Positions 1 to 64,000 of a stretch of DNA of 64,000 bases are shown one piece after another. The stretch comes from Candidatus Poribacteria bacterium. Lineage in GTDB: Bacteria > Poribacteria > WGA-4E > WGA-3G. Position numbers and translations under genes: made by a program. The stretch covers positions 1-64,000 of the forward strand of contig JAPOZO010000009.1 in the NCBI GenBank assembly GCA_026706025.1, given 5' to 3'. The notes under the pieces were generated by a model. The model did no database searches. It was not told the origin of the DNA and was given only the letters and a program-made list of their open reading frames with translations. The first letter of the stretch is position 1. Every line of letters starts with the position of its first letter.

Positions 1-1
1 A

Positions 2-2620
2 GGAGTTATCACAGCACTTCGTGCAAGCAATTTGAATCTGCCTGCTGGCACGATGGAACTCGGAAATACAGAGTTCATGGTCCGCACGATGGGCGAATTT
101 TCAAATCCAGACACCATAGGCGAAACTATCATCGCCGTTCAACCCACAGGCACCCCACTCCGCCTTAGCGATGTCGCAACTGTCTTAGACACTTATGAAG
201 AAGCGCGAACCTTATCACGAATCAGTGGAAAACCTTCTATCAGTTTGAGTGTCCAAAAAAAGACGGAGGGTAACACGATCGCGTTAGTTGCCGTGCTCCG
301 CGAATTAGTTGAAAAACGGAAAATCGACCTTCCCGAAGGTGCCGAATTGACAGCAGTTAACGACTACTCTGTTATTCTAAAGGAACGGTTAGGCATTCTG
401 GAGACGAATGCTATTTTCGGTTTGATTCTCGTTGTGCTGATGCTTCTTCTCTTTATTGGTTGGCGAAATGCAGTGTTCGCTGCACTCGGGATACCGGTTG
501 CGTTTATGGCGACCTTCTGGTTCATGTCTGTCGCGGGTTATACACTCAGCGGCGTCTCCCTGTTTGGACTCATCTTGGTCGTCGGGATTGTCGTTGACGA
601 CGCTATTGTCGTCATAGAAAATATCTATCGGCACCTTGAGACAGGGGAATCCCCAAAAGTTGCCGCTATTCGCGGCGCGCAAGAAGTGGGTTGGCCGGTT
701 ATCGCCGCAAGTTTGACGACAATCTGCGCATTCGGTCCCCTGATGTTCATGTCCGGTGTATCCGGTCAGTTTATGCGGATCGTTCCGATCATGGCAATTC
801 TCGTCCTGATCGCATCCCTCTTTGAAGTCTTCGTAATTTTGCCTGCACACGTCTCTGAATGGGGAAAAGCCAAACTGCCGGAAGGACGTAGTAGGTTTGA
901 TCCCATCCGCCGCCGATCTCAGAGTGCTTTCACTCTAAGTGCCCGAATTACAGGTTTCTTTGTGTGGTTCGCCACCTTTTTTGACCTCATACGGAACCGA
1001 TATGTTAGGATCCTAAAAGTAACAATCCGATATCGGTATGCTTTTGTTGGAAGTGTCCTTCTCATCGGTTTGATCGCGTGCGTTGGCGCATTTTTGGTTC
1101 TCGACAAAGAACTTTTCCCGGGCGAAGATTTTCCGCAATTCTACGTCAAAGCCGAAATGCCGCCTTCCTACGGCATGCAAGAGACGACCGCTGTCATAGC
1201 ACAAATTGAAGCAGCTGCGAAGACCCTTCCATCAAGTGAAGTCGCTGCGATTGTCAGTAATATCGGTATACATACACCGACTTCAGGACTGCTGGAAGGT
1301 GTTACTTATGGCTCCAATTTTGGTGAGGTCATCATTGAACTCACCCCCAAACGGCAACGGACCCGCGGCGTAGATGAAATCATTGCCTCAATGCGAAAGG
1401 AAACAGCAACTGTTAGCGGGATAGAACAACTGAATTACATTACGCAAGAAGGTGGCCCTCCACAAGGGCAAGACGTGGAAGTCAAGGTAAAGGGGCCCCG
1501 ATTTGAGCAATTGACAGCACTCGCTGAAGTCCTGAAAACCACTCTCACTCAAATGGATGGTGTTTACGACATCCGAGATGATTTTCGCACTGGCAAATCT
1601 GAACTCCGTATCTATCTGAAGCCTGAGAAAGCTTATCAATACGGGTTAACAACATTCCAAATTGCACAAACGGTTCGCACGGCTATTGAAGGTGCCAAAG
1701 CCACCACCTACCGTGAAGCAGATGAAGCGATTGATGTCGTCGTCAAATACGAGGAAGATAGCCTAAAAAACATCGCGGAACTCAACAATCTATTGATTGC
1801 AACCCCTACGGGTGCTATTGTCCCGCTCAAAGATGTCGCCGACATTACAGAGGAGAAAGGGTATTCTGATATCCGTCGATTCGATGGGGAGCGGGCGATT
1901 ACGGTTTCCGCATCCGTAGATAGACAGAAAACAACGCCTTTCAAAGTGAATCAGGCGTTAATCAGCACATTCGCCAATGTGGAAACTTTGTACCCAGGAT
2001 ACCAACTCGATTTTCGAGGACTTTTCGATGAGATTCGAGATTCTTTTGCGGAATTGTGGAAACTGTTTATCGTCGGTCTGCTGTTAATCTATGTCGTGTT
2101 GGGTGCACAATTTAAGTCGTTTATCCAACCGATTATTATTATGTTTGCCGTTCCGTTCGGTATGATAGGCGCGATGTTTGGACTACTCCTTTCTAATGCC
2201 ACACTTAGTATGGTCGCCATGTTTGGTATCGTTGCACTCTCTGGGATTGTCGTCAACGATTCGATTGTGCTCATCGACTTCATCAACAAATACCGAGAAC
2301 GCGGTTACAATAAGTGGTACGCCATCCTGAAAGGTGGAAGTATCCGCTTGCGTCCGATTATCTTAACATCACTCACAACAATCTTCGGACTCATTCCGAT
2401 GGCAGTTGGTCTCGGTGGTAAATCGCCTATATGGATGCCGATGGCGTACACCATCATCTTCGGACTCTCCTTCGCAACCACGATGACGCTGTTTGTTATG
2501 CCTGCGCTCTATGCAATCACAACAGACCTACGCGGTCTCGTCCTGAAAAACCCAGAAGAACGGTTCCAAATCGTTTCAGATGAAGACCTGTTGGGTGCCG
2601 CGGTACCAGCTGACGATTGA
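2..2620 (+). CDS. RND-family efflux pump inner-membrane subunit (5' truncated by window edge)
   Basis: This is the carboxy-terminal four fifths of an AcrB-like RND transporter, which exports small molecules through the inner membrane using the proton gradient. The reading frame is open from base 2. The residues before the first possible start (TTG at 32) match the downstream paralogue, so about 200 residues lie outside the window. The transmembrane-4 motif GIVVDDAIVVIENIYRH carries the paired aspartates of the proton relay. A large periplasmic loop follows, then a second membrane bundle (VVLGAQFKSFIQPIIIMFAVPFG region) ending in VMPALYAITT. The next gene is a close paralogue in tandem. The membrane-fusion partner is not in the window and presumably lies upstream. 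Substrate cannot be inferred. Confidence 0.95.
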   Translation, partial: GVITALRASNLNLPAGTMELGNTEFMVRTMGEFSNPDTIGETIIAVQPTGTPLRLSDVATVLDTYEEARTLSRISGKPSISLSVQKKTEGNTIALVAVLRELVEKRKIDLPEGAELTAVNDYSVILKERLGILETNAIFGLILVVLMLLLFIGWRNAVFAALGIPVAFMATFWFMSVAGYTLSGVSLFGLILVVGIVVDDAIVVIENIYRHLETGESPKVAAIRGAQEVGWPVIAASLTTICAFGPLMFMSGVSGQFMRIVPIMAILVLIASLFEVFVILPAHVSEWGKAKLPEGRSRFDPIRRRSQSAFTLSARITGFFVWFATFFDLIRNRYVRILKVTIRYRYAFVGSVLLIGLIACVGAFLVLDKELFPGEDFPQFYVKAEMPPSYGMQETTAVIAQIEAAAKTLPSSEVAAIVSNIGIHTPTSGLLEGVTYGSNFGEVIIELTPKRQRTRGVDEIIASMRKETATVSGIEQLNYITQEGGPPQGQDVEVKVKGPRFEQLTALAEVLKTTLTQMDGVYDIRDDFRTGKSELRIYLKPEKAYQYGLTTFQIAQTVRTAIEGAKATTYREADEAIDVVVKYEEDSLKNIAELNNLLIATPTGAIVPLKDVADITEEKGYSDIRRFDGERAITVSASVDRQKTTPFKVNQALISTFANVETLYPGYQLDFRGLFDEIRDSFAELWKLFIVGLLLIYVVLGAQFKSFIQPIIIMFAVPFGMIGAMFGLLLSNATLSMVAMFGIVALSGIVVNDSIVLIDFINKYRERGYNKWYAILKGGSIRLRPIILTSLTTIFGLIPMAVGLGGKSPIWMPMAYTIIFGLSFATTMTLFVMPALYAITTDLRGLVLKNPEERFQIVSDEDLLGAAVPADD

Positions 2621-2628
2621 GAAATGAT

Positions 2629-2654
2629 AAGGCGAGGTTTTCGGACCTCGTCTT
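2629..2654 (+). terminator. Possible rho-independent terminator after first RND gene
   Basis: A 10-bp stem (aaggcgaggt with acctcgtctt, one G-T pair) encloses a 6-base loop, starting 9 bases after the stop codon. The T-run ATACAATTTTTG follows at a short distance. It may separate the two tandem RND genes into different transcripts. Confidence 0.55.
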
Positions 2655-2737
2655 ATACAATTTTTGCCTTTTTGAGATGAAATGTCTGTAGGTAAAACCC
2701 TAAATCCCAAGATCCCACACAATAAAATTCGATCACC

Positions 2738-5700
2738 ATGTCCATCCCCAAAATATCCGTGAATAACCCCGTTTTAGCGAATCTCCTGATGATTATAATC
2801 ATCGTTTTTGGGTTGTACGCATGGATGAATCTACCGCGGGAACTCACTCCAGAAGTCTCAGTACAGAGCGCAGTTGTGACAACGCTATACCCAGGAGCCT
2901 CCCCAGAAGAAGTCGAGATGCTTGTCACTGCTCCTATTGAAGATGCTATTGAGGAGAACGTCAACAAAGTTGACCTATTGTTTTCTACCTCTTCAGAAGG
3001 ACGTTCTGTTATCTTTGTCGATTTTGAGGAGATAAGCAACCGGGATTTTGACAAGGAACTTGAAAACATACGCACCGCTGTTGAGCAGGTAAATGAGTTG
3101 CCAGAGGAGATCTTAGATGATCCGAGGGTCGAAGAATTTGATAGCTCATTTGGTTTTCCTATTTTGACGATTGTTGTAGGTGGAAATATTGCGGAAACGC
3201 AGATGCGGAATATTGCTGAGAATCTCAAAGATGAAATCTCGGACCTCAAAAACATTGCCTCTGTCGGAATGGCAGGTCTCCGTGAGAGGGAAATATGGAT
3301 TGAGGTGAACCCTGATCGATTGAAGGCATACCGACTCCCAATTTCAGCGGTTATTACCGCGCTCGGAACAAACAACTTGAATCTCCCCGCCGGCACAATG
3401 GAACTGGGTGGGACAGAATTCATGATCCGAACGATGGGAGAATTCACCGATTTGGACACTATTGGCGAAACTCTCATCACTGCTCAGCCGACAGGGACAC
3501 TTCTCCGCCTGAAAGATGTGGCAACAATCTCTGACACCTACGAGGAGGTGCGAACGCTATCGCGAATTGATGGCCAACCTTCGATTAGCCTGAGTGTGCA
3601 AAAGAAGACTGAGGGAAACACAATTGCATTAGTTGCTAAACTTCGAGAATTAGTCGACAATCGGAGAACGTCCCTCCCTGAAGGTGCTGAGTTGACGGTT
3701 GTTAATGACTATTCCGTTGTTCTCAAAGAACGATTAGGAATTCTTGAAACAAATGCGTTTTTCGGTTTGGTGCTTGTTGTACTAATGCTCCTTCTCTTTA
3801 TTGGATGGCGGAATGCCCTATTTGCGGCACTCGGCATACCGGTCGCCTTCATGGCAACATTTTGGTTTATGTCCATTGCTGGTTATACGCTCAGCGGTGT
3901 CTCCCTGTTTGGGCTTATTTTAGTCGTAGGGATTGTCGTTGATGATGCTATTGTTGTCATGGAAAACATCTATCGGCATATTGAGTCTGGAGTATCTCCA
4001 AAAGTTGCCGCTATCCGCGGTGCAGAAGAGGTCGGTTGGCCCGTTGTAGCGGCAAGCCTGACGACAATCTGTGCTTTTGGACCGTTGATGTTTATGTCTG
4101 GTGTTACTGGACAGTTTATGCGGATCGTGCCGGTTATGGCAATTCTGGTGTTGATAGCTTCTCTTTTTGAAGTCTTTGTAATTTTACCAGCACACGTCGC
4201 TGAATGGGGGAGAACCAAAATTCGCACAGGACGCAGTAGGCTTGAAAATCTCCGAACCGAGTCTCCGAGGGGTTTCACCCTCGGTGTCCGCATTGTCGGC
4301 TTTTTCGTATGGTTTGCCTTGTTTTTTGAATTAATTCGGAACCGATATGTTAGAATCCTGAAAATAACCATTCGACACCGATATGCGTTTGTAGGTGGTA
4401 TCCTCTTCTTCGGATTGGTTGCATGTATCGGGGCATTTTTTGTGCTTGACAGGGAACTCTTCCCTGGTGAAGAGTTCCCACAATTTTATGTCAAAGCCGA
4501 GATGCCACCTTCCTACGGAATACAGGAAACAACAGAAGTAATTGTCCAAATTGAAGAGATGGCTAAAAGACTTCCATCGACTGAAGTTGATGCGGTCGTC
4601 AGCAATGTCGGTTTACACACATTTATGTCAGGTTTGGTAAGAAAAAGTGTTACCTACGGCTCAAATTTAGGAGAGGTAATCGTCGAACTCACACCAAAGC
4701 AAGAGCGCACCCGAGGTGTGGATGAGATCATCGCAGAACTACGGACGAAAACCGCTACAATTAGTGGAATTGAGCGACTGAGTTTCGCCACACAGGACGG
4801 GGGGGCACCACAAGTAGCAGATGTGCGAGTCAAAGTAAAAGGACCGAGATTTGAGAATCTGACTGAACTCGCTGGCGTTCTTAAGACAGCCCTATCTCAG
4901 ATAGATGGCGTTTACGATATCCAAGATGACTTCAGCATCGGAAAATCTGAACTCCGCATCTACTTGAATCAGGAGAAAGCATATCAATATGGATTAACCA
5001 CGTTTCAGGTTGCCCAAACCGTTCGTACTGCTTTGGAGGGGGCTAAAGCCACAACTTATCGTGAAGCAGACGAAGCGATTGATGTCATTGTCAAATATGA
5101 GGAAGATGCCCTTACAAATCTCGCGAAGCTTAATAATCTCTTGATTACAACACCCACTGGTGCTATTGTCCCACTCAAGGATGTTGCAAATATCGTGATG
5201 GAAAAGGGGTACGCAGATATCCATCGGTTTGACGGTGAGCGAGCAATCACGGTTTATGCATCCGTAGATAAAGAAAAGACGACTGCCTTTAAAGTGAATC
5301 AATCGCTCATCAGTGCATTTGCTGGCATAGAATCTTTGTATCCGGGATACCAACTCGATTTTCGAGGGGTTTTTGATGAAATTACAGAATCCTTTTCCGA
5401 GTTGTGGAAGTTGTTCATTGTTGGGCTGTTGCTAATCTATGTGGTATTGGGTGCACAATTCAGGTCATTTATACAACCGATTATCATTATGTTTGCTGTT
5501 CCGTTTGGTATGATCGGTGCGATGGTCGGACTCCTACTTTCCCATGCGACACTTAGCGTCGTCGCTATGTTTGGTATCGTTGCCCTTTCCGGGATTGTGG
5601 TGAACGATTCAATTGTGCTTATCGACTTCATTAACAAGTACCGAGAAAAGGGATATAACAAGTGGTACGCTATTCTGAAAGGCGGTAGTCTCCGATTGCG

Positions 5701-5968
5701 TCCAATTGTTCTCACCACGATGACGACGATTTTCGGACTCATTCCGATGGCAATCGGGTTAGGTGGCAAGTCGCCTATCTGGATGCCGATGGCGTATACA
5801 ATCATCTTCGGGCTTGCGCTCGCAACCACAATGACGCTGTTTGTGATGCCTGCACTCTACGCGATTACGACAGACCTACGCGGACTTCTCTTGAGAGATC
5901 CAGAAGAACGATTCCGAACCGTTTCAGATGAAGAACTATTGGGTAACGCAGTCCCAGCAGATGATTAA
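2738..5968 (+). CDS. RND-family efflux pump inner-membrane subunit (complete paralogue)
   Basis: This 1076-residue AcrB-like transporter has the usual full length. The first transmembrane segment is at about residues 12-32 (NLLMIIIIVFGLYAWMNLP). The periplasmic porter domain begins with the typical YPGASPEEVEMLVTAPIE. The transmembrane-4 aspartate pair GIVVDDAIVVMENIYRH is intact, and the second half repeats the six-helix bundle. It is very similar to the preceding truncated gene across the whole shared length, with changes concentrated at third codon positions, so the pair is an old tandem duplication with both copies under selection. There is no clear Shine-Dalgarno sequence before the ATG. 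No outer-membrane channel or fusion protein follows. Confidence 0.96.
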   Translation: MSIPKISVNNPVLANLLMIIIIVFGLYAWMNLPRELTPEVSVQSAVVTTLYPGASPEEVEMLVTAPIEDAIEENVNKVDLLFSTSSEGRSVIFVDFEEISNRDFDKELENIRTAVEQVNELPEEILDDPRVEEFDSSFGFPILTIVVGGNIAETQMRNIAENLKDEISDLKNIASVGMAGLREREIWIEVNPDRLKAYRLPISAVITALGTNNLNLPAGTMELGGTEFMIRTMGEFTDLDTIGETLITAQPTGTLLRLKDVATISDTYEEVRTLSRIDGQPSISLSVQKKTEGNTIALVAKLRELVDNRRTSLPEGAELTVVNDYSVVLKERLGILETNAFFGLVLVVLMLLLFIGWRNALFAALGIPVAFMATFWFMSIAGYTLSGVSLFGLILVVGIVVDDAIVVMENIYRHIESGVSPKVAAIRGAEEVGWPVVAASLTTICAFGPLMFMSGVTGQFMRIVPVMAILVLIASLFEVFVILPAHVAEWGRTKIRTGRSRLENLRTESPRGFTLGVRIVGFFVWFALFFELIRNRYVRILKITIRHRYAFVGGILFFGLVACIGAFFVLDRELFPGEEFPQFYVKAEMPPSYGIQETTEVIVQIEEMAKRLPSTEVDAVVSNVGLHTFMSGLVRKSVTYGSNLGEVIVELTPKQERTRGVDEIIAELRTKTATISGIERLSFATQDGGAPQVADVRVKVKGPRFENLTELAGVLKTALSQIDGVYDIQDDFSIGKSELRIYLNQEKAYQYGLTTFQVAQTVRTALEGAKATTYREADEAIDVIVKYEEDALTNLAKLNNLLITTPTGAIVPLKDVANIVMEKGYADIHRFDGERAITVYASVDKEKTTAFKVNQSLISAFAGIESLYPGYQLDFRGVFDEITESFSELWKLFIVGLLLIYVVLGAQFRSFIQPIIIMFAVPFGMIGAMVGLLLSHATLSVVAMFGIVALSGIVVNDSIVLIDFINKYREKGYNKWYAILKGGSLRLRPIVLTTMTTIFGLIPMAIGLGGKSPIWMPMAYTIIFGLALATTMTLFVMPALYAITTDLRGLLLRDPEERFRTVSDEELLGNAVPADD

Positions 5969-6032
5969 CCGAGGACGTAGGGTCAGATACTCTACCTTAC
6001 TTCCGTATTTTAACAAAAAATAGGAAATTGAT

Positions 6033-6992
6033 ATGAAAATCACCTTTATTGGCGTTGGTGGTATTGCTGGAAGCTACCGCCGAAGCCTTAATCAACTTGA
6101 ACGTCCGATTGCAGCGGTCTGTGATATAAATGCTGAACGTGCAGCGGCTATCGCTGAAGACGAAGATGCAACAGCATACACCGCCCACACTGAGATGCTA
6201 CAGAAGGAGAAACCCGATGTCGTGTTTACCTGTATCCCACCCGGTGCACACACGACACAGGTTGCCGATGCAGCAGCGTCAGGGGCGGCAGTTTTCGTTG
6301 CCAAACCCGTTGCACAAGACTTGGAAACTGCTCAACATGCCAGTGATGCAATTGCTTCCGCAGGTGTTATCAATCAAGTCGGTTATATGGCGCGGTATAG
6401 CGATATTACGGCGAAAGCGAAGGAATTAGTCGGCGATCAGAAACTTACCATGGGGATTGGGCGGTTTCTCACAAGAATGGGTGCGAACCATCCTTGGTGG
6501 GGGAAGTATGAGGTATCCCGCGGACAGATGGTAGAGCAGACGACCCACGTCTTTGACCTCATCCGCTACTTCCTCGGCGATGTTGACAGTGTTCAGGCTT
6601 ACGGTATCAAAAATGTTTCCGACGGGATTGCCGATTTTGAGGAGTGCACTGTTTGCAACATGCAGTTTGAGAGTGGCGCTGTAGGCAGCATTACCAGTAC
6701 CTGTGTTGCCCGCGCACACGAGAATTTCGCGACTGAACTCGTAGGCGATGATCTCTACCTCAAACTCACGCACGATTCTGGATTGCGCGGTCAAATTAGC
6801 GGTGAAGGCGTTGACTACACTGGCACGGAAGCGGGTTATTTCCGGCAGGTTGAACAGTTCATCAGTGCTGTTGATGCGAACGATCAGGGACTGGTGCTTG
6901 CTTCCTATGCTGATGCTGTGAAGAGCCTTGCTGTCACCCTCGCTGCGAACCGTTCACTGGAGACAGGACAAGTTGAGGAGGTTATCGCTTAA
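6033..6992 (+). CDS. Gfo/Idh/MocA-family NAD(P)-dependent oxidoreductase
   Basis: This 319-residue protein belongs to the sugar/inositol dehydrogenase superfamily. The N-terminal Rossmann motif is GVGGIAGSY at residues 7-15. The family EKP motif appears as VAKPVA, keeping the lysine. The helix with THVFDLIRYFLGDV contains the expected H-x-x-D. An AGGAA Shine-Dalgarno lies 7 bases before the ATG. The likely role is oxidation or reduction of a sugar or polyol, but the substrate cannot be read from sequence. It is the last plus-strand gene before a converging operon; its stop is 8 bases from the stop of the opposing gene. Confidence 0.9.
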   Translation: MKITFIGVGGIAGSYRRSLNQLERPIAAVCDINAERAAAIAEDEDATAYTAHTEMLQKEKPDVVFTCIPPGAHTTQVADAAASGAAVFVAKPVAQDLETAQHASDAIASAGVINQVGYMARYSDITAKAKELVGDQKLTMGIGRFLTRMGANHPWWGKYEVSRGQMVEQTTHVFDLIRYFLGDVDSVQAYGIKNVSDGIADFEECTVCNMQFESGAVGSITSTCVARAHENFATELVGDDLYLKLTHDSGLRGQISGEGVDYTGTEAGYFRQVEQFISAVDANDQGLVLASYADAVKSLAVTLAANRSLETGQVEEVIA

Positions 6993-7000
6993 AGTTAATC

Positions 7001-7492
7001 TTATCCAAACAGCACGCCTGCCAAATTTCGCGGTCTGCCACAACGACCTGTCAGAATTTGCAACCACTTGCCGTGGACGAATACTTTCAGTTGCCTTGCT
7101 CCTTTAGGATTCGTCCACTTAACACCTCGACCTTCAAATAGAACAGGTGTATAGATAATTTGTGCACGGATTGAAACTGGCGCGATTTGCGCAATAAATT
7201 TCAGACTGTTTTCCGTCTTTTCAATTACGTCTGATTCAACGGCTCTCCCACGCTTGAGTTCGATCGCAGCTGCAACGAGATTGCTTTCAACAGGATGAAT
7301 GAAGAAGAGAAGTCGGTCACACCGTTTTTCTGTCCTTCCTCGCATGTCAAATTCATGCTCCAGATTTACAACTACCCGTTCAGACGGCACCTCAGCCATG
7401 TCAACGTTGCATCCTTCTCCACTACACGAATTGATCAGACTACTTTCATTGAAAAGCACTCGGAATTCACCAAGAACCCTACTCTCATGCAC
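7001..7492 (-). CDS. PD-(D/E)XK-like protein paired with AAA ATPase
   Basis: This roughly 163-residue protein of no recognised family overlaps the 3' end of the upstream ATPase gene. From the GTG start, residues D59, E78 and K80 form D-x18-E-x-K (CDRLLFF ... AAAIELKRG), with an upstream acidic stretch NLEHEFDMRG. This spacing fits the PD-(D/E)XK nuclease fold, which is an inference. The GTG at 7492 is preferred because AAGGTGA stands 9 bases upstream, giving an 8-base overlap with the ATPase stop; a TTG at 7519 would add nine residues. The overlap implies translational coupling and a joint function. The C-terminal part is basic. Confidence 0.75.
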   Translation of the reverse strand: MHESRVLGEFRVLFNESSLINSCSGEGCNVDMAEVPSERVVVNLEHEFDMRGRTEKRCDRLLFFIHPVESNLVAAAIELKRGRAVESDVIEKTENSLKFIAQIAPVSIRAQIIYTPVLFEGRGVKWTNPKGARQLKVFVHGKWLQILTGRCGRPRNLAGVLFG

Positions 7493-8960
7493 GCTCGCTG
7501 TCACCTTTCGTTTCTTCAAGTCTATTTTGGAGACGTGCAGAACGGTTGTAGAGATCTTCAGCCACGTCTAAATATTCCATAGGTTCCACTCCGTTGATAC
7601 GGTCATACGGAATTTCCTCCACCTTTCCACTCTTTTGAAAATGCCAAACGCCGACCTGTTCTTTCTGAAGAGAAGTCGGTAGTTCGCTAACCCTTTTTCC
7701 AGCGTTCTCAAGCTCTCCTACGCGCATCAGATTCCCAATTTCCTGAAGCAACCAATCACTGTGTGTTGTTATGATCACCCTAACCCCTGCCTGGACTAAG
7801 CGAGCGAGAATGACCGCCATATCCGCTTGAGCACCGGGATGTAGGTGTGCTTCCGGTTCCTCGATAATAAGTGTATCACCAGGGTTAATGAGACCTCGGA
7901 GAAATAACACCAGAGGAGCAAGTTCAGATACCATTGACGAAGCTTCGCTTAAACGTATATCCTCTTCTATACCTTGTGGACGGTAGTAGAAACCTGGATA
8001 CCCACTTGGTGAGAGTTTTAGGAGTATTCGTCCAGCAAGCACTTCGGATTCTAGTGTTTCTGCAAGGCACTTCATTTCGTCATTGGAAACGCTACCCTCT
8101 TCATAAAGAATAACCCTTTCCATAAAGTCTGCTATCGCGCCTGACATAGTGGGAACCTCGGGGAAACGTTCCAAGCCTACGCGGGTGGTCCGCTTCACAA
8201 GTGAACTTGCGATAATGCGATGGCTTTGCATAATACCACTACGAGCGGCAGGTAAGTAAAACCTATTGGGGACCAGAGGACGCCTAAAATCTACTATGTA
8301 AACTCTATTATCATCAACGCTTAATTTCCCGTAAGCCGACCACTCTTTAGGAAGGAGAACTGTGTCGTCATAATCCGGGCTATCAAGAGAGATTGAATTA
8401 TACAGGCTAACTTCTGACTCAGAAGCCTTCATCTTGATGTTCAAATATTCTTGACCTCTTTCACTGATTCTCAACAAAACCTTTATCTCATTACGCTGTT
8501 CTCCAGTCAACCGCATTAATTCTGAAACAGCATTCAGATCAAAGCAATTTTTGAGTTCATCCCGCAATTCTTGCCTAAAAAAACCTGTATCTTTGATACT
8601 AATCCCTAATTTTTGGCGAATCTCCTCGGAAAAATCCGACAATTTAAAAGACCTATCTATCACATTTAATTTGTTAAGTATCTCCTGAATTTCTCCCTTT
8701 GACGTAGTGAGACCGGTTAAAAGTACACTTAATATTTCCATAACTCCATACTGAAAAGGAGAAAAAAGATTTGAATGAAATAAACCGCTAAAGGCCCCAT
8801 GCAAAGCATACACCAACGTAGCAAAATAGGTCTTCCCAGTGTTACTGGGACCAACAAATACCGTCAGCGGACGCAAATCAATATTCGCTTCAGCAATGGG
8901 ACCGAAATTCTCAACAGCGATTTCAACCTTTGGACCCTGTGTATCTTTGACTTCGCTCAT
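7485..8960 (-). CDS. AAA family ATPase (ABC/SMC-type head, OLD/AAA_15-like)
   Basis: This 491-residue ATPase has the split head typical of SMC/RecF-like proteins. The N-terminal strand VEIAVENFGPI leads to Walker A GPSNTGKT at 37-44. After a long middle region there is Walker B LIIEEPEAHLHP at 364-375 and the H-loop TTHSDWLL near 400. No TOPRIM domain is visible, unlike OLD nucleases. A GGGGAGA Shine-Dalgarno stands 5 bases before the ATG. It overlaps the gene for a PD-(D/E)XK-like protein. Relatives with small nuclease partners are known in anti-phage and repair systems such as Septu and AbiL, but this pair matches none that I recognise. It follows a GH88 gene on the same strand across a REP-like palindrome, so it may have its own promoter. 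Confidence 0.88.
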   Translation of the reverse strand: MSEVKDTQGPKVEIAVENFGPIAEANIDLRPLTVFVGPSNTGKTYFATLVYALHGAFSGLFHSNLFSPFQYGVMEILSVLLTGLTTSKGEIQEILNKLNVIDRSFKLSDFSEEIRQKLGISIKDTGFFRQELRDELKNCFDLNAVSELMRLTGEQRNEIKVLLRISERGQEYLNIKMKASESEVSLYNSISLDSPDYDDTVLLPKEWSAYGKLSVDDNRVYIVDFRRPLVPNRFYLPAARSGIMQSHRIIASSLVKRTTRVGLERFPEVPTMSGAIADFMERVILYEEGSVSNDEMKCLAETLESEVLAGRILLKLSPSGYPGFYYRPQGIEEDIRLSEASSMVSELAPLVLFLRGLINPGDTLIIEEPEAHLHPGAQADMAVILARLVQAGVRVIITTHSDWLLQEIGNLMRVGELENAGKRVSELPTSLQKEQVGVWHFQKSGKVEEIPYDRINGVEPMEYLDVAEDLYNRSARLQNRLEETKGDSERA

Positions 8961-8988
8961 CGTTGTCTCCCCTAATCCGGTTTACATT

Positions 8989-9015
8989 GTAGGCGTGCTT
9001 GCAATGCGCGCCTAC
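8989..9015. repeat. REP-like palindrome (GTAGG family)
   Basis: GTAGGCGTGC pairs with GCGCGCCTAC (9 of 10) around a 7-base loop. It fills the gap between the GH88 gene and the ATPase gene. It is one of a family described in the findings. Confidence 0.7.
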
Positions 9016-9025
9016 CACATACACG

Positions 9026-10396
9026 TTAGAAAAACGTCAGATATGGCTTATTATTTATTTCTCGCCATAATAGGACTGCGAGTTCGCGGGCGTGATAATC
9101 TCCCCACATGGATGCCTCTCCGCATGGAATCTTTCGACCCTCTGGTACATGGTCCCATCCATTTGGACGGTGATACACTGAGTGCAACAGCAACCCTTGA
9201 TGTGAATCAGACGCGGACAAATACGGTTCGGCGAAAAGCGTCTTGGCAACGGTTAAGCCTGCTTGATAATAGGAATCACCTGCCTCTGTTTCACCGTGCT
9301 TCTTGAGGTAGTTACCGAGCCGAATCAATCCTTGCGCTGCAATCGCTGCGGCGGAACTGTCCACCGGTTCAAGATCGTTATACGGATCCGCAGGGACTGC
9401 CAAATAATCACCGAGTTCCGTTAAACCGGGGGCACCGGTATCCCAATACGGAATTCCATCTTGCGCTGTGTTCTCAATATAGAAATCGGCGGTGGCTTCC
9501 GCTGCTTTGCGCATGTGTGTTGTTGCTAAACCATACCCACCGAAAGGTTCAAGATCATCTTCCGTTAGCGTATCAAAGAACTCAAGCTGCTCTGCATAGC
9601 CAGTAATAATCCATGCTAATCCACGCGTCCACGTCGTAAACGGCGAATACCCCTGCTGCGTGCTTGGGCAGCGGTAGTTCCCATCATTCGTATTGAAGAT
9701 CGATTCATGCACCACCCGTCCACGTAGATCGTAAGCGTCGCGTCCTTCGCCGTAGTAGACGTTATAAGCTGCTGTCGTCTGCGAATGCTGGAGCAGGCGT
9801 TCCAATAGATTAACAGCAACATCACCTTCATCCATCAGCACAGCACCGAGGGTATGCCCGAGTCCTAAAACCCGCAGAGAACGGATCGTGTCTGAAAAGA
9901 GCGAATGAGGTCCGTTGAAAGATGCGATATATCCTGTCCCATCTTTAATTTGGGTCCACCGACTCGCTTGTACGGCAGCGGAGGCTTTGAGTGCGAGCTC
10001 ATAGAAGTGCATCTCGTTAACGTCCGACGGAATGACGCCTTCTCGCATGAGGCGACGGAGATTGCCATAAGTTGAGACGTTGTTAAACCCGTGATCATGT
10101 ACACCAATGTGTGTGACATGTGGTGCCATCTTCTCAATCGTATTCCGTCTGCCGATCTCAAGAAACTGTTCATCACCCGTGGCATCAAACTGGAGGATGG
10201 CAGAGCCGAATTGGAACCCTTGTGTCCACTCGGTCCAGCCGCGTGTCGTGTAGGTGCCAGCGACGGTAAAGACAGGTGTGCCTTTTTCAGGGGGCCACGT
10301 ATCCTCAACGGCTAAAATCTTTTGACCTGAGTATTCAAAAAGTCGCTCAAGCTGAGGCTTCAGGTCGATGGGTTGTAATGAATCGTTTATCTGCAT
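9026..10396 (-). CDS. Glycoside hydrolase family 88 protein (unsaturated glucuronyl hydrolase-like)
   Basis: This 456-residue enzyme probably removes unsaturated uronic acid residues left by polysaccharide lyases. Family features are THIGVHDHGFNNVSTYGNL, the segment SLFSDTIRSLRVLGLG with the aspartate equivalent to the second catalytic one, TWTRGLAWIITGYAEQ and the C-terminal VDSSAAAIAAQGLIRLG. No signal peptide is visible, which fits the usual cytoplasmic location. GGAGG lies 13 bases before the ATG. The neighbours do not include a polysaccharide lyase, so the substrate chain is unknown. It is co-oriented with the downstream ATPase pair, but a palindrome lies between them and a shared function is unlikely. 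Confidence 0.88.
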   Translation of the reverse strand: MQINDSLQPIDLKPQLERLFEYSGQKILAVEDTWPPEKGTPVFTVAGTYTTRGWTEWTQGFQFGSAILQFDATGDEQFLEIGRRNTIEKMAPHVTHIGVHDHGFNNVSTYGNLRRLMREGVIPSDVNEMHFYELALKASAAVQASRWTQIKDGTGYIASFNGPHSLFSDTIRSLRVLGLGHTLGAVLMDEGDVAVNLLERLLQHSQTTAAYNVYYGEGRDAYDLRGRVVHESIFNTNDGNYRCPSTQQGYSPFTTWTRGLAWIITGYAEQLEFFDTLTEDDLEPFGGYGLATTHMRKAAEATADFYIENTAQDGIPYWDTGAPGLTELGDYLAVPADPYNDLEPVDSSAAAIAAQGLIRLGNYLKKHGETEAGDSYYQAGLTVAKTLFAEPYLSASDSHQGLLLHSVYHRPNGWDHVPEGRKIPCGEASMWGDYHARELAVLLWREINNKPYLTFF

Positions 10397-10523
10397 TGGA
10401 CTATGATTGCCTCCTCAGTTAGATTGTTGGGTTTCGCTATGTCTATTTCTATGAATAGATCATTGAAAAAGGTATTTTCCTGATAGATTTGAGGTTTCTT
10501 GGTCATTCACCGCTCTACCCAAC

Positions 10524-11024
10524 CTACGATGGTGACTGTGTGTCTTTATATCGTTCACATATCACTTCAATGAGATTGGTTGTGGACTTACCGGGGACGT
10601 TTAGACCGACGACAACTTTGCCGCCGTTTGCCTCAACAACTTCTCTCTCAACGAGTTGTTCCAGTTTATAGTCGCCACCTTTAACATGAATACTCGGTTT
10701 GAGTTCGGAGAGCAGGCCAATCGGTGTCAACTCTGGAAAGATGACAACGTAATCAACGCATTCCAGCCCTGCAAGCATCTCTGCGCGCTCCGTTTCAGGT
10801 ACAAGTGGACGATTTTCACCCTTGAGCTGCCGTACCGAATGATCACTATTGACCGCTACTACGAGCAGGTCTCCGAGTTGGCGCGCCGCTTGAAGATACC
10901 GGAGATGTCCCAAATGTAAAACATCAAAACAACCGTTGGTCGTGACAACGATCTTACCTTCAGTTTTCAGGTGTTGAAGACAGGATGCGAGTTCGCTACG
11001 ATGATAGATTTTTTGGCTTAACAT
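10524..11024 (-). CDS. RfaE2/HldE C-terminal-type nucleotidyltransferase
   Basis: This 166-residue protein of the cytidylyltransferase superfamily resembles the D-glycero-beta-D-manno-heptose 1-phosphate adenylyltransferase domain, which activates heptose for lipopolysaccharide or other glycans. The HxGH signature is in TNGCFDVLHLGHLRYLQ. VNSDHSVRQLKG, RPLVPETERAEML and VKGGDYK are also typical. The ATG at 11024 is chosen over a TTG at 11075 because it gives the usual length of about 160 residues. The kinase half (HldE N-terminus, RfaE1) is not here. It is transcribed divergently from the EF-Tu-like gene. Confidence 0.87.
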   Translation of the reverse strand: MLSQKIYHRSELASCLQHLKTEGKIVVTTNGCFDVLHLGHLRYLQAARQLGDLLVVAVNSDHSVRQLKGENRPLVPETERAEMLAGLECVDYVVIFPELTPIGLLSELKPSIHVKGGDYKLEQLVEREVVEANGGKVVVGLNVPGKSTTNLIEVICERYKDTQSPS

Positions 11025-11139
11025 TTTTCTATTTCTGATAGAAGTTGTCTCGTGTTCGTCAATTGTAGATTTCAAAACGTTAATAGTCTATCACGCATTG
11101 GACTGTTTGACAAGTTTTTCCGCTCACATAATCACATTG

Positions 11140-11168
11140 TTGTTCAATTCTCGACTCTATGCTATAAT
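11140..11168 (+). promoter_or_regulatory. Sigma-70-type promoter for EF-Tu-like gene
   Basis: TTGTTC and a perfect TATAAT are separated by 17 bases. The -10 box ends 47 bases before the ATG at 11216. Confidence 0.6.
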
Positions 11169-11215
11169 GAAATGGAAATTGCAGTAACAAAATTAGGACC
11201 ATTAGGAGACAGGAA

Positions 11216-12376
11216 ATGACAGAGAAAAAACAGAATACGCATCGTAGACTGCCGATCTGTACCCTCGGTGCGGATGGACACGGTAAAACAACATTGACAG
11301 CGGCGATAGCGAAAGTCGTCTCAAGAATCGGAGCGATTCACACCGATGGTGACAGCAATTTTGAAGCGCAACCGCCTATTAACCACCCAATCCGAGAAGG
11401 GGTCGGCATTACCTACCGCAGGATAGCCTACGAAACCAGCGGCAAACTTTATACACAAATTGACTGCGAAACACATCTTGATGTTGTCAAAATGTTAATC
11501 AGTGGCTCACCGGCAATTCAGGGCGGGATCTGGGTCGTGAATGCAGTTGAGGGGATCACACCTGATTCCCAAGCGCAACTCTACCTTGCACACCAGATGC
11601 ACATGCCGAGAGTCCTTCCTTTTCTCAATACAGGTGGTATTTCAAAAGATGACGAACTTTTGGACATCTGTCTACAGGAGATGGATGAACTACTGAACGA
11701 ATGTGGATGGGGAGAAGAGAGTGCATCAATAACTATTGGGGACGCACTTAAAGCATTAGACTACAAAGGCAATAGCATCACCTCCGCGCAATGGCAGCCA
11801 ATTGTCGATCTGGTCTTCGCGATGAACCGCACAATGCCAGCACCTATAAATACTAAGCACTTGCCGCTTATCATGCCAATCCATGAAATCATCGAAGAAA
11901 CAAAGGATCAGGTATCCGTACATGGTGAGATTGTACAGGGGCAACTCGCCGTTGGTCAAGCGGTAGATATTGTCGGTAAAGGCGATAGGATTAAGACGCG
12001 GGTCCTCAGCACAAAGGAGAATGAAGTGTCCGTTGAATCGGAACCGGATTGGTTGTCTGTCGGGCAAGTGCTTTGTCCACCAAAGACAATCAAATCACAT
12101 TCCGAATTTATTGCACTCATCTATCTGCTGACACACGAAGAGAGCGGCACACATATCCCACTCATCGAAAACGACAGACCCGACATCTACCTCTGGGGCA
12201 TTGATATGCCAGCGCACCTAAAACTCCCATCTGGACTTTCCCTTATTACGCCGGGGGATTATGCCCACGTCACGCTCACACTCGACTTACCGTTAGCAAT
12301 GGAAGTAGGCACCCGATTTGAGGTGAAAAAGATGGGTTCGCGGATTGGTCTCGGTGTTGTGACGGGTGTGGAGTGA
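11216..12376 (+). CDS. EF-Tu-like protein with degenerate GTPase motifs
   Basis: This 386-residue protein aligns along its length with elongation factor Tu (about 394). The P-loop GADGHGKT at 18-25 is intact and corresponds to GHVDHGKT. The switch I position reads EGVGITYRRIAYET where EF-Tu has an RGITI motif. Switch II DCPGH is DCETH (83-87), keeping the catalytic histidine but losing the DxxG glycine. The guanine-specificity motif NKxD is replaced by NTGG at 138-141. Domains 2 and 3 are recognisable (SVHGEIVQGQLAVGQAVDIVG; ALKALD; TPGDYAHVTLTL) and end in a barrel strand GLGVVTGVE. It has an AGGAGA Shine-Dalgarno and a good promoter. It is probably not a housekeeping EF-Tu. Nucleotide binding may be altered or lost. 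Its role is unknown. Confidence 0.88.
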   Translation: MTEKKQNTHRRLPICTLGADGHGKTTLTAAIAKVVSRIGAIHTDGDSNFEAQPPINHPIREGVGITYRRIAYETSGKLYTQIDCETHLDVVKMLISGSPAIQGGIWVVNAVEGITPDSQAQLYLAHQMHMPRVLPFLNTGGISKDDELLDICLQEMDELLNECGWGEESASITIGDALKALDYKGNSITSAQWQPIVDLVFAMNRTMPAPINTKHLPLIMPIHEIIEETKDQVSVHGEIVQGQLAVGQAVDIVGKGDRIKTRVLSTKENEVSVESEPDWLSVGQVLCPPKTIKSHSEFIALIYLLTHEESGTHIPLIENDRPDIYLWGIDMPAHLKLPSGLSLITPGDYAHVTLTLDLPLAMEVGTRFEVKKMGSRIGLGVVTGVE

Positions 12377-12443
12377 TCCGCGGTTTTAAGCAATAGTAAA
12401 TAGTAATCTCTCAGTTTTTTCGGTAGGTGCCGATGCCGAGCTC

Positions 12444-12466
12444 GTAGGGGCGGGGTTTCCCCGCCC
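12444..12466. repeat. REP-like palindrome, first tandem copy
   Basis: A perfect 8-bp GC stem, GGGCGGGG with CCCCGCCC, has a TTT loop and a GTAGG foot on the plus strand. It could act as a bidirectional terminator between convergent genes, but no T-run follows. Confidence 0.75.
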
Positions 12467-12565
12467 GTCATTGATGTAAAATGGGCATATTTAATATTCA
12501 AACTTGCTTAAGCAATATTAAATAATAATCTCTCAGTTTTTTCGGTAGGTGCCAATGCCGAGCTC

Positions 12566-12588
12566 GTAGGGGCGGGGTTTCCCCGCCC
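12566..12588. repeat. REP-like palindrome, second tandem copy
   Basis: This is the same hairpin as at 12444-12466, displaced by exactly 122 bases in the tandem duplicate. Confidence 0.75.
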
Positions 12589-12661
12589 GTCATTGATGTA
12601 AAATGGGCATATTTAATATTCAAACTTGCTTATGAAACTGAAATAAATATTTCGGTAATTC

Positions 12662-12682
12662 GGGGTTACAAACCCCTCCTAC
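12662..12682. repeat. REP-like palindrome, reverse orientation
   Basis: GGGGTT-ACA-AACCCC is followed by TCCTAC, so the minus strand reads GTAGGA then the hairpin. A decayed relative (CGGGCGTACAAACCCTCCC) lies about 30 bases further on. Confidence 0.65.
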
Positions 12683-12726
12683 AAGTGGAACAGATTCGGG
12701 CGTACAAACCCTCCCAGATTACCAAT

Positions 12727-13431
12727 TTAACCTGCGGCAATTGCGTCTTGTAGTGCAAGATCACCGGTATATAGCGCCCGTCCTATAATCGCACCGCTGG
12801 CACCGATCTGTTTCAAAGCGGTCACGTCAGTGAGCGACGTGACACCGCCTGAAGCGATCACATTCGCAGGGACAGCATCAATAATATCCGCTGTTGCGTC
12901 AACATTCGGTCCCTTGAGCATACCGTCGCTTTTGATGTCGGTGTAAATAAATGTTTGCACGTCTGTCATCTCTTGTGCGAATTCAACTGCAGGTTTCTGA
13001 GAGACTTCCAACCAGCCTTCTGTAGCAACCAGACCGTCTTTCGCGTCAATGCCGACAGCGATGCACTCGCCATACTTGGCACACGCCTGCTTCACTAAAT
13101 CCGGTTGTTTGAGAGCAACCGTGCCTAAAATCGCACGATCTACGCCCAACGCCAAAACCGCTGCCAACTGTTCCATGCTACGGATACCGCCACCAAGTTG
13201 AACGGGTATATCAAGTGCATCCACAATCTCGCTGACGATATGGAGGTTCGCCGATTCACCTTGAAACGCACCGTCTAAATCCACGAGGTGTAAGTATTCC
13301 GCACCCTCGGCTTGCCAGCGTCGCGCCATCTCTACAGGCGCGTCCGAAAAGACGGTCTCCTGTGAGGCGATACCCTGTACCAAATTTACACATTTTCCAC
13401 CGCGAAGATCTATTGCAGGTAATATTTGCAA
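12727..13431 (-). CDS. hisA: HisA: phosphoribosylformimino-AICAR phosphate isomerase
   Basis: This 234-residue TIM-barrel enzyme performs the ProFAR to PRFAR isomerisation in histidine biosynthesis. The N-terminal aspartate is in LPAIDLRGGKCV and the second catalytic aspartate is in VGIDAKDG. Phosphate-binding loops are LGGGIRS and ASGGVTS, and GAIIGRALYTG closes the barrel. The TTG start at 13431 is chosen because AAGGAAAG precedes it and the protein then begins LQILPAIDLRGG, as HisA normally does; a longer frame to 13485 runs into the permease gene. No other his genes are in the window. A REP-like palindrome separates it from the upstream permease gene. Confidence 0.93.
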   Translation of the reverse strand: MQILPAIDLRGGKCVNLVQGIASQETVFSDAPVEMARRWQAEGAEYLHLVDLDGAFQGESANLHIVSEIVDALDIPVQLGGGIRSMEQLAAVLALGVDRAILGTVALKQPDLVKQACAKYGECIAVGIDAKDGLVATEGWLEVSQKPAVEFAQEMTDVQTFIYTDIKSDGMLKGPNVDATADIIDAVPANVIASGGVTSLTDVTALKQIGASGAIIGRALYTGDLALQDAIAAG

Positions 13432-13454
13432 AGTCTTTCCTTTCCGCAGTTGAC

Positions 13455-13475
13455 GGCACAACGGAGTGTGCCTAC
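13455..13475. repeat. REP-like palindrome, reverse orientation
   Basis: GGCACA-ACGGAG-TGTGCC is followed by TAC, so the minus strand reads GTA-GGCACA. It sits in the 46 bases between the permease stop and the hisA start. Confidence 0.55.
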
Positions 13476-13477
13476 TA

Positions 13478-14377
13478 CTATTCATCCCGGAAGATACCGA
13501 GCAATTTCAATTGTACGATTGAGATAACAGCAATAATGAAAAAGAGCACCCAGCCGATTGTCGCCGCATAGCCGAGACGCATGAACTGAAAACCGTTTTT
13601 ATAGAGATACATCACGATCGTTGACCCCGCATCCGCAGGTTCACCCCCGTTTGTCAAAATGAATGGAAGATCAAAGAGTTGAAGCGATCCAATCATAGAC
13701 ACGACGACAACGAAGGCTATCACAGGTCGTAGCGAAGGCAGCGTGATATGGACGAACGCCTGCCACCAGTTCGCACCGTCAACCGCTGCCGCTTCGTATA
13801 ACTCCTGTCGGATCCCTTGTAGACCCGCCAAGAAATAGATCATGTTGAACCCTGCCCACTGCCAAACGCCTGTCAGGATAACAGCAGGCATCACGTAATT
13901 CTCCTCGTTTAGCCAACCGATCTCCTTCCCAAAGAGGACGAATTCTTGGTTGACCAAGCCTGCACGCTGGTCGTAGACAAGATTAAAGATAATCGCAACG
14001 AAGACACCGGCAACCAGTACCGGCGCAAAAAAGGCGAGTCTCAGGACATTTTTCCCCTTGACGAACTTGGAGTTGAGTAGAATCGCCAGCAATAAAGCAA
14101 TCGGCAATTGGAGTATGAGCGTACCTACAGCAAAATAGGCGGTATTCCGAAGTGATTTCCAAAAGATAGGATCGCGGAACAGGTCTGTGAAGTTACCGAA
14201 ACCGACAAATATCCGGCTTTGGAACCCACGCATCTCATAGAGACTCATCACAAGGGACGAAATAAGCGGATACCCCATAAAGACGAGAAATAATATGTAA
14301 AACGGCGCGATAAAGAGATAGGGCGCAATTTTCTGCTGTTGATTCCAAAATAGGTTCTTTGTTCGTTTCGTTTGCAT
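13478..14377 (-). CDS. Carbohydrate ABC transporter permease, MalF/UgpA type
   Basis: This 299-residue inner-membrane permease is part of a sugar importer. About six hydrophobic segments are visible, starting with YLFIAPFYILFLVFMGYPL. The cytoplasmic EAA loop is EAAAVDGANWWQAFVHITLP, which contacts the ATPase. Its upstream neighbour on the same strand is an extracellular solute-binding protein, so the two form an importer. The second (MalG-type) permease and the ATPase are absent; hisA follows instead. The missing parts may be encoded elsewhere. Confidence 0.92.
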   Translation of the reverse strand: MQTKRTKNLFWNQQQKIAPYLFIAPFYILFLVFMGYPLISSLVMSLYEMRGFQSRIFVGFGNFTDLFRDPIFWKSLRNTAYFAVGTLILQLPIALLLAILLNSKFVKGKNVLRLAFFAPVLVAGVFVAIIFNLVYDQRAGLVNQEFVLFGKEIGWLNEENYVMPAVILTGVWQWAGFNMIYFLAGLQGIRQELYEAAAVDGANWWQAFVHITLPSLRPVIAFVVVVSMIGSLQLFDLPFILTNGGEPADAGSTIVMYLYKNGFQFMRLGYAATIGWVLFFIIAVISIVQLKLLGIFRDE

Positions 14378-14431
14378 AAATACTTTCTTTATCGTAAAAT
14401 CCTACATGCAGCGGGTATTTCACCTATCCGA

Positions 14432-14454
14432 TGCGGTTACAAACCGCACCTAAC
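14432..14454. repeat. REP-like palindrome, reverse orientation
   Basis: TGCGGTT-ACA-AACCGCA is followed by CCTAAC in the 107-base gap between the binding-protein and permease genes. Confidence 0.65.
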
Positions 14455-14484
14455 GGGTCTGGAAAAACGGGCATCGCTAAAGCG

Positions 14485-15843
14485 TTACATCTCTCCCCAT
14501 CTACCTCTATCTTTTCCCATAAGGGTGCGCACCTTCTCGGCGAGGTCTGTTAACGCCTCCCTCGGTGTCTGTTTTTCTGTTACTGCAGCAAAGATCGCAT
14601 CGTTGAGCAGGTCCGCTCCCTCTGACCAGTAAGGGTTCTGATAGCGTGGCGGTAAATCCGGAGCGAGTTGAATAAATAACTCGCCAAGCGGTTGCCCGCC
14701 CAAGTAAACATCAGGTTCCTTGAAGACAGGGGCATCCCATGCGGACTTGAGAGGCGGGATAATCCGTGTCGTCTCATACCGATTGACGAGACCGGATCTA
14801 TCAAAATAGGTAAACTTGAGCAGTTCCCATGCGCGGTCAGGGTTTTTGGACTGCTTCGTAATCCCGACCATCGTGCCACCGCGCGTCGTCGTCCGTCTGC
14901 CCCCGGGATGCCACGCTGGCATACCAATCGCCTTCCACTTGCCAGACATCTGCGGCACCTGACTTTTGAGGATACCGACGTACCAATCGGGTGCGAGAAT
15001 AGAGAGAATCTTACCGTCCTGCATCGCGGCGAAGTTGCTCGGGTCACCGTGCCATGTCCCGTATACGGGTGTCGCGATTTTATGTTCGTTGAAGAGTGCT
15101 GTGAAAAATTCTAAGGTCTCAATGGCGAGTTCACTGTCAATAATAACGTTGCCTTCCTCGTCAAAAAAACCACCCCCCTGTTGGAGGAGCAAACTAAAAT
15201 AATCGCTTTCTGTCCGCCGATCTAACACAATCGCGTACTGATCAACCTCACCATCGCCATCAAGATCGCGCGTCGCTTTTTTCCCAGCAGCGATGAAGTC
15301 ATCCCACGTTTCAACCGCCGTCATCTCAACACCTGACGCTTTAAAGAGGTCGTCCCGGTAAAGAAGCACCACAGGGTGCAGATCGTGCGGGATGCCGTAA
15401 ATCCGTCCTCGGTAGGACCACGGTGTGAACCGACTGACGACCAACTTGTCCATCCACCCCTCGTTTTCTAAACGCGGACGCAGATCAACAAATCCGACCT
15501 CGTCGATTGCCCCTTTGAGAAACCGACCGATGGATGTAATTTCCACCTCAACGAGATCCGGGGCACCAAAATTGGATAGCATGGCAGCGAGGAGTTTATC
15601 GTGCATCGTGCCACCGAAATTGATGAGCCGGACGTTGACTCCCGGATTTTGTGCCTCAAAAATCGGGACGCGTGGCTGGTATTCTTCGTAGTGCGTGTTT
15701 GCAAAAATCCAAAACTCCAGATCTTCACCCTGTTCCTCGGAACGTCCAAAGATGAAAAGCGTGGAGATGAGAAAGAGCACCAACATTACCATCGGTCCCT
15801 TACCGAGCGGGAAACTTTCAGCATCAATCGGGAGACGAAACAT
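14485..15843 (-). CDS. Extracellular sugar-binding protein of ABC importer (family 1)
   Basis: This 452-residue periplasmic or membrane-anchored solute-binding protein has a hydrophobic segment MVMLVLFLISTLFIFG at residues 18-33. No lipobox cysteine is present, so it may be cleaved or stay anchored. FEAQNPGVNVRLINFGG and GTMVGITKQSKNPDRAWELLKF are typical of the UgpB/MalE-like family. GGAG stands 6 bases before the ATG. It is followed by a MalF-type permease and presumably delivers an oligosaccharide or glycerol-phosphate-like ligand to it. Confidence 0.9.
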   Translation of the reverse strand: MFRLPIDAESFPLGKGPMVMLVLFLISTLFIFGRSEEQGEDLEFWIFANTHYEEYQPRVPIFEAQNPGVNVRLINFGGTMHDKLLAAMLSNFGAPDLVEVEITSIGRFLKGAIDEVGFVDLRPRLENEGWMDKLVVSRFTPWSYRGRIYGIPHDLHPVVLLYRDDLFKASGVEMTAVETWDDFIAAGKKATRDLDGDGEVDQYAIVLDRRTESDYFSLLLQQGGGFFDEEGNVIIDSELAIETLEFFTALFNEHKIATPVYGTWHGDPSNFAAMQDGKILSILAPDWYVGILKSQVPQMSGKWKAIGMPAWHPGGRRTTTRGGTMVGITKQSKNPDRAWELLKFTYFDRSGLVNRYETTRIIPPLKSAWDAPVFKEPDVYLGGQPLGELFIQLAPDLPPRYQNPYWSEGADLLNDAIFAAVTEKQTPREALTDLAEKVRTLMGKDRGRWGEM

Positions 15844-15869
15844 AAAAACTCCAGTTTACAAAAATTGAC

Positions 15870-15898
15870 TTGACTTTTACACTTGTAACGATTAAAAT
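15870..15898 (+). promoter_or_regulatory. Sigma-70-type promoter for FmdB/CDF genes
   Basis: TTGACT and TAAAAT (each 5 of 6 consensus) are spaced by 17 bases. Transcription would start near 15905, giving a leader of about 110 bases that contains a REP-like hairpin. Confidence 0.6.
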
Positions 15899-15961
15899 TT
15901 ATCAGAATACACGCTTTTTATCAACCAACTTTTTAGTCCGACGTAGAAATCGTAAGGAATC

Positions 15962-15982
15962 GCGAGCACAACTCGCTCCTAC
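15962..15982. repeat. REP-like palindrome, reverse orientation
   Basis: GCGAG-CACAA-CTCGC is followed by TCCTAC, in the 5' leader of the FmdB-type gene. Confidence 0.55.
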
Positions 15983-16016
15983 ATCAAAAGAAAACAAAAA
16001 AGGAGGAAAACTGAGC

Positions 16017-16331
16017 ATGCCCACATACGACTATAAGTGTCTCGCGTGTGATGTCCGATTCGAGAAGTTTCAAGGCATCACGGCACCCGCACTTGAGGAA
16101 TGTCCTGAGTGCGGCGGGAAAGTGAAACGGCTCATCGGGGCAGGGGCAGGTCTGATTTTCAAAGGATCAGGATTTTATGCTACCGATTACCGAAGTGACG
16201 GTTACAAAGAATCAGCGAAGAAAGATAAAGACGGGGCGTCGGATAAAAGTTCATCAGACAAAAGCGAGAAAAAAGAAAAGAAAACCGATACAAGTAAGGA
16301 ATCAAAGCGAAAGTCTACCGACTCCGACTAA
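16017..16331 (+). CDS. FmdB-family zinc ribbon protein with charged tail
   Basis: This 104-residue protein has the FmdB zinc ribbon at its N-terminus: MPTYDYKCLACD, FEKFQGI and CPECGGKVKRLIG supply the two CxxC pairs. GSGFYATDYRS is also characteristic. The last 40 residues are a low-complexity lysine/serine/aspartate tail. AGGAGG lies 10 bases before the ATG, which fixes the start. FmdB is a putative regulator in amide use, but the precise role of these short relatives is unknown. It is the first gene of a likely two-gene unit with the metal exporter 50 bases downstream. Confidence 0.9.
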   Translation: MPTYDYKCLACDVRFEKFQGITAPALEECPECGGKVKRLIGAGAGLIFKGSGFYATDYRSDGYKESAKKDKDGASDKSSSDKSEKKEKKTDTSKESKRKSTDSD

Positions 16332-16381
16332 ACGAAAACAGTCATAGGACCTTGGTCCCGTTCCGCTTATAGGGAGACACT

Positions 16382-17329
16382 TTGCATAACCACAACCACC
16401 AGCATCATCACCATCACGGCGAAGCGCACGAGCATAGCCATCAGACCCATCTACAGAAGAAATTCAAGTTTGCTGTGCTTATCACATTTTGCGTCTTCCT
16501 TGGCGAACTCATCGGCGGCATCTGGTCGGGGAGCCTTGCGCTGCTCAGTGATGCGGCACATGTGTTTTCGGATGTGGCTTCGCTTCTTATCAGCTGGTTA
16601 GCGATCTATCTCTCCACACGTCCTGCCACCTCTTCCCGGACCTATGGGTATCATCGCGCCGAAGTCTTCGCTGCTTTCGTGAACGGCGTGTCCCTCATAG
16701 CAATCTCCGGTTGGATTTTCTATGAAGCCTATCAAAGATACATGTCACCAACAGAGATAAAAGTGACTGGAATGTTTATTGTGGCGTGTCTCGGCCTTGT
16801 CGGAAATTTGCTCATCTTATGGAAGCTGCACGGTGAGAGTCACGGAAACCTCAACGTCCGAAGCGCAATGCTCCATGTAATCGGGGATACACTCTCCTCC
16901 GTTGCTGTCGTCATCGGAGGCGCGATTATTTTTTGGACAGGGTGGTCTCCGATTGATGCAATCTTGAGTTTCCTTATCGGTGGGATTATTCTCTTCGGTG
17001 CTGTAAATGTGACGAGAGAGGCGGTGCATATTCTGCTCGAAAATTCACCACGAAATGCAGACGCCGACACCGTCGCCACACATCTCCGTAGTTTAGAACC
17101 GGTCAAAGATATCCACGACCTGCACATCTGGTCGCTATGCTCCAACTATTGTGCGCTGAGTGCCCATGTTGTGGTTGACGAAAACACTACCTTAGCACCC
17201 GATCGCATTCTTGAACAGATCAACGGTGAATTGCAAGCACATTTCGGCATCAGCCACACCACGCTGCAGTTAGAACAAGTCGCCTGCGAACAAGCCGGAA
17301 ATCTCCTGTGCAATGCGCAACATTCGTAG
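16382..17329 (+). CDS. Cation diffusion facilitator (CzcD/ZitB-like) metal exporter
   Basis: This 315-residue inner-membrane antiporter exports Zn2+ or a related divalent cation. The N-terminus is extremely histidine-rich (HNHNHQHHHHHGEAHEHSH), a likely metal sensor or chelator. Six transmembrane segments are visible. The metal-site residues are in LLSDAAHVFSDVASLL (TM2) and MLHVIGDTLSSV (TM5). The cytoplasmic C-terminal domain includes VKDIHDLHIWSL. The start is TTG with AGGGAG 7 bases upstream. It probably shares a transcript with the FmdB-type gene. Confidence 0.95.
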   Translation: MHNHNHQHHHHHGEAHEHSHQTHLQKKFKFAVLITFCVFLGELIGGIWSGSLALLSDAAHVFSDVASLLISWLAIYLSTRPATSSRTYGYHRAEVFAAFVNGVSLIAISGWIFYEAYQRYMSPTEIKVTGMFIVACLGLVGNLLILWKLHGESHGNLNVRSAMLHVIGDTLSSVAVVIGGAIIFWTGWSPIDAILSFLIGGIILFGAVNVTREAVHILLENSPRNADADTVATHLRSLEPVKDIHDLHIWSLCSNYCALSAHVVVDENTTLAPDRILEQINGELQAHFGISHTTLQLEQVACEQAGNLLCNAQHS

Positions 17330-17348
17330 GGCCCATCTATAGCATCAA

Positions 17349-17367
17349 GGTTACAAACCCCTCCGAC
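17349..17367. repeat. Decayed REP-like palindrome, reverse orientation
   Basis: GGTT-ACA-AACC followed by CCTCCGAC sits between the convergent CDF and ferritin-like genes, 3 bases from the latter's stop. Confidence 0.45.
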
Positions 17368-17370
17368 AGT

Positions 17371-17913
17371 TCAACCGTGCGCTGCCTTTAAGCGATGCGC
17401 TTTCCGAATTAGGTTAGCATCCTTCGCAAACTTTTGCGTCGCCTGAACGAGTCCATCTACGTGCGAAACCATATCCTTCTCTACTTGCACTATACGATCA
17501 ATCAGATAAGGTTGATCGCTCTGCTCAATCGCTTTTCGCATGATAGAGAGCAGGTGCATATAGATCGTATCGGCTTCACTGCCCTCAATCGCAATCGCAA
17601 TCGCAAAGGCTTCATCCAGTGAAATCTCTCCGCTATCTACCTTCCGCTCATGCACATCCAACGCGTCGGTAATTTGCTGAACGGGGACATCCGATAACTC
17701 CGTTACGGGCGAATCAATTCCGAAGGCATCAACGCATAAAGAACGTCCGAAATCCACAAGGATATAGTGCTGCCACTCTTCGGTGCTCATCTGCTCCCAA
17801 AAGCGTGCGATCCGCTCGTCAACGCTTCCCAAACGTAATGAGAGCGCAGCATAAAGTTTTGCTTGTCGCAGTTCAATATCTTGGCAAAGATTAAAAAGCT
17901 CTCCTAATGTCAA
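17371..17913 (-). CDS. Ferritin-like diiron-domain protein
   Basis: This 180-residue all-helical protein has the spacing of carboxylates and histidines of a ferritin/rubrerythrin-like four-helix bundle: DIELRQAKLYAAL, MSTEEWQHYILVD, AIAIEGSEADTIYMHLL and VEKDMVSHVDGL. No rubredoxin-type CxxC is present. The start is taken as TTG at 17913 because GGAGG stands 5 bases upstream; a GTG at 17943 would add ten residues but lacks a Shine-Dalgarno. Its role in iron or oxidative-stress handling is inferred from the fold only. It lies beside the metal exporter on the opposite strand. Confidence 0.75.
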   Translation of the reverse strand: MTLGELFNLCQDIELRQAKLYAALSLRLGSVDERIARFWEQMSTEEWQHYILVDFGRSLCVDAFGIDSPVTELSDVPVQQITDALDVHERKVDSGEISLDEAFAIAIAIEGSEADTIYMHLLSIMRKAIEQSDQPYLIDRIVQVEKDMVSHVDGLVQATQKFAKDANLIRKAHRLKAAHG

Positions 17914-17966
17914 GTGTTCCTCCCTTCCCAAAGTAGTAGGCACACGCCGTTGCGCCGTAACCGACG

Positions 17967-19004
17967 CTAAACATGAAGCGGCAAAGTAATCGCTGTCCCG
18001 GACTGCATACTCCGCGTGACTGCCTCCGTAAACTCCATATACTTCACACCCGTGTCAAAATCCGTATGCGTAATCACCTCATTACCACGGATAGCGTTCA
18101 CAAATTCTTCCTCCACGCGCCATCCACCAGCCTCTGTATCCGGTATATCAATTTCGCTCAGTTCGGCATCGCCATTCTGACCGCCGTAGAGTTTATTTCC
18201 TGAAAAGCGTAAAGTTCCGTTGCTTCCAAAGACATAAACCTCCGGTGCCCCTGCCAACCCTGCCACAGTAGAGACCTGTATATGCAGCTGCGCACCACAT
18301 GCGAGATCCCCAATAACATCAATATGTTCAGGAATCCGAACGGCACGCATCACGCCATTAGCATCCGAACGCATCTTGACGAACGTCTTACCCATCGCCA
18401 TAATCTGTGTCGCTTCTCCGACCCAACGCATCAACGCTTCATACCAAATGCCCATGCTCATGATGTTAAGTCCACTGAGATCAAAATCTTGCCGCCACTG
18501 GAGCGGTGATTCGCTGTCCAGAAATGCTCCGCCTGCGCGTGCTTCAATAGCGAGCACATCCCCGATATAGCCTTCCGCGATGAGTCGTTTTATGGTGTTA
18601 TCCACCCTTAGCGTCATTGGCGAAGGGACAATCTGCGCGATGAGATGTGTTTTTTGACACGATGCTATGCGCATGATATGTGCTTCTTTGGCGTTCATTG
18701 CCATCCGTGCTTCGCACATCACGTGCTTATCTGCCCGAAGTGCTCCTACGGTTGCCTGGCAGTGCATATAGGGCCATGTCCCGATGACAATCGCATTCGT
18801 ATCTGGATCCGCGATAGCGTCCTGCCAATTGCCGTAGGTTTTCGGAATACCGAACGCATCCGCCACCCGTTGTGAAGATTCCTGACTCCGATTGCAGACC
18901 CCAATAATCTCAACACCTTCGATCGCTTGCAATCCCGGAATATGCCGTGATCTCGTATTCCCACCCGCACCGATGATACCGACTTTAACTGTTTCTTGTG
19001 CCAC
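17967..19004 (-). CDS. Gfo/Idh/MocA-family protein with altered active-site motif
   Basis: This 345-residue protein of the sugar dehydrogenase superfamily has the Rossmann motif VGIIGAGGNTRSRHIPGL. The EKP motif is replaced by CEARMAMN, losing the lysine that normally contacts cofactor and substrate. The helix that usually carries H-x-x-D reads GLNIMSMGIWYEALMRWVG, without the histidine and aspartate. It may therefore be a non-catalytic or altered relative. The GTG at 19004 has AAGGAG 8 bases upstream; the ATG at 19022 lacks a Shine-Dalgarno but cannot be excluded. Confidence 0.85.
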   Translation of the reverse strand: MAQETVKVGIIGAGGNTRSRHIPGLQAIEGVEIIGVCNRSQESSQRVADAFGIPKTYGNWQDAIADPDTNAIVIGTWPYMHCQATVGALRADKHVMCEARMAMNAKEAHIMRIASCQKTHLIAQIVPSPMTLRVDNTIKRLIAEGYIGDVLAIEARAGGAFLDSESPLQWRQDFDLSGLNIMSMGIWYEALMRWVGEATQIMAMGKTFVKMRSDANGVMRAVRIPEHIDVIGDLACGAQLHIQVSTVAGLAGAPEVYVFGSNGTLRFSGNKLYGGQNGDAELSEIDIPDTEAGGWRVEEEFVNAIRGNEVITHTDFDTGVKYMEFTEAVTRSMQSGTAITLPLHV

Positions 19005-19559
19005 TGAATTTGCTCCTTCCATTTTTTGTCTCGCGTCATCTATCTTAGCAGAAGTTCAGGGAAATGTCAAGAAGTTTTCAGTTTTCCTTTCATGGGTGTG
19101 TAAATATTTTGTCAATTGTTGTCAGCGTTTCTATGAAAGTTATGAAATTTCACAGTAAGGATCTTAAAAATCTGTATAAGGACCGCCACGGAGTCAGGTG
19201 GGGCATAAGTTTTCACGGTATTGTGAATCCTGTTATTTTTTTCATACCTGTGAAATTAGGGTTTTAGGGTTCTGGTAGTTTTGCTTACAAACTTAGTGGT
19301 GGTATGTGTTTACGGGTGTTTCTATTTTTGGCACTTAGAACGAGTTACTGTGAATTTTTTGTTGATTCGTCTAAGGTTATCGGATTGTTGTTTTCCTGCC
19401 TGTTGTTACCTTGTTAGGATGTGATCCGCTGCACATTGGATGGCGGAGTTTATACTATTATTACATAACTAAAAAAAGTTATTATGTGTTATGTATATTA
19501 AAAAGAGAAGGAAATGCCTACTGCTTTTTTATCGAACAAGAAAAGTGACTTGGCAATGC
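19005..19559. other. Gene-free AT-rich interval
   Basis: No credible gene is visible on either strand. There is one short inverted repeat, ATAACT-AAAAAA-AGTTAT (about 19467-19484). The interval forms the left flank of the accessory island that holds the restriction-modification-like gene. Confidence 0.5.
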
Positions 19560-19742
19560 TTAGGAGGTAGGCATTTTGGGTTCCTTGCTGCGAGATGTGC
19601 AGAAATCGGCGTATTTCACGCCTTGTTTCATTCGCTTTTTCTGTCGCCGCATCATGAATTCCATATAGGTTTCCAAGTCCCCGAAGATAGAGACGAGACG
19701 TGCTTTGGCTTGTCGAATGTCTTCCACTGGATCCTTACACAT
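19560..19742 (-). CDS. Small antitoxin-like protein, orphan relative of the PIN-partner family
   Basis: This 60-residue protein begins KDPVEDIRQAKARLVSIFG and continues with DLETYMEFMMRRQKK. It resembles the N-terminal part of the small gene at 56472-56693 (SPIVEDTRRVRRMISEKF ... DIDRYIAYLQ), which overlaps a PIN toxin gene. An excellent GGAAGGA Shine-Dalgarno lies 5 bases before the ATG, so expression is likely. No intact toxin lies beside it. It is probably a leftover or solitary antitoxin-like gene. The family assignment is from my own comparison and memory. Confidence 0.6.
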   Translation of the reverse strand: MCKDPVEDIRQAKARLVSIFGDLETYMEFMMRRQKKRMKQGVKYADFCTSRSKEPKMPTS

Positions 19743-19814
19743 TAGAGTCCTTCCATATGTTTATAGATTGTTCGTAGAGATGCTTGGCGTGTTGGTTCCT
19801 ATCTCAACTCTTCA

Positions 19815-19907
19815 TCAGCTTTCGCCAACAAGAGAATATTTGATGGTGCGCCCTCTTGCCACTTTAACCACCCCCTTGAACTGTTTTACTATGCTAATTC
19901 CCCTCAT
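19815..19907 (-). pseudogene. Possible 30-residue remnant ORF
   Basis: An ATG that overlaps the end of the preceding fragment gene opens a 30-residue frame containing KGVVKVARGRTIKYSLVGES. The composition looks protein-like, and it lies between the 90-residue fragment and the antitoxin-like gene. It may be the decayed 5' end of a longer gene. There is no strong ribosome site. Confidence 0.25.
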
Positions 19908-20166
19908 TTTCCAACCATTGTGCTACCAACAAAGTATAATCATTAAATATCAACTCTTCAACTATTAGCTGCCCCTCTTTTGCCATTTGAGGCAATTTTT
20001 CCTTAAATTTTTGGTAACGTTCCCAAACAATGCCTCCACTTGGAATTGCTTCACGTCTTGAGGCAGCGCGGAGCCAATTTCGGACGCGTGTTATAACTGC
20101 TCTGGAACTGTTGTTATGTGCCTGAATATCCTGACCGGCAATATCTGAAATAAGGCTAACCGGCAT
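19894..20166 (-). CDS. Probable 5'-truncated gene fragment overlapping the methyltransferase end
   Basis: This 90-residue frame starts at an ATG inside the last codons of the methyltransferase gene (11-base overlap). It contains LISDIAGQDIQAHNNSSRAV, VRNWLRAASRREAIPSGG and LIVEELIFNDYTLLVAQWL. It looks like the C-terminal half of a larger protein, because it begins in the middle of what appears to be a domain. I do not recognise the family with certainty. Its junction with the methyltransferase gene suggests a recombination scar. Confidence 0.5.
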   Translation of the reverse strand: MPVSLISDIAGQDIQAHNNSSRAVITRVRNWLRAASRREAIPSGGIVWERYQKFKEKLPQMAKEGQLIVEELIFNDYTLLVAQWLENEGN

Positions 20167-23062
20167 CCAGCTTAACCTTCGACTTCTTCCCACCGTGAAT
20201 ACTCGGTTCTTGACATAGCATTTTGCGAAGCAGCGCAAGTCCTTCATGCACATCAGGACGCTCCACCTCCGTAATACCAAGCATTTCTGATAACAACAAC
20301 CGATCTAATTCATGACGCACTGGATCCTCGTCCATCTGGTTGAACGGCAACATCTTTTGATCCTTCAGTTCATTGAAAACACACTCGGCAGTGGTGAGTG
20401 CTTCATCAGAGAGTTGACGGACATCCAGCGTGGACATTGATTCCAAGGCCGCTTTTGAACTTCTACCTCGACCTGCTTGTTGCTTCCCACAAATTAACCA
20501 ATAGCATAATAGACCTAATGTAGAATTGCCCCATAAGGCCCCAACGTAATCATAAATCCGTTTCTCTTTAAAAACAATGTTTGGCATTGAATCAACACCA
20601 ATAGCCTTTTGTTCTGTAAAAGCCACTAACAAAGAGTGTGAATTGAATCGTAAGTCTATGTTGAAATGGACTCTACTATTACGTTCGAGTATCTCCCGTG
20701 CCTTTGTTTCTGCATGCGAACGAATGAACGCGTGGGCATCGGGTAATACAACCATTGACCGCTGCGCCTTGCTATTGAGATGCCACAAGCACGGATATTC
20801 AGCAGTATCAGGACATCCGTCTTCAATATCAAACGCGCCACGCTTTCCCGGATCATGGATATCCCGATGGTCTGCCCCAAATTGAGCAACATCTGAGAGA
20901 AGACAGATCGGTAAGTCGATAACGGCTTTCTGTCGAGGCAGTTGCAACCGTCCATTCGTGAGTTGATATGCCGATTGAATCGTCGTTATGTCTCTAACGC
21001 GGGATATAGGCCATCCTACTGCACCAGAAGTCAAGGGGGCAGAAATGACGAACCCGATAACATCATCACCAATGTGAATAGGGTTGCCTCTATTAATACC
21101 ATCCTCAAGTTGGTGAACACAGTTGATTCCATAAATAACCTTTGCGATTTCTTGAGCTTCCAGTTCACCATCAGGACAACGTTCAAGGCATACAAAAGTC
21201 GCACGCCCAGTGTTCTTTGATTTTCTCTTCGTTGCGATAACGAGACACTCTGCCATATTGGTATCCGCTGAGAATGCACAATTCTGAGTGAGAGCATCAG
21301 CAATCGTGATGACAAGAACATCGTGATACTCCTCCGCCCACAATTTTCGGACGTTTTGCCAACTACTTCCCATAATCGCTGTGACAGGTAGCACAAATGC
21401 CATTCTACCGTTTCGCTTTAGCATTCTGTCTGCCAAATCGACAAAATCGGGACCCGCTCCAGGATTGTTGCCTCCGAGCCGCCGTCCCTGTGCCCTTCGT
21501 GATGCTTGCATTGCCGATGCTTCCTTTTTGTCGGCGAAAATACTCTTAGGTAGATTTGAGTTGCTATCAGCACCACTACGGGTATACGGTGGATTTTGGA
21601 TAACGATGTCAAATTCGCCATGTCTGAATGCATCCCTAAGGTCAGTCGTTTCAGTCCCTTGTCCAGTAGCGGTTTCTGTTGTATCTAAGGTCAACGGGAG
21701 CGTCCCCGCTGGGTCACTGAGCAGATTGAGGGCACCGATAGCGTAAAGTCCATCTGCACGCGGGGTGCCGTAAGGCATCGTGTGGATGCGCGTGCCACCG
21801 ATACGGACATCCGGATAGGTGCTGGCAATGATAGAAGCGGTCAGATGTGCTGCGTTCGGTAGGATGTCACACCCGACGAGATTATTCTCCATCATGTCCT
21901 GATGGATGGCTTCGCCTTTACCGCCCGCCTGCTCGTAAAGCATCAGCAGGCGTTGATAGACACCGTTGAGGAGTGAACCGGTACCGCAGGCGAAATCCGC
22001 GATCTTCAGTTTCTTCGGATCGCTTTTGAGTTCCGGTAAGGCAAGGGCACAAAGGAGTGCAGAGGATTCCGGACGAGTATAATTTGCCTTGAGAATTTTC
22101 CGATTGTCAATGAGTTTCTGGAATACAATGCCAGCAAGTTCGTGTTCTTGGGCGAGTCCCATTCTCTCTAATTCGCGGGCGGTATCGCGTAGCACACTCA
22201 ACACTTCGCCAACCAACCTATCATCGGCAGCGAGTGTTTCGACGAGATTGTAGGCGACGTTGAAAATCGGGGCGTAGTTAACCTTTTGGATTTCCCGCCA
22301 TGCGCGGAGGACTTCGTCTGAATTGAGTTGCCCATAATCAGCAGTGAGTTCACTGAGGGATGGGACGGTTTCCAAATCTGGCTTGCGCGCAAGGGAGCTT
22401 TGGAATACCAAGGCGTTGCTGATAATCAGCATTGCCATCTGCGTTGTCTGTTCCCCAGGCTCTTGGACAAGGAGTTCCCCAATCCTCTTACCGATATGTG
22501 GTCGGTGTTGAATTGCGCTATTGACGATGACAGCAGCATTATGGATACCTTGTTCCAGCACTTCAGCAGCTCTCTCAATCTTGGTGATAGGGGTTGCACC
22601 GATACGGATAGCGGTTGCGATGTCGGCAATGCTGCCGTAGAGCCAGCCTATTTTCGGAAATCTGTGTGGTTCCTCAACATTGAGGAGGGCATACGCGAAA
22701 TCTTTTGACGCTTCTAAATTCTCGCGGATTTCGTCGCGTGGCATGTTGCGAAATCTGTATGAAAGGCGGATCGCTATTGCACTGGCAATTGTTTCACCTG
22801 TCGTCCGGAGGGTTTTGCCTAAGTAATATTCGCGTGCTTGCTTTTCACCAGTTTCATTGGGACCGCGTTTGTTGTCGATTTTCACCTCGACTGCTATTGG
22901 ATATCGTTCAACTGTACGGATGATTACATCTGGTTTCCTCTGGTTCTCAACGAGTGGTCTCGTGGTTTGCTCGTAGATATTCCATGTCGCGCTCATTGGC
23001 ATCAGGATTTCGACGAATAGAGTGGTAATGGTATCTTCGCTGTTGGTGGGTTGTTGGTTCAT
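20156..23062 (-). CDS. Type IIG-like restriction-modification protein: PD-(D/E)XK domain plus N6-adenine methyltransferase
   Basis: This 968-residue protein (counting from the ATG at 23062, with AAGGA 5 bases upstream; a GTG at 23107 is also open) joins two activities. Near the N-terminus, PDVIIRT ... IAVEVKID gives D45-x13-E59-x-K61, a PD-(D/E)XK nuclease signature. The HsdM-like helical region follows (LAGIVFQKL, KANYTRPESSALLCALAL). Motif I is ADFACGTGSLL at about 356-366 and motif IV is IVIQNPPYTRSG near 490, marking an N6-adenine methyltransferase. The last 350 residues probably hold target recognition. No separate HsdS or HsdR is present. A perfect consensus promoter precedes it. Confidence 0.87.
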   Translation of the reverse strand: MNQQPTNSEDTITTLFVEILMPMSATWNIYEQTTRPLVENQRKPDVIIRTVERYPIAVEVKIDNKRGPNETGEKQAREYYLGKTLRTTGETIASAIAIRLSYRFRNMPRDEIRENLEASKDFAYALLNVEEPHRFPKIGWLYGSIADIATAIRIGATPITKIERAAEVLEQGIHNAAVIVNSAIQHRPHIGKRIGELLVQEPGEQTTQMAMLIISNALVFQSSLARKPDLETVPSLSELTADYGQLNSDEVLRAWREIQKVNYAPIFNVAYNLVETLAADDRLVGEVLSVLRDTARELERMGLAQEHELAGIVFQKLIDNRKILKANYTRPESSALLCALALPELKSDPKKLKIADFACGTGSLLNGVYQRLLMLYEQAGGKGEAIHQDMMENNLVGCDILPNAAHLTASIIASTYPDVRIGGTRIHTMPYGTPRADGLYAIGALNLLSDPAGTLPLTLDTTETATGQGTETTDLRDAFRHGEFDIVIQNPPYTRSGADSNSNLPKSIFADKKEASAMQASRRAQGRRLGGNNPGAGPDFVDLADRMLKRNGRMAFVLPVTAIMGSSWQNVRKLWAEEYHDVLVITIADALTQNCAFSADTNMAECLVIATKRKSKNTGRATFVCLERCPDGELEAQEIAKVIYGINCVHQLEDGINRGNPIHIGDDVIGFVISAPLTSGAVGWPISRVRDITTIQSAYQLTNGRLQLPRQKAVIDLPICLLSDVAQFGADHRDIHDPGKRGAFDIEDGCPDTAEYPCLWHLNSKAQRSMVVLPDAHAFIRSHAETKAREILERNSRVHFNIDLRFNSHSLLVAFTEQKAIGVDSMPNIVFKEKRIYDYVGALWGNSTLGLLCYWLICGKQQAGRGRSSKAALESMSTLDVRQLSDEALTTAECVFNELKDQKMLPFNQMDEDPVRHELDRLLLSEMLGITEVERPDVHEGLALLRKMLCQEPSIHGGKKSKVKLDAG

Positions 23063-23149
23063 GTGTTTCCTTATACAAGTGACAGAGATACGAAGGTTCC
23101 CTTTCACGGACTGATAATTCTAATTATAGCATCAATTTTACTTAACATT

Positions 23150-23178
23150 ATTATAGCATTTTAACAAAGGAATGTCAA
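23150..23178 (-). promoter_or_regulatory. Perfect consensus sigma-70 promoter for the restriction-modification gene
   Basis: On the minus strand TTGACA and TATAAT are separated by exactly 17 bases. A second TATAAT occurs 27 bases downstream. The leader to the ATG at 23062 would be about 80 bases. Confidence 0.75.
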
Positions 23179-23403
23179 CTGAATTAGCGGAATTCATGAA
23201 CATATCACTGCATTAGGATAACTGAATGGAAAACCAGGCCGCTATTACACATGCCATCCCTACACGACTAAAGAATGGAACATTGCTATACTGTAAGCAA
23301 AACGGTTCGATTCCGAGTACTTTCTTCCTTCAAAAGATCCTTCATAGTTGTCTATCATGAGCGACATCTACCCAGCAGTTTTCTCTGCCCAACGATAATT
23401 TGA
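23179..23403. other. Intergenic interval without recognised gene
   Basis: The interval lies between the sigma-factor gene end and the methyltransferase promoter. A T-arm-like string near 23301 was considered and rejected as a tRNA. Nothing else is supported. Confidence 0.4.
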
Positions 23404-25641
23404 TTAGAATTCTCCCATTTCGTCATACAACAAGCGTAATCGTTTAATCGCCTCAATCTCGAGTTGTCGAACCCGCTCCCGGGTGACCCCCAAGGCAGGG
23501 CTAATTTCGCGAAGGGTCTTGCGTTCTCCATCTTCGAGTCCAAAACGCATCTTTAGTACGTTCTGTTCGCGCTCTGGCAATTCTTTAAGTAAATGAGCAA
23601 CTAAATCTTCGTTAATCATATCTACGATAGGTCCCTCTTGTTCACTAATTGTAGAACCTTCGATTAAATCACCTATCAAATCACCTAATGTCTCACCGAA
23701 ACATCCATCACTAAGCGGTACATCCATTGAAATTGCATCAACTTTAGACATTAAAATCTTTTCAACTTGTCTTACCGTCAGATCTAAAGCCTCTGCTATT
23801 TCCTCCCAATAGGGTTCACGCTGCAGTTTTTGGCGCAATGTTGCGTAGACAGCATCAAATTTCTCTATTCTTGCGCCAAAATAAGTGGGAAGTCGAATTG
23901 AACGAGAGGAATTGTTAAGCGTACGCATAATAGCACTTTTAATCCACCAACTTGCATAAGAACTGAATCTATGTCCCCACCGATAATCAAACTTGCTTGC
24001 TGCCTTAATCAACCCGATGTTTCCTTCTTGAACCAAGTCTTCAAGTGGGAAATTGATACCAGAGTACTTACGGGCGATAGAAATAACGAGTCGTAAGTTC
24101 GCTTGTACAAGCTGATCTCTTGCTAGTTCCGCGTCTCCTGTATGACCGTACTCTGTTTTACCTGCTTCAATTCGTTTTGCCAACTCAACTTCTTCGTCTC
24201 GGTCTAACAATTTGAAGCGACCTACGGTACGAAACCAATTTCTTAATTCATCATAATTCTTTTTATAATTTCCCGAGAACTCCGTTTCACCGCCTAAATA
24301 AACTGCTTCTTCCGCTGACTTAGTTGATAGAGCCAGAAGTTCAATGTGTTCTGAAGTTCGCTTCATTATATTATTTTTTTCCATATCTTCTTCTATCTCT
24401 AACTGTTTAAGATAACAATTCTCAAACGCCAGATACGCAACCTGAAGTTCGATGTATGCTTCCGCAAAACTTGCATCAATAGCAATAGCATTTTCAAGAT
24501 TGATAATTGCTTCGTCATATTGATTCCGCTTCAAGGCGGTAATACCTCGATCATAGTAAACGTGCTTTATCTTCTCCAAAAGTGCACAGGCAAATCCATA
24601 GTCTGAATCAAACTCGCAATCTGAACTAAACCAATAATCTAAATTGAATCTATAGTTTGAGCTAAACCCTAAAACTTCGTTAATAACTTTTTCTGTCTCT
24701 TCTAATTCGGCCTGCTCAAGGTAAGCAAGGGCACTCTTCCATTTTGCTTCCACATAATCTGTATCCACTGCCAAACTGTCTTCAAAAGAAATGGCTGCTG
24801 TGCTATATTGATTTTTTTCTAGAAAATTGATCACACTGTCACAGTAGGCATACTTAACATCTTTCAAAAGTTCACGGGCAGGTTCATAATCGGAATTAAG
24901 ACGTAAGGCTTCACTAACTGCTTTTCCAGCAGCCTCAAGTTTGTCCTGCATAAAGTGCGCACGGGCTATCCAACAATATGCCTCCGTAAAGTCCGCATCT
25001 ATTGCGAGAAGACCTTCAAAAGCGGAAATTGCTGCATCATATTCATTTTGGTCTAGAAAATTGAGACCTCGATTATAATAGGCATACTTTATCTTTTCCA
25101 AAAGATGGTGCGCTGGCTTATAATCAGAATCGAGCCTTAAGGCTTCATCAACTGCTACCTTCGCACTCACTAATTCATTCCACTCAAGACACTCACGTCC
25201 ACGAGCATAGTATGCCTGCTTTATCCTATTCAAAAGATCGTATGCTGACTCAGAACCACGTTCCAAAACTATCATAGCAGTCTTTTCAGCTTCATCTAAA
25301 TCATCCTGCCAAAGGTAAGCACGCCCGATTTCATAGTATGCGTCTACAAAAGATGGATCTATAGTGACAGCAAATTGGAAAGCACGAATCGCTTCGTTAA
25401 CCTTGTTTTCCTTAATAGAGGTAAGTCCGATGACAAAATATTCTTGTGTTATCAAGTCCAAAAGGGATAAGGCAGGAGAATAATCTTGATTAATCTCTAA
25501 GGCAGCCTGAGCAGCTTCGGTAGCCAATTCAAGTTCACCTAATTTTAGATAACCAAAAGCACGGTTGTAATGGACTTCAGTTAGTTTAACGTCAAGGTCG
25601 GTGGAATCGTCCAATCCTCCTGTCTCCGGATTTTGTTCCAT
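23404..25641 (-). CDS. TPR-repeat protein fused to a group 1/2 sigma-70 factor
   Basis: This 745-residue protein has an unusual fusion. Residues 20 to about 420 hold about ten tetratricopeptide-like units, such as AYYNRGLNFLDQNEYDAAIS and YDRGITALKRNQYDEAIINL. Residues 462-745 are a complete sigma-70 core. Region 1.2 is at 462-495. Region 2 is at 507-586 (LVQANLRLVISIARKY, EDLVQEGNIGLIKAASKFDY, RFSSYASWWIKSAIMR, SRSIRLP). Region 3 is at 587-645. Region 4 is at 684-745 (LPEREQNVLKMRFGLEDGE, LGVTRERVRQLEIEAIKRLR). There is no region 1.1. The conserved core-binding and -10 recognition residues suggest it is functional. AAGGAGA precedes the ATG. TPRs bind proteins, so an input or tether is likely. 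Confidence 0.93.
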   Translation of the reverse strand: MEQNPETGGLDDSTDLDVKLTEVHYNRAFGYLKLGELELATEAAQAALEINQDYSPALSLLDLITQEYFVIGLTSIKENKVNEAIRAFQFAVTIDPSFVDAYYEIGRAYLWQDDLDEAEKTAMIVLERGSESAYDLLNRIKQAYYARGRECLEWNELVSAKVAVDEALRLDSDYKPAHHLLEKIKYAYYNRGLNFLDQNEYDAAISAFEGLLAIDADFTEAYCWIARAHFMQDKLEAAGKAVSEALRLNSDYEPARELLKDVKYAYCDSVINFLEKNQYSTAAISFEDSLAVDTDYVEAKWKSALAYLEQAELEETEKVINEVLGFSSNYRFNLDYWFSSDCEFDSDYGFACALLEKIKHVYYDRGITALKRNQYDEAIINLENAIAIDASFAEAYIELQVAYLAFENCYLKQLEIEEDMEKNNIMKRTSEHIELLALSTKSAEEAVYLGGETEFSGNYKKNYDELRNWFRTVGRFKLLDRDEEVELAKRIEAGKTEYGHTGDAELARDQLVQANLRLVISIARKYSGINFPLEDLVQEGNIGLIKAASKFDYRWGHRFSSYASWWIKSAIMRTLNNSSRSIRLPTYFGARIEKFDAVYATLRQKLQREPYWEEIAEALDLTVRQVEKILMSKVDAISMDVPLSDGCFGETLGDLIGDLIEGSTISEQEGPIVDMINEDLVAHLLKELPEREQNVLKMRFGLEDGERKTLREISPALGVTRERVRQLEIEAIKRLRLLYDEMGEF

Positions 25642-25785
25642 AATTATTCTCCATCTCCTTCAGTAAAATTGAAAATGATAAGAAATCAATGAAGTAATTC
25701 ATTTCAAGAAAAATTAACTAAGAAAACACGCCTTATCTTGTTTACCCCATCAATTCATATTCAGGTAATAAACACCAAACTTTCA

Positions 25786-26616
25786 CTACCACATCACCGT
25801 GCCACCGGTGTTGATGTCCTGCCCTGTCATGTTGGCGGAATCATCTGAGGCGAGGAAGACTGCTAACGCTGCGGCATCTTCAGACCCCGATCCCTTATCG
25901 CTATAGCCTTCATCGGCACACCATCTACCGGCAATAACGCTCTTGGGGTTTGTTTGTCCGTACCGCTCGCGCAATGCGTCTTCATCAAAGGGTTTGTTCA
26001 TGTATTCGGCTCTGCCCCTTGCGAGTTCAAGACTTCTCTCCGTATGCCAACCGGGACAGATGGCGTTGACGTTGATATTGTAACGCCCAACATCGGCGGC
26101 GAGTGTACGTGTGAAACCGATAACCCCCATCTTTGAAGTTGCGTAAGGTGCTCTGTGCGAAAGCGGCTGTTTCCCTGTCCCAGAACTGAAGTTGATGATT
26201 TTCCCATATTGCTTACGGATCATCTCTGGCAGGACGGCTTTAGAACAGATGAAAAGCGAATCGAGATTGACTTCAAGTGTGCGCCGCCATTCTTCCAAAC
26301 TCATATCCCAGACATCTTTCGTCGGTCCAGCGATACCGACGACGTTGGCGAGTATATTGACGGTGCCGAATTTTTCGATGGTGGCAGCGAGCATCTCATT
26401 GACGGGTGCTTCTCGTGAAACGTCAGTTTCAGAACAGAGTACGTCTCCACCGTCGGCTCTAATCTCTGAACCCACCTTTGCCTCTAACTCCTGCACTGGG
26501 ATAACATCACAGATAGAAACCGCTGCGCCTTCTTTTGCAAAGCGTCTGGCGACGGCTTCGGCATGCCCTCTACCAGCACCTGTTACGATTGCGACTTTGC
26601 CTTCTAACCTTCCCAT
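25786..26616 (-). CDS. Short-chain dehydrogenase/reductase (SDR)
   Basis: This 276-residue classical-type NAD(P)-dependent oxidoreductase has the cofactor motif TGAGRGHAEAVARRFA near the N-terminus, with GHA in place of the common GIG. The NNAG position reads ANVVG. The catalytic serine is in NFSSGTGKQ and the tyrosine-lysine pair is YATSK. SANMTGQDINTGGTVMW is the usual C-terminus. The ATG at 26616 gives normal length; the longer frame to 26694 adds an unlikely leader. GGAG is about 14 bases upstream. The substrate is unknown, and the neighbours give no pathway. Confidence 0.9.
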   Translation of the reverse strand: MGRLEGKVAIVTGAGRGHAEAVARRFAKEGAAVSICDVIPVQELEAKVGSEIRADGGDVLCSETDVSREAPVNEMLAATIEKFGTVNILANVVGIAGPTKDVWDMSLEEWRRTLEVNLDSLFICSKAVLPEMIRKQYGKIINFSSGTGKQPLSHRAPYATSKMGVIGFTRTLAADVGRYNINVNAICPGWHTERSLELARGRAEYMNKPFDEDALRERYGQTNPKSVIAGRWCADEGYSDKGSGSEDAAALAVFLASDDSANMTGQDINTGGTVMW

Positions 26617-26811
26617 AAGAAATTTTGCGCTCCTAAATAAAAATAGACGTAGTGGGTTAACATCATAGCAGGAGCAGTCATCACTGTCAATCAAAAGTAA
26701 GGAAGGGTCGTCAGTAGTCAGTTAAAGAAGTTCGTAAAGTCAGTAAAGTGTTTTTGCTTGAGTGTTTCTTCTAATAAAGTTATCAACCTCGCAATTTTAG
26801 CACACCTTCTA

Positions 26812-26858
26812 ATATTGATAACTGATAACTATTCCCTCTGATAACCGATAACTGACTG
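26812..26858. repeat. Heptamer repeat tract, CTGATAA type
   Basis: Imperfect tandem copies of CTGATAA/CCGATAA end in CTGACTGCCGACAG and run directly into the MITE-like element. This is one of three loci with CTGANAA repeats. Confidence 0.65.
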
Positions 26859-26868
26859 CCGACAGGGT

Positions 26869-27015
26869 CATTCAATTGTATTCCTCGTAGGTAATAATAC
26901 TTAATATATGTTATGTTTTTTAAAAAATCGCAGAAATTTTCGCTGGATTTCGCTAGATTTCGCACCGGATTCTGGAAAAAGGATGTCCAATCCAATAATT
27001 TCTTAAAATTGAATG
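26869..27015. mobile_element. MITE-like element, copy A
   Basis: This 147-base AT-rich element starts CATTCAATT and ends AATTGAATG, a 9-bp terminal inverted repeat. Its core (TTAATATATGTTATG, then TTTTTTAAAAAA; CGCACCGGATTCTG; ATCCAATCCAATAATTTC) is shared with the copy at 44187-44346. It contains no coding capacity. It lies just upstream of coaE. Confidence 0.7.
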
Positions 27016-27039
27016 GCCCTGAATTGCTGACTGCTATCC

Positions 27040-27066
27040 TTGACAAATTTCGATGTATGCTATACA
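27040..27066 (+). promoter_or_regulatory. Candidate promoter for coaE, possibly leaderless
   Basis: TTGACA is followed after 15 bases by TATACA (or after 17 by TACACT). Transcription would start within a few bases of the ATG at 27076, which has no Shine-Dalgarno. Confidence 0.4.
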
Positions 27067-27075
27067 CTCCATAAT

Positions 27076-27720
27076 ATGGAAACAGCAACAACAGACCGCG
27101 CACGCGGCACCATCGTCGGAATTACAGGCGGGATTGCATGTGGAAAGACGACTGTTTCAGTGCTGCTTGCAGAAAAAGGGGCGATTCCGATTAATGCCGA
27201 TGAAATCGGACACCAACTCCTCAAGGCAGACAGTCCGGTTATTGACGAACTGACCGATGCATTTGGACAGAATATCCTTGATGCATCTGGGGATGTGAGT
27301 CGGAAGAAACTGGGGGCAATCGTTTTTAAGGATAAAACCGCACGCGAACGATTGAACAGCATCCTACATCCACTGATTATCCAACGTTCACGCGCACAGG
27401 CACGTCAACTTGTCACGGACGATCCGACGTGCGTCGTGTTATTGGACGCGCCGCTCCTCATTGAAGCCGGTGCTTATGATACGGTCGATCTCATTGTCGT
27501 TGTGACGGCATCACCGGAGATGCAGCTGCGACGTACGTTAGAACGCAGCATCGCGCAAGGGAGACCGCTCACCGAAACTGAGGTCCAAGCACGGATTGAT
27601 GCGCAAATGCCGGTCACGGAGAAAGTTAAGTATGCGGATGTTGTGATAGAAAATGACGGGATGGTTGAGGAACTTCATAGGCAGGTGGATGAACTTTGGG
27701 AACGGCTTCAGTCGCTTTAA
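27076..27720 (+). CDS. coaE: Dephospho-CoA kinase
   Basis: This 214-residue enzyme catalyses the last step of coenzyme A synthesis, ATP-dependent phosphorylation of dephospho-CoA. The P-loop is GITGGIACGKTTVS. NADEIGHQLL supplies the substrate-site aspartate. SILHPLIIQRSRAQ and VVLLDAPLLIEAGAY are family signatures, and the lid region is RRTLERS. The ATG at 27076 is preferred; an upstream TTG at 27040 is part of the probable -35 box. It is convergent with the molybdate operon, with a REP-like palindrome between. Confidence 0.95.
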   Translation: METATTDRARGTIVGITGGIACGKTTVSVLLAEKGAIPINADEIGHQLLKADSPVIDELTDAFGQNILDASGDVSRKKLGAIVFKDKTARERLNSILHPLIIQRSRAQARQLVTDDPTCVVLLDAPLLIEAGAYDTVDLIVVVTASPEMQLRRTLERSIAQGRPLTETEVQARIDAQMPVTEKVKYADVVIENDGMVEELHRQVDELWERLQSL

Positions 27721-27754
27721 GAATAAGATTTACGCAAAATTGAGAAACCCGGTT

Positions 27755-27775
27755 CTGTTAGGAAACAGCACCTAC
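27755..27775. repeat. REP-like palindrome, reverse orientation
   Basis: CTGTT-AGGA-AACAG is followed by CACCTAC and then CGTTTTTT, between the convergent coaE and modC genes. The trailing T-run may let it help terminate coaE. Confidence 0.55.
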
Positions 27776-27797
27776 CGTTTTTTCACTCGTAAGAGAG

Positions 27798-28871
27798 CTA
27801 ATCCCAGAGGAGGTTGATGGCACTTGCCTTCATAACACAGTAAACTTCTGATCCCTCCCGCAGCTGCAGCTGCCTACGCGCTGCGTGTGTAACTTTCACG
27901 GCAAGGTGATGCCATTCAACAAGAATAGATAACCATGTGTATTCGCTCTTGACATCCAGATACTGAATTGTTCCTTTTAATATGTTGCGGGCACTAATCA
28001 AGAGATCCGGTTCAAGCGAGATGATAATATCCTCAGCACGAACGGCGACTGGGACTATTTCACCGATTCCAACATCCGTATACGGAATCACAAGAGATTG
28101 GTCCCCGATTTCCAACAAAGTCAAACCGCGTGCCTTGTCTGAAGCCGTCACAGAGAGGAATAGCGTGTTTTCAACACCCGTCAATTGTGCAATAGGCATC
28201 GCTGTAGGGGCAGTTAACAACCGGTGCGGCTCACCGTTGGCCATAATTACGCCATTAGCGATTAGGAAGGCTTCGTCAGCCAATGCCATCGCCTCGGAAA
28301 AGGCGTGAGTGATATAAAGGATCGGTATGTCAAAAGTATCTTTAACGTGGTGCAGATAGGGTATAATCCGCTCTTTGAGCGCACTATCAAGGGAAGCAAG
28401 CGGTTCATCCATCAGAAGCATCCGCGGTTCCATAGCGAGTGCGCGAGCGATTGCAACCCGCTGACGTTGACCCCCAGAGAGTTCTCTTGGATACCGCTGA
28501 AGAAACTCGGCAATTTCCAGAACATCTATCGCAGCTGAAGATTTTCGTGGCTTAGGTTGCCCATATCGGATATTCTGCGCAACAGTGAGATGCGGAAATA
28601 GGTGCCCTTCTTGAAAGACATATCCGAAGCGTCGTTTTTCAGGCGGTAGATTAATTCCAGAAGCAGACGCGTAAAGTATCTCGTCTCCAAAAGCGATCTC
28701 ACCTTCATCAGGAGCCAGCGTGCCGCTGATACAGTTGAGAAGCGTGCTTTTACCACTCCCAGACGGTCCTAAAAATGCTGAAACCTTCGCTTCCAGCGTG
28801 CAATTGACTTCCAAGGTGAAACCACCGAGACGTTTGCGAAAATCGAGCCTGATTTTGGTACTATCTGTCAT
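27798..28871 (-). CDS. modC: Molybdate ABC transporter ATP-binding protein
   Basis: This 357-residue ATPase powers molybdate (or tungstate) import. Walker A is GPSGSGKST, the signature is LSGGQRQRVAIARALA, Walker B is MLLMDEPLASLDS and the switch histidine is in ITHAFSEAMALAD. The C-terminal 120 residues form the TOBE/Mop-type regulatory domain. It is the last gene of a four-gene minus-strand unit (modA, modB, an 85-residue membrane protein, modC). Confidence 0.93.
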   Translation of the reverse strand: MTDSTKIRLDFRKRLGGFTLEVNCTLEAKVSAFLGPSGSGKSTLLNCISGTLAPDEGEIAFGDEILYASASGINLPPEKRRFGYVFQEGHLFPHLTVAQNIRYGQPKPRKSSAAIDVLEIAEFLQRYPRELSGGQRQRVAIARALAMEPRMLLMDEPLASLDSALKERIIPYLHHVKDTFDIPILYITHAFSEAMALADEAFLIANGVIMANGEPHRLLTAPTAMPIAQLTGVENTLFLSVTASDKARGLTLLEIGDQSLVIPYTDVGIGEIVPVAVRAEDIIISLEPDLLISARNILKGTIQYLDVKSEYTWLSILVEWHHLAVKVTHAARRQLQLREGSEVYCVMKASAINLLWD

Positions 28872-28882
28872 AGTGAATCCTT

Positions 28883-29140
28883 TTACGCAAACCCACGGTC
28901 ATCAAATCCACCGCTGTCATCCATACTATCATATCCATCAGAATCCACGTCGTCAGACGCGGTGTCGTCATCGGCGTACACGTCACTAAGCATTACGCCG
29001 GTCAAAAGTATATCCTCATACGCATCCGTATCATCAGATTGATGCTCGGTGTCCTCAGGTGTCCCGTTCTTGGAACGTCGATATAGATACCAGACGAGTA
29101 GTACACACGCCATAACTCCTAAAAATATTCCAAAATTCAT
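28883..29140 (-). CDS. Acidic single-span membrane microprotein inside the mod operon
   Basis: This 85-residue protein has one N-terminal transmembrane helix (NFGIFLGVMACVLLVWYLYR), a short basic stop-transfer stretch (RRSKNG) and an acidic, disordered tail of about 55 residues dominated by Asp, Glu, Ser and Gly (DDDTASDDVDSDG). The tail is predicted to be cytoplasmic. AAGGAG lies 7 bases before the ATG, so it is very likely expressed. It sits between modB (46 bases) and modC (11 bases). I do not recognise the family. A link to transporter assembly or metal buffering is only a guess. Confidence 0.75.
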   Translation of the reverse strand: MNFGIFLGVMACVLLVWYLYRRSKNGTPEDTEHQSDDTDAYEDILLTGVMLSDVYADDDTASDDVDSDGYDSMDDSGGFDDRGFA

Positions 29141-29186
29141 ATATTTTCTCCTTGCTGGACTGAGGTCAATAAAACGTTATTTATCC

Positions 29187-29852
29187 CTAACGGAGGGTGA
29201 AACGTTCCGTTAACCAGAGCGCAACAAAGGCAACAACGGTCGAAATGAACACCAGTCGGTAGACAGCGACATCTTCTCCGAGATGAACAGCACTGAAAAT
29301 CGCCAACGCCATCGTTTGGGTTTTGCCGGGAATGTTGCCTGCCACCATGATTGTAGCCCCAAACTCACCAAGACTTTTGGAAAAACCGAGGATCGCTCCA
29401 CCGATAATACCGCGATACGCCATCGGGAACGTTATTGTCCAAAACACTTTCACGGGTGAAGCACCGAGCGTCCGCGCCGCACTTTCAAGCTCCAGTGGCA
29501 CAGATTCCATCCCTGTCACGATACCACGTACTAACAATGGAAATGAGATAATGGAGACTGCAATAACAACAGCCAATTCGGAAAAAACGATCTCTATACC
29601 GAAAACTTGATAGATAAATCCACCGATGAGTCCGTTCTTCCCGAGTAGAATAAGGAGTAAATACCCACTTACGATAGGCGGTAACACCAACGGACACATG
29701 ACGAGTGTATTCAGAAAAGCTTTTCCCGGAAATGTACGTTTTGCGAGTAGCCAACCCACCAGTAATCCAAGCGGGAACGTCACAATTAGGCTAATCAACG
29801 CAACTTTTATAGATAATGAGAGGGCAGCAACTTCGGCAGCGGTTATCCTCAT
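29187..29852 (-). CDS. modB: Molybdate ABC transporter permease
   Basis: This 221-residue inner-membrane permease has about five hydrophobic segments. The EAA-like loop is LESAARTLGASPVKVFWTIT, followed by GFSKSLGEFGATIMVAGN, which is typical of ModB/CysT-type permeases. Its ATG overlaps the modA stop by four bases (ATGA), indicating translational coupling. Confidence 0.94.
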   Translation of the reverse strand: MRITAAEVAALSLSIKVALISLIVTFPLGLLVGWLLAKRTFPGKAFLNTLVMCPLVLPPIVSGYLLLILLGKNGLIGGFIYQVFGIEIVFSELAVVIAVSIISFPLLVRGIVTGMESVPLELESAARTLGASPVKVFWTITFPMAYRGIIGGAILGFSKSLGEFGATIMVAGNIPGKTQTMALAIFSAVHLGEDVAVYRLVFISTVVAFVALWLTERFTLR

Positions 29853-30631
29853 TTTGATGTCAAAAGGGTAAATCCGTGTTTTTCAAAAATTTCACCGCTC
29901 TCCATAGACTGTAGGTAGGTAATGAATCTACGCGCGAATTGTTTTCGTAAGCTACTCTTCATAACAACAGCCGGGTAGATAATCGGTGTATATGCTTCAG
30001 GTGGTACCTGATAAAGCACGTTTATATTCTCGGTCAGGGTTGTATCGGTTTTATAGACAATAGCAATATCCACATTTCCAGCGGTGACATAAGCGAGCGT
30101 TGCCCGTACATCTGTGCCGAAAATCAACTTTGGGTGTAGCACCTCCCATAATCCAAAGTGAGTCAAGGCTTCTTTCGCGTAAGCCCCTGCCGGCACTATA
30201 TCTGGGTGCCCGATCGCAATTCTCGAAATCTCAGGCACAACAAGATTAGTCGGCGTTTCCACAGAGATTTCCACTGCTTCATCAGAGACAAGCACTAAAC
30301 GGTTTGTTAACAAATTTTGGCGACTTGCGGCTTCAAGCAGCCCATTCGTTTCCAGAGCAACGACCTGGCGTGGACTTGCGGAGATAAAGACATCGCCTGA
30401 CGCTCCCTTTTCGAGTTGGCGTTGTAACGTCGTAGAGGCAGCGAAGTTATAATAAACTTTAACCTGATGCTCAGCTGCAAACGCTTCCCCGATCTCAGCG
30501 AGTGCATCCTTCAAACTGATTGCAGCGAAGACGCTTAATTCGTTCTGCTGTTGTCTCTCTGGACACCCCGAAATCAATATCAGAAAAAACAATAAACAAT
30601 GTACTGTAAGAGATTTTAAAATTTGGGACAC
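29849..30631 (-). CDS. modA: Molybdate-binding lipoprotein
   Basis: This 260-residue periplasmic binding protein captures molybdate for ModBC. The N-terminus VSQILKSLTVHCLLFFLILI ends in the lipobox ISGC. LSVFAAISLKDALAEIGEAF and the segment STTLQRQLEKGASGDVFISA are ModA signatures. The frame is open to an ATG at 30688, but that codon overlaps the probable -10 box TATACT. The GTG at 30631, with GAGAG about 8 bases upstream, gives a normal lipoprotein signal and is preferred; an ATG at 30664 is also possible. Confidence 0.92.
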   Translation of the reverse strand: MSQILKSLTVHCLLFFLILISGCPERQQQNELSVFAAISLKDALAEIGEAFAAEHQVKVYYNFAASTTLQRQLEKGASGDVFISASPRQVVALETNGLLEAASRQNLLTNRLVLVSDEAVEISVETPTNLVVPEISRIAIGHPDIVPAGAYAKEALTHFGLWEVLHPKLIFGTDVRATLAYVTAGNVDIAIVYKTDTTLTENINVLYQVPPEAYTPIIYPAVVMKSSLRKQFARRFITYLQSMESGEIFEKHGFTLLTSK

Positions 30632-30678
30632 TATTTCGCTCTCAACACATCCATCAGTATACATAAAAAATCTTGACA

Positions 30679-30707
30679 AGTATAGCATATCTGTTAAATT
30701 GTGTCAA
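30679..30707 (-). promoter_or_regulatory. Strong sigma-70 promoter of the mod operon
   Basis: On the minus strand a perfect TTGACA is followed after 17 bases by TATACT. The predicted start site near 30672 rules out the most upstream modA start codon. No ModE-like operator was recognised. Confidence 0.75.
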
Positions 30708-30743
30708 AGGTTTTACATCTTCGCCTTCGTTAAGCAACTTTTC

Positions 30744-30772
30744 TTGCAATCCGTTCAAACCTGTGGTATCCT
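30744..30772 (+). promoter_or_regulatory. Extended -10 promoter for the sugar isomerase gene
   Basis: TTGCAA, 17 bases, then TATCCT preceded by TGG. It is divergent from the mod operon promoter. Confidence 0.5.
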
Positions 30773-30806
30773 ATTTATACATAATAAAAGATAATAGGTG
30801 AAAACT

Positions 30807-31613
30807 ATGAAATTAGGTTTATGCACCATCGCTTTTCAGGAAAAACCGTTGGAAGAGGTTATAGACATTGCAGCGGATTACGGTTTTGATGGCATAGAAC
30901 TTTGGGGGAAACCACCGCATTTACCCGAGGACTACGACGAAAACTACGCCAAAAACGTCAGGGAAATGGCGCAACGGAAAGGATTAACTATCTCGGCGTT
31001 CGGGTCGTATGTTGATCCTTTAATGCACCTCCACCAACAACATTTTGAAGCAGCCTTTAAAATAGCGCACGACTTAGGCACCGACCTTGTCCGAATATGG
31101 TCGGGTGGTGGTGCCTCAAGGTCAATCCCCGCTGCCGATAAACGTCTGATCCTCTTTCGATTGGTGAGTATTACACAGTGGGCAAATTTCCGCAATATCC
31201 AACTCGGATTGGAAATGCACAACAACCATCTCACCGATAGCGCCGCAACCATCTTAGAGACAATTGAAGCGGTTAACCTGCCTGCGCTGAAAACCTACTA
31301 TCAACCCCTCACACGGTCAGACGCCGACGAACCACACGCCGCTGCTGAAAAACTCGCGCCACACATCGCAAACGTCCATGCACAAAATTTTGACGAAACC
31401 GGCAAAGCGTGTCCAATCGCCGATGGGGTCGTGAATTACACCCGAATCGTTGAAATCCTCAAGAATGCTAATTATGACGGTTACCTCGAAGTCGAGTTTG
31501 TCCACGGCGATAACAAATTAGAGGCACTCCAACGCGACCGAGATTACCTCGCAAGCCTAATTAATACAACAAATGGGGATACACTAAAAGATCTGGATAT
31601 TGACCCCGTATAA
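30807..31613 (+). CDS. Sugar phosphate isomerase/epimerase-like TIM-barrel protein
   Basis: This 268-residue protein is of the AP-endonuclease-2/xylose-isomerase-like superfamily. Likely metal ligands are the glutamate in LGLEMHNN, the histidine in ANVHAQN and the glutamate in EVEFVHG. IAADYGFDGIELWG is the typical second strand. AGGTG lies 7 bases before the ATG at 30807, so that start is preferred over the GTG nine bases upstream. Such proteins often work with Gfo/Idh/MocA dehydrogenases in inositol or sugar-acid breakdown, but none is adjacent here. Confidence 0.88.
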   Translation: MKLGLCTIAFQEKPLEEVIDIAADYGFDGIELWGKPPHLPEDYDENYAKNVREMAQRKGLTISAFGSYVDPLMHLHQQHFEAAFKIAHDLGTDLVRIWSGGGASRSIPAADKRLILFRLVSITQWANFRNIQLGLEMHNNHLTDSAATILETIEAVNLPALKTYYQPLTRSDADEPHAAAEKLAPHIANVHAQNFDETGKACPIADGVVNYTRIVEILKNANYDGYLEVEFVHGDNKLEALQRDRDYLASLINTTNGDTLKDLDIDPV

Positions 31614-31678
31614 AATCGACACAAACTCTTTTGAAGAATGCTCCATTCGTCCACAGATAAAAAGCATCCGGGTATCTC

Positions 31679-32317
31679 ATGCGGTTAGAGGTGGGTATCA
31701 TTGCATTGGTAGAAGAGGTCTTTGGAACAACAGCGGAACGCCGCGCGCAGTTTGACTGGCTCCGTAACAAACCGAGTCGTGAACATTTCGGAGCGCATTA
31801 CGATGCGGTAATGTCGCTCTACACTGAACTACAAGGCGACTGGGAAGGCACAACGGCAAAAGCCGATGGGTACCTGATTCCGGATGCCTATTTTCCTGAG
31901 CCTTATCATTTTATTTTTGAGTTTGATGAACTGCAACATTTTACACAATTTCGGGAGCGGACGTTTCAGTTTTATCCTGCAAATATCCCGCTCGGTTATG
32001 TGCCGGTAAAATACAAACAGTTTTGTCAACAACATCATGTTGCAGCCCTCGCAAAAGGACCAGAACGCTTCCGGCGACACACTGCGGATTTCCCGTACAC
32101 AAATGGTCGTGCCGCACAACGTGCTTTTTTCGACACGTTTCGGGATTGGCTGCCGCCCCTGCACGGGCTCAACCCAACGCTTAGGTTAGCCGAATTTGAA
32201 GTCGTGCCTATCTTGAAAAAACAATTAAGTGGCGATACCGCAAAAACTTACATGGAAAACTTAATTCACAAGCGGCTTAAAAGATCTTCAATCGCTTTGA
32301 AAAAATATAAAAGGTAG
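31679..32317 (+). CDS. Uncharacterised protein with restriction-endonuclease-like core (DUF7255/Vsr-like)
   Basis: This 212-residue protein contains GYLIPDAYFPEPYHFIFEFD followed by ELQHFTQFRE. PD, then E-x-D-E-x-QHF, closely resembles the strand-and-active-site segment of very-short-patch-repair and related nuclease folds (IEVDGEQHF). It may belong to DUF7255; this is from memory. The rest is helical and basic at the C-terminus. It starts 65 bases after the isomerase gene, without a clear Shine-Dalgarno, and is followed after 15 bases by a cysteine-synthase-type gene. A DNA-related role is inferred only from the motif. Confidence 0.7.
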   Translation: MRLEVGIIALVEEVFGTTAERRAQFDWLRNKPSREHFGAHYDAVMSLYTELQGDWEGTTAKADGYLIPDAYFPEPYHFIFEFDELQHFTQFRERTFQFYPANIPLGYVPVKYKQFCQQHHVAALAKGPERFRRHTADFPYTNGRAAQRAFFDTFRDWLPPLHGLNPTLRLAEFEVVPILKKQLSGDTAKTYMENLIHKRLKRSSIALKKYKR

Positions 32318-32332
32318 GATAGATAACGCTAA

Positions 32333-33262
32333 ATGAGCATGCGAAAGCCTAAAAAGGTGAATATTTCAGAACATCCACTGCTCCAAATAATAGGACAGAC
32401 ACCACTCACGAAGATAGACCTCTTCGCTGAGGAGTTGCCGAATGTTGACATCTACGCGAAGATAGAAACCTATAACCCCGGAGGTTCGATCAAAGACCGA
32501 CCGGTCTTAAGAATGCTTACTGAGGCGATTGCATCGGGAGAGCTCACACACGAAAAGGTTATTCTCGACTCCAGTTCTGGCAACGCGGCGATCGCCTATG
32601 CTATGATAGGCGCAGCCCTTGGCTACAAAGTCGAACTTGTCATTCCAGACAACGCCAGCGAAGAACGGATAAAACGCATCCAATCACACGGCGCGGATAT
32701 CATTCATACCGATGCTCTCCTTGGTTACGATGAGGCACTACGGGAAGTTGATCGACGCTATGAAGCGCAACCTGAACGGTATTTTTTTAATTCGCAATAC
32801 GATAATGAAAACAATTGGCTGGCACACTATGAAACCACCGGTGTCGAAATCTGGAACCAAACAGACGGAAAAGTCACACACTTCGTTGCTGGCGTCGGGA
32901 CTGGCGGCACCATCACCGGTGTCGGCAGACGACTCAAAAGCTACAACCCAGACATCCAAGTCTGTTCTATTTCACCAGAGGTGTTCCCCGGTATTGAGGG
33001 ACTCAAACCGCTCGGGGATCCAGAGAATATTGTGCCAGCAATTCTGGATGAATCGGTGATTGATTGCCGCATCCCCACGACGATTGAAAACGCTTACGAA
33101 ATGTGCAGTCGTCTCGCACGACGCGGATGGTTTGTCGGACAATCTTCCGGCGGCTACTTGTACGGTGCCTACAAAGTCGCCCAACAAATTCAGGCAGGCG
33201 TTATCGTCACTGTCTTTAATGACCTCGGTGAACGTTACTTTAGCACAAGGCTGTGGGATTAA
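32333..33262 (+). CDS. Cysteine synthase / cystathionine beta-synthase family PLP enzyme
   Basis: This 309-residue fold-type II enzyme resembles CysK/CysM, which make cysteine from O-acetylserine and sulfide. The PLP lysine is in ETYNPGGSIKDRP. The substrate loop is DSSSGNAAIAYA and the phosphate loop is GVGTGGTITGVG. It is the usual CysK length and lacks the CBS domains of cystathionine beta-synthase. Choice between O-acetylserine, O-phosphoserine or another acceptor is not possible. A DUF1015 gene follows after 13 bases and is probably co-transcribed. Confidence 0.92.
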   Translation: MSMRKPKKVNISEHPLLQIIGQTPLTKIDLFAEELPNVDIYAKIETYNPGGSIKDRPVLRMLTEAIASGELTHEKVILDSSSGNAAIAYAMIGAALGYKVELVIPDNASEERIKRIQSHGADIIHTDALLGYDEALREVDRRYEAQPERYFFNSQYDNENNWLAHYETTGVEIWNQTDGKVTHFVAGVGTGGTITGVGRRLKSYNPDIQVCSISPEVFPGIEGLKPLGDPENIVPAILDESVIDCRIPTTIENAYEMCSRLARRGWFVGQSSGGYLYGAYKVAQQIQAGVIVTVFNDLGERYFSTRLWD

Positions 33263-33275
33263 TCCAAGGAGTTTT

Positions 33276-34526
33276 ATGGAAACAACAGTTATTCCGTTTC
33301 GCGGGCTACGCTACGAAGCGACCAAGGTAGAAGGGCTCGCGAACGTCATAGCACCGCCGTATGATGTCATCAAACCCGAAGAACGGGTCGTTTTAGAGGC
33401 ACGTCACCCTGCCAACATTATCCGCTTAATTCTAAGCCAACCGCACAATGATGACACCGACGACGCAAACCAGTACACACGCGCTGCGACACTGATGAAC
33501 CAGTGGATAGCGGATGGGACCCTCGTACAGGATGCGACACCGCGCTATTATATCTATGACCAGTCGTTTAGCGCACCAGACGGAAAAAATTATACACGTC
33601 GCGCCTTGATCGGTCTTGTGAAATTGCAACCCTTTGAAAATCGGGTCGTCTTACCACACGAAAAGACGCACGCCGGACCGAAGATCGACCGACTCAATCT
33701 CATGCGTGAATGCCACGCGAACCTCAGCCCTATTTTCCTCCTTTATGCCGATCCTACCGGTGATATTGAACAGATAATGGAAAGTTTTACCGATATAAAC
33801 CCACCCGAAATTGACTGTGCTGAGACCTTTAGAAGCACACACCAATTGTGGTGTTTAGACGATATAGAACGCAACAATGAAATCCAAAACCTTTTTTCAT
33901 CAAAACCACTCCTCATCGCCGATGGACATCACCGTTATGAAACGGCTCTCGCTTTCCAAGATGAAATGGCGCAGACCGGATTATCCGGCTACGGGTATAT
34001 GATGGTGAACCTTGTCAGGATGGAATCACCGGGCTTGGCTGTTTTAGCCATTCACCGGCTACTGGATAACCTCAGTTCTAATCAGATTGCCCATGCTATT
34101 ACCAAACTGCCTGAAGTGTTTGAAGTACATGACATTGACACACAAGCAAACCTTATGGCAAAATTGGATACACTGAAGGGGAAATCGGCTGCGGTCGGCA
34201 TGTATACAGCAGACAATAACTATCGCTTACTAATCCCGCACTCAACAATACCCGACCAATTGGACGTAACACTCGTTCAAGAAACCCTTATCAAAGAGAT
34301 GTTCCAAGTTGAAACGTTAGCCGATCATATTAGCTACACCGCTTACGCCGATGATGCCGTAGCACACGTGAAATGCACGGCGGATCGCGTCGCGCTCCTC
34401 ATGAATCCGACTCCAGTAGAACAGGTCTTAGAAGTGGCTATGGCAGGTTCAATAATGCCACAGAAATCTACCTATTTCTATCCGAAGATGGCGACCGGTT
34501 TCGTTTTGAATCTGCTGAACCGATAA
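33276..34526 (+). CDS. DUF1015-family protein
   Basis: This 416-residue cytoplasmic protein belongs to a conserved but uncharacterised family. Its signatures are FRGLRYEATKVEGLANVIAP then PPYDVI, the central LPHEKTHAGPKIDRLNLMRE then CHANLSPIFLLY, and IADGHHRYETALAFQ. AAGGAG lies 5 bases before the ATG at 33276, which rules out the much longer open frame. In other genomes this family is often near amino-acid metabolism genes (established context); here it follows a cysteine-synthase-type gene. Confidence 0.93.
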   Translation: METTVIPFRGLRYEATKVEGLANVIAPPYDVIKPEERVVLEARHPANIIRLILSQPHNDDTDDANQYTRAATLMNQWIADGTLVQDATPRYYIYDQSFSAPDGKNYTRRALIGLVKLQPFENRVVLPHEKTHAGPKIDRLNLMRECHANLSPIFLLYADPTGDIEQIMESFTDINPPEIDCAETFRSTHQLWCLDDIERNNEIQNLFSSKPLLIADGHHRYETALAFQDEMAQTGLSGYGYMMVNLVRMESPGLAVLAIHRLLDNLSSNQIAHAITKLPEVFEVHDIDTQANLMAKLDTLKGKSAAVGMYTADNNYRLLIPHSTIPDQLDVTLVQETLIKEMFQVETLADHISYTAYADDAVAHVKCTADRVALLMNPTPVEQVLEVAMAGSIMPQKSTYFYPKMATGFVLNLLNR

Positions 34527-34560
34527 TGCCGTAAATAGCCTAACTTTGGAAGGTAAACCG

Positions 34561-35601
34561 ATGCATCACGAACAGGAAAGAGACACTTTAGCATTTACGC
34601 ACCAGTTATACGCTGAGACACCTCGTCAACTGGCATTTCAGGCGACAACTATCGCTGAAGCAGAAGTATGGCAGGTTGAGCTGCGGGCAAAACTTAGGGA
34701 ATTGGTCGGCGGCTTTCCAGAAGACAAATGCGATTTACAACCAGAAGTCTTGGAGACCCGTGAATTCTCCAACTATATCCGTGAAACGGTGCAATTCAAG
34801 AGTCGTTCGCATTCAGTTATTTTCGGTTACTTCCTCTCTCCGAAGCATTTTAACAGTTCAACGCCAAACCCGACGATTCTCTGTTTAGCAGGGCACGGGC
34901 GCGGTGTAGATGACATCGTTGGGATTGAGGAAGACGGTAGCATGCGTGCGGAATGGGGCGGTTATCAGAACGATTTCGCGCTCCAATGTTTAGCGCAGGG
35001 TTACAGTGTGCTTGCTATCGAACAATTCGGGTTTGGGCACCGTCGCGATGCCGTCGCCCATCAAAAAGGTGGCGGAAGTTCCTCGTGCCAACCGAGTGCG
35101 GGTGCCGCACTGCTGTTAGGACATACGATGGTAGGCTGGCGGGTCTATGATGCTATGCGAGCGTTTGACTATTTAGGAACCCGTCCTGAAGTCGATATGA
35201 AGCGTCTCGGTATCATGGGGATCTCTGGCGGTGGGACGACTACCTTCTTCACCGCAGCAATTGATACACGTATTAAGGCTGCTGTCGTGAGCGGTTATTT
35301 CAATACCTTTCGGGACAGTATCCTGAGTCTAAGCCATTGCATAGACAACTACATACCGAATGTGTTACAATATGCAGAGATGTACGATATCGCCGGGTTG
35401 ATTGCCCCACGCGCATTATTTATTGAATCCGGCACCGAAGATACAATTTTCCCGATTGAAGCTACCCGATTTGCGGTCAACAAAGCAAAAGCAATTTTCA
35501 ACTGCTTCAGTGCCGACGACAAACTCGGATTCGAGGTGTTTGAGGCGGGGCATAGTTTCTACGGTATCGGGGCATTTGAGTTTCTCAAACAGGCACTGTA
35601 A
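34561..35601 (+). CDS. Alpha/beta-hydrolase, acetyl-xylan-esterase/DLH-like
   Basis: This 346-residue serine hydrolase has the nucleophile elbow LGIMGISGGGTTTFF, an acid residue in ESGTEDTIFP and the histidine in FEAGHSFYG. CLAGHGRGVDDIVGIE is the oxyanion strand, and QCLAQGYSVLAIEQFGFGHR is typical of large acetyl esterases acting on carbohydrates. GGAAGGT lies 7 bases before the ATG at 34561, preferred over the TTG at 34546. No signal peptide is seen. It probably hydrolyses an ester on a sugar or small molecule. Confidence 0.88.
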   Translation: MHHEQERDTLAFTHQLYAETPRQLAFQATTIAEAEVWQVELRAKLRELVGGFPEDKCDLQPEVLETREFSNYIRETVQFKSRSHSVIFGYFLSPKHFNSSTPNPTILCLAGHGRGVDDIVGIEEDGSMRAEWGGYQNDFALQCLAQGYSVLAIEQFGFGHRRDAVAHQKGGGSSSCQPSAGAALLLGHTMVGWRVYDAMRAFDYLGTRPEVDMKRLGIMGISGGGTTTFFTAAIDTRIKAAVVSGYFNTFRDSILSLSHCIDNYIPNVLQYAEMYDIAGLIAPRALFIESGTEDTIFPIEATRFAVNKAKAIFNCFSADDKLGFEVFEAGHSFYGIGAFEFLKQAL

Positions 35602-35613
35602 AAGGAGGAGCGT

Positions 35614-36405
35614 GTGGCAATTGAACTATTTTCGATCGGCACAGAGTTAGTACTCGGACAGATTCAGGATACCAATGCTCACTGGATTGCGCAGCAGATT
35701 CTTCAGATCGGTGGGGAATTACGCAGGGTTACGATGCTACGCGATAACGCCGAGGAGATGTCTGAAGCATTGGATTCCGCGATTAAACGGGAAACGTCTC
35801 TTATCCTCACAACAGGAGGTCTCGGACCCACACCCGATGATATGACTGTCGAGGTTGTAGCATCTCTCACCGGTACGAAACCTGTCGTGAGCGAAGAGAC
35901 CATCGCCGAATTTCGGAAACGCCGCGAGATGTCAACAGATGATGTCATCAGTGAAGCACTCACAAAAATGGCAACAATACCAGAAACCGCTATTGTCTTT
36001 CAGAATCCAGCAGGTTGGGCACCCTGCATCAGTGTCGAACACAAAGAATCAACAATCATGATGATGCCCGGCCCACCTCGTGAGATGAAAGCTATCTTTG
36101 AAACCCATATTCAACCGTTGATCGCTGAACGCTACCGCGCAGAAATCACCACAGCGCGGGTTTATGTTAGCATGTTTGAAGCCGAAGTTTCACCACTGAT
36201 GCAAAAAGTGATGGAACGCCACCCAGATGTCTACCTAAAGGCGTATGTCTCGCTCCGCAAAGCGGACGGAAGCACTATGCCCGTCGACTTAGTCTCAACA
36301 AGTACAGACAAAGCGGATGCCGAGACGCAATTGCAACTCGCTACCGATTACTTCCAAGAACTTGTTGTTGAAGCAGGAAAACATTTTAGCCTTGAAGACG
36401 AATAA
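35614..36405 (+). CDS. CinA N-terminal (MoCF-biosynthesis-like) domain protein
   Basis: This 263-residue protein matches only the N-terminal domain of CinA (COG1058): IELFSIGTELVLGQIQDTNA, LILTTGGLGPTPDDMT and MMMPGPPREMKAIF. The C-terminal nicotinamide-nucleotide amidase domain (PncC) is missing, so this is a single-domain form. In characterised relatives the domain is an ADP-ribose pyrophosphatase. The GTG start is fixed by AAAGGAGG 6 bases upstream. It begins 12 bases after the esterase gene and is likely in the same transcript. Confidence 0.93.
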   Translation: MAIELFSIGTELVLGQIQDTNAHWIAQQILQIGGELRRVTMLRDNAEEMSEALDSAIKRETSLILTTGGLGPTPDDMTVEVVASLTGTKPVVSEETIAEFRKRREMSTDDVISEALTKMATIPETAIVFQNPAGWAPCISVEHKESTIMMMPGPPREMKAIFETHIQPLIAERYRAEITTARVYVSMFEAEVSPLMQKVMERHPDVYLKAYVSLRKADGSTMPVDLVSTSTDKADAETQLQLATDYFQELVVEAGKHFSLEDE

Positions 36406-36428
36406 TAGGTGTGCTTTGTAAGTACACC
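36406..36428. repeat. REP-like palindrome
   Basis: TAGGTGTGCTT-TGT-AAGTACACC begins right after the CinA-type stop codon, in the leader of the IF-1 gene. Confidence 0.55.
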
Positions 36429-36503
36429 AACCCGTAGGTGATTACCGTGTTCCTCGGAGTGAGGACGATCTGTACTGCACCTACACAAAAGGAGATTTAT
36501 ACT

Positions 36504-36872
36504 GTGAATCGCAGACCTTCAGGAAACAAACGAAAGCCGCAGACGCGGTACGCGAATCCACCGCGCAGGAAGCGGAAGTCACAACCGAAAAAGCAAAAGG
36601 ACACCGATGCGAGTCTCGATACTGAAGTCCAAGTGGAAGAAGAGGAACAAAAACCTTCTAAAAAGGACAAAATAGAGGTTGAAGGCACCGTCGTGGAACC
36701 TTTACCCAATGCGATGTTTCGCGTCGAGTTGGATAATAAACATCAGATCCTTGCCCATATCTCCGGCAGGATGCGGAAGTTTTTTATCAAAATTTTGCCC
36801 GGCGACAAGGTGACCGTAGAATTATCCCCTTATGACCTTACGCGAGGACGTATCACCTATCGGAAAAAGTAG
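36504..36872 (+). CDS. infA: Translation initiation factor IF-1 with long N-terminal extension
   Basis: The last 67 residues are a full IF-1 OB-fold: [40 protein letters not shown] and [16 protein letters not shown]-1 helps start-site selection on the 30S ribosome. Normal IF-1 is about 72 residues; this frame adds about 53. The extension is first strongly basic ([29 protein letters not shown]) and then acidic ([10 protein letters not shown]). The GTG at 36504 has AAAGGAGA 8 bases upstream, which supports translation of the extension. No start lies just before the core domain. Confidence 0.9.
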
Positions 36873-36890
36873 TTTTCTAAATAGAGACTT

Positions 36891-36914
36891 GTTGGCGCGG
36901 TTTTCGACCGCGCA
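36891..36914. repeat. REP-like palindrome, first of two adjacent
   Basis: GTTGGCGCGGT-TTTCG-ACCGCGC follows the infA stop; the 7-bp stem is perfect. Confidence 0.6.
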
Positions 36915-36929
36915 CTCGTCAAGGTAACC

Positions 36930-36953
36930 GTAGGCGCGCTTTCCAGCGCGCAC
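36930..36953. repeat. REP-like palindrome, second of two adjacent
   Basis: GTAGGCGCGCT-TTCC-AGCGCGC has a perfect 7-bp stem of different sequence from its neighbour 16 bases upstream. Confidence 0.7.
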
Positions 36954-36998
36954 CCGTTTACAAAGCAATCCGCTTTCGCTACGCGACGGGAAATTCCT

Positions 36999-37814
36999 AT
37001 GAAACCTACCGCCTTAGTTCACATCAATACTATCCACGACAAGGAGACGGCTCGGCTACTCAATGCTATTGAAGCAAAACGGGAGCAGGTAGAAGAACTC
37101 ACCGTAACGATCGAAACACTCAAGTCAGAAGTTGACGTATTTCAGCGCCGATACAATGCCCATATCAGCCACCACTACCTCGAACTTGACAAAGTTGAAC
37201 TTGAAACGAAGGAATATACCCTTCGGCTACAACTGCGACGAGAAAATGTGAGCGAGGCGGAGATAGAGGCGCGTGTAGAATCTTGTTTTAGAACAAGCCG
37301 CGCACGGGTTGACGCATACGAGGAAGCAGACGATTCACAACCTATCCCTGAAGAAAACGAGGTCCCTGCACCTAAGGCAAAACACCTGCAAAACCTCTAC
37401 CGTAAACTCGCCAAACGGTACCACCCCGACAAAGCCATAGATACCAAAGAACAGCACAGACGAGAACAGTTGATGCCACTTGTTAACCGAGCATATCAGG
37501 AACACGACATTCAAACTCTTGAACGGTTAAGTCTTGGTGAAACGGAATCAGACATCTCTGAAAAAACAGATGCCGAAAAACGGGCAGCATTACAAGCGGA
37601 ACTCCGAAGCCTGAATCGTGCAGCGAGCGAATTGCGTTTAGAGATAAACCGACTCAAGATGGGACGCACCTATCAACTCAAACAACAAGTAGAAAACGCC
37701 AAGAAAGCTGGGACAGACTTACTCTCTGGACTCGCGAAAGATTTAGAACGGAAAGTTAAAGCCGGCCGCTCACACTTGACGCGCTTGATTAATATGTGGC
37801 ATCGTACACAATGA
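36999..37814 (+). CDS. J-domain protein with flanking coiled coils
   Basis: This 271-residue protein carries a central J domain (about 125-175) with LQNLYRKLAKRYHPDKA, containing the HPD tripeptide that stimulates DnaK ATPase. Residues 15-95 form a probable coiled coil (EAKREQVEELTVTIETLKSE), and residues 190-265 a second one. There is no G/F-rich region or zinc finger, so it is not DnaJ itself but a specialised class C co-chaperone. The coiled coils may bind a client or dimerise it. The ATG lacks a strong Shine-Dalgarno; two palindromes lie just upstream. Confidence 0.85.
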   Translation: MKPTALVHINTIHDKETARLLNAIEAKREQVEELTVTIETLKSEVDVFQRRYNAHISHHYLELDKVELETKEYTLRLQLRRENVSEAEIEARVESCFRTSRARVDAYEEADDSQPIPEENEVPAPKAKHLQNLYRKLAKRYHPDKAIDTKEQHRREQLMPLVNRAYQEHDIQTLERLSLGETESDISEKTDAEKRAALQAELRSLNRAASELRLEINRLKMGRTYQLKQQVENAKKAGTDLLSGLAKDLERKVKAGRSHLTRLINMWHRTQ

Positions 37815-37865
37815 CAGCGGAACGCCAAAAGTAATTTATAAATGTACTTTTAGAAGGAATCCATC

Positions 37866-38600
37866 ATGCAACTCACAGACAAAGTCGCTATTATCACGGG
37901 TGGCGGTCGCGGCATCGGTAGAGCTGTCGCCATCGCCTATGCAGCCGAAGGTGCGAGCGTCGTCATCGCTGCGCGGAGCAGTGCCCAACTCGATAAAGTC
38001 GCTACAGAGATAGCAGCACAAGGTGGCAAAGTCCTCGCCCTGCCAACCGACTTACGAATCCGCGAAGAAGTGGAACACCTCGTCCAGAAGACCGTAGCGC
38101 ATTTCGGACGGATAGACATTCTCGTCAACAACGCCGGTATCAATCCGAGAGGCTTATTTTTAGATTCTACCGATGAAGAGTGGGAACAGGGATGGCAGAT
38201 TAATGTGATGGGCGTTGTGCATTGTTGCCGCGCCGCGTTACCAATCATGCAGCAGCAAGGCAGCGGGAATATCATCAATGTTGGCTCTGGAATGGGACAG
38301 GTCGGACGTTCAAATCTAAGCGTCTACTGTGCTTCTAAAGCGGCACTGCACGGATTGACACAATCAATTGCTGAAGAAGTCTGGGAAGATGGCATCATCG
38401 CGAACGTCCTTATCCCGGGTCCCGTGAAAACAGAACTTTCAAAACCCGCTTGGGAAAATTCAGGAACTTTCAGAGCACAAAGCGATCCGTGGAAGGAACC
38501 GGAGCAGGTTGTTGCATCGGCACTTTTCCTCGCGACGCAATCCCCTGCTACCGGCATGACAGGTCAAATTCTCAGCATCATGCGCCGAAATAGCCCGTGA
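37866..38600 (+). CDS. Short-chain dehydrogenase/reductase (FabG-like)
   Basis: This 244-residue classical SDR has the cofactor motif TGGGRGIGRAVAIAYA, the NNAG motif in LVNNAGINPRG, the catalytic serine in INVGSGMGQ and the YxxxK motif YCASK. It resembles 3-oxoacyl-ACP reductase and related sugar-alcohol dehydrogenases; the C-terminus QILSIMRRNSP is shorter than usual and lacks the common GG(W/Y) ending. AGAAGGAA stands before the ATG. The substrate is unknown. Confidence 0.92.
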   Translation: MQLTDKVAIITGGGRGIGRAVAIAYAAEGASVVIAARSSAQLDKVATEIAAQGGKVLALPTDLRIREEVEHLVQKTVAHFGRIDILVNNAGINPRGLFLDSTDEEWEQGWQINVMGVVHCCRAALPIMQQQGSGNIINVGSGMGQVGRSNLSVYCASKAALHGLTQSIAEEVWEDGIIANVLIPGPVKTELSKPAWENSGTFRAQSDPWKEPEQVVASALFLATQSPATGMTGQILSIMRRNSP

Positions 38601-38679
38601 TAGCACAAGAACTTCTGAGAGTTTACCTCATAAATACGATTCGTCTAAGTTAACACCGAAGTAGCGTCTGTTTATACTG

Positions 38680-39594
38680 TTATCTCAGCGGAGCCAGTAC
38701 TTCAGTCCCATCTCCGAGAACCGCAACGCTCCACCCAACACAAATATCTCTATCTCCGCACCCACTTCTGCGGTCTTTAACAGGTCGATCCCATTCAATC
38801 TCAAACCAGATCAACCCATCAGCCATTTCGGGACCGGAAATGATCGTGCCTGTTTCACCGTTAAACATGCCGCCAATCTGAGTGCCACCTGGAGCATTCC
38901 GAATTCGAAGTCCAATATTTAGCGTGTTCTTGACAATTACCCCATCGTTCTTGCCGAATGATCCGAGTTCAGGTTCAGACTCAGGTTCAGACTCAGGTTC
39001 AGGCTCGGGTTCAGACTCAGGTTCAGGCTCGGGTTCAGGCTCGGGTTCGGGTTCGGGTTCGGGCTCAGGTTCAGGTTTGGATTCAGGTATTGGCTCTATG
39101 GGTGGTGATGGTTTAAAAACAATATGAGAGCGTGTCAGATTCGCAATAGCAATCCCCTCATATTCAATAACGTTGCGTGTTTCCGCACCGAGCTCCTCGG
39201 TAAATGTTTTGGGACCACTACTAACCCCAACAACGACTTCTTCTCCAATACGAACAACCAGCTCATTATTCTCGGTAAATATCCAAGGTTGAGGGTCGAA
39301 TTTGATACTCAGAACATCTAACACATCACCACTGTCACTACTGATGTAAACTGACGCAAGGCGGGAGTGGCTCTGCACGAAACCGTTAAGAGTTATGCGA
39401 TACGTGCCAGGTTGTAAAGCTTGATGGACTGGGCGGATTGTTATCTCTGGAAATCCGTCAGGTTCCCCTATTGGAACAGTTTCTGTCGAAGGTTCGTCCA
39501 TCATCGCGCCCATAACCATATCTGTTATAGGTTTTTGTTGACTATTACAACTGACCAGAGCAAGTAGGACCGTTAGTAAAATGAAAAATCTCAT
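38680..39594 (-). CDS. Lipoprotein with Pro-Glu spacer and C-terminal SH3-like domain
   Basis: This protein of about 304 residues begins [16 protein letters not shown], a lipoprotein signal with cysteine at residue 16. The N-terminal part holds a beta-rich domain ([20 protein letters not shown]). A spacer of about 40 residues is made of PE/SE dipeptides encoded by a hexanucleotide repeat. The C-terminal 75 residues look like a bacterial SH3 domain ([31 protein letters not shown]). The protein is probably anchored in the membrane with the spacer crossing the periplasm and the SH3 domain binding peptidoglycan or protein. A longer start at 39621 is possible. Confidence 0.82.
38966..39084. repeat. 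Coding hexanucleotide repeat (PE/SE spacer)
   Basis: Tandem units of GGTTCA/GGTTCG/GACTCA encode Pro-Glu and Ser-Glu on the minus strand. Repeats of this type change length by slippage in steps of two residues without breaking the frame. Confidence 0.9.
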
Positions 39595-39621
39595 ACGCTT
39601 GATAATTTCTCCTCTAATCAT

Positions 39622-40223
39622 TTAGGGGACAACTCGACCGATTAATAACCGTGAGTTGACTCCAGCATTTAATGCACAAGATCAAGCTATTGAAACACCT
39701 AATACTCAATCTCGCTGCCATTTATAGATACAATTCTGTGTTGATGCTCTGCCTGAAACACAATATTTGTGTTGAAATCATCAACACTGTTGTTTTAGTA
39801 AGCAAGTTTTGTGCCAATGCCTTTAATTAAAGGGCAATATCTACGCCAAAATTCCAAAGGGTTCCTACTCTTATTCGTGTAAAATATAGGGACACACTAA
39901 GCTTATCCAAGTAGGCAATGACTTTTGCTTTCATCATAAAAAAATAAAAAATAACCTGCTTGCAACCTCTTTTCTACCGCAGATACGCAAAAAATGCAGA
40001 ATTAGCGTGAAAAAATGGAAAGTATGTGAAAAAAATGCAGTGATTAGATCACCGCGTTGCACGACTTGGTATGGGTACTTTAGGGATTTTATTATTTTCC
40101 TGGAAAAGAAAATAGAGAGATCTATCGGTAGGCGTGCTTACAAAACTCTCCGATCGACGGTGTATGGTCAATCGTCCAATCAACTACAAAGCCTTAATCT
40201 TCATCAAACTTTGCCAATAAAGA
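39622..40223. other. Gene-free AT-rich interval
   Basis: No convincing gene is visible. A half-site resembling the REP-like foot (GTAGGCGTGCTTACAA, near 40128) has no partner arm. An 83-codon plus-strand frame at 40007-40258 has no ribosome site and unusual composition, and was not called. Confidence 0.5.
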
Positions 40224-40246
40224 AGGGAGAGCGGCCTGCTCTCCCT
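40224..40246 (-). terminator. Rho-independent terminator of the PIN/oxidoreductase unit
   Basis: A perfect 9-bp stem AGGGAGAGC/GCTCTCCCT has a 5-base loop. On the minus strand it is followed by TCTTTATT, 44 bases after the oxidoreductase stop. Confidence 0.7.
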
Positions 40247-40289
40247 GAAAATGTCTAATATTTTAGATTTTACTATAAGAGTTCCATCT

Positions 40290-41342
40290 TTAGAGTGGAA
40301 ATGTAACGCGCCGTCCCTCTTGCGCAGAGCGATACGCGCCCAAAATCATTTCCACCGTAACCCGTCCATCCTCTACTGTGACATCGGGTTCTGTGTCGTT
40401 CTTCAGACAGTCAATAAACGGACGCGGCACACCGGCAATCCGTTCACCGTGCCCATCCGGAATAGGAATACCGAGGTCCTTCCATGTCGGTTCATCGCGT
40501 GTATACAACCTAAGCGCAACGGCATCTGCCGAGCGCGGGATATTACACGAAGGAGCGTCCCCATAGTTCTGTATGACCACACCTTGATCACCATAAATCT
40601 CAGTCGTATTTTCACCGGCGAGCGTCACAGACGTATTCAGTAAAATCGCCATCTCTCCACCGGCGAATCGATAGACAGCCAACCCCGTGTCATCAGGTGC
40701 GACATCCGTCAAAATGTTATCAATTTCAGCAATAACACTCGTCGGTTTACCGAGCATCCAATAGATAAAATCGGTCGCATGCGAGGCATCGTCCATGAAC
40801 ATCCCCATGTTCTTCTCCGGATCAATATGCCAGCGACTGGGTCCCGTCACAAAAGCCTCGCTAAACAACGCGTTGATACAGTGTCGGCGGCGCAACACAC
40901 CGATTTTCCCCAACACGCCGCTGTCAATCAATTCTTTCATTGCTATGTTCGCTGGGTCGCGCCGCATCTGGTAACCCATCATAAACTTGACCCCGGTCTT
41001 CTCTACGACCGCTGCAATTCGATCACAATCCTCCAAAGTGAGTGCCATCGGTTTTTGGCAGAGAATGTGCTTTCCTTCTGATGCCGCTGTTTCCACCATC
41101 TCCGCGTGCCGATTTGTTTCGCAGGTTACAATAACAGCGTGAATTTCGGGGTGGTTGATAACATCCTCAAGATGCGGTGAATAATTCATGCCGTATTGCG
41201 TTGCTGCAGCTTCGCCGCGTTCAACACTGTCGTCCCAGCATGCGACAAGTTGGACATCGTCAAACGCCTTCATTTGGTTACAATAGGCGTTAGCGTGTCC
41301 ATGCGCGAAACTTATGATACCGATACCGATCTTTGCTTTCAT
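40290..41342 (-). CDS. Gfo/Idh/MocA-family NAD(P)-dependent oxidoreductase
   Basis: This 350-residue sugar dehydrogenase-type protein has an N-terminal strand IGIGIISFAHGHANAY, in which the glycine-rich loop is diverged (SFAHGHA). The EKP motif is CQKPMAL with the lysine kept, and DDASHATDFIYWMLG holds the H-x-x-D pair. Its ATG is only three bases after the stop of a PIN toxin-like gene and has no Shine-Dalgarno, so translation is probably coupled. A strong terminator follows. The substrate is unknown. Confidence 0.9.
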   Translation of the reverse strand: MKAKIGIGIISFAHGHANAYCNQMKAFDDVQLVACWDDSVERGEAAATQYGMNYSPHLEDVINHPEIHAVIVTCETNRHAEMVETAASEGKHILCQKPMALTLEDCDRIAAVVEKTGVKFMMGYQMRRDPANIAMKELIDSGVLGKIGVLRRRHCINALFSEAFVTGPSRWHIDPEKNMGMFMDDASHATDFIYWMLGKPTSVIAEIDNILTDVAPDDTGLAVYRFAGGEMAILLNTSVTLAGENTTEIYGDQGVVIQNYGDAPSCNIPRSADAVALRLYTRDEPTWKDLGIPIPDGHGERIAGVPRPFIDCLKNDTEPDVTVEDGRVTVEMILGAYRSAQEGRRVTFPL

Positions 41343-41345
41343 ATA

Positions 41346-41843
41346 TTACGTTATCCAATCTGTGAGTGTCTGTTGTGGGTCCAGTTCGGGGTTGAAAATT
41401 TGCAAGCCTTCCGCACGCGCCGCTCGGAGAAGGCGTTGATCCGAGGCAACGAGCACCAGCCTATCGCCTGTACTGCGAAGTTCTGTTGCAGTGTCTAAAG
41501 CGGAACGTAAAACCAATGCGTCAACACTGTTGAGAGAATAGGTTTCAATCAAATCTATTGAGTTCCAAACAAGCGAATCGGGAACCGAGATTTTCCTAAA
41601 GTTTGATTGATTATTGATGACTTCATGCTCTAAATGTCCGATAGCTTGAGTAAATTCACCAATCGTGATGCGGCCGTCATTCTTTTTACGAATACAGATC
41701 CAAAAGACCTCTATTGCACCAATTGTTAAACACAACAAACGTCCTAAAGGCACATTGCGAAAAAGAAAGAGCATTTTCTCACTGCCAGATTCACGAGTAT
41801 ACCGTTTAACGAGCGCGCTTGCATCGAAATAGAAGTGGTACAA
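41346..41843 (-). CDS. PIN-domain ribonuclease, VapC-like toxin
   Basis: This 165-residue protein has the four acidic positions of a PIN nuclease: HFYFDASALVKRYTRE, the glutamate in GAIEVFW, SVDALVLRSAL and VASDQRLLRAA. Such toxins cleave tRNA or other RNA when freed from their antitoxin. The TTG start has GGGAGA 6 bases upstream and follows the antitoxin stop by two bases. The next gene, a sugar oxidoreductase, starts three bases after its stop. Confidence 0.85.
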   Translation of the reverse strand: MYHFYFDASALVKRYTRESGSEKMLFLFRNVPLGRLLCLTIGAIEVFWICIRKKNDGRITIGEFTQAIGHLEHEVINNQSNFRKISVPDSLVWNSIDLIETYSLNSVDALVLRSALDTATELRSTGDRLVLVASDQRLLRAARAEGLQIFNPELDPQQTLTDWIT

Positions 41844-41845
41844 TG

Positions 41846-42163
41846 TTATTTCTCCCGTTCTTCGATAATCGCACGACTAAACTCGTTGTCCTCAGCATGA
41901 ATCCCATGTTGTTTCATACTCTCATGAAGTTCCTCAATCGGTCTAAGTTCAAAATCTTCTGAGATTCCCATTTTTTTGAATACTTCTGCAATCACTTTCG
42001 TACCGATATTATCATCTTGGTTGTCGTTTTGCATTTCAAAATCCTTTGGCGGATTTGGTCCCGCTTCCTCAACAACCGAAGAGAGTTTCTGATCCATCTC
42101 CGCAACGATCTTTTCCAATCGGTCTAACCGTTGGGTAATAGCTTCAAGCATTTCTTTTTCCAT
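41846..42163 (-). CDS. Putative antitoxin with coiled-coil N-terminus
   Basis: This 105-residue protein sits immediately before the PIN gene. The N-terminal 35 residues form a coiled coil (EAITQRLDRLEKIVAEMDQK). The C-terminal part (RPIEELHESMKQHGI, SRAIIEEREK) is amphipathic and could wrap the toxin. No DNA-binding motif such as AbrB or RHH is obvious. The ATG at 42163 is chosen because a G-rich ribosome site (AAGGGGG) lies about 6 bases upstream; the frame is open to 42208. Confidence 0.65.
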   Translation of the reverse strand: MEKEMLEAITQRLDRLEKIVAEMDQKLSSVVEEAGPNPPKDFEMQNDNQDDNIGTKVIAEVFKKMGISEDFELRPIEELHESMKQHGIHAEDNEFSRAIIEEREK

Positions 42164-42249
42164 TGTAAACCCCCTTATCTTCATTCTGTGTATAATTAAG
42201 AATACCACAAAAACTACCAGATGTCATATCAATCCCTAAAGCAAGAGGA

Positions 42250-43914
42250 TTACTTCTCCAAAACAATCCGTACCTCAGCATCCACATTCTGTTCCCCAAA
42301 ATTCACCGAAGCAGAAATCGGACCGAGGAACTCTAAGGGAAACAGATTCTCAGTGATACGCCGTGTCAAGGACGCATCCAATTCCTGTCCCGTAAGAGAA
42401 GCAAGCACAGTAACCAATGGCAGGAAACGTCTCAACTCCGGTACAAGCAGTTCGGGCTGAATGAATACCTGAACACCGTCCATATCTGTGGGAAACATTA
42501 CATCACTCAAGGCAGACGTTTTACCCATTACCGTATCAATCACAGCCTTTAATCCGGCAGTTGTTGTGCCTAAGACAAAATAGTCATCAACGATCGCATA
42601 TCCGCCTGCAACTGCCAACAGAAAATTGAGACGGAGTTGCACGGGTTGAACGGGGACACCGTTGTAATCTTGCGGCTCAAGGAATTTAAGCTGCTGACCG
42701 GCGACAGAAATTTTTCCCTGTCTCACAATATCTAATACGCCCTTCAATGCCTCAGGAGCCTTAGCATGCGTAATCAGAACCAGTGAAGGTACTACCGTTA
42801 CCTCACCAGGTTCAGGAGCAGTTAACATCACAGTCAAGTCTGTCCCCAAAACTTGGGAAAGATCAATATTGCCGAAGAGTTCCTGCATCTGCTGATTCGG
42901 AACTGAAAACGTAGTGACAAAAGCAGTCTGTTCAGGAAAAGCGCGGAACGGTTTTGCGTCATCTGCAGCAGGCAGCTTACTCTGGTTAGTATCTATGCGC
43001 TTGCGGAGATGATGCTGTGAAATAATTACGCCATCCTCATACCGATTGCTAAACGTCCAGAAGTCTGTCCCTTCAAACATTCCATAAATCTGTTTAATAA
43101 GAGCGTTAGACTGAACAGTATTCAGGATAGGGGCGATCTGTTTTATATCTGCATATCCGGTGCTTTTGTCTTGGCGATAGTTTTCCTGAATCTCTGTCCT
43201 CATCGGGTGCTCCGCGAGGAAGTCTTGTCTATTTTTTTCCTTTTTCGTTTCAGGAAGCCTCGTATTATAGATGTCAAGCGTCTCTATCAACAGCGTAGGG
43301 TCGAGGCTTAATATCCCAATTCTCCCGATGAAGGTATAACTAAAATCGCGTGGATACCCTGTAATGGTATTGATCGTGAATTCGCCATATCGGTTTTGTA
43401 TGCGTTTATACCCCGGATTGATCGCATCCGTTGCAGTCATCGCCTCAATACTGAGTTTTTCCGCGCCACCCACTGCAGCGATGAGAAGAAACGTGAATTC
43501 GCCTTCGCGTTGGTAAACAGCGAGAATCGTCTCTTCACCAAAATAGCCGGTGACCATCTTAAGGTCGAGTCTGCCCCCCATCTCATATTCCCATAACAGT
43601 TTTTGATACACAAGTTCTTTCCACCAACGTTGTTCCCGAATTTCAGCGAGGAGTGGCATTTCCGCTGTCTGTTTTCCGAATTCACTACGGTTGAAAGTCT
43701 CAACCAACCCTTTCAACTCCTTGAGTGTCAGATAGCAGACCGGAGATTTCGGAAGCAGTGTAATCAGGTGTTGCTCCGGCTCCCACAACGCCGTCTGGCG
43801 ATAAATAACGGATAGCAAAATAATAACCCCAGTAAGTCCGATTAGACTCATAATAACAATTCTTTTACGTTTGCTCAGCTGCATCGGTTTCCAAGCCTTT
43901 GTGATATTTGTCAT
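42250..43914 (-). CDS. Membrane-anchored DUF3352-like protein
   Basis: This 554-residue protein has one N-terminal membrane segment (IVIMSLIGLTGVIILLSVIY) after a basic stretch and a long extracytoplasmic portion. The opening LLPKSPVCYLTLKELKGL and repeated beta/alpha blocks such as YFVLGTTTAGLKAVIDTV resemble DUF3352-type proteins, whose function is unknown. The C-terminus (LGPISASVNFGEQNVDAEVR) is a regular repeat strand. It is the most upstream gene of a minus-strand cluster. The start could also be the ATG at residue 11. Confidence 0.75.
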   Translation of the reverse strand: MTNITKAWKPMQLSKRKRIVIMSLIGLTGVIILLSVIYRQTALWEPEQHLITLLPKSPVCYLTLKELKGLVETFNRSEFGKQTAEMPLLAEIREQRWWKELVYQKLLWEYEMGGRLDLKMVTGYFGEETILAVYQREGEFTFLLIAAVGGAEKLSIEAMTATDAINPGYKRIQNRYGEFTINTITGYPRDFSYTFIGRIGILSLDPTLLIETLDIYNTRLPETKKEKNRQDFLAEHPMRTEIQENYRQDKSTGYADIKQIAPILNTVQSNALIKQIYGMFEGTDFWTFSNRYEDGVIISQHHLRKRIDTNQSKLPAADDAKPFRAFPEQTAFVTTFSVPNQQMQELFGNIDLSQVLGTDLTVMLTAPEPGEVTVVPSLVLITHAKAPEALKGVLDIVRQGKISVAGQQLKFLEPQDYNGVPVQPVQLRLNFLLAVAGGYAIVDDYFVLGTTTAGLKAVIDTVMGKTSALSDVMFPTDMDGVQVFIQPELLVPELRRFLPLVTVLASLTGQELDASLTRRITENLFPLEFLGPISASVNFGEQNVDAEVRIVLEK

Positions 43915-44091
43915 AAGCGAGAGACTTTCGTCAGCACACGAAAATCTTCGTTAGATATTTTTGGTGTCCCTGTATCTTCCGTGCTTACTTGATTATATCA
44001 TATTATCTCTCAACAAGCAATTCAATTGACCACTGCCCCCAGGGTTATTTAGTTTTCCATTTTCTTATCAAATTTTCGGACCCCAAGCCCG

Positions 44092-44116
44092 GTAGGTGCG
44101 GTTTCCTAACCGCACC
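44092..44116. repeat. REP-like palindrome, best-preserved copy
   Basis: GTAGGTGCGGTT-TCCT-AACCGCACC has a perfect 9-bp stem with the GTAGG foot. Confidence 0.8.
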
Positions 44117-44186
44117 GGATCTTTAAAAAAGACCTGAAACACAATAAATCCTTAAAACTAAATCACCCTGCCACTGCCCCCAAGGT

Positions 44187-44346
44187 CATTCAATTGTAGG
44201 TTTTTGGTGTATTTTCGCAGGCGTTAATACTTTATATATGTTATGTTTTTTAAAAAACCGCTGAAATTTTCGCAGCCTGTCGCAGCGTTTCGCACCGGAT
44301 CCTGAAAAAAAAGACATCCAATCCAATAATTTCTTAAAATTGAATG
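44187..44346. mobile_element. MITE-like element, copy B
   Basis: This 160-base element shares both ends (CATTCAATT, AATTGAATG) and long internal blocks with the copy at 26869-27015. It differs by short insertions and scattered substitutions. It has no coding capacity. Confidence 0.7.
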
Positions 44347-44573
44347 CTACTGCTACTGCCCCAGAGCCATTCAGTTTTCGGTTTTCCGTCGTTTTTGTCG
44401 AAGCAGTCGCGATTCGGAGAGTGCTTCTACATGGAAGCGTTTACGCGAAAGATTGAAACTATTGGACAATTGAAAGGCACTGCTACTGATCGCTGTTCCG
44501 CTGGCAACCACGAAAATTATTTGTCTAAAAGCGAAAAATGATGTAGAATATTACCGTTATTTCTCGAAAGAAG

Positions 44574-46460
44574 GTGAACAACGTTCCAACCCAAGATCTC
44601 AAAATTCGACCATTCACGATACTCCTTGTTTGCGTGTTAGTACCTGCCAACTGTTGGTGGGTATCCGTCTCAATTATGCGTGGTGGCGGAAGTCCAACGC
44701 AGGTTTCGCTCTTCTACAATGCCGTTATCACGATTCTAATTTTATTAGGCATCGGGATGCTCTTACGTCGGTTGCATCGCGCGCTGATACTCAACCGGGC
44801 AGAGTTGCTGGTTATCTACACTTGCATCTCAGTCGGCGCGGGACTCGCCGGTGTTGATAGATTCCTCGTGCTCATGCCACTTATCGGGCACGCACACTGG
44901 TTTGCGACACCCGAAAACGATTGGGCGAACCTGTTTCATCTCCATATTCCGCAGTGGTTGGCTGTTAGTGATAAGCGTGTTCTCGATGGATATTATAACG
45001 GGTTCGCAAGCATCTATGAACCGCGCTACTTAACCGCTTGGCTGCCAGCAATCGTCTGGTGGACGCTCTTTATTCTGGCTATCCACCTCGTGATGCTCTG
45101 CCTGAGTCTACTCTTCCGGCGGCAGTGGGTTGAATCGGAGCGGCTGAGTTATCCGATCATCCAGTTGCCGTTTGAGATGACAACTCGGAGTCGGCGATTT
45201 TTCCGATCACCGTGGATGTGGCTCGGACTCTCAATCGGGGTCACCATTGACATCATTAACGGGTTAAATTTTCTGTTCCCTGCCGTTCCAAGTCTCGGCG
45301 GAAAGTTATATGATCTGCGGCAAATTTTTACAGAACGTCCGTGGAGCGGGATTGGCTGGAGTCCGATCGGTGTCTTCCCTTTCGGTATCGGGCTTTCGTT
45401 CTTCATACCGTTGGACCTCTCCTTCTCTTGTTGGGCGTTCTGGTTGATATGGCGGGCGGAACGGCTGTTAGGTGTCATTGCCGGGTGGCGTGGGCTGCCG
45501 CGCTTCCCTTATGAAGCAGAACAGTCGCACGGGGCATACTTGGGGCTTTGCGTCGTCGCCATCTGGATGAGCAGACGCTACCTGAAAGGAGTGGCACGCC
45601 AACTCATATCTCCGAAGGCAGACGAACCCGTTTCATATCGACTCATTGTTATCGGACTGCTCGGTGGCGCAGCATTCATCGTCGGATTCTGTCTCAAGAT
45701 GGGTATGAACTTTTGGGTCATCATCGTCTATTTCGCGATCTGGTATGCGATTGCAATCGCGATTACGCGCTTGCGTGCAGAACTCGGCTCGCCAGTACAC
45801 GACCTACATTTTATCGGCCCCGATGAAATGTTACCGCGGCTATTAGGTATCCGCCGATTAGGCGCGACGAACTTAACAGGGTTCGCCTACCTCTACTGTC
45901 TGAATCGCGCACACCGCTCACACGCCATGCCACACCAACTCGAAGGCTTCAAATTGGCTGAAGGTGCGAATATACCGATCCGGCGGTTTGCGTTCATCAT
46001 GATGTTGGCTTCCGCATTAGGCGCGCTCGGTTCGTTCTGGGCATACCTGTCCATGTATTATTCGGAAGGCGGTTTCGCAGGATTCGGACGCGAATCTTTC
46101 AACCGATTAGAGACATGGTTAACTTACACCGCACCGCCAGACGTACCAGCAATCAGTTTCGCAACATTCGGATTCGGATTGACGCTACTCCTCGCCGCAA
46201 TGCGGATGCGCTTCCTCTGGTGGAATTTACACCCTGTCGGCTACGCTATCTCTGGGAGTTGGGCGATCAATCCGATGATAGGTTCAATCTTTGTGGGGTG
46301 GCTACTCAAGTGGCTCGTCCTGAAATATGGCGGTATCCGATTGCATCGGAAAGCCGTCCCATTTTTCCTCGGCATTGTGCTCGGCGAGTTCGTGATAGGA
46401 GCGTTTTGGAGTCTTTTATCCATTGCCCTTGACCAACCGATGTATCGGTTTCTCTTTTAA
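44574..46460 (+). CDS. Large polytopic membrane protein, DUF6785-type
   Basis: This 628-residue integral membrane protein has at least ten hydrophobic segments. Conserved blocks shared with the gene at 52179-54149 include FATPENDWANLFH, LFRRQWVESERLSYPIIQLP and a proline-rich loop with GLNFLFPAVPSLGGKLYD. I recall this family as DUF6785/DUF6784, common in Poribacteria and planctomycetes and of unknown function. The GTG start directly abuts an AAGAAG stretch, so the ribosome site is unusual or the true start differs slightly. Transport of a peptide or sugar is only a guess. Confidence 0.85.
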   Translation: MNNVPTQDLKIRPFTILLVCVLVPANCWWVSVSIMRGGGSPTQVSLFYNAVITILILLGIGMLLRRLHRALILNRAELLVIYTCISVGAGLAGVDRFLVLMPLIGHAHWFATPENDWANLFHLHIPQWLAVSDKRVLDGYYNGFASIYEPRYLTAWLPAIVWWTLFILAIHLVMLCLSLLFRRQWVESERLSYPIIQLPFEMTTRSRRFFRSPWMWLGLSIGVTIDIINGLNFLFPAVPSLGGKLYDLRQIFTERPWSGIGWSPIGVFPFGIGLSFFIPLDLSFSCWAFWLIWRAERLLGVIAGWRGLPRFPYEAEQSHGAYLGLCVVAIWMSRRYLKGVARQLISPKADEPVSYRLIVIGLLGGAAFIVGFCLKMGMNFWVIIVYFAIWYAIAIAITRLRAELGSPVHDLHFIGPDEMLPRLLGIRRLGATNLTGFAYLYCLNRAHRSHAMPHQLEGFKLAEGANIPIRRFAFIMMLASALGALGSFWAYLSMYYSEGGFAGFGRESFNRLETWLTYTAPPDVPAISFATFGFGLTLLLAAMRMRFLWWNLHPVGYAISGSWAINPMIGSIFVGWLLKWLVLKYGGIRLHRKAVPFFLGIVLGEFVIGAFWSLLSIALDQPMYRFLF

Positions 46461-46521
46461 TCGGCTTGTGGCGGTCAGCAGCCAGCAGTCGGCGTTTTTA
46501 GCCAGTTTGATCCGAAGATCG

Positions 46522-46542
46522 CGAGTACAACTCGCTCCCGCA
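46522..46542. repeat. REP-like palindrome, reverse orientation, decayed
   Basis: GCGAG-TACAA-CTCGC is followed by TCCCGC. It closely resembles the copy at 15962-15982. Confidence 0.45.
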
Positions 46543-46611
46543 GAAGAGGCAGTTGAAAAACAAACGAAAACATAAAAAACTAAATGAGTCTGGGTGAATG
46601 TGTAAAAGGCG

Positions 46612-46639
46612 TTGCTATTTTTTCTTTTTGTGGTATAAT
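46612..46639 (+). promoter_or_regulatory. Extended -10 promoter for endonuclease III gene
   Basis: TTGCTA, 16 bases, then TGGTATAAT (extended -10). The box ends 31 bases before the start codon. Confidence 0.55.
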
Positions 46640-46670
46640 ATTTTAAAATACAATAATCGGAAGAAGACAA

Positions 46671-47339
46671 TTGGACCTTAAACAGAAAGCCGAACTCATA
46701 TCAGAAACATTGGAAGATTTACTCGGCGTGCCAACCCGCGACGGCGCAGGAGATGTGCTGGAATGTCTTATTTTAACGATCTTATCGCAAAACACGACAG
46801 ATGTGAGCCGCGATAAGGGGTACGCGAAGCTCAAAGAACGCTTTCCGACATGGAAAGATGTCTTGCACGCCGATGTCAAGGCGATAGAGGCGGAAATAAA
46901 AATTGCCGGATTGGGAAACCAGAAAAGTTATACCATAAAAAACTTTCTCACATGGTTAAAAACCGAACACGGACAACTCTCTTTAGAATTCATCCACGAC
47001 ATGGAAACGGAGGCGGCATTGGCACTTTTGTGTCAGCACAAAGGCATCGGGATCAAAACCGCTTCTGTTACACTCTCTTTCGCTTGTGGTCGGGAGGTAT
47101 TTCCGGTCGATACACATATACTACGGATTTCCAAACGTCTCGGATTGATTCCGTCAAATTGTAGTGCAGAGAAAGCGCATCAGGTGTTACCACCAATCAT
47201 ACCAGCAGGGAAAGCGTATCCGTTCCACATGAATTTAATCTATTTCGGCAGACGCATTTGCGATGCTCGAAAACCTTTGTGTGAACGCTGCCCACTGACA
47301 GAACACTGTCTCTACTTCAGAGAGAACTTTCAGGCTTAG
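46671..47339 (+). CDS. nth: Endonuclease III-family DNA glycosylase/AP lyase
   Basis: This 222-residue base-excision repair enzyme removes oxidised pyrimidines. The helix-hairpin-helix contains the catalytic lysine (KGIGIKTASVTL), and the catalytic aspartate follows in FPVDTHILRISKRLG. The C-terminal [4Fe-4S] ligands are C-x6-C-x2-C-x5-C in CDARKPLCERCPLTEHC. LTILSQNTTDVSRDK is the substrate-pocket segment. The start is TTG. An extended -10 promoter lies just upstream. Confidence 0.93.
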   Translation: MDLKQKAELISETLEDLLGVPTRDGAGDVLECLILTILSQNTTDVSRDKGYAKLKERFPTWKDVLHADVKAIEAEIKIAGLGNQKSYTIKNFLTWLKTEHGQLSLEFIHDMETEAALALLCQHKGIGIKTASVTLSFACGREVFPVDTHILRISKRLGLIPSNCSAEKAHQVLPPIIPAGKAYPFHMNLIYFGRRICDARKPLCERCPLTEHCLYFRENFQA

Positions 47340-47368
47340 GTAGTGCATAGATAGATCGGAGAGAAAAC

Positions 47369-49486
47369 ATGTTCGACTGGAAAAACTTGTCATGGAAACA
47401 CCTATTTGTAGTGCTGTTGGTATTACACCTCCTTCCATTATGGATTTTCGCCTATTTCCCCTCCCAAGACGGTGTCAGCCACGTCTATAATGCCAAAGTA
47501 CTCAACGAGTATGCCCAACACGAAAACTATAAGATGCGGGATGCATGGCAGCTGAATATCACGATCTTCCCGAATTGGTTGTCCCATATTATGCTGGCAG
47601 CACTTCTCCACATATTTCCGCCTGTCATTACAGAAAAGGTTTTTCTCTCAATCGCGATTGGCATGATACCGATCGCTTTCTTCTATTTCCTCAACGCCGT
47701 CCACAAAGATCGAGCAGGAAAGTTTGTGTACGCTTGGCTCGGTTTCCCTTTTGCCTATAACTATCTGCTCTACATGGGATTTTACAACTTCACACTCAGT
47801 ATTTCGTTTTTCTTTTTCAGTTTCGGCTTTTGGTGGAAATATAAAGAGGCCATGCAGGTAAAACAACTGGCATGGCTTTATGTGTTACTACTGCTGACCT
47901 ATCTGTCACATATCGCCTCTTACGGGCTTATTGTTTTAGGGATTTCTATAGCAGGCGGCTGTATATGGGGTGGTAGCGCATTAGCAGCGGCGTGGCGCGA
48001 ACGGCATGCCGAATGGTTTCGAGAATTCATTATACGTCTCAAACCGCTTTTCCACTTCGCTCTCTACATGGTGCCGGTATACTTCGTCCTGATAGAATAC
48101 TATCTTGAGAGCCTGAAAAAGCATCCACAGGGTAACCATCGCGGTATGGAGTGGATTTGGGAATACTTTCTCGGTGTTAAATCAATCGTCTATTTCAGCG
48201 ATTGGCACGTTCCTGTCAACTATTTCCTTCTCACTGTATTAGGCATAGCAATTGTTGTTTCCATTGGCTATCGGATTCACCGAAAAGAGTGGGTGAAACA
48301 GACCGATGCTTTTCTACTCATTGCGATCGTATTTACCTATATGTTCATCAGGGCACCGTGGAGTTACGGTCCCGGCGGCTGGATCAATGATAGGATCCAT
48401 CTCTATATTCTGCTGATGTTGGCAGCGTGGTTAATTCCAGACATGCATAAACTCCCTCGCTACGGTATCGCAGCGTGTCTTATCGTTTTCAGTCTACTCC
48501 ATTTCGGAAGAACGGCTTATGACCATGGACGCATTGCACCAGAGATTGCCGAGCTTGTCTCTGGAGCGCGTCTGATAGAACCGCATACGACATTTAGGCA
48601 TCGCAGCCCAGATTGGCATAAATCGGATGCGATGGGGAAAGTTAAATATGTTACACCGTTTGTGCATTCCACAGCATTTTATGGTGTATATGCTGATGAT
48701 ATAGTGCATCTCCTTAACTATGAAGCCCACTTTGACTATTTTCCAGTAAACCGTAACAACCAAGAAAGCGTCGAATTAAATTATATCACCGAAGATTACA
48801 TCGTCGCTTGGTTCTACCCAGAATCTGAGGATTTTGCAGACGTTAAGCGCAATTACGACATCATCCATGAGACAAAAAATCTCAAACTCTTCAAAAGGAA
48901 ACTTGCACCAGGCCCTGTACACGACCTCTGGAGTCAGTCAGAAACACGAAACCTTGTCATCCGTTTCGATATGCAACCCACTAACGGTCAAACAGCACCG
49001 AATCATCACCCTATCGGACCAAAGACAATGTACGAGACCGGTAAATTCGGGTGGGACACTGAGTGGAATCATAGGGATTCGCGAATCGATGCCAAGAGAA
49101 TCTCACCGCGTGAAGCCTACAATGGACCAGCGAGTGCGGGTCCGTTAGCAAGGGATGCTATCTGGGGGAAAGAAGATGCTGCTTTCAAGCTCGATCTGCC
49201 CAAAGGCACGTACCGTGTAACCAACACCTTCTCTGGTGCAAAAAACGCTACACATACAGTCAACCTAATAGCAAACGATACACGAATCCTCAAAAATTTT
49301 ATTGTAAAGGCAGACAATGAAGAGAATAAGCATTCCTATACAGTAGAAGTCACCGACGGTTACCTTACCCAAGTCATCTTCACACCCCAAAAACGGGTAC
49401 AGATTGAACGTGAAAGAAACAGCAAAAACCATTTTTGGATATGGAACGGTTGTACAGTTGAACAGATAACCACCGAAACAGAATAA
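47369..49486 (+). CDS. Polytopic membrane protein (GT-C-like) with C-terminal carbohydrate-binding-like domain
   Basis: This 705-residue protein has about 10-12 transmembrane helices in its first 380 residues. An early extracytoplasmic loop contains PSQDGVSHVYNAKVL, an acidic loop like those in GT-C glycosyltransferases. The last 170 residues form a beta-sandwich (KFGWDTEWNHRDSRID, KLDLPKGTYRVTNTFSG, NGCTVEQI) similar to the N-terminal module of rhamnogalacturonan-esterase-type proteins. I infer a lipid-linked glycosyltransferase or glycan-handling role, without certainty. GGAGAG lies before the ATG. Confidence 0.72.
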   Translation: MFDWKNLSWKHLFVVLLVLHLLPLWIFAYFPSQDGVSHVYNAKVLNEYAQHENYKMRDAWQLNITIFPNWLSHIMLAALLHIFPPVITEKVFLSIAIGMIPIAFFYFLNAVHKDRAGKFVYAWLGFPFAYNYLLYMGFYNFTLSISFFFFSFGFWWKYKEAMQVKQLAWLYVLLLLTYLSHIASYGLIVLGISIAGGCIWGGSALAAAWRERHAEWFREFIIRLKPLFHFALYMVPVYFVLIEYYLESLKKHPQGNHRGMEWIWEYFLGVKSIVYFSDWHVPVNYFLLTVLGIAIVVSIGYRIHRKEWVKQTDAFLLIAIVFTYMFIRAPWSYGPGGWINDRIHLYILLMLAAWLIPDMHKLPRYGIAACLIVFSLLHFGRTAYDHGRIAPEIAELVSGARLIEPHTTFRHRSPDWHKSDAMGKVKYVTPFVHSTAFYGVYADDIVHLLNYEAHFDYFPVNRNNQESVELNYITEDYIVAWFYPESEDFADVKRNYDIIHETKNLKLFKRKLAPGPVHDLWSQSETRNLVIRFDMQPTNGQTAPNHHPIGPKTMYETGKFGWDTEWNHRDSRIDAKRISPREAYNGPASAGPLARDAIWGKEDAAFKLDLPKGTYRVTNTFSGAKNATHTVNLIANDTRILKNFIVKADNEENKHSYTVEVTDGYLTQVIFTPQKRVQIERERNSKNHFWIWNGCTVEQITTETE

Positions 49487-49544
49487 CCTGCTACTTACAA
49501 ATTCTATCGCAGATTATCACAAATCTCAAAGGAGAATTGATTGA

Positions 49545-50741
49545 ATGATTAAACCACATGGCGCCGAAACCTTAAACCCACTCTACGTTTCGGATGATGC
49601 CCAGCGTGCGGAACTGATAAAAGCGGCGGAACAACTTCCGTCTGTCTTGCTCTCTTCTGGTGCAGCTGCCTCAGCCGTTATGCTCGCATCAGGTTACTTT
49701 ACACCGCTCACGGGTTATATGAACATCGCTGAAGCGACAAGTGTCGCCGCGGATATGAAATTGCCGAACGGCCTCTTCTGGCCTGTCCCCGTGATGAACA
49801 TTGTTCCGTCCGAACAGCTCACAGATGCAGTAAAGAACGCTGACAGCATCGCGCTCCGCGATCCGAACGTTGAAGGCAACCCGCCACTCGCGATTATGAA
49901 GGTTTCGGCGATTGAAACGCTCTCAACAGCACAGAAACAACTTCTCATTGAAAAGACCTTCGGAACCACCGACCCCGAACATCCGGGTGTCCCTGCTTTC
50001 GCCGACGTTGGAGATAACGTCCTTTCAGGTCCAATCGAAGTGTTGAACTACTCTTACTTCCGAGAAGATTTCCCGGACACCTTCCGCACAGCCGTCGAGA
50101 TTCGTGAGGATATCGCTGCGCGCGGGTGGGATACAGTCGTCGCTTTCCAGACACGGAATCCGATGCACCGTGCCCATGAGGGACTCTGCAAAATCGCACA
50201 AGAGGCAGTCAATGCCGACGGTATTCTAATTCATATGCTCCTCGGTAAGCTAAAGCCTGGGGACATTCCCGCTGCTGTTCGTGATGCTTGCATCCGTACG
50301 ATGGTGGAACACTATTTCCCCGAAAATACCGTCTCTATCACCGGTTACGGGTTCGATATGCTCTATGCTGGACCGAGAGAGGCACTCCTCCATGCCGTCT
50401 TCCGTCAGAATTGCGGTGCGTCGCACTTCATCGTCGGACGCGACCACGCAGGCGCAGGCGACTACTACGGCGCATTCGATGCACAGGAGATTTTCGACAC
50501 AATTCCTGAAGACGCACTCGAAATCGGTATCTTCCGTGGTAATTTCACCGTATGGAGCAAAAAGCGCAATGCAATCATCATGATGAGCGACAACCCGCAC
50601 GATGCAGGCGACTACTTCAGCATCTCTGGGACACAATTGCGTGAGATGCTCGCCGCTGGCGAACCACCCCCACCAGAAATCGCACGCCCCGAAGTCGCGG
50701 AAATTCTGATGGGGTACTACCAGTCCGAAGCAAACGCTTAA
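49545..50741 (+). CDS. sat: Sulfate adenylyltransferase (ATP sulfurylase)
   Basis: This 398-residue enzyme makes adenosine 5'-phosphosulfate from sulfate and ATP. The active-site motifs are VVAFQTRNPMHRAHE, FIVGRDHAGAGDYYGAFDAQ and ISGTQLREMLAAGE. Length and motifs match the monofunctional bacterial/archaeal Sat used in assimilation or in sulfur oxidation/reduction. No APS reductase or APS kinase is adjacent, so direction cannot be decided. AAAGGAG precedes the ATG. Confidence 0.96.
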   Translation: MIKPHGAETLNPLYVSDDAQRAELIKAAEQLPSVLLSSGAAASAVMLASGYFTPLTGYMNIAEATSVAADMKLPNGLFWPVPVMNIVPSEQLTDAVKNADSIALRDPNVEGNPPLAIMKVSAIETLSTAQKQLLIEKTFGTTDPEHPGVPAFADVGDNVLSGPIEVLNYSYFREDFPDTFRTAVEIREDIAARGWDTVVAFQTRNPMHRAHEGLCKIAQEAVNADGILIHMLLGKLKPGDIPAAVRDACIRTMVEHYFPENTVSITGYGFDMLYAGPREALLHAVFRQNCGASHFIVGRDHAGAGDYYGAFDAQEIFDTIPEDALEIGIFRGNFTVWSKKRNAIIMMSDNPHDAGDYFSISGTQLREMLAAGEPPPPEIARPEVAEILMGYYQSEANA

Positions 50742-50883
50742 TTGATTCTATCCATAGGCGGGATCGTTAAAGGGCAGTCGTGATGAAATCATAATTGTCC
50801 AAAGCTGCGAGGTAGTTGAAGAATAGTCTGCAGTTGTCAACTATCAGGCACAAGAAGTATTGGTTAAGCAAGCCCCTTCTTTA

Positions 50884-50912
50884 ACTGACAACTGACAACT
50901 GACAACCGAGAA
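50884..50912. repeat. Heptamer repeat tract, CTGACAA type
   Basis: Three perfect CTGACAA copies and a degenerate fourth (CCGAGAA) lie in the gap between sat and the dehydrogenase gene. Confidence 0.7.
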
Positions 50913-50920
50913 TTATTATA

Positions 50921-52168
50921 GTGGAAGCCGTTCAATATAACAAAAGCATCCCTCGTTATCTCGCGATGCGCTACCTTGGGAAACGGTGGCGGGGTCTCTA
51001 CACGTCGCCGTTCTCCTGTGTACATCTCGTTGACATCCCGGAGCCAGAACTGCCAACCCCTGAATGGGTCAAAGTCAAGACCCGACTCAGCGGTATTTGT
51101 GGCTCCGATTTGGCTACGATCACTTCAAAAGGAAGTCCGTATTTCTCGCCGTTCACATCAACACCTTTTGTGTTAGGACATGAGATTGTCGGGGAAATTG
51201 CGGAGATCGGTGATGCAGTGGAGGGTTTCCCTATCGGGGCACGGGTGGTGATTGAACCGGCACTCTCATGTAAGGTGAGAGGGATTTCGCCACCGTGCTA
51301 CCAATGCCAAAACCTCCACTTCACTAACTGCGAAAATATCACAGAAGGAGACATCTCCGAAGGCGTTCAAACGGGTTATTGTCGCGATACAGGTGGTGGC
51401 TGGAGTCGATATGTGCTTGCACATCAAGCACAACTCCATCTTGTTCCGGATGAGGTCTTAGACGAAGTTGCCGTGCTACTCGAACCCTTTGCCTGTGCGA
51501 TACACGGCGTTTTGAAGTCAGAATACGCTACAGCAGCCAACATCTGTATCATAGGTGGTGGCACGATCGGGCTGCTCACTGTCGCAGCACTTCGGATGCT
51601 CGGCTATCAAAACCGGATTCTTATCTTCGCCAAGTATCCACACCAACAGCAATTGGCACTTGACCTCGGTGCAAATGAGGTAATATCGCCGAATAGCGGT
51701 CGGTATACAGCATTCTGTGAACTCACAGGTTCAGAATCGTATCAACCAGAGTTGGGACAACAGGTATTAATTGGGGGTGTAGATGTCACCTTGGACTGTA
51801 TCGGTTCAAGTGTCACAATAGACGATGCGCTCCGTTTCACACACGCAAACGGTGAAGTCATCCTGCTGGGTATGCCGGGAATCCCGAAAAATATCGACTG
51901 GATGTCGGTTTGGTATAAGCAGTTGAAAGTAGAAGGTGCTTATACTTATGGAATTGAAACACACAACGGGGAACAGATTCATACCTTCGCACTCGGCATG
52001 CAGCTCCTCGAAAAAATGGGAGCACAATTGCGTCCACTGGTGGTCAGACGCTTTCCGCTGCGAGACTACAAACGCGCCATACAGACCGCCTTGAATACAG
52101 GGAAAACCACCACAGTGAAAACCGTATTTGACTTACGGACCGATTCTGTTGGTTACACAATTACCTAA
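50921..52168 (+). CDS. Zinc-dependent medium-chain alcohol dehydrogenase
   Basis: This 415-residue MDR-family enzyme resembles threonine/sorbitol dehydrogenases. The catalytic zinc site includes SGICGSDLA (Cys) and VLGHEIVGEI (His-Glu). The structural zinc lobe is partial: CYQCQNLHFTNC gives three cysteines with unusual spacing. The NAD loop is IIGGGTIGLLTVAALR. The start is GTG at 50921. The substrate is unknown. The next gene begins 10 bases after its stop, so the two are probably co-transcribed. Confidence 0.9.
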   Translation: MEAVQYNKSIPRYLAMRYLGKRWRGLYTSPFSCVHLVDIPEPELPTPEWVKVKTRLSGICGSDLATITSKGSPYFSPFTSTPFVLGHEIVGEIAEIGDAVEGFPIGARVVIEPALSCKVRGISPPCYQCQNLHFTNCENITEGDISEGVQTGYCRDTGGGWSRYVLAHQAQLHLVPDEVLDEVAVLLEPFACAIHGVLKSEYATAANICIIGGGTIGLLTVAALRMLGYQNRILIFAKYPHQQQLALDLGANEVISPNSGRYTAFCELTGSESYQPELGQQVLIGGVDVTLDCIGSSVTIDDALRFTHANGEVILLGMPGIPKNIDWMSVWYKQLKVEGAYTYGIETHNGEQIHTFALGMQLLEKMGAQLRPLVVRRFPLRDYKRAIQTALNTGKTTTVKTVFDLRTDSVGYTIT

Positions 52169-52178
52169 TTCACCCCGT

Positions 52179-54149
52179 ATGACACCTCCTTCCACCTCAC
52201 AGAACCTTCCACAAACGCCTTACGCCACTTATAACAGTATCACAGCGCGGAGCGTGCTTATCGGCATGGTGGCGGTGATATGCCAATGCCTCGCCACTCC
52301 ATATAACGATTTTCACGTCGGCGGCACCTACCTCGCAGGGAACCACCTGCCGATCGCAGTCGTCTTCGTCATGCTGGTTTTCATCCTCGGTGTCAATACA
52401 CTTCTCAAGCGACTGAAACCCGGCACCGAGTTGCAAGGCAGTGAACTCCTCGTTATCTGGGGGATGATGCTGGTTGCATCCGGTATCCCGTCCTCAGGAC
52501 TGATGCGATACCTCGTCCCGCTCGCTGTGAGTCCGTTCTACTTCGCAACCCCCGAAAACGAGTGGATCACCCTCTTTCATCAGCATCTCCCAGACTGGAT
52601 GGTCGTGAAAGACCCAAAAGCCGTTTTCTATTTCTATGAACAATTACCAGAGGGAGATGCAATCCCGTGGCTGGCATGGGTAAAACCGATTGTCGGATGG
52701 AGTGCATTTGTCCTGATCTTCTATTTTCTCACCATCTGCTGGACGGTCTTGCTCCGAAAGCAGTGGGTAGAGCACGAACGTTTCACCTTTCCGCTCGTTC
52801 AATTGCCAATGGAAATGTTCCAACCCGCGTCGGGCAGCGCGCTGCTGAACAGGTTCTTCAAATCGCCGTTGATGTGGTGTGGCTTCGCAATGCCCGTCGT
52901 ACTGCACGGGTTAAAAGGATTACATCTCTACTTCCCAGCGATTCCAAGTCCGCCTGTCTACTTTCCGATCGCTGCGCTTTTCACCGAAAAACCGTTATCC
53001 GCTTTGAACTGGTGGCCCTCTGTGAACCTGTTTATCTTCCCTTCCGTCGTCGCTGTTGTCTACCTGCTTACCCTTGAGATTTCGTTTAGTTTCTGGTTCT
53101 TTTTCCTACTCGGAAAAATGGAGACAGTGCTTATCTATGCGACAGGTTCAAAAGTGAATCAGTGGAACTTCCATCAAAATCAACAGATGGGCGCGCTATT
53201 GGTCTTTATTGGGTTCATCCTGTTTATCGGCAAACGCCATTTCGGACGGGCATTCGCTACGATTCTCGGACGAAAATCGAGTAGTGACACTAACGAACCA
53301 CTACCTTATGTTTGGGCAGTAGGGGGGCTGATTGGCGGGATCTTACTGCTTACACTAATATGTAGTTTCGCGGGGATGAGCGTATGGGTTGCTCTCTTTA
53401 TACTCGGTATCTTCCTCGCAATAACAACAGTCGGCACATGGATGGTTACCAACGGTGGCTTGATGTTTATCCTCTACTCTTTTTTGCCGGGTGAATATCT
53501 CATTACGCTGTTCGGCAGTGCGCGTGTGAACGCATCCAGTTGGACCTTGGTCGCCTATGAGCGGGTACTAATGTTTGATATGCGGGAGATCCTGATGCCG
53601 AGCGTGATGAACAATTTCAAACTTGCGGAACCGCTACGTCTGAAACAACGTCCGTTTCTGCTGGCGATGGGAATTGCCATTGTCTTAGCGATGGGTGTCT
53701 CCTACTATTCCTCCTTAGACCTCGCTTATACACACGGTGCAGTGAACCTACAACACTGGACCTACATGATCTCCACAACCTCCCCATTTAACCGCCTCAC
53801 GAGTATCCTCCAAAACCCGATCGGTATTGAATTGGAACGCCTCGGTTCGTTTATCTTCGGTGGTGCCACGATGTTCGGCATGCTCTGGATGCGCCATCAC
53901 TATCTCTGGTGGAAACTGCACCCGATCGGTTCTCTCATGATGACGAGTTATGCAACTTATTGCTTTTGGGGATCATTTTTCATCGGTTGGTTCCTCAAAT
54001 ATACGACGCTCAAGTTCGGTGGTGTTGCCTACTATCGTAAACTCCGTCCGCTCATTTTAGGCGTTGTATTAGGTGAATGCTTCATCGGCGGCATCTGGAT
54101 CATTGTTGGACTTATGACGGGTATTGGGTATCGTCTATTGCCCGGTTGA
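52179..54149 (+). CDS. Large polytopic membrane protein, DUF6785-type (second copy)
   Basis: This 656-residue integral membrane protein is a diverged paralogue of the one at 44574-46460. Shared blocks include FATPENEWITLFHQHLPDW, LLRKQWVEHERFTFPLVQLP and a proline-rich HLYFPAIPSPPVYF loop. It has about twelve hydrophobic segments. The ATG at 52179 is preferred because an upstream frame to 52128 lies inside the dehydrogenase gene. Its position 10 bases after the dehydrogenase suggests that its substrate may be related to that enzyme's, which is inference. Confidence 0.85.
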   Translation: MTPPSTSQNLPQTPYATYNSITARSVLIGMVAVICQCLATPYNDFHVGGTYLAGNHLPIAVVFVMLVFILGVNTLLKRLKPGTELQGSELLVIWGMMLVASGIPSSGLMRYLVPLAVSPFYFATPENEWITLFHQHLPDWMVVKDPKAVFYFYEQLPEGDAIPWLAWVKPIVGWSAFVLIFYFLTICWTVLLRKQWVEHERFTFPLVQLPMEMFQPASGSALLNRFFKSPLMWCGFAMPVVLHGLKGLHLYFPAIPSPPVYFPIAALFTEKPLSALNWWPSVNLFIFPSVVAVVYLLTLEISFSFWFFFLLGKMETVLIYATGSKVNQWNFHQNQQMGALLVFIGFILFIGKRHFGRAFATILGRKSSSDTNEPLPYVWAVGGLIGGILLLTLICSFAGMSVWVALFILGIFLAITTVGTWMVTNGGLMFILYSFLPGEYLITLFGSARVNASSWTLVAYERVLMFDMREILMPSVMNNFKLAEPLRLKQRPFLLAMGIAIVLAMGVSYYSSLDLAYTHGAVNLQHWTYMISTTSPFNRLTSILQNPIGIELERLGSFIFGGATMFGMLWMRHHYLWWKLHPIGSLMMTSYATYCFWGSFFIGWFLKYTTLKFGGVAYYRKLRPLILGVVLGECFIGGIWIIVGLMTGIGYRLLPG

Positions 54150-54347
54150 TTGTAGAGCGAATTTTATAAGAAAATCTTTGCCCTGTTTCAAAACTGCACC
54201 ATTTTGGGCAATCTATTATGAGATTTGCACTATTCGGTGCAATTTCATCAAGAATGCCAGTAGTATCACACTGCAAACTGGCACGAAACTTGCTACCTTT
54301 ACGGATAATTTGTCTGCTCTGTGAACACCTTCACAAGATAAATAAAT

Positions 54348-54376
54348 TTGCACATTCGCATAAATTATGCTAAAAT
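54348..54376 (+). promoter_or_regulatory. Sigma-70-type promoter for the LarA-like gene
   Basis: TTGCAC, 17 bases, TAAAAT. The box ends 56 bases before the ATG at 54433. Confidence 0.55.
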
Positions 54377-54432
54377 ACATAGGTGATTGCAAAACGATTG
54401 AACCGTCTCATGAAGCGAGTTACCCTGTTTAA

Positions 54433-55983
54433 ATGAAATACTTTACTTACTTCGGAAACCATCTTATCAACGCGAAACTGCCGGATAATTCGGAGGTCTA
54501 CTACGCCAAGCCGCCGCTACCCGGAATTAAGCGCGCAGCACTTAGTGAACACACGCAGCGTGCCTTTGAAAACCCACTTGAGATGCCACCACTTAGCGAA
54601 CTCGTCAACGGCAACTCAAAAGTGCTTATCCTGTTCGACGATAACTGCCAACCGTTTCCGGCTACCAAAAAACCGGATATGCGGCAGATTATGATTGAGA
54701 CGCTCCTGAAGATGCTCTACGGGTACGGTGTGGAGAAAAAGAATATCCAATTGATGTGTGCTGTCGCGCTGCACCGTAAGATGAAAGCACATGAACTCGC
54801 TTATATGCTCGGCAAAGACATCATGGACGAGTTCTATCCGCATCAACTCCGAAACTTTGATGCGGAAGATGCCGACCAGATTGTTGAGGTAGGCCGCACG
54901 GAACACGACGAAATCGTTGAGACAGATAAAGCGGCACTCGAAGCCGATCTGGTCATTTATGTCGATATGATACAAATTCCGCTCAACGGTGGACATAAGT
55001 CCGTAGCGGTAGGTCTCGGCACGTATAACTCCATTGCACCGCACCATTCGCCGCACATGACAGCGGAGAGTCCACACGTGATGCAACCCGAAGGCTCGCA
55101 CATGCACGCCTGTATTGAACGGATGAGTCGTCTCATTCAGAAAGAGACCCCCATTTTAGTCCTTGAAGCAGCGATGAACGGTGCGATCTATCCGTTTCAT
55201 CTCCGCTACGTCGGGAAACCGAACCGTGACTGCAACATCGCAGAGAAGGTTATTAAAACCTTCACACCGGCAACCTTATCGCTTCTACCCGAATCACTCC
55301 GTTACGCAATTCTCAAGAGCGTCCGCACGGACTACGAACCGATACAGATCAACGCAGGCGATATCGATGCTGTTCATGCAAGAACGTTAGCATCAATGAA
55401 GGATCAGCTGGCAATAGACATCCCGCGTCAGTTCAGCACACTGGTGTTCGGACTCCCCGATATGAGTCCCTACGCCGTGGATGCGCGTATCAACCCCGTT
55501 TTGGTAGTGAGCGACATTTTGGGCTATGTCTTCAACTGGTTCTACAACAAACCCATCATCAAAAAGGATGGCGTTGTAATCATCATGAACCCGACGTATG
55601 AAATCTTTCACGAAGAGTATCACGTCGCCTATAAAATGTTTTACGATGAAGTGCTTGCTGATACCACAGAACCCTTTGAGATGCAGCAGAAGTTTCAGGA
55701 GAAATACGCGAAGGATGAATACCTCATCGACTGCTATCGGAACAAATTCGCACATCACGGCTTCCATCCGTTCACGGTTTGGTATTGGGCAACGTATCCG
55801 TTGAAATACCTATCTAAGGTCATCCTTGTGGGTCCGCAGGAACCGAGAGTCGCACAGCGATTGGGTGTTGATTGGGCAAAGAACTTAGATGATGCACTCG
55901 CGATGGCACGCGAAATCTCCGGTGATGATGATGTCGTTGCTTTGACAATGCCGCCGTTTTTCTACGCAAATGTTGGGAGTTAG
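54433..55983 (+). CDS. LarA-like/DUF2088 protein
   Basis: This 516-residue protein resembles the lactate racemase LarA superfamily, whose characterised members use a nickel-pincer cofactor to racemise or epimerise 2-hydroxyacids. The N-terminal DUF2088-like part includes KVLILFDDNCQPFPATKKPD and then MCAVALHRKMKAHEL, the place where LarA has GxHRxxT. DLVIYVDMIQIPLNGGHKS and a histidine-rich segment (APHHSPHM) follow. Cofactor genes larBCE are not in the window. A decent promoter lies upstream but no Shine-Dalgarno is clear. Confidence 0.75.
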   Translation: MKYFTYFGNHLINAKLPDNSEVYYAKPPLPGIKRAALSEHTQRAFENPLEMPPLSELVNGNSKVLILFDDNCQPFPATKKPDMRQIMIETLLKMLYGYGVEKKNIQLMCAVALHRKMKAHELAYMLGKDIMDEFYPHQLRNFDAEDADQIVEVGRTEHDEIVETDKAALEADLVIYVDMIQIPLNGGHKSVAVGLGTYNSIAPHHSPHMTAESPHVMQPEGSHMHACIERMSRLIQKETPILVLEAAMNGAIYPFHLRYVGKPNRDCNIAEKVIKTFTPATLSLLPESLRYAILKSVRTDYEPIQINAGDIDAVHARTLASMKDQLAIDIPRQFSTLVFGLPDMSPYAVDARINPVLVVSDILGYVFNWFYNKPIIKKDGVVIIMNPTYEIFHEEYHVAYKMFYDEVLADTTEPFEMQQKFQEKYAKDEYLIDCYRNKFAHHGFHPFTVWYWATYPLKYLSKVILVGPQEPRVAQRLGVDWAKNLDDALAMAREISGDDDVVALTMPPFFYANVGS

Positions 55984-55999
55984 GGCAAAGGAAGTATGT

Positions 56000-56479
56000 A
56001 TGCCTCCAAAAGTTTACGTTGAGACCTCAGTGATTGGTGCATACTTTGAGGAGAGAACAGATGTTGTCTCGGCTTCACAACGTCATTGGTCCCGTCTTTG
56101 GTGGGATGAAATCAGAAGTGAATATGATGTGGTAATTAGTGAAGGAGTTATTGACGAATTAGCTAATCCGAACTACCCTTACTCACAAGATACCGTTGCC
56201 TTAGTAGAAGATATACAACGCGTTGAACCTGTTGATGAGGTCTATGACATTATTAACATTTACGTTACGCGAAAGTTGATGCCACAAGATATTTTGGGAG
56301 ATGCCCTGCATTTGGCTCTTGCTTCATACCACAAATGCGATTACTTATTGACCTGGAATTGTAGACATTTAGCAAATCCAAACAAATTCCACCATATCAG
56401 GATTGTGAATACAGCATTAGGGTTGTATGTTCCGGTGATTACGACACCAAATCAGTTAATAGGAGATCCCAATGATTAA
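56000..56479 (+). CDS. PIN-domain protein (YLETSV-type toxin)
   Basis: This 159-residue PIN protein begins with KVYVETSVIGAYF, where glutamate replaces the usual first aspartate, as in a well-known PIN subgroup. GVIDELANP, GDALHLALASYHKCDYLLTW and NCRHLANPNKF are typical of that subgroup. AAGGAAG precedes the ATG at 56000, which is preferred over the TTG at 55970 that overlaps the previous gene. The following small gene overlaps its end by eight bases and is the likely antitoxin. Confidence 0.82.
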   Translation: MPPKVYVETSVIGAYFEERTDVVSASQRHWSRLWWDEIRSEYDVVISEGVIDELANPNYPYSQDTVALVEDIQRVEPVDEVYDIINIYVTRKLMPQDILGDALHLALASYHKCDYLLTWNCRHLANPNKFHHIRIVNTALGLYVPVITTPNQLIGDPND

Positions 56480-56693
56480 AGATTCCCCAATTGTTGAAGA
56501 TACTCGGCGTGTTCGCCGTATGATTTCTGAGAAATTCGATCATGATATCGATCGGTATATTGCCTACTTGCAAAGTGAGGCAGCCTCACGTCAAGCGAAG
56601 AAAGCCGTTCAAGGGTCGAATAGTAGTGAAAATAGCGTCGCTGACGTAGAAAATCAAGAGCAGCCACATAAGAAGGAAATCAGAGTTAATTGA
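56472..56693 (+). CDS. Small antitoxin-like partner of the PIN protein
   Basis: This 73-residue protein overlaps the PIN gene end by eight bases, so the order is toxin first. AGGAG stands 7 bases before its ATG. It begins KDSPIVEDTRRVRRMISEKF and has a polar C-terminal tail. Related short proteins sit next to PIN genes in other genomes (from memory). The gene at 19560-19742 encodes a relative without a toxin. Confidence 0.7.
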   Translation: MIKDSPIVEDTRRVRRMISEKFDHDIDRYIAYLQSEAASRQAKKAVQGSNSSENSVADVENQEQPHKKEIRVN

Positions 56694-56729
56694 ATTCACG
56701 AACTTCCGAGCCAAAAAATAGAGGCGTAT

Positions 56730-57761
56730 ATGAAAGAGACGGACATTTTGATACCTACGAGTACTATTGGAAGTTACGCACCACCGAGTTGGCTGTGCGT
56801 GACACTGGAAGCAATCGGACGCGGTGAACTCGGCGAAACGGATATTAACGAAACATTTGACGACGCAGTCCGAACCGCTATCGCTGACCAAGAGCGCGCC
56901 GGGGTTGACATTGTAACAGAAGGCGAGATGCGTCGCCAAGATTTTGTGCTCGGCTTCTATGAGCGGCTTACTGGGTTAGAACAACTCCCCGCGCCGAGGA
57001 CACAAGGACCCGACGGACACGATCAGCGCGGCAAATGGCTGCCCTCCGTTCCGCTTGCAGCACCCGATGGACTCGGTATCCTCCCGGAATTTGAATTCGC
57101 GAAAAACGAAACAACGAAAACACTCAAGGTGACATGTCCGGGGCCGTTCACGCTCTCAGGACGCATCCAGACGGGTGGCATCTACAAAGAACGGCTTGAA
57201 GTCGCCTATGCGTGTGCAGAGATTATCAACACAGAACTCCGACAGCTTGTTGAAGCAGGTGCAGAATTTATTCAGTTGGATGAACCCTCTTACGCTGTCT
57301 ATCCCGACCGACCGCAGGAATTCGTGAAATTGTTCAACCACACCGTTGAAGGTGTATCAGCAAAAATTGGACTGCATATCTGTTTCGGTAACTACCGCGG
57401 TAGAGCCGTCGGTAAACGTTCTTACCGTCCGCTTTTCCCACATATCCTTGAGGCAGCCTTTGACCAACTCGCACTGGAATTTGCAAACCGAGAGATGGCA
57501 GAAATCGGATTGTGGAGCGAGTTCCCAAACGACAAAGAACTTGCCGCAGGACTCATTGATGTCAAAAACTACTACGTAGAAACACCGGAAGATGTCGCGG
57601 CACTGCTCCGAGAAGCCCTCAAACATGTCTGTCCTGAAAAACTTGGGATCACACCAGACTGTGGTTTCAGTCAAACGGCGCGATGGGCAGCTGCCGCCAA
57701 ACTAAAAACAATGGTAGCGGGGACCGAAATTGTCCGCCGTGAACTCACAGGAACAGTATAA
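56730..57761 (+). CDS. Core-MetE-like cobalamin-independent methyltransferase
   Basis: This 343-residue protein matches only the C-terminal catalytic domain of MetE. Zinc ligands are the histidine and cysteine in GLHICFGNYRG, the glutamate in LEFANREMAEIG and the final cysteine in TPDCGFSQTARWAA. FIQLDEPSYAVYP is the substrate-site aspartate strand. Such short forms (core-MetE) transfer methyl groups to homocysteine from donors other than folate, or act on other thiols. An overlap with, or a very short gap to, the ClpX-like gene suggests co-transcription. Confidence 0.88.
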   Translation: MKETDILIPTSTIGSYAPPSWLCVTLEAIGRGELGETDINETFDDAVRTAIADQERAGVDIVTEGEMRRQDFVLGFYERLTGLEQLPAPRTQGPDGHDQRGKWLPSVPLAAPDGLGILPEFEFAKNETTKTLKVTCPGPFTLSGRIQTGGIYKERLEVAYACAEIINTELRQLVEAGAEFIQLDEPSYAVYPDRPQEFVKLFNHTVEGVSAKIGLHICFGNYRGRAVGKRSYRPLFPHILEAAFDQLALEFANREMAEIGLWSEFPNDKELAAGLIDVKNYYVETPEDVAALLREALKHVCPEKLGITPDCGFSQTARWAAAAKLKTMVAGTEIVRRELTGTV

Positions 57762-57768
57762 CAAAGTT

Positions 57769-59334
57769 ATGAGCACAAACAAGAAAATACCCACACCTGA
57801 AGAAATTGAAAAGGAATTTCAAGAATTTTGGCAAAAGAAGTACGGTGGCACTGTCCGCTTGATAAACGCAACGGCTAACGAACCGACACCTGAAGGCGAA
57901 GCAGAAGCACCGGAACCGAAAAAGACTTTTGATCTGAAATTTGATCTCAAACCGAAAGAGATTAAGCAGTATCTCGACCGGTACGTGATTAAGCAGGACG
58001 AGGCGAAGAAGGCACTCGCTATCGCCGTCTGCGACCACTATAACCACGTCCGGGAATGCCACGAAAATCCCGATGCTGCCGATACCGACTACTCAAAACA
58101 GAACATCGTCATGCTCGGTCCGACGGGTGTCGGCAAGACGTATCTGATCCGACACATCGCCAAACTTATCGGTGTGCCGTTTGTGAAAGCGGATGCCACC
58201 CGATTTAGCGAAACAGGCTACGTCGGTGCCAATGTAGACGACTTAATCCGTGAATTGGTAACACAAGCCGACGACAATCTCGAATTGGCACAATACGGCA
58301 TTATTTATCTCGATGAAGCGGACAAAATCTCGACACCACCGAACATCATCGGGCGCGATGTGAGCGGGCGCGGTGTGCAAATCGGGCTACTCAAATTGAT
58401 GGAGGAGACCGAAGTTGATCTGCGTGCAGGAAACGATGTTGCTTCACAGATGCGCGCCGCGATGGAATTCCAAAAAAGCGGCAAAGTTGAAAAAGAGGTT
58501 ATCAACACGCGGCATATCCTGTTTATCATCAGCGGTGCGTTTACTGGTATGGAGAAGATTATCAAGAAACGTATGCATCAAAGCAGGATCGGATTCAACG
58601 CTGAAATTACCAGTCAAGCCGATGACGCGTCACAGTATTTTGAGGATGTCACACCGAAGGATTTCATCGACTTCGGTTTTGAACCAGAGTTCATCGGACG
58701 ACTCCCTGTGCATGTCGTTTGCGGTGAACTAACAGTAGACGACCTTTTCTATATTTTGAAGCATTCCGAAGGCTCAATTATTCGGCAATATGAAAACGCT
58801 TTCCGCGCGTATGGAATCACAGTCCTATTTTCGGACAGCGGTTTACATCGCATCGCCGAGAAAGCGATCGAGCAAAAAACAGGTGCCCGGGCGTTAATGA
58901 CAGTTTGCGAAAAGGTTTTACGGGACTATAAATTTAATCTGCCTTCCACCGGTGTTAGCGAATTCGTCGTCACGGACGCGGTTGTAGATGCCCCAAATGT
59001 CGAACTAAAGCGGATAACCGAAGATGCTGATTACAACCGAAACGCCGTGATGCAGGAACAGGTCCGCCGGTACGAGGCACAATTTTACGCCGAACATCAA
59101 CTACAGATTCAATTTGATAACGAAGCAACCAATCTTATCTGTGAACGTGCGATTGCTGATGAAACGGAGATACAGTTGATCTGTGACCAACTCCTTGAAA
59201 GTTATCAGCACGGTTTGAACCTCATCAAGCAGAACACCGGACAGTCCAAATTCGCCTTTCCAAAGGAAGTTGTGGAAAATCCGGATCAGGTGCTTGAAGA
59301 GTGGATTCGTGCCTCATATAGCACAAAGGGTTGA
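57769..59334 (+). CDS. ClpX-like AAA+ ATPase without zinc-binding domain
   Basis: This 521-residue protein has a full ClpX AAA+ core: YLDRYVIKQDEAKKALAIAV, Walker A GPTGVGKT at 117-124, pore loop GYVG at 150-153, Walker B IIYLDEAD, arginine region FIGRLPV and sensor II KTGARAL. The IGF tripeptide that docks on ClpP is present (HQSRIGFNAEI). The N-terminal C4 zinc finger that binds adaptors is missing; about 60 residues rich in Glu and Pro stand in its place. A C-terminal extension of about 90 residues follows. It may be a specialised unfoldase. The ATG at 57769 begins seven bases after the MetE-like stop. Confidence 0.88.
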   Translation: MSTNKKIPTPEEIEKEFQEFWQKKYGGTVRLINATANEPTPEGEAEAPEPKKTFDLKFDLKPKEIKQYLDRYVIKQDEAKKALAIAVCDHYNHVRECHENPDAADTDYSKQNIVMLGPTGVGKTYLIRHIAKLIGVPFVKADATRFSETGYVGANVDDLIRELVTQADDNLELAQYGIIYLDEADKISTPPNIIGRDVSGRGVQIGLLKLMEETEVDLRAGNDVASQMRAAMEFQKSGKVEKEVINTRHILFIISGAFTGMEKIIKKRMHQSRIGFNAEITSQADDASQYFEDVTPKDFIDFGFEPEFIGRLPVHVVCGELTVDDLFYILKHSEGSIIRQYENAFRAYGITVLFSDSGLHRIAEKAIEQKTGARALMTVCEKVLRDYKFNLPSTGVSEFVVTDAVVDAPNVELKRITEDADYNRNAVMQEQVRRYEAQFYAEHQLQIQFDNEATNLICERAIADETEIQLICDQLLESYQHGLNLIKQNTGQSKFAFPKEVVENPDQVLEEWIRASYSTKG

Positions 59335-59336
59335 AT

Positions 59337-59370
59337 AGTTGTCAGTTCTCAGTTCTCAGTTCTCAGTCAC
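59337..59370. repeat. Heptamer repeat tract, CTGAGAA type
   Basis: Three to four copies of TTCTCAG (CTGAGAA on the minus strand), flanked by a TTGTCAG variant. The repeat starts directly after the ClpX-like stop codon. Confidence 0.7.
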
Positions 59371-59464
59371 AAGAGATTTTTGTTAAACGGAAACCTTTTT
59401 ACTGACGCACCTTATCACCATGCCGACTGTCGGCTGACATCTCTTAAAACGGATTACTAAGATT

Positions 59465-60220
59465 ATGAACACTGAAGGAAAAAGACCTACACGACCAGAA
59501 CCGGTAGACCTTCGAGAAGTCGGGGCACCGATTGATGGAGAACCGCAAGTTAGCGACCAGCGACTGTTCTTTCAACTTCACGTTTTTGGGCATTGTTTAT
59601 CCCCAGAGGTGATTATTGAACATATTCAATCGAGCAATTATAGTCTACCTGCTGCAGTTTTCTATGACGATTTGAATAATCCTGCAGGTCTCGGTGTACT
59701 CCTTTTCGCTGAGGATCCGGCAGGCTTGATGTACCAATCGCGTGCCCTACGAGACATGCAACGTAAATTCTATCGTGAGATCTCATATCGGCCAGAAATG
59801 ACGATGATAGGTCGTACCTATTCAAGCGGCAGGGAGCCCGATTTGGAAGAATGGCTTATCAACAAACCGCTTCAAAACGTCCTTAACCCCGATTTCCCAT
59901 GGGCAATTTGGTACCCGTTGCGCCGAAATCCCGAATTCTATCGTCTTGAACCCCGCGAACGCGGGCGGATTTTAGGTGAACATGCTATGCTCGGTCGCAG
60001 TTACGCCGCGGGTGGACACGCAAGCGACATCCGGTTGGCATGCTTCGGGTTAGATACAAATGACAACGAATTCGTTATCGGGTTAGTCGGCCCCGAATTA
60101 TATCCGTTATCGCGACTGATACAGGATATGCGTCAAACGGAGCAGACGACCAAATACATTGAATCACTCGGTCCCTTCTTTGTCGGACAGGTTCGACAGC
60201 GATTTGTTAAGGAGTTGTAG
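59465..60220 (+). CDS. Chlorite-dismutase/HemQ-family protein
   Basis: This 251-residue protein has the ferredoxin-like double barrel of the Cld family. The C-terminal half contains WYPLRRNPEFYRLEPRERGR, then ILGEHAMLGRSYAAGGHASD with the conserved proximal histidine, and DMRQTEQTTKYIESLGPFFV. Family members are either chlorite dismutases or coproheme decarboxylases (HemQ). Both types bind haem-like groups. Neither assignment can be proved; no haem-biosynthesis genes are adjacent. A tract of CTGAGAA repeats lies upstream. Confidence 0.85.
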   Translation: MNTEGKRPTRPEPVDLREVGAPIDGEPQVSDQRLFFQLHVFGHCLSPEVIIEHIQSSNYSLPAAVFYDDLNNPAGLGVLLFAEDPAGLMYQSRALRDMQRKFYREISYRPEMTMIGRTYSSGREPDLEEWLINKPLQNVLNPDFPWAIWYPLRRNPEFYRLEPRERGRILGEHAMLGRSYAAGGHASDIRLACFGLDTNDNEFVIGLVGPELYPLSRLIQDMRQTEQTTKYIESLGPFFVGQVRQRFVKEL

Positions 60221-60397
60221 AAAAATTGAAAGTCGTGGATTAAAGGCTTTAGAATTCACGCAATTATCAATCTGTGTAAGGTCTGAAATTGAAATCAGCC
60301 AATGCCAGCGGCACGAACAACGGCGCGTGCGGATCTTAATCAAAAACCGTTAATGCCCTAAAGGCTTATCCGCACACTTGACGATTAATTAAAAATA

Positions 60398-61126
60398 ATG
60401 AGAAACATTCTCGCAGTTTGCACAAAAGAACTCTATACCTACTTTGTCTCACCCATCGCCTATTTCGTTTGCTTTGTTTTCACAGCAATTTCAGGATTTC
60501 TTTTCTCTATTCTGTTAATTTCGACAAGCGGACAGCAGGCTGGTACCGGCACACAGGTGATAGGAACGCTCTTCGGCAATATGGCAATCATCCTGCTCTT
60601 TTTTACACCCGTGTTGACGATGAAACTCTTTGCAGAAGAGCGGAAATCAGGGACAATTGAACTCTTGCTGACCTCACCCATTACAGATGGACAGGTAGTC
60701 CTCGGCAAATTTCTCGCGAGTTGGGTACTGCTACTCATAATGCTCGCCTTGACGCTCTTTTTTCCGCTCTTGACGCAACGTTTCGGTCCCTTGGATGGCG
60801 GCGTACTGTTGAGCGGTTATTTCGGTGTTATCCTTATCGGTTCCTCTTTCCTCGCTTTAGGATTGCTCATGTCGTCAATGTGTAAAAATCAACTCGTTGC
60901 AGCATTGACGAGTTTTGGTATCCTCATAACATTATGGGTCATCGGTTCGCTCTCATCTCAATACGGAGCCATCGGGGAACTTCTGAGTTATCTGTCGTTG
61001 CTTGAACACTATGACGATTTTACGCGTGGGGTCATTCTGCTTAAAGATGTTACCTACCATCTGAGTTTTACAGGGGTCTGCCTGTTTGCGACGTTCAAGT
61101 CCATTGAGTCATCAAAATGGAGATAA
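60398..61126 (+). CDS. ABC-2 type permease, GldF-like
   Basis: This 242-residue protein has about six transmembrane segments with the ABC-2 signature (FAEERKSGTIELLLTSPITD). It is the permease of a transporter of the gliding-motility GldAFG type. The ATPase (GldA-like) is not in the window; the preceding gene is a Cld-family protein. The gene with the GldG-type domain follows after 3 bases. Confidence 0.92.
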   Translation: MRNILAVCTKELYTYFVSPIAYFVCFVFTAISGFLFSILLISTSGQQAGTGTQVIGTLFGNMAIILLFFTPVLTMKLFAEERKSGTIELLLTSPITDGQVVLGKFLASWVLLLIMLALTLFFPLLTQRFGPLDGGVLLSGYFGVILIGSSFLALGLLMSSMCKNQLVAALTSFGILITLWVIGSLSSQYGAIGELLSYLSLLEHYDDFTRGVILLKDVTYHLSFTGVCLFATFKSIESSKWR

Positions 61127-61129
61127 GAG

Positions 61130-62776
61130 ATGCCGAGCAAAAACGTTACAGGACCGCTGTTTGGGTTCCTCGCCTTAATTTTTGGTTTCGCTGCAGTGGT
61201 AAGCCTGCTTTTTGGAGCAAAAACTGTCTTTTGGATACTCCTGCTCTTTTGCCTTACTGCATTGGCTATTTTTACCCGACTGCGATTCGCCGACTTTGTT
61301 AACTTTTTCATCAGCCGTCAAGCCCGCTACGGTGCAAACGTTGCGCTGAGTATCGTTGGCGTTATCGGTATAGCGGTCTTCCTCAACGCTATTGTGGTAC
61401 AACGGCTCGATAAAAGGGCTGATCTGACCCGCGACCAACTTTATAGCCTCTCGGAACCGACCCAAAAAATCCTGAAATCCCTTAACACTGAAATTCATAT
61501 AACCACATTTATGAGCGAAAAAGTTCCACCAGCAGACCGACAACGCACAATAGAGATGTTAGCGCTGTATCAGCACGAAAGCGACTCCTTAACTATCTCT
61601 CATGCGAATCCTTACATTGACATTCAGCTGGTAGAGAAGTATAATATTCGCAGAGATGGCACAGTAATTTTTGAGACACCCGGACGGCAAGAAAAGGTCA
61701 CCATACTTGAAGAGCAGAAATTCACAAGTGCCATTCTCAAACTTGTCCGAAAACAGACAAAGAAAATCTATTTTACTGTTGGACATGAAGAACGTTCCTT
61801 GGACGATTTCAACAGTACAGGATATAGCGAAGTAAAAGCGGAACTCGAAAATCAGAATTATGCTGCAGTCCCCCTCTCACTCCTGACCCAACCCGCTGTT
61901 CCAGCAGATTGTGAGGTACTCGTCATTGCCGGTCCAAAAAATGATTTGACTGCCCACGAAATCGGATTGGTGTCAAGATACCTTGCACAAAACGGGAAAC
62001 TGCTCCTATTGCTTGATCCATCGTTAACCTCCGCAAAAGATGTGAACAAAGGACTCGTTCAACTGATGAAAAGATGGGGGATAGCCGTAGGAAACGACTT
62101 GGTAGTTGACAGGGTCAGTTTTGTTTTCGAGCTGGGCCCCTCTGCTCCTTTCTCAAGTTTTCAACCGCACGACATCACCCGATCCGCTATGCAAGTGTCA
62201 ATCCCGTTCGCGGTTACCCGCTCTGTTACACCATTGGAAGATCGCAAAGCAGCAGATAGCGCAGGAAAACCTGCACTGGATGTGAAAAGCCTCGCAAAAA
62301 CTATCAATCCGACGGGTGTGAGTTGGGCAGAAACGGAGCGTGAAATCGATGAAACCTTCAATACGGAATCATACACCGCTGGATTAGATATGCCGGGGCC
62401 TATATCTATTGCAGTCGCAGCTGAAGAAAAAAATCAACCGCGCCAGCCGGATACAAGCTCTCAAAGTGGAAATACAGCAACTGAAACGACAGAAAGTCCA
62501 ACCCGAATCGTTGTTTTCGGGGATTCAGACTTCGCAACAAATATCTTTTTTCGATCCGCAAGTCGCGACCTGTTTTTAGCCACAATCAATTGGCTCACAT
62601 TAGAGGAAGACCTCATCGCCATCCGCCCCATTGATCTGAGGCAACAAGCCTTGCGTCGGATGGCTGTCCAAGATATCCGTCTCGTGCAGATAACCTCCGT
62701 CTTCCTTATCCCTTTAATTGTGTTCATTGGCGGGTTAGTTGTTTGGTGGCAGCGTCGCGAAGGAGGGAGCGCGTGA
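61130..62776 (+). CDS. GldG-like ABC-transporter auxiliary protein
   Basis: This 548-residue membrane protein has two N-terminal helices (PLFGFLALIFGFAAVVSLLF and following), a third near 80, and a long extracytoplasmic domain with RADLTRDQLYSLSEPTQKIL and YFTVGHEERSLDDFN, typical of the GldG/ABC_transp_aux family. A C-terminal helix (ITSVFLIPLIVFIGGLVVWW) re-enters the membrane. GTGA at its end overlaps the start of the next gene by four bases, indicating coupling. Confidence 0.9.
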   Translation: MPSKNVTGPLFGFLALIFGFAAVVSLLFGAKTVFWILLLFCLTALAIFTRLRFADFVNFFISRQARYGANVALSIVGVIGIAVFLNAIVVQRLDKRADLTRDQLYSLSEPTQKILKSLNTEIHITTFMSEKVPPADRQRTIEMLALYQHESDSLTISHANPYIDIQLVEKYNIRRDGTVIFETPGRQEKVTILEEQKFTSAILKLVRKQTKKIYFTVGHEERSLDDFNSTGYSEVKAELENQNYAAVPLSLLTQPAVPADCEVLVIAGPKNDLTAHEIGLVSRYLAQNGKLLLLLDPSLTSAKDVNKGLVQLMKRWGIAVGNDLVVDRVSFVFELGPSAPFSSFQPHDITRSAMQVSIPFAVTRSVTPLEDRKAADSAGKPALDVKSLAKTINPTGVSWAETEREIDETFNTESYTAGLDMPGPISIAVAAEEKNQPRQPDTSSQSGNTATETTESPTRIVVFGDSDFATNIFFRSASRDLFLATINWLTLEEDLIAIRPIDLRQQALRRMAVQDIRLVQITSVFLIPLIVFIGGLVVWWQRREGGSA

Positions 62777-64000
62777 ACTTCCGAACAACGCTTGTCATCA
62801 TTGTTCTCCTCATAGGCATTGGTGGGGCGTACTACCTGTTTTTTCAGGAACCGTCAGATCAGCCGACTGAAAACGAGAAGCCTGCGATTCATCAGGTCTA
62901 CGGCGTGGCACGCGATGCAGTTCAACAGGTGGAAATTGCGTTCGCAGATGCGGCCTATCAAAATCTGAAATTGGTAAAAGATACAACGGGTAACTGGCGA
63001 CTCACCGCCCCATTTCAGGCAGATGCAGACAGCGAGAGCGTCAGCCAAATGTTAGATGACATCCTCAACAAAGGGATCAAGCAGACCCTTGAAGTGACGG
63101 AGTTAGCACAGTATGGACTGGATACACCGAGTATAACACTCTCGCTTTGGACAGAAGGAGATTCCTCGGCAGCAACTTTCTTTATCGGCAAAAAAGCAAT
63201 TAACTTTTCTGTCTATGTCAAAGAGAAGTCGGAAAAACATATTTTTCTCATCGAATCCAGTGCCCTTGATGATCTGACGAAATCCCCGACAGACCTTCGC
63301 GACCGGTCAGTTATTAAGTTCAATCCGGCAACAGTCTCAAGTATTCAGTTTATACATAGGAATTCAGGTTCCACCGGTCAACCAAGCACAATTAATTGTG
63401 AAAAACGAGACGGGACATGGCACGTTATACATCCAATCAAAGCCGAAGCAGATGTCCAAGAAATTGAAACTTTGCTTTCGGAATTGCGTTCACTGAAAGT
63501 GTCATCCTTTGAAACTGACGGTCCTGATGCCAATGTCCTCACACGGTTAGAAAAGTCCGGTTTAGATGATCCACGTATCCAGATGAAACTCATAGATGAC
63601 GATAAGACTTACATGCTTGGCATCGGTGCTTCAGTTTCCTATGAAAACGGCAGGCAGGGACGCGTCTATGCCAAGGTTGCCGTTTATCAAGATGCCATCT
63701 ACACTGTGGCTGAAGACATCTATAATATTCTCAATAAATCTGTTTTTGATCTCCGGGATAAGCGGGTTATTGACTTTCAACGCATCGATACGGTTCGCAT
63801 TGAAATCAAACAAGATGAGGAGACAACTGTTTGCACGAAAAACCTTGATAACATCTGGGAATTGAAAACGCCAACAGGAAAACTAAAAACAGACGCGAAG
63901 GCAGTAGACGACCTACTTTTCGGCGTAGATTCTCTTGAGGCTGTCGCATTTGTCGATGATGCTACCAAAAACCTTGCATCTTATGGATTAGCATCACCGT
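62773..64000 (+). CDS. DUF4340-domain membrane protein (3' truncated by window end)
   Basis: The GTG at 62773 opens a frame that stays open to the end of the window (409 codons). The N-terminus is a single hydrophobic anchor (LVIIVLLIGIGGAYYLFF). The extracytoplasmic part carries repeated units of the form WRLTAPFQADADSESVSQML, LAQYGLDTPSITLS and a second repeat LEKSGLDDPRIQMKLIDD, as in DUF4340 proteins that accompany GldF/GldG-type transporters. Function is unknown; it is likely a structural or substrate-contact part of the same complex. Confidence 0.85.
   Translation, partial: MNFRTTLVIIVLLIGIGGAYYLFFQEPSDQPTENEKPAIHQVYGVARDAVQQVEIAFADAAYQNLKLVKDTTGNWRLTAPFQADADSESVSQMLDDILNKGIKQTLEVTELAQYGLDTPSITLSLWTEGDSSAATFFIGKKAINFSVYVKEKSEKHIFLIESSALDDLTKSPTDLRDRSVIKFNPATVSSIQFIHRNSGSTGQPSTINCEKRDGTWHVIHPIKAEADVQEIETLLSELRSLKVSSFETDGPDANVLTRLEKSGLDDPRIQMKLIDDDKTYMLGIGASVSYENGRQGRVYAKVAVYQDAIYTVAEDIYNILNKSVFDLRDKRVIDFQRIDTVRIEIKQDEETTVCTKNLDNIWELKTPTGKLKTDAKAVDDLLFGVDSLEAVAFVDDATKNLASYGLASP

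Follow-up and report, generated by a model that had tools for sequence, protein, structure and literature searches.

Few known proteins are as constrained as EF-Tu. The locus described here, on a 64,000-nucleotide stretch of a Candidatus Poribacteria contig (JAPOZO010000009.1; hereafter the window), raises the question of what an EF-Tu-like protein does once its G-domain motifs have degenerated. The first-pass annotation had recognised an EF-Tu paralogue from end to end, in an intact frame, and both points hold. The ORF begins with ATG and runs unbroken for 386 residues (Table 1), and in a profile search its product matches the EF-Tu model TIGR00485 over residues 4 to 385 (216.1 bits, E 6e-64), below the equivalog cut-off of 522.4 bits. 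Only GTP_EFTU and GTP_EFTU_D3 exceed the Pfam cut-offs, and EF-Tu chains in the PDB match with E about 1e-52 to 1e-59. A single ordinary EF-Tu is encoded in the source genome (6.27 Mb in 103 contigs); it shares about 32% identity with the paralogue and lies on another contig, next to a large translational GTPase that we take for EF-G.

Table 1. Positions in the window of the gene, its expression signals and the protein segments discussed in the text.
Feature	Position	Strand	Basis
EF-Tu-like pseudo-GTPase gene, 386 aa, standalone transcription unit	11216..12376	+	
Predicted promoter: TTGTTC, 17-nt spacer, extended -10 TGCTATAAT	11140..11168	+	sequence, relatives
Shine-Dalgarno AGGAG	11204..11208	+	sequence; kept upstream of orthologues
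P-loop GADGHGKT, kept; monovalent-cation Asp21 replaced by Gly	11267..11290	+	alignment
Switch I equivalent, without RGITI and without His66	11387..11422	+	alignment
Switch II DCETH (EF-Tu DCPGH); Asp80 kept, Pro82 and Gly83 lost	11462..11476	+	alignment
G4 motif NTGG (EF-Tu NKxD)	11627..11638	+	alignment
G5 motif GDA (EF-Tu GSA), Ser173 replaced by Asp	11738..11746	+	alignment
Family insertion YKGNSITSAQWQP, with invariant Tyr183 and Trp193 (window numbering)	11762..11800	+	alignment
VGKGDRIKTR, conserved domain-2 loop new to the family	11972..12001	+	alignment
Site of deleted aminoacyl-tRNA 3'-end loop (E. coli about 264-285); short remnant ending at Trp279	12017..12052	+	alignment
Trp327 (EF-Tu Arg333), invariant, also in the G053 intermediate	12194..12196	+	alignment
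Lys371-Lys372 (EF-Tu Arg377-Glu378), invariant, also in the G053 intermediate	12326..12331	+	alignment

An AlphaFold2 model made with the family alignment as input (pLDDT 85, pTM 0.74) resembles EF-Tu crystal structures best among PDB entries (TM 0.8-0.9), and the paralogue is predicted to keep the three-domain EF-Tu fold. Its near-equal length masks the deletion of a domain-2 loop (E. coli about 264-285), which is offset by an insertion at about residues 183-195 of the window's protein. EF-Tu has 199 alignable positions with an invariance of 95% or more, and 81 of these are kept in the family.

We surveyed 85 genomes of the phylum, of which 73, in families f1 to f4, belong to the window's order. 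A clear orthologue is present in 71 of these 73, nearly all of which have a normal EF-Tu as well; the two order genomes lacking it are 86% and 78% complete. All named records with the paralogue are Candidatus Poribacteria MAGs, and outside the order the 85 genomes yielded a related gene only in G053, a member of family f8 in the same class. Maximum-likelihood phylogeny places the paralogues in a single group (SH-aLRT 100), separate from the EF-Tus of Poribacteria and E. coli; its stem is long, at 0.99 up to the G053 split and 1.32 beyond it. Pairwise dN/dS of the paralogue is 0.06-0.13 over the whole family; where paralogue and EF-Tu were compared on matched genome pairs, the values are 0.05-0.12 and 0.025-0.07, with dS close to saturation in the distant pairs. 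Thus neither sign of decay foreseen by the first-pass annotation, restriction to a single genome and dN/dS near 1, is seen; the breadth of orthologues and the low dN/dS rule out a pseudogene, and the paralogue is under strong purifying selection. A mobile origin was considered and rejected: the viral contigs searched contained no relative, and phage and plasmid records gave merely EF-Tu-like matches at about 30% identity. Literature searches returned no match for a Poribacteria EF-Tu paralogue. The subfamily is real, conserved and, as far as the literature searched shows, previously unreported.

As a side observation, several class-level MAGs (G051, G055, G056 and G057) have EF-Tu fragments at contig ends, a pattern that assembly breaks at duplicated tuf genes would produce.

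To see which parts of the G domain are kept, we aligned 62 distinct copies of the paralogue with 18 EF-Tus and read the columns in E. coli numbering. The P-loop is nearly always retained (Gly18 in 61/61, Gly23 and Lys24 in 60/61, Thr25 in 59/61); Asp21, the monovalent cation site of EF-Tu (PMC4342817), survives in one of 62 copies. Both switches are degenerate. In switch I, Arg58, Thr61 and His66 are each kept in 0/61 copies; a Thr or Ser is conserved two residues downstream of the Thr61 position and could substitute for it if the loop were re-registered. In switch II, Asp80 is universal (61/61), Pro82 is gone (0/61), Gly83 remains once (1/61), and the catalytic His84 is kept in 43/61 copies and elsewhere drifts to Ser, Tyr, Asn or Gln. 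The G4 motif varies in form (NTGG, NTRN, NKAE, NQTD, NIHN): Asn135 persists in 60/61 copies, Lys136 in 8/61 and Asp138 in 13/61, positions 137-138 vary freely among close relatives, and one family, f4, has an NKxE form. The complete NKxD occurs once among the 61 order copies, in L112, and also in the G053 protein. The Ser173 position, which in EF-Tu adjoins the backbone that binds guanine O6, is never Ser; it is Asp in 60/62 copies and Asn in 2/62. The motifs reported in the first-pass annotation, GADGHGKT, DCETH and NTGG, are thus as described, and its loss of DxxG and NKxD applies to the Gly and to the Lys and Asp, but not to the Asp of the former or the Asn of the latter. By sequence, the phosphate and Mg ligands and Asn135 are retained, whereas the gamma-phosphate sensors (Thr61, Gly83) and the residues of guanine specificity are lost or drifting.

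The most telling change, one absent from the first-pass annotation, is the loss of the aminoacyl-tRNA pocket. Among 61-62 copies, none keeps His66, Asn90, Glu215, Phe218, Arg223, Thr228, Glu259, Phe261, Arg288, Arg318 or Glu378, and Gln329 is kept in one; the 264-285 loop is deleted in every order copy, with the Asn273 position gapped in 62/62. Asn90, Glu215, Asn273, Glu378 and the rest are tRNA contacts of the EF-Tu ternary complex. Positions 316, 329, 375 and 378, which we assume to be those of kirromycin resistance in EF-Tu, are all changed, but are given no weight here. Roles in tRNA contact have been described for Phe218, Glu259, Arg262, Arg288, His66 and Arg58 (PMC9071432). Domains 2 and 3 have in turn acquired invariant residues of their own (in E. 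coli numbering, W285, W333, K296, D326, K377, K378 and G248), which appear to mark a new surface. Trp279 of the window's protein (E. coli 285) is Trp in 62/62 copies, and in the KGDR motif at E. coli 247-250, K248 has become Gly in 62/62 and T250 Arg in 61/62. Taken together, the two domains have an acidic calculated pI (about 5), with some new basic residues (T228R, E259K/R, G296K, E378K).

Two divergent copies stand out. The G053 protein, which shares 47% identity with EF-Tu and 42-45% with the order members, retains NKID and Ser173, and its 264-285 region is present but altered (Asn273 to Arg). Its switch changes are already in place (Thr61 to Pro, Gly83 to Asp, His66 to Gln), as are Arg333 to Trp, Tyr326 to Asp, Gly296 to Lys and Arg377-Glu378 to Lys-Lys. 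By this intermediate, the switches and the surface of domain 3 were altered first, and guanine selectivity and the 3'-end pocket were lost later. Because the gene (L121:402-1661) sits on a contig of 4.2 kb in a single MAG, its host is less certain than its position in the tree. An ORF that by eye is ClpX-like, an AAA ATPase, follows 219 bp downstream on the same strand (1880-3448). At the other extreme, the most divergent orthologue, in G042 (L051/L116), has GEKSN in place of GHVDHGKT and has lost Asn135, with its frame intact; no ordinary EF-Tu was found in that assembly (80% complete). Having lost the P-loop and kept the gene, this lineage shows that the protein need not bind a nucleotide in every case.

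Of the strong promoter and Shine-Dalgarno sequence proposed in the first-pass annotation, the latter is present; the former is half right, as the extended -10 element (11160-11168) is perfect but the -35 element (11140-11145) is weak, and a consensus promoter scan made no call there. The core TTGnnCAAT...TGnGCTATAAT, extended -10 included, recurs upstream of the f1 orthologues. Codon adaptation to EF-Tu/EF-G is 0.66 for the paralogue, as against 0.75 for EF-Tu and 0.60-0.67 for other window genes; this average bias is unlike that of an elongation factor, and abundance equal to EF-Tu is not expected. The gene stands alone, and its neighbours are not conserved between families: in f1 they are mostly the same (a divergent RfaE2-like nucleotidyltransferase, a convergent HisA-like gene and an ABC transporter), and in f2, f3 and f4 they differ from these. 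A 415-aa ORF lies 43 bp downstream of the paralogue in one family and a 376-aa ORF in another, and comparison of neighbourhoods across families gave no conserved operon partner. PADLOC had no match to the paralogue, and Rfam placed no element at its locus.

Directly 3' of the gene, at 12386-12632, lie two tandem copies of a 122 bp intergenic repeat (97% alike); the rest of the genome has about a dozen more, complete or partial. Also in the window, at 7001-8960 on the minus strand, is a gene for an AAA_15/OLD-like ATPase (PADLOC PD-T4-4_A, E 1e-36), overlapped by a small downstream ORF to which PADLOC had no match. The pair holds its place in 18-22 related loci and is perhaps a defence or maintenance module.

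What, then, could the protein do? With the P-loop, Asp80 and Asn135 constrained, and Ser173 replaced by Asp (60/62) or Asn (2/62) while NKxD varies, the base pocket may have been rebuilt for ATP or another non-guanine nucleotide; the protein would then act, entirely outside translation, as an adaptor or sensor coupled to ATP, ADP or another metabolite, and altered switching may persist. There is a precedent in YchF/Ola1, a P-loop GTPase relative and ATPase in which the G4 motif NKxD has become NxxE, which the NKxE of f4 resembles (PMC8779481). The changed specificity suggested in the first-pass annotation has thus become more plausible, through the order-wide Ser173 substitution and the NKxE of one family. 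However, variation at positions 137-138 between close relatives looks like relaxation rather than new specificity, and loss of the gamma-phosphate sensors makes a true switch doubtful; we regard a re-specified pocket as unlikely. Membership of YchF/Ola1 itself was rejected: those proteins are Obg-type, with helical and TGS domains and without EF-Tu domains 2 and 3, whereas the paralogue has only the two EF-Tu domains above cut-off.

The EF-Tu-like fold, and the invariance of Leu145 and Glu152 in helix D, on the EF-Ts and L7/L12 side, would also suit a protein that regulates the translation machinery or serves as its decoy, sequestering EF-Ts, occupying ribosomes or absorbing EF-Tu-directed antibiotics or toxins. 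The decoy and toxin-target readings put forward in the first-pass annotation are weakly supported: the remaining EF-Ts contacts (Gln114, His118, Asp141, Glu348) are not kept, the domain-2 GRG loop is absent and His84 drifts, and Phe218 and Glu259, on which CdiA-CT docks in EF-Tu domain 2 (PMC9071432), are lost in 62/62 copies. Average codon bias also argues against the abundance that a decoy would require, and we hold a decoy to be distinctly improbable. A further reading is a carrier specialised for an unusual RNA or tRNA, as put forward for archaeal aSelBL, a translational GTPase paralogue likewise maintained clade-wide with disrupted G motifs and thought still to bind aminoacyl-tRNA (PMC3037878). 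The new basic residues would fit such a role, yet the paralogue is the mirror case: aSelBL keeps the tRNA pocket, whereas here it is deleted, with every classical contact tested lost, and the phosphate-binding residues are kept. The acidity of domains 2 and 3 points the same way, making an RNA carrier very improbable. Descent from archaeal SelB, and with it membership of aSelBL, was rejected on the profile matches (E 5e-5 for the SelB model, 6e-64 for EF-Tu). As for the lost motifs reflecting a functionless copy in decay, the 71 genomes, the dN/dS values and the conserved promoter leave that idea practically no credence.

On balance, we favour a switch-less, probably nucleotide-bound pseudo-GTPase that acts as an adaptor and is no elongation factor. 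The label pseudo-GTPase follows from a conserved G-domain fold, degenerate switch and catalytic motifs, and maintenance by selection. With EF-Tu, the family's parent, the paralogue shares the fold, the three domains, the P-loop, Asp80 and Asn135; unlike EF-Tu, it has lost RGITI, DCPGH, NKxD and the aminoacyl-tRNA pocket, is not beside fusA, and has average codon bias. Its sequence excludes the parental elongation function with good confidence. In this reading, an ancient EF-Tu duplicate in Candidatus Poribacteria turned into a dedicated pseudo-GTPase that, given the retention of GKT and Asp80, may hold a nucleoside di- or triphosphate structurally without cycling, and that would neither bind aminoacyl-tRNA nor serve elongation. 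Since the tRNA pocket and GTP-sensing residues were lost and the gene was kept by selection, it was probably recruited to a job other than tRNA delivery, as an adaptor or regulator that may bind one or more macromolecules through its remodelled domain 2/3 face; the acidity of these domains makes a protein a likelier partner than RNA. We infer this adaptor role mainly from exclusion of the parental function, no partner gene being linked. Yeast Ski7, an EF1-family relative recruited as an adaptor, which binds GTP and is thought not to hydrolyse it (PMC4509514), offers a likeness in principle, including replacement of the catalytic His; it differs in being eukaryotic and Hbs1-derived, in having an N-terminal region for exosome binding, and in keeping the guanine pocket.

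Atkinson 2015 names a single EF-Tu-like subfamily as clearly distinct among bacteria, actEF-Tu or Tuf3 of actinomycetes (PMC4342817). It too is a lineage-specific EF-Tu paralogue, but is described as a set of condition-specific translation factors, which the Poribacteria paralogue, by its sequence, cannot be. The paralogue is thus a second distinct bacterial EF-Tu-like subfamily, in which the fold has been kept and the switch and tRNA site shed throughout an order. The intermediate in another family of the class allows the passage from a molecular switch to a static binding protein to be studied stepwise. In MAGs such genes are likely labelled 'elongation factor Tu' by similarity, and that label is wrong.
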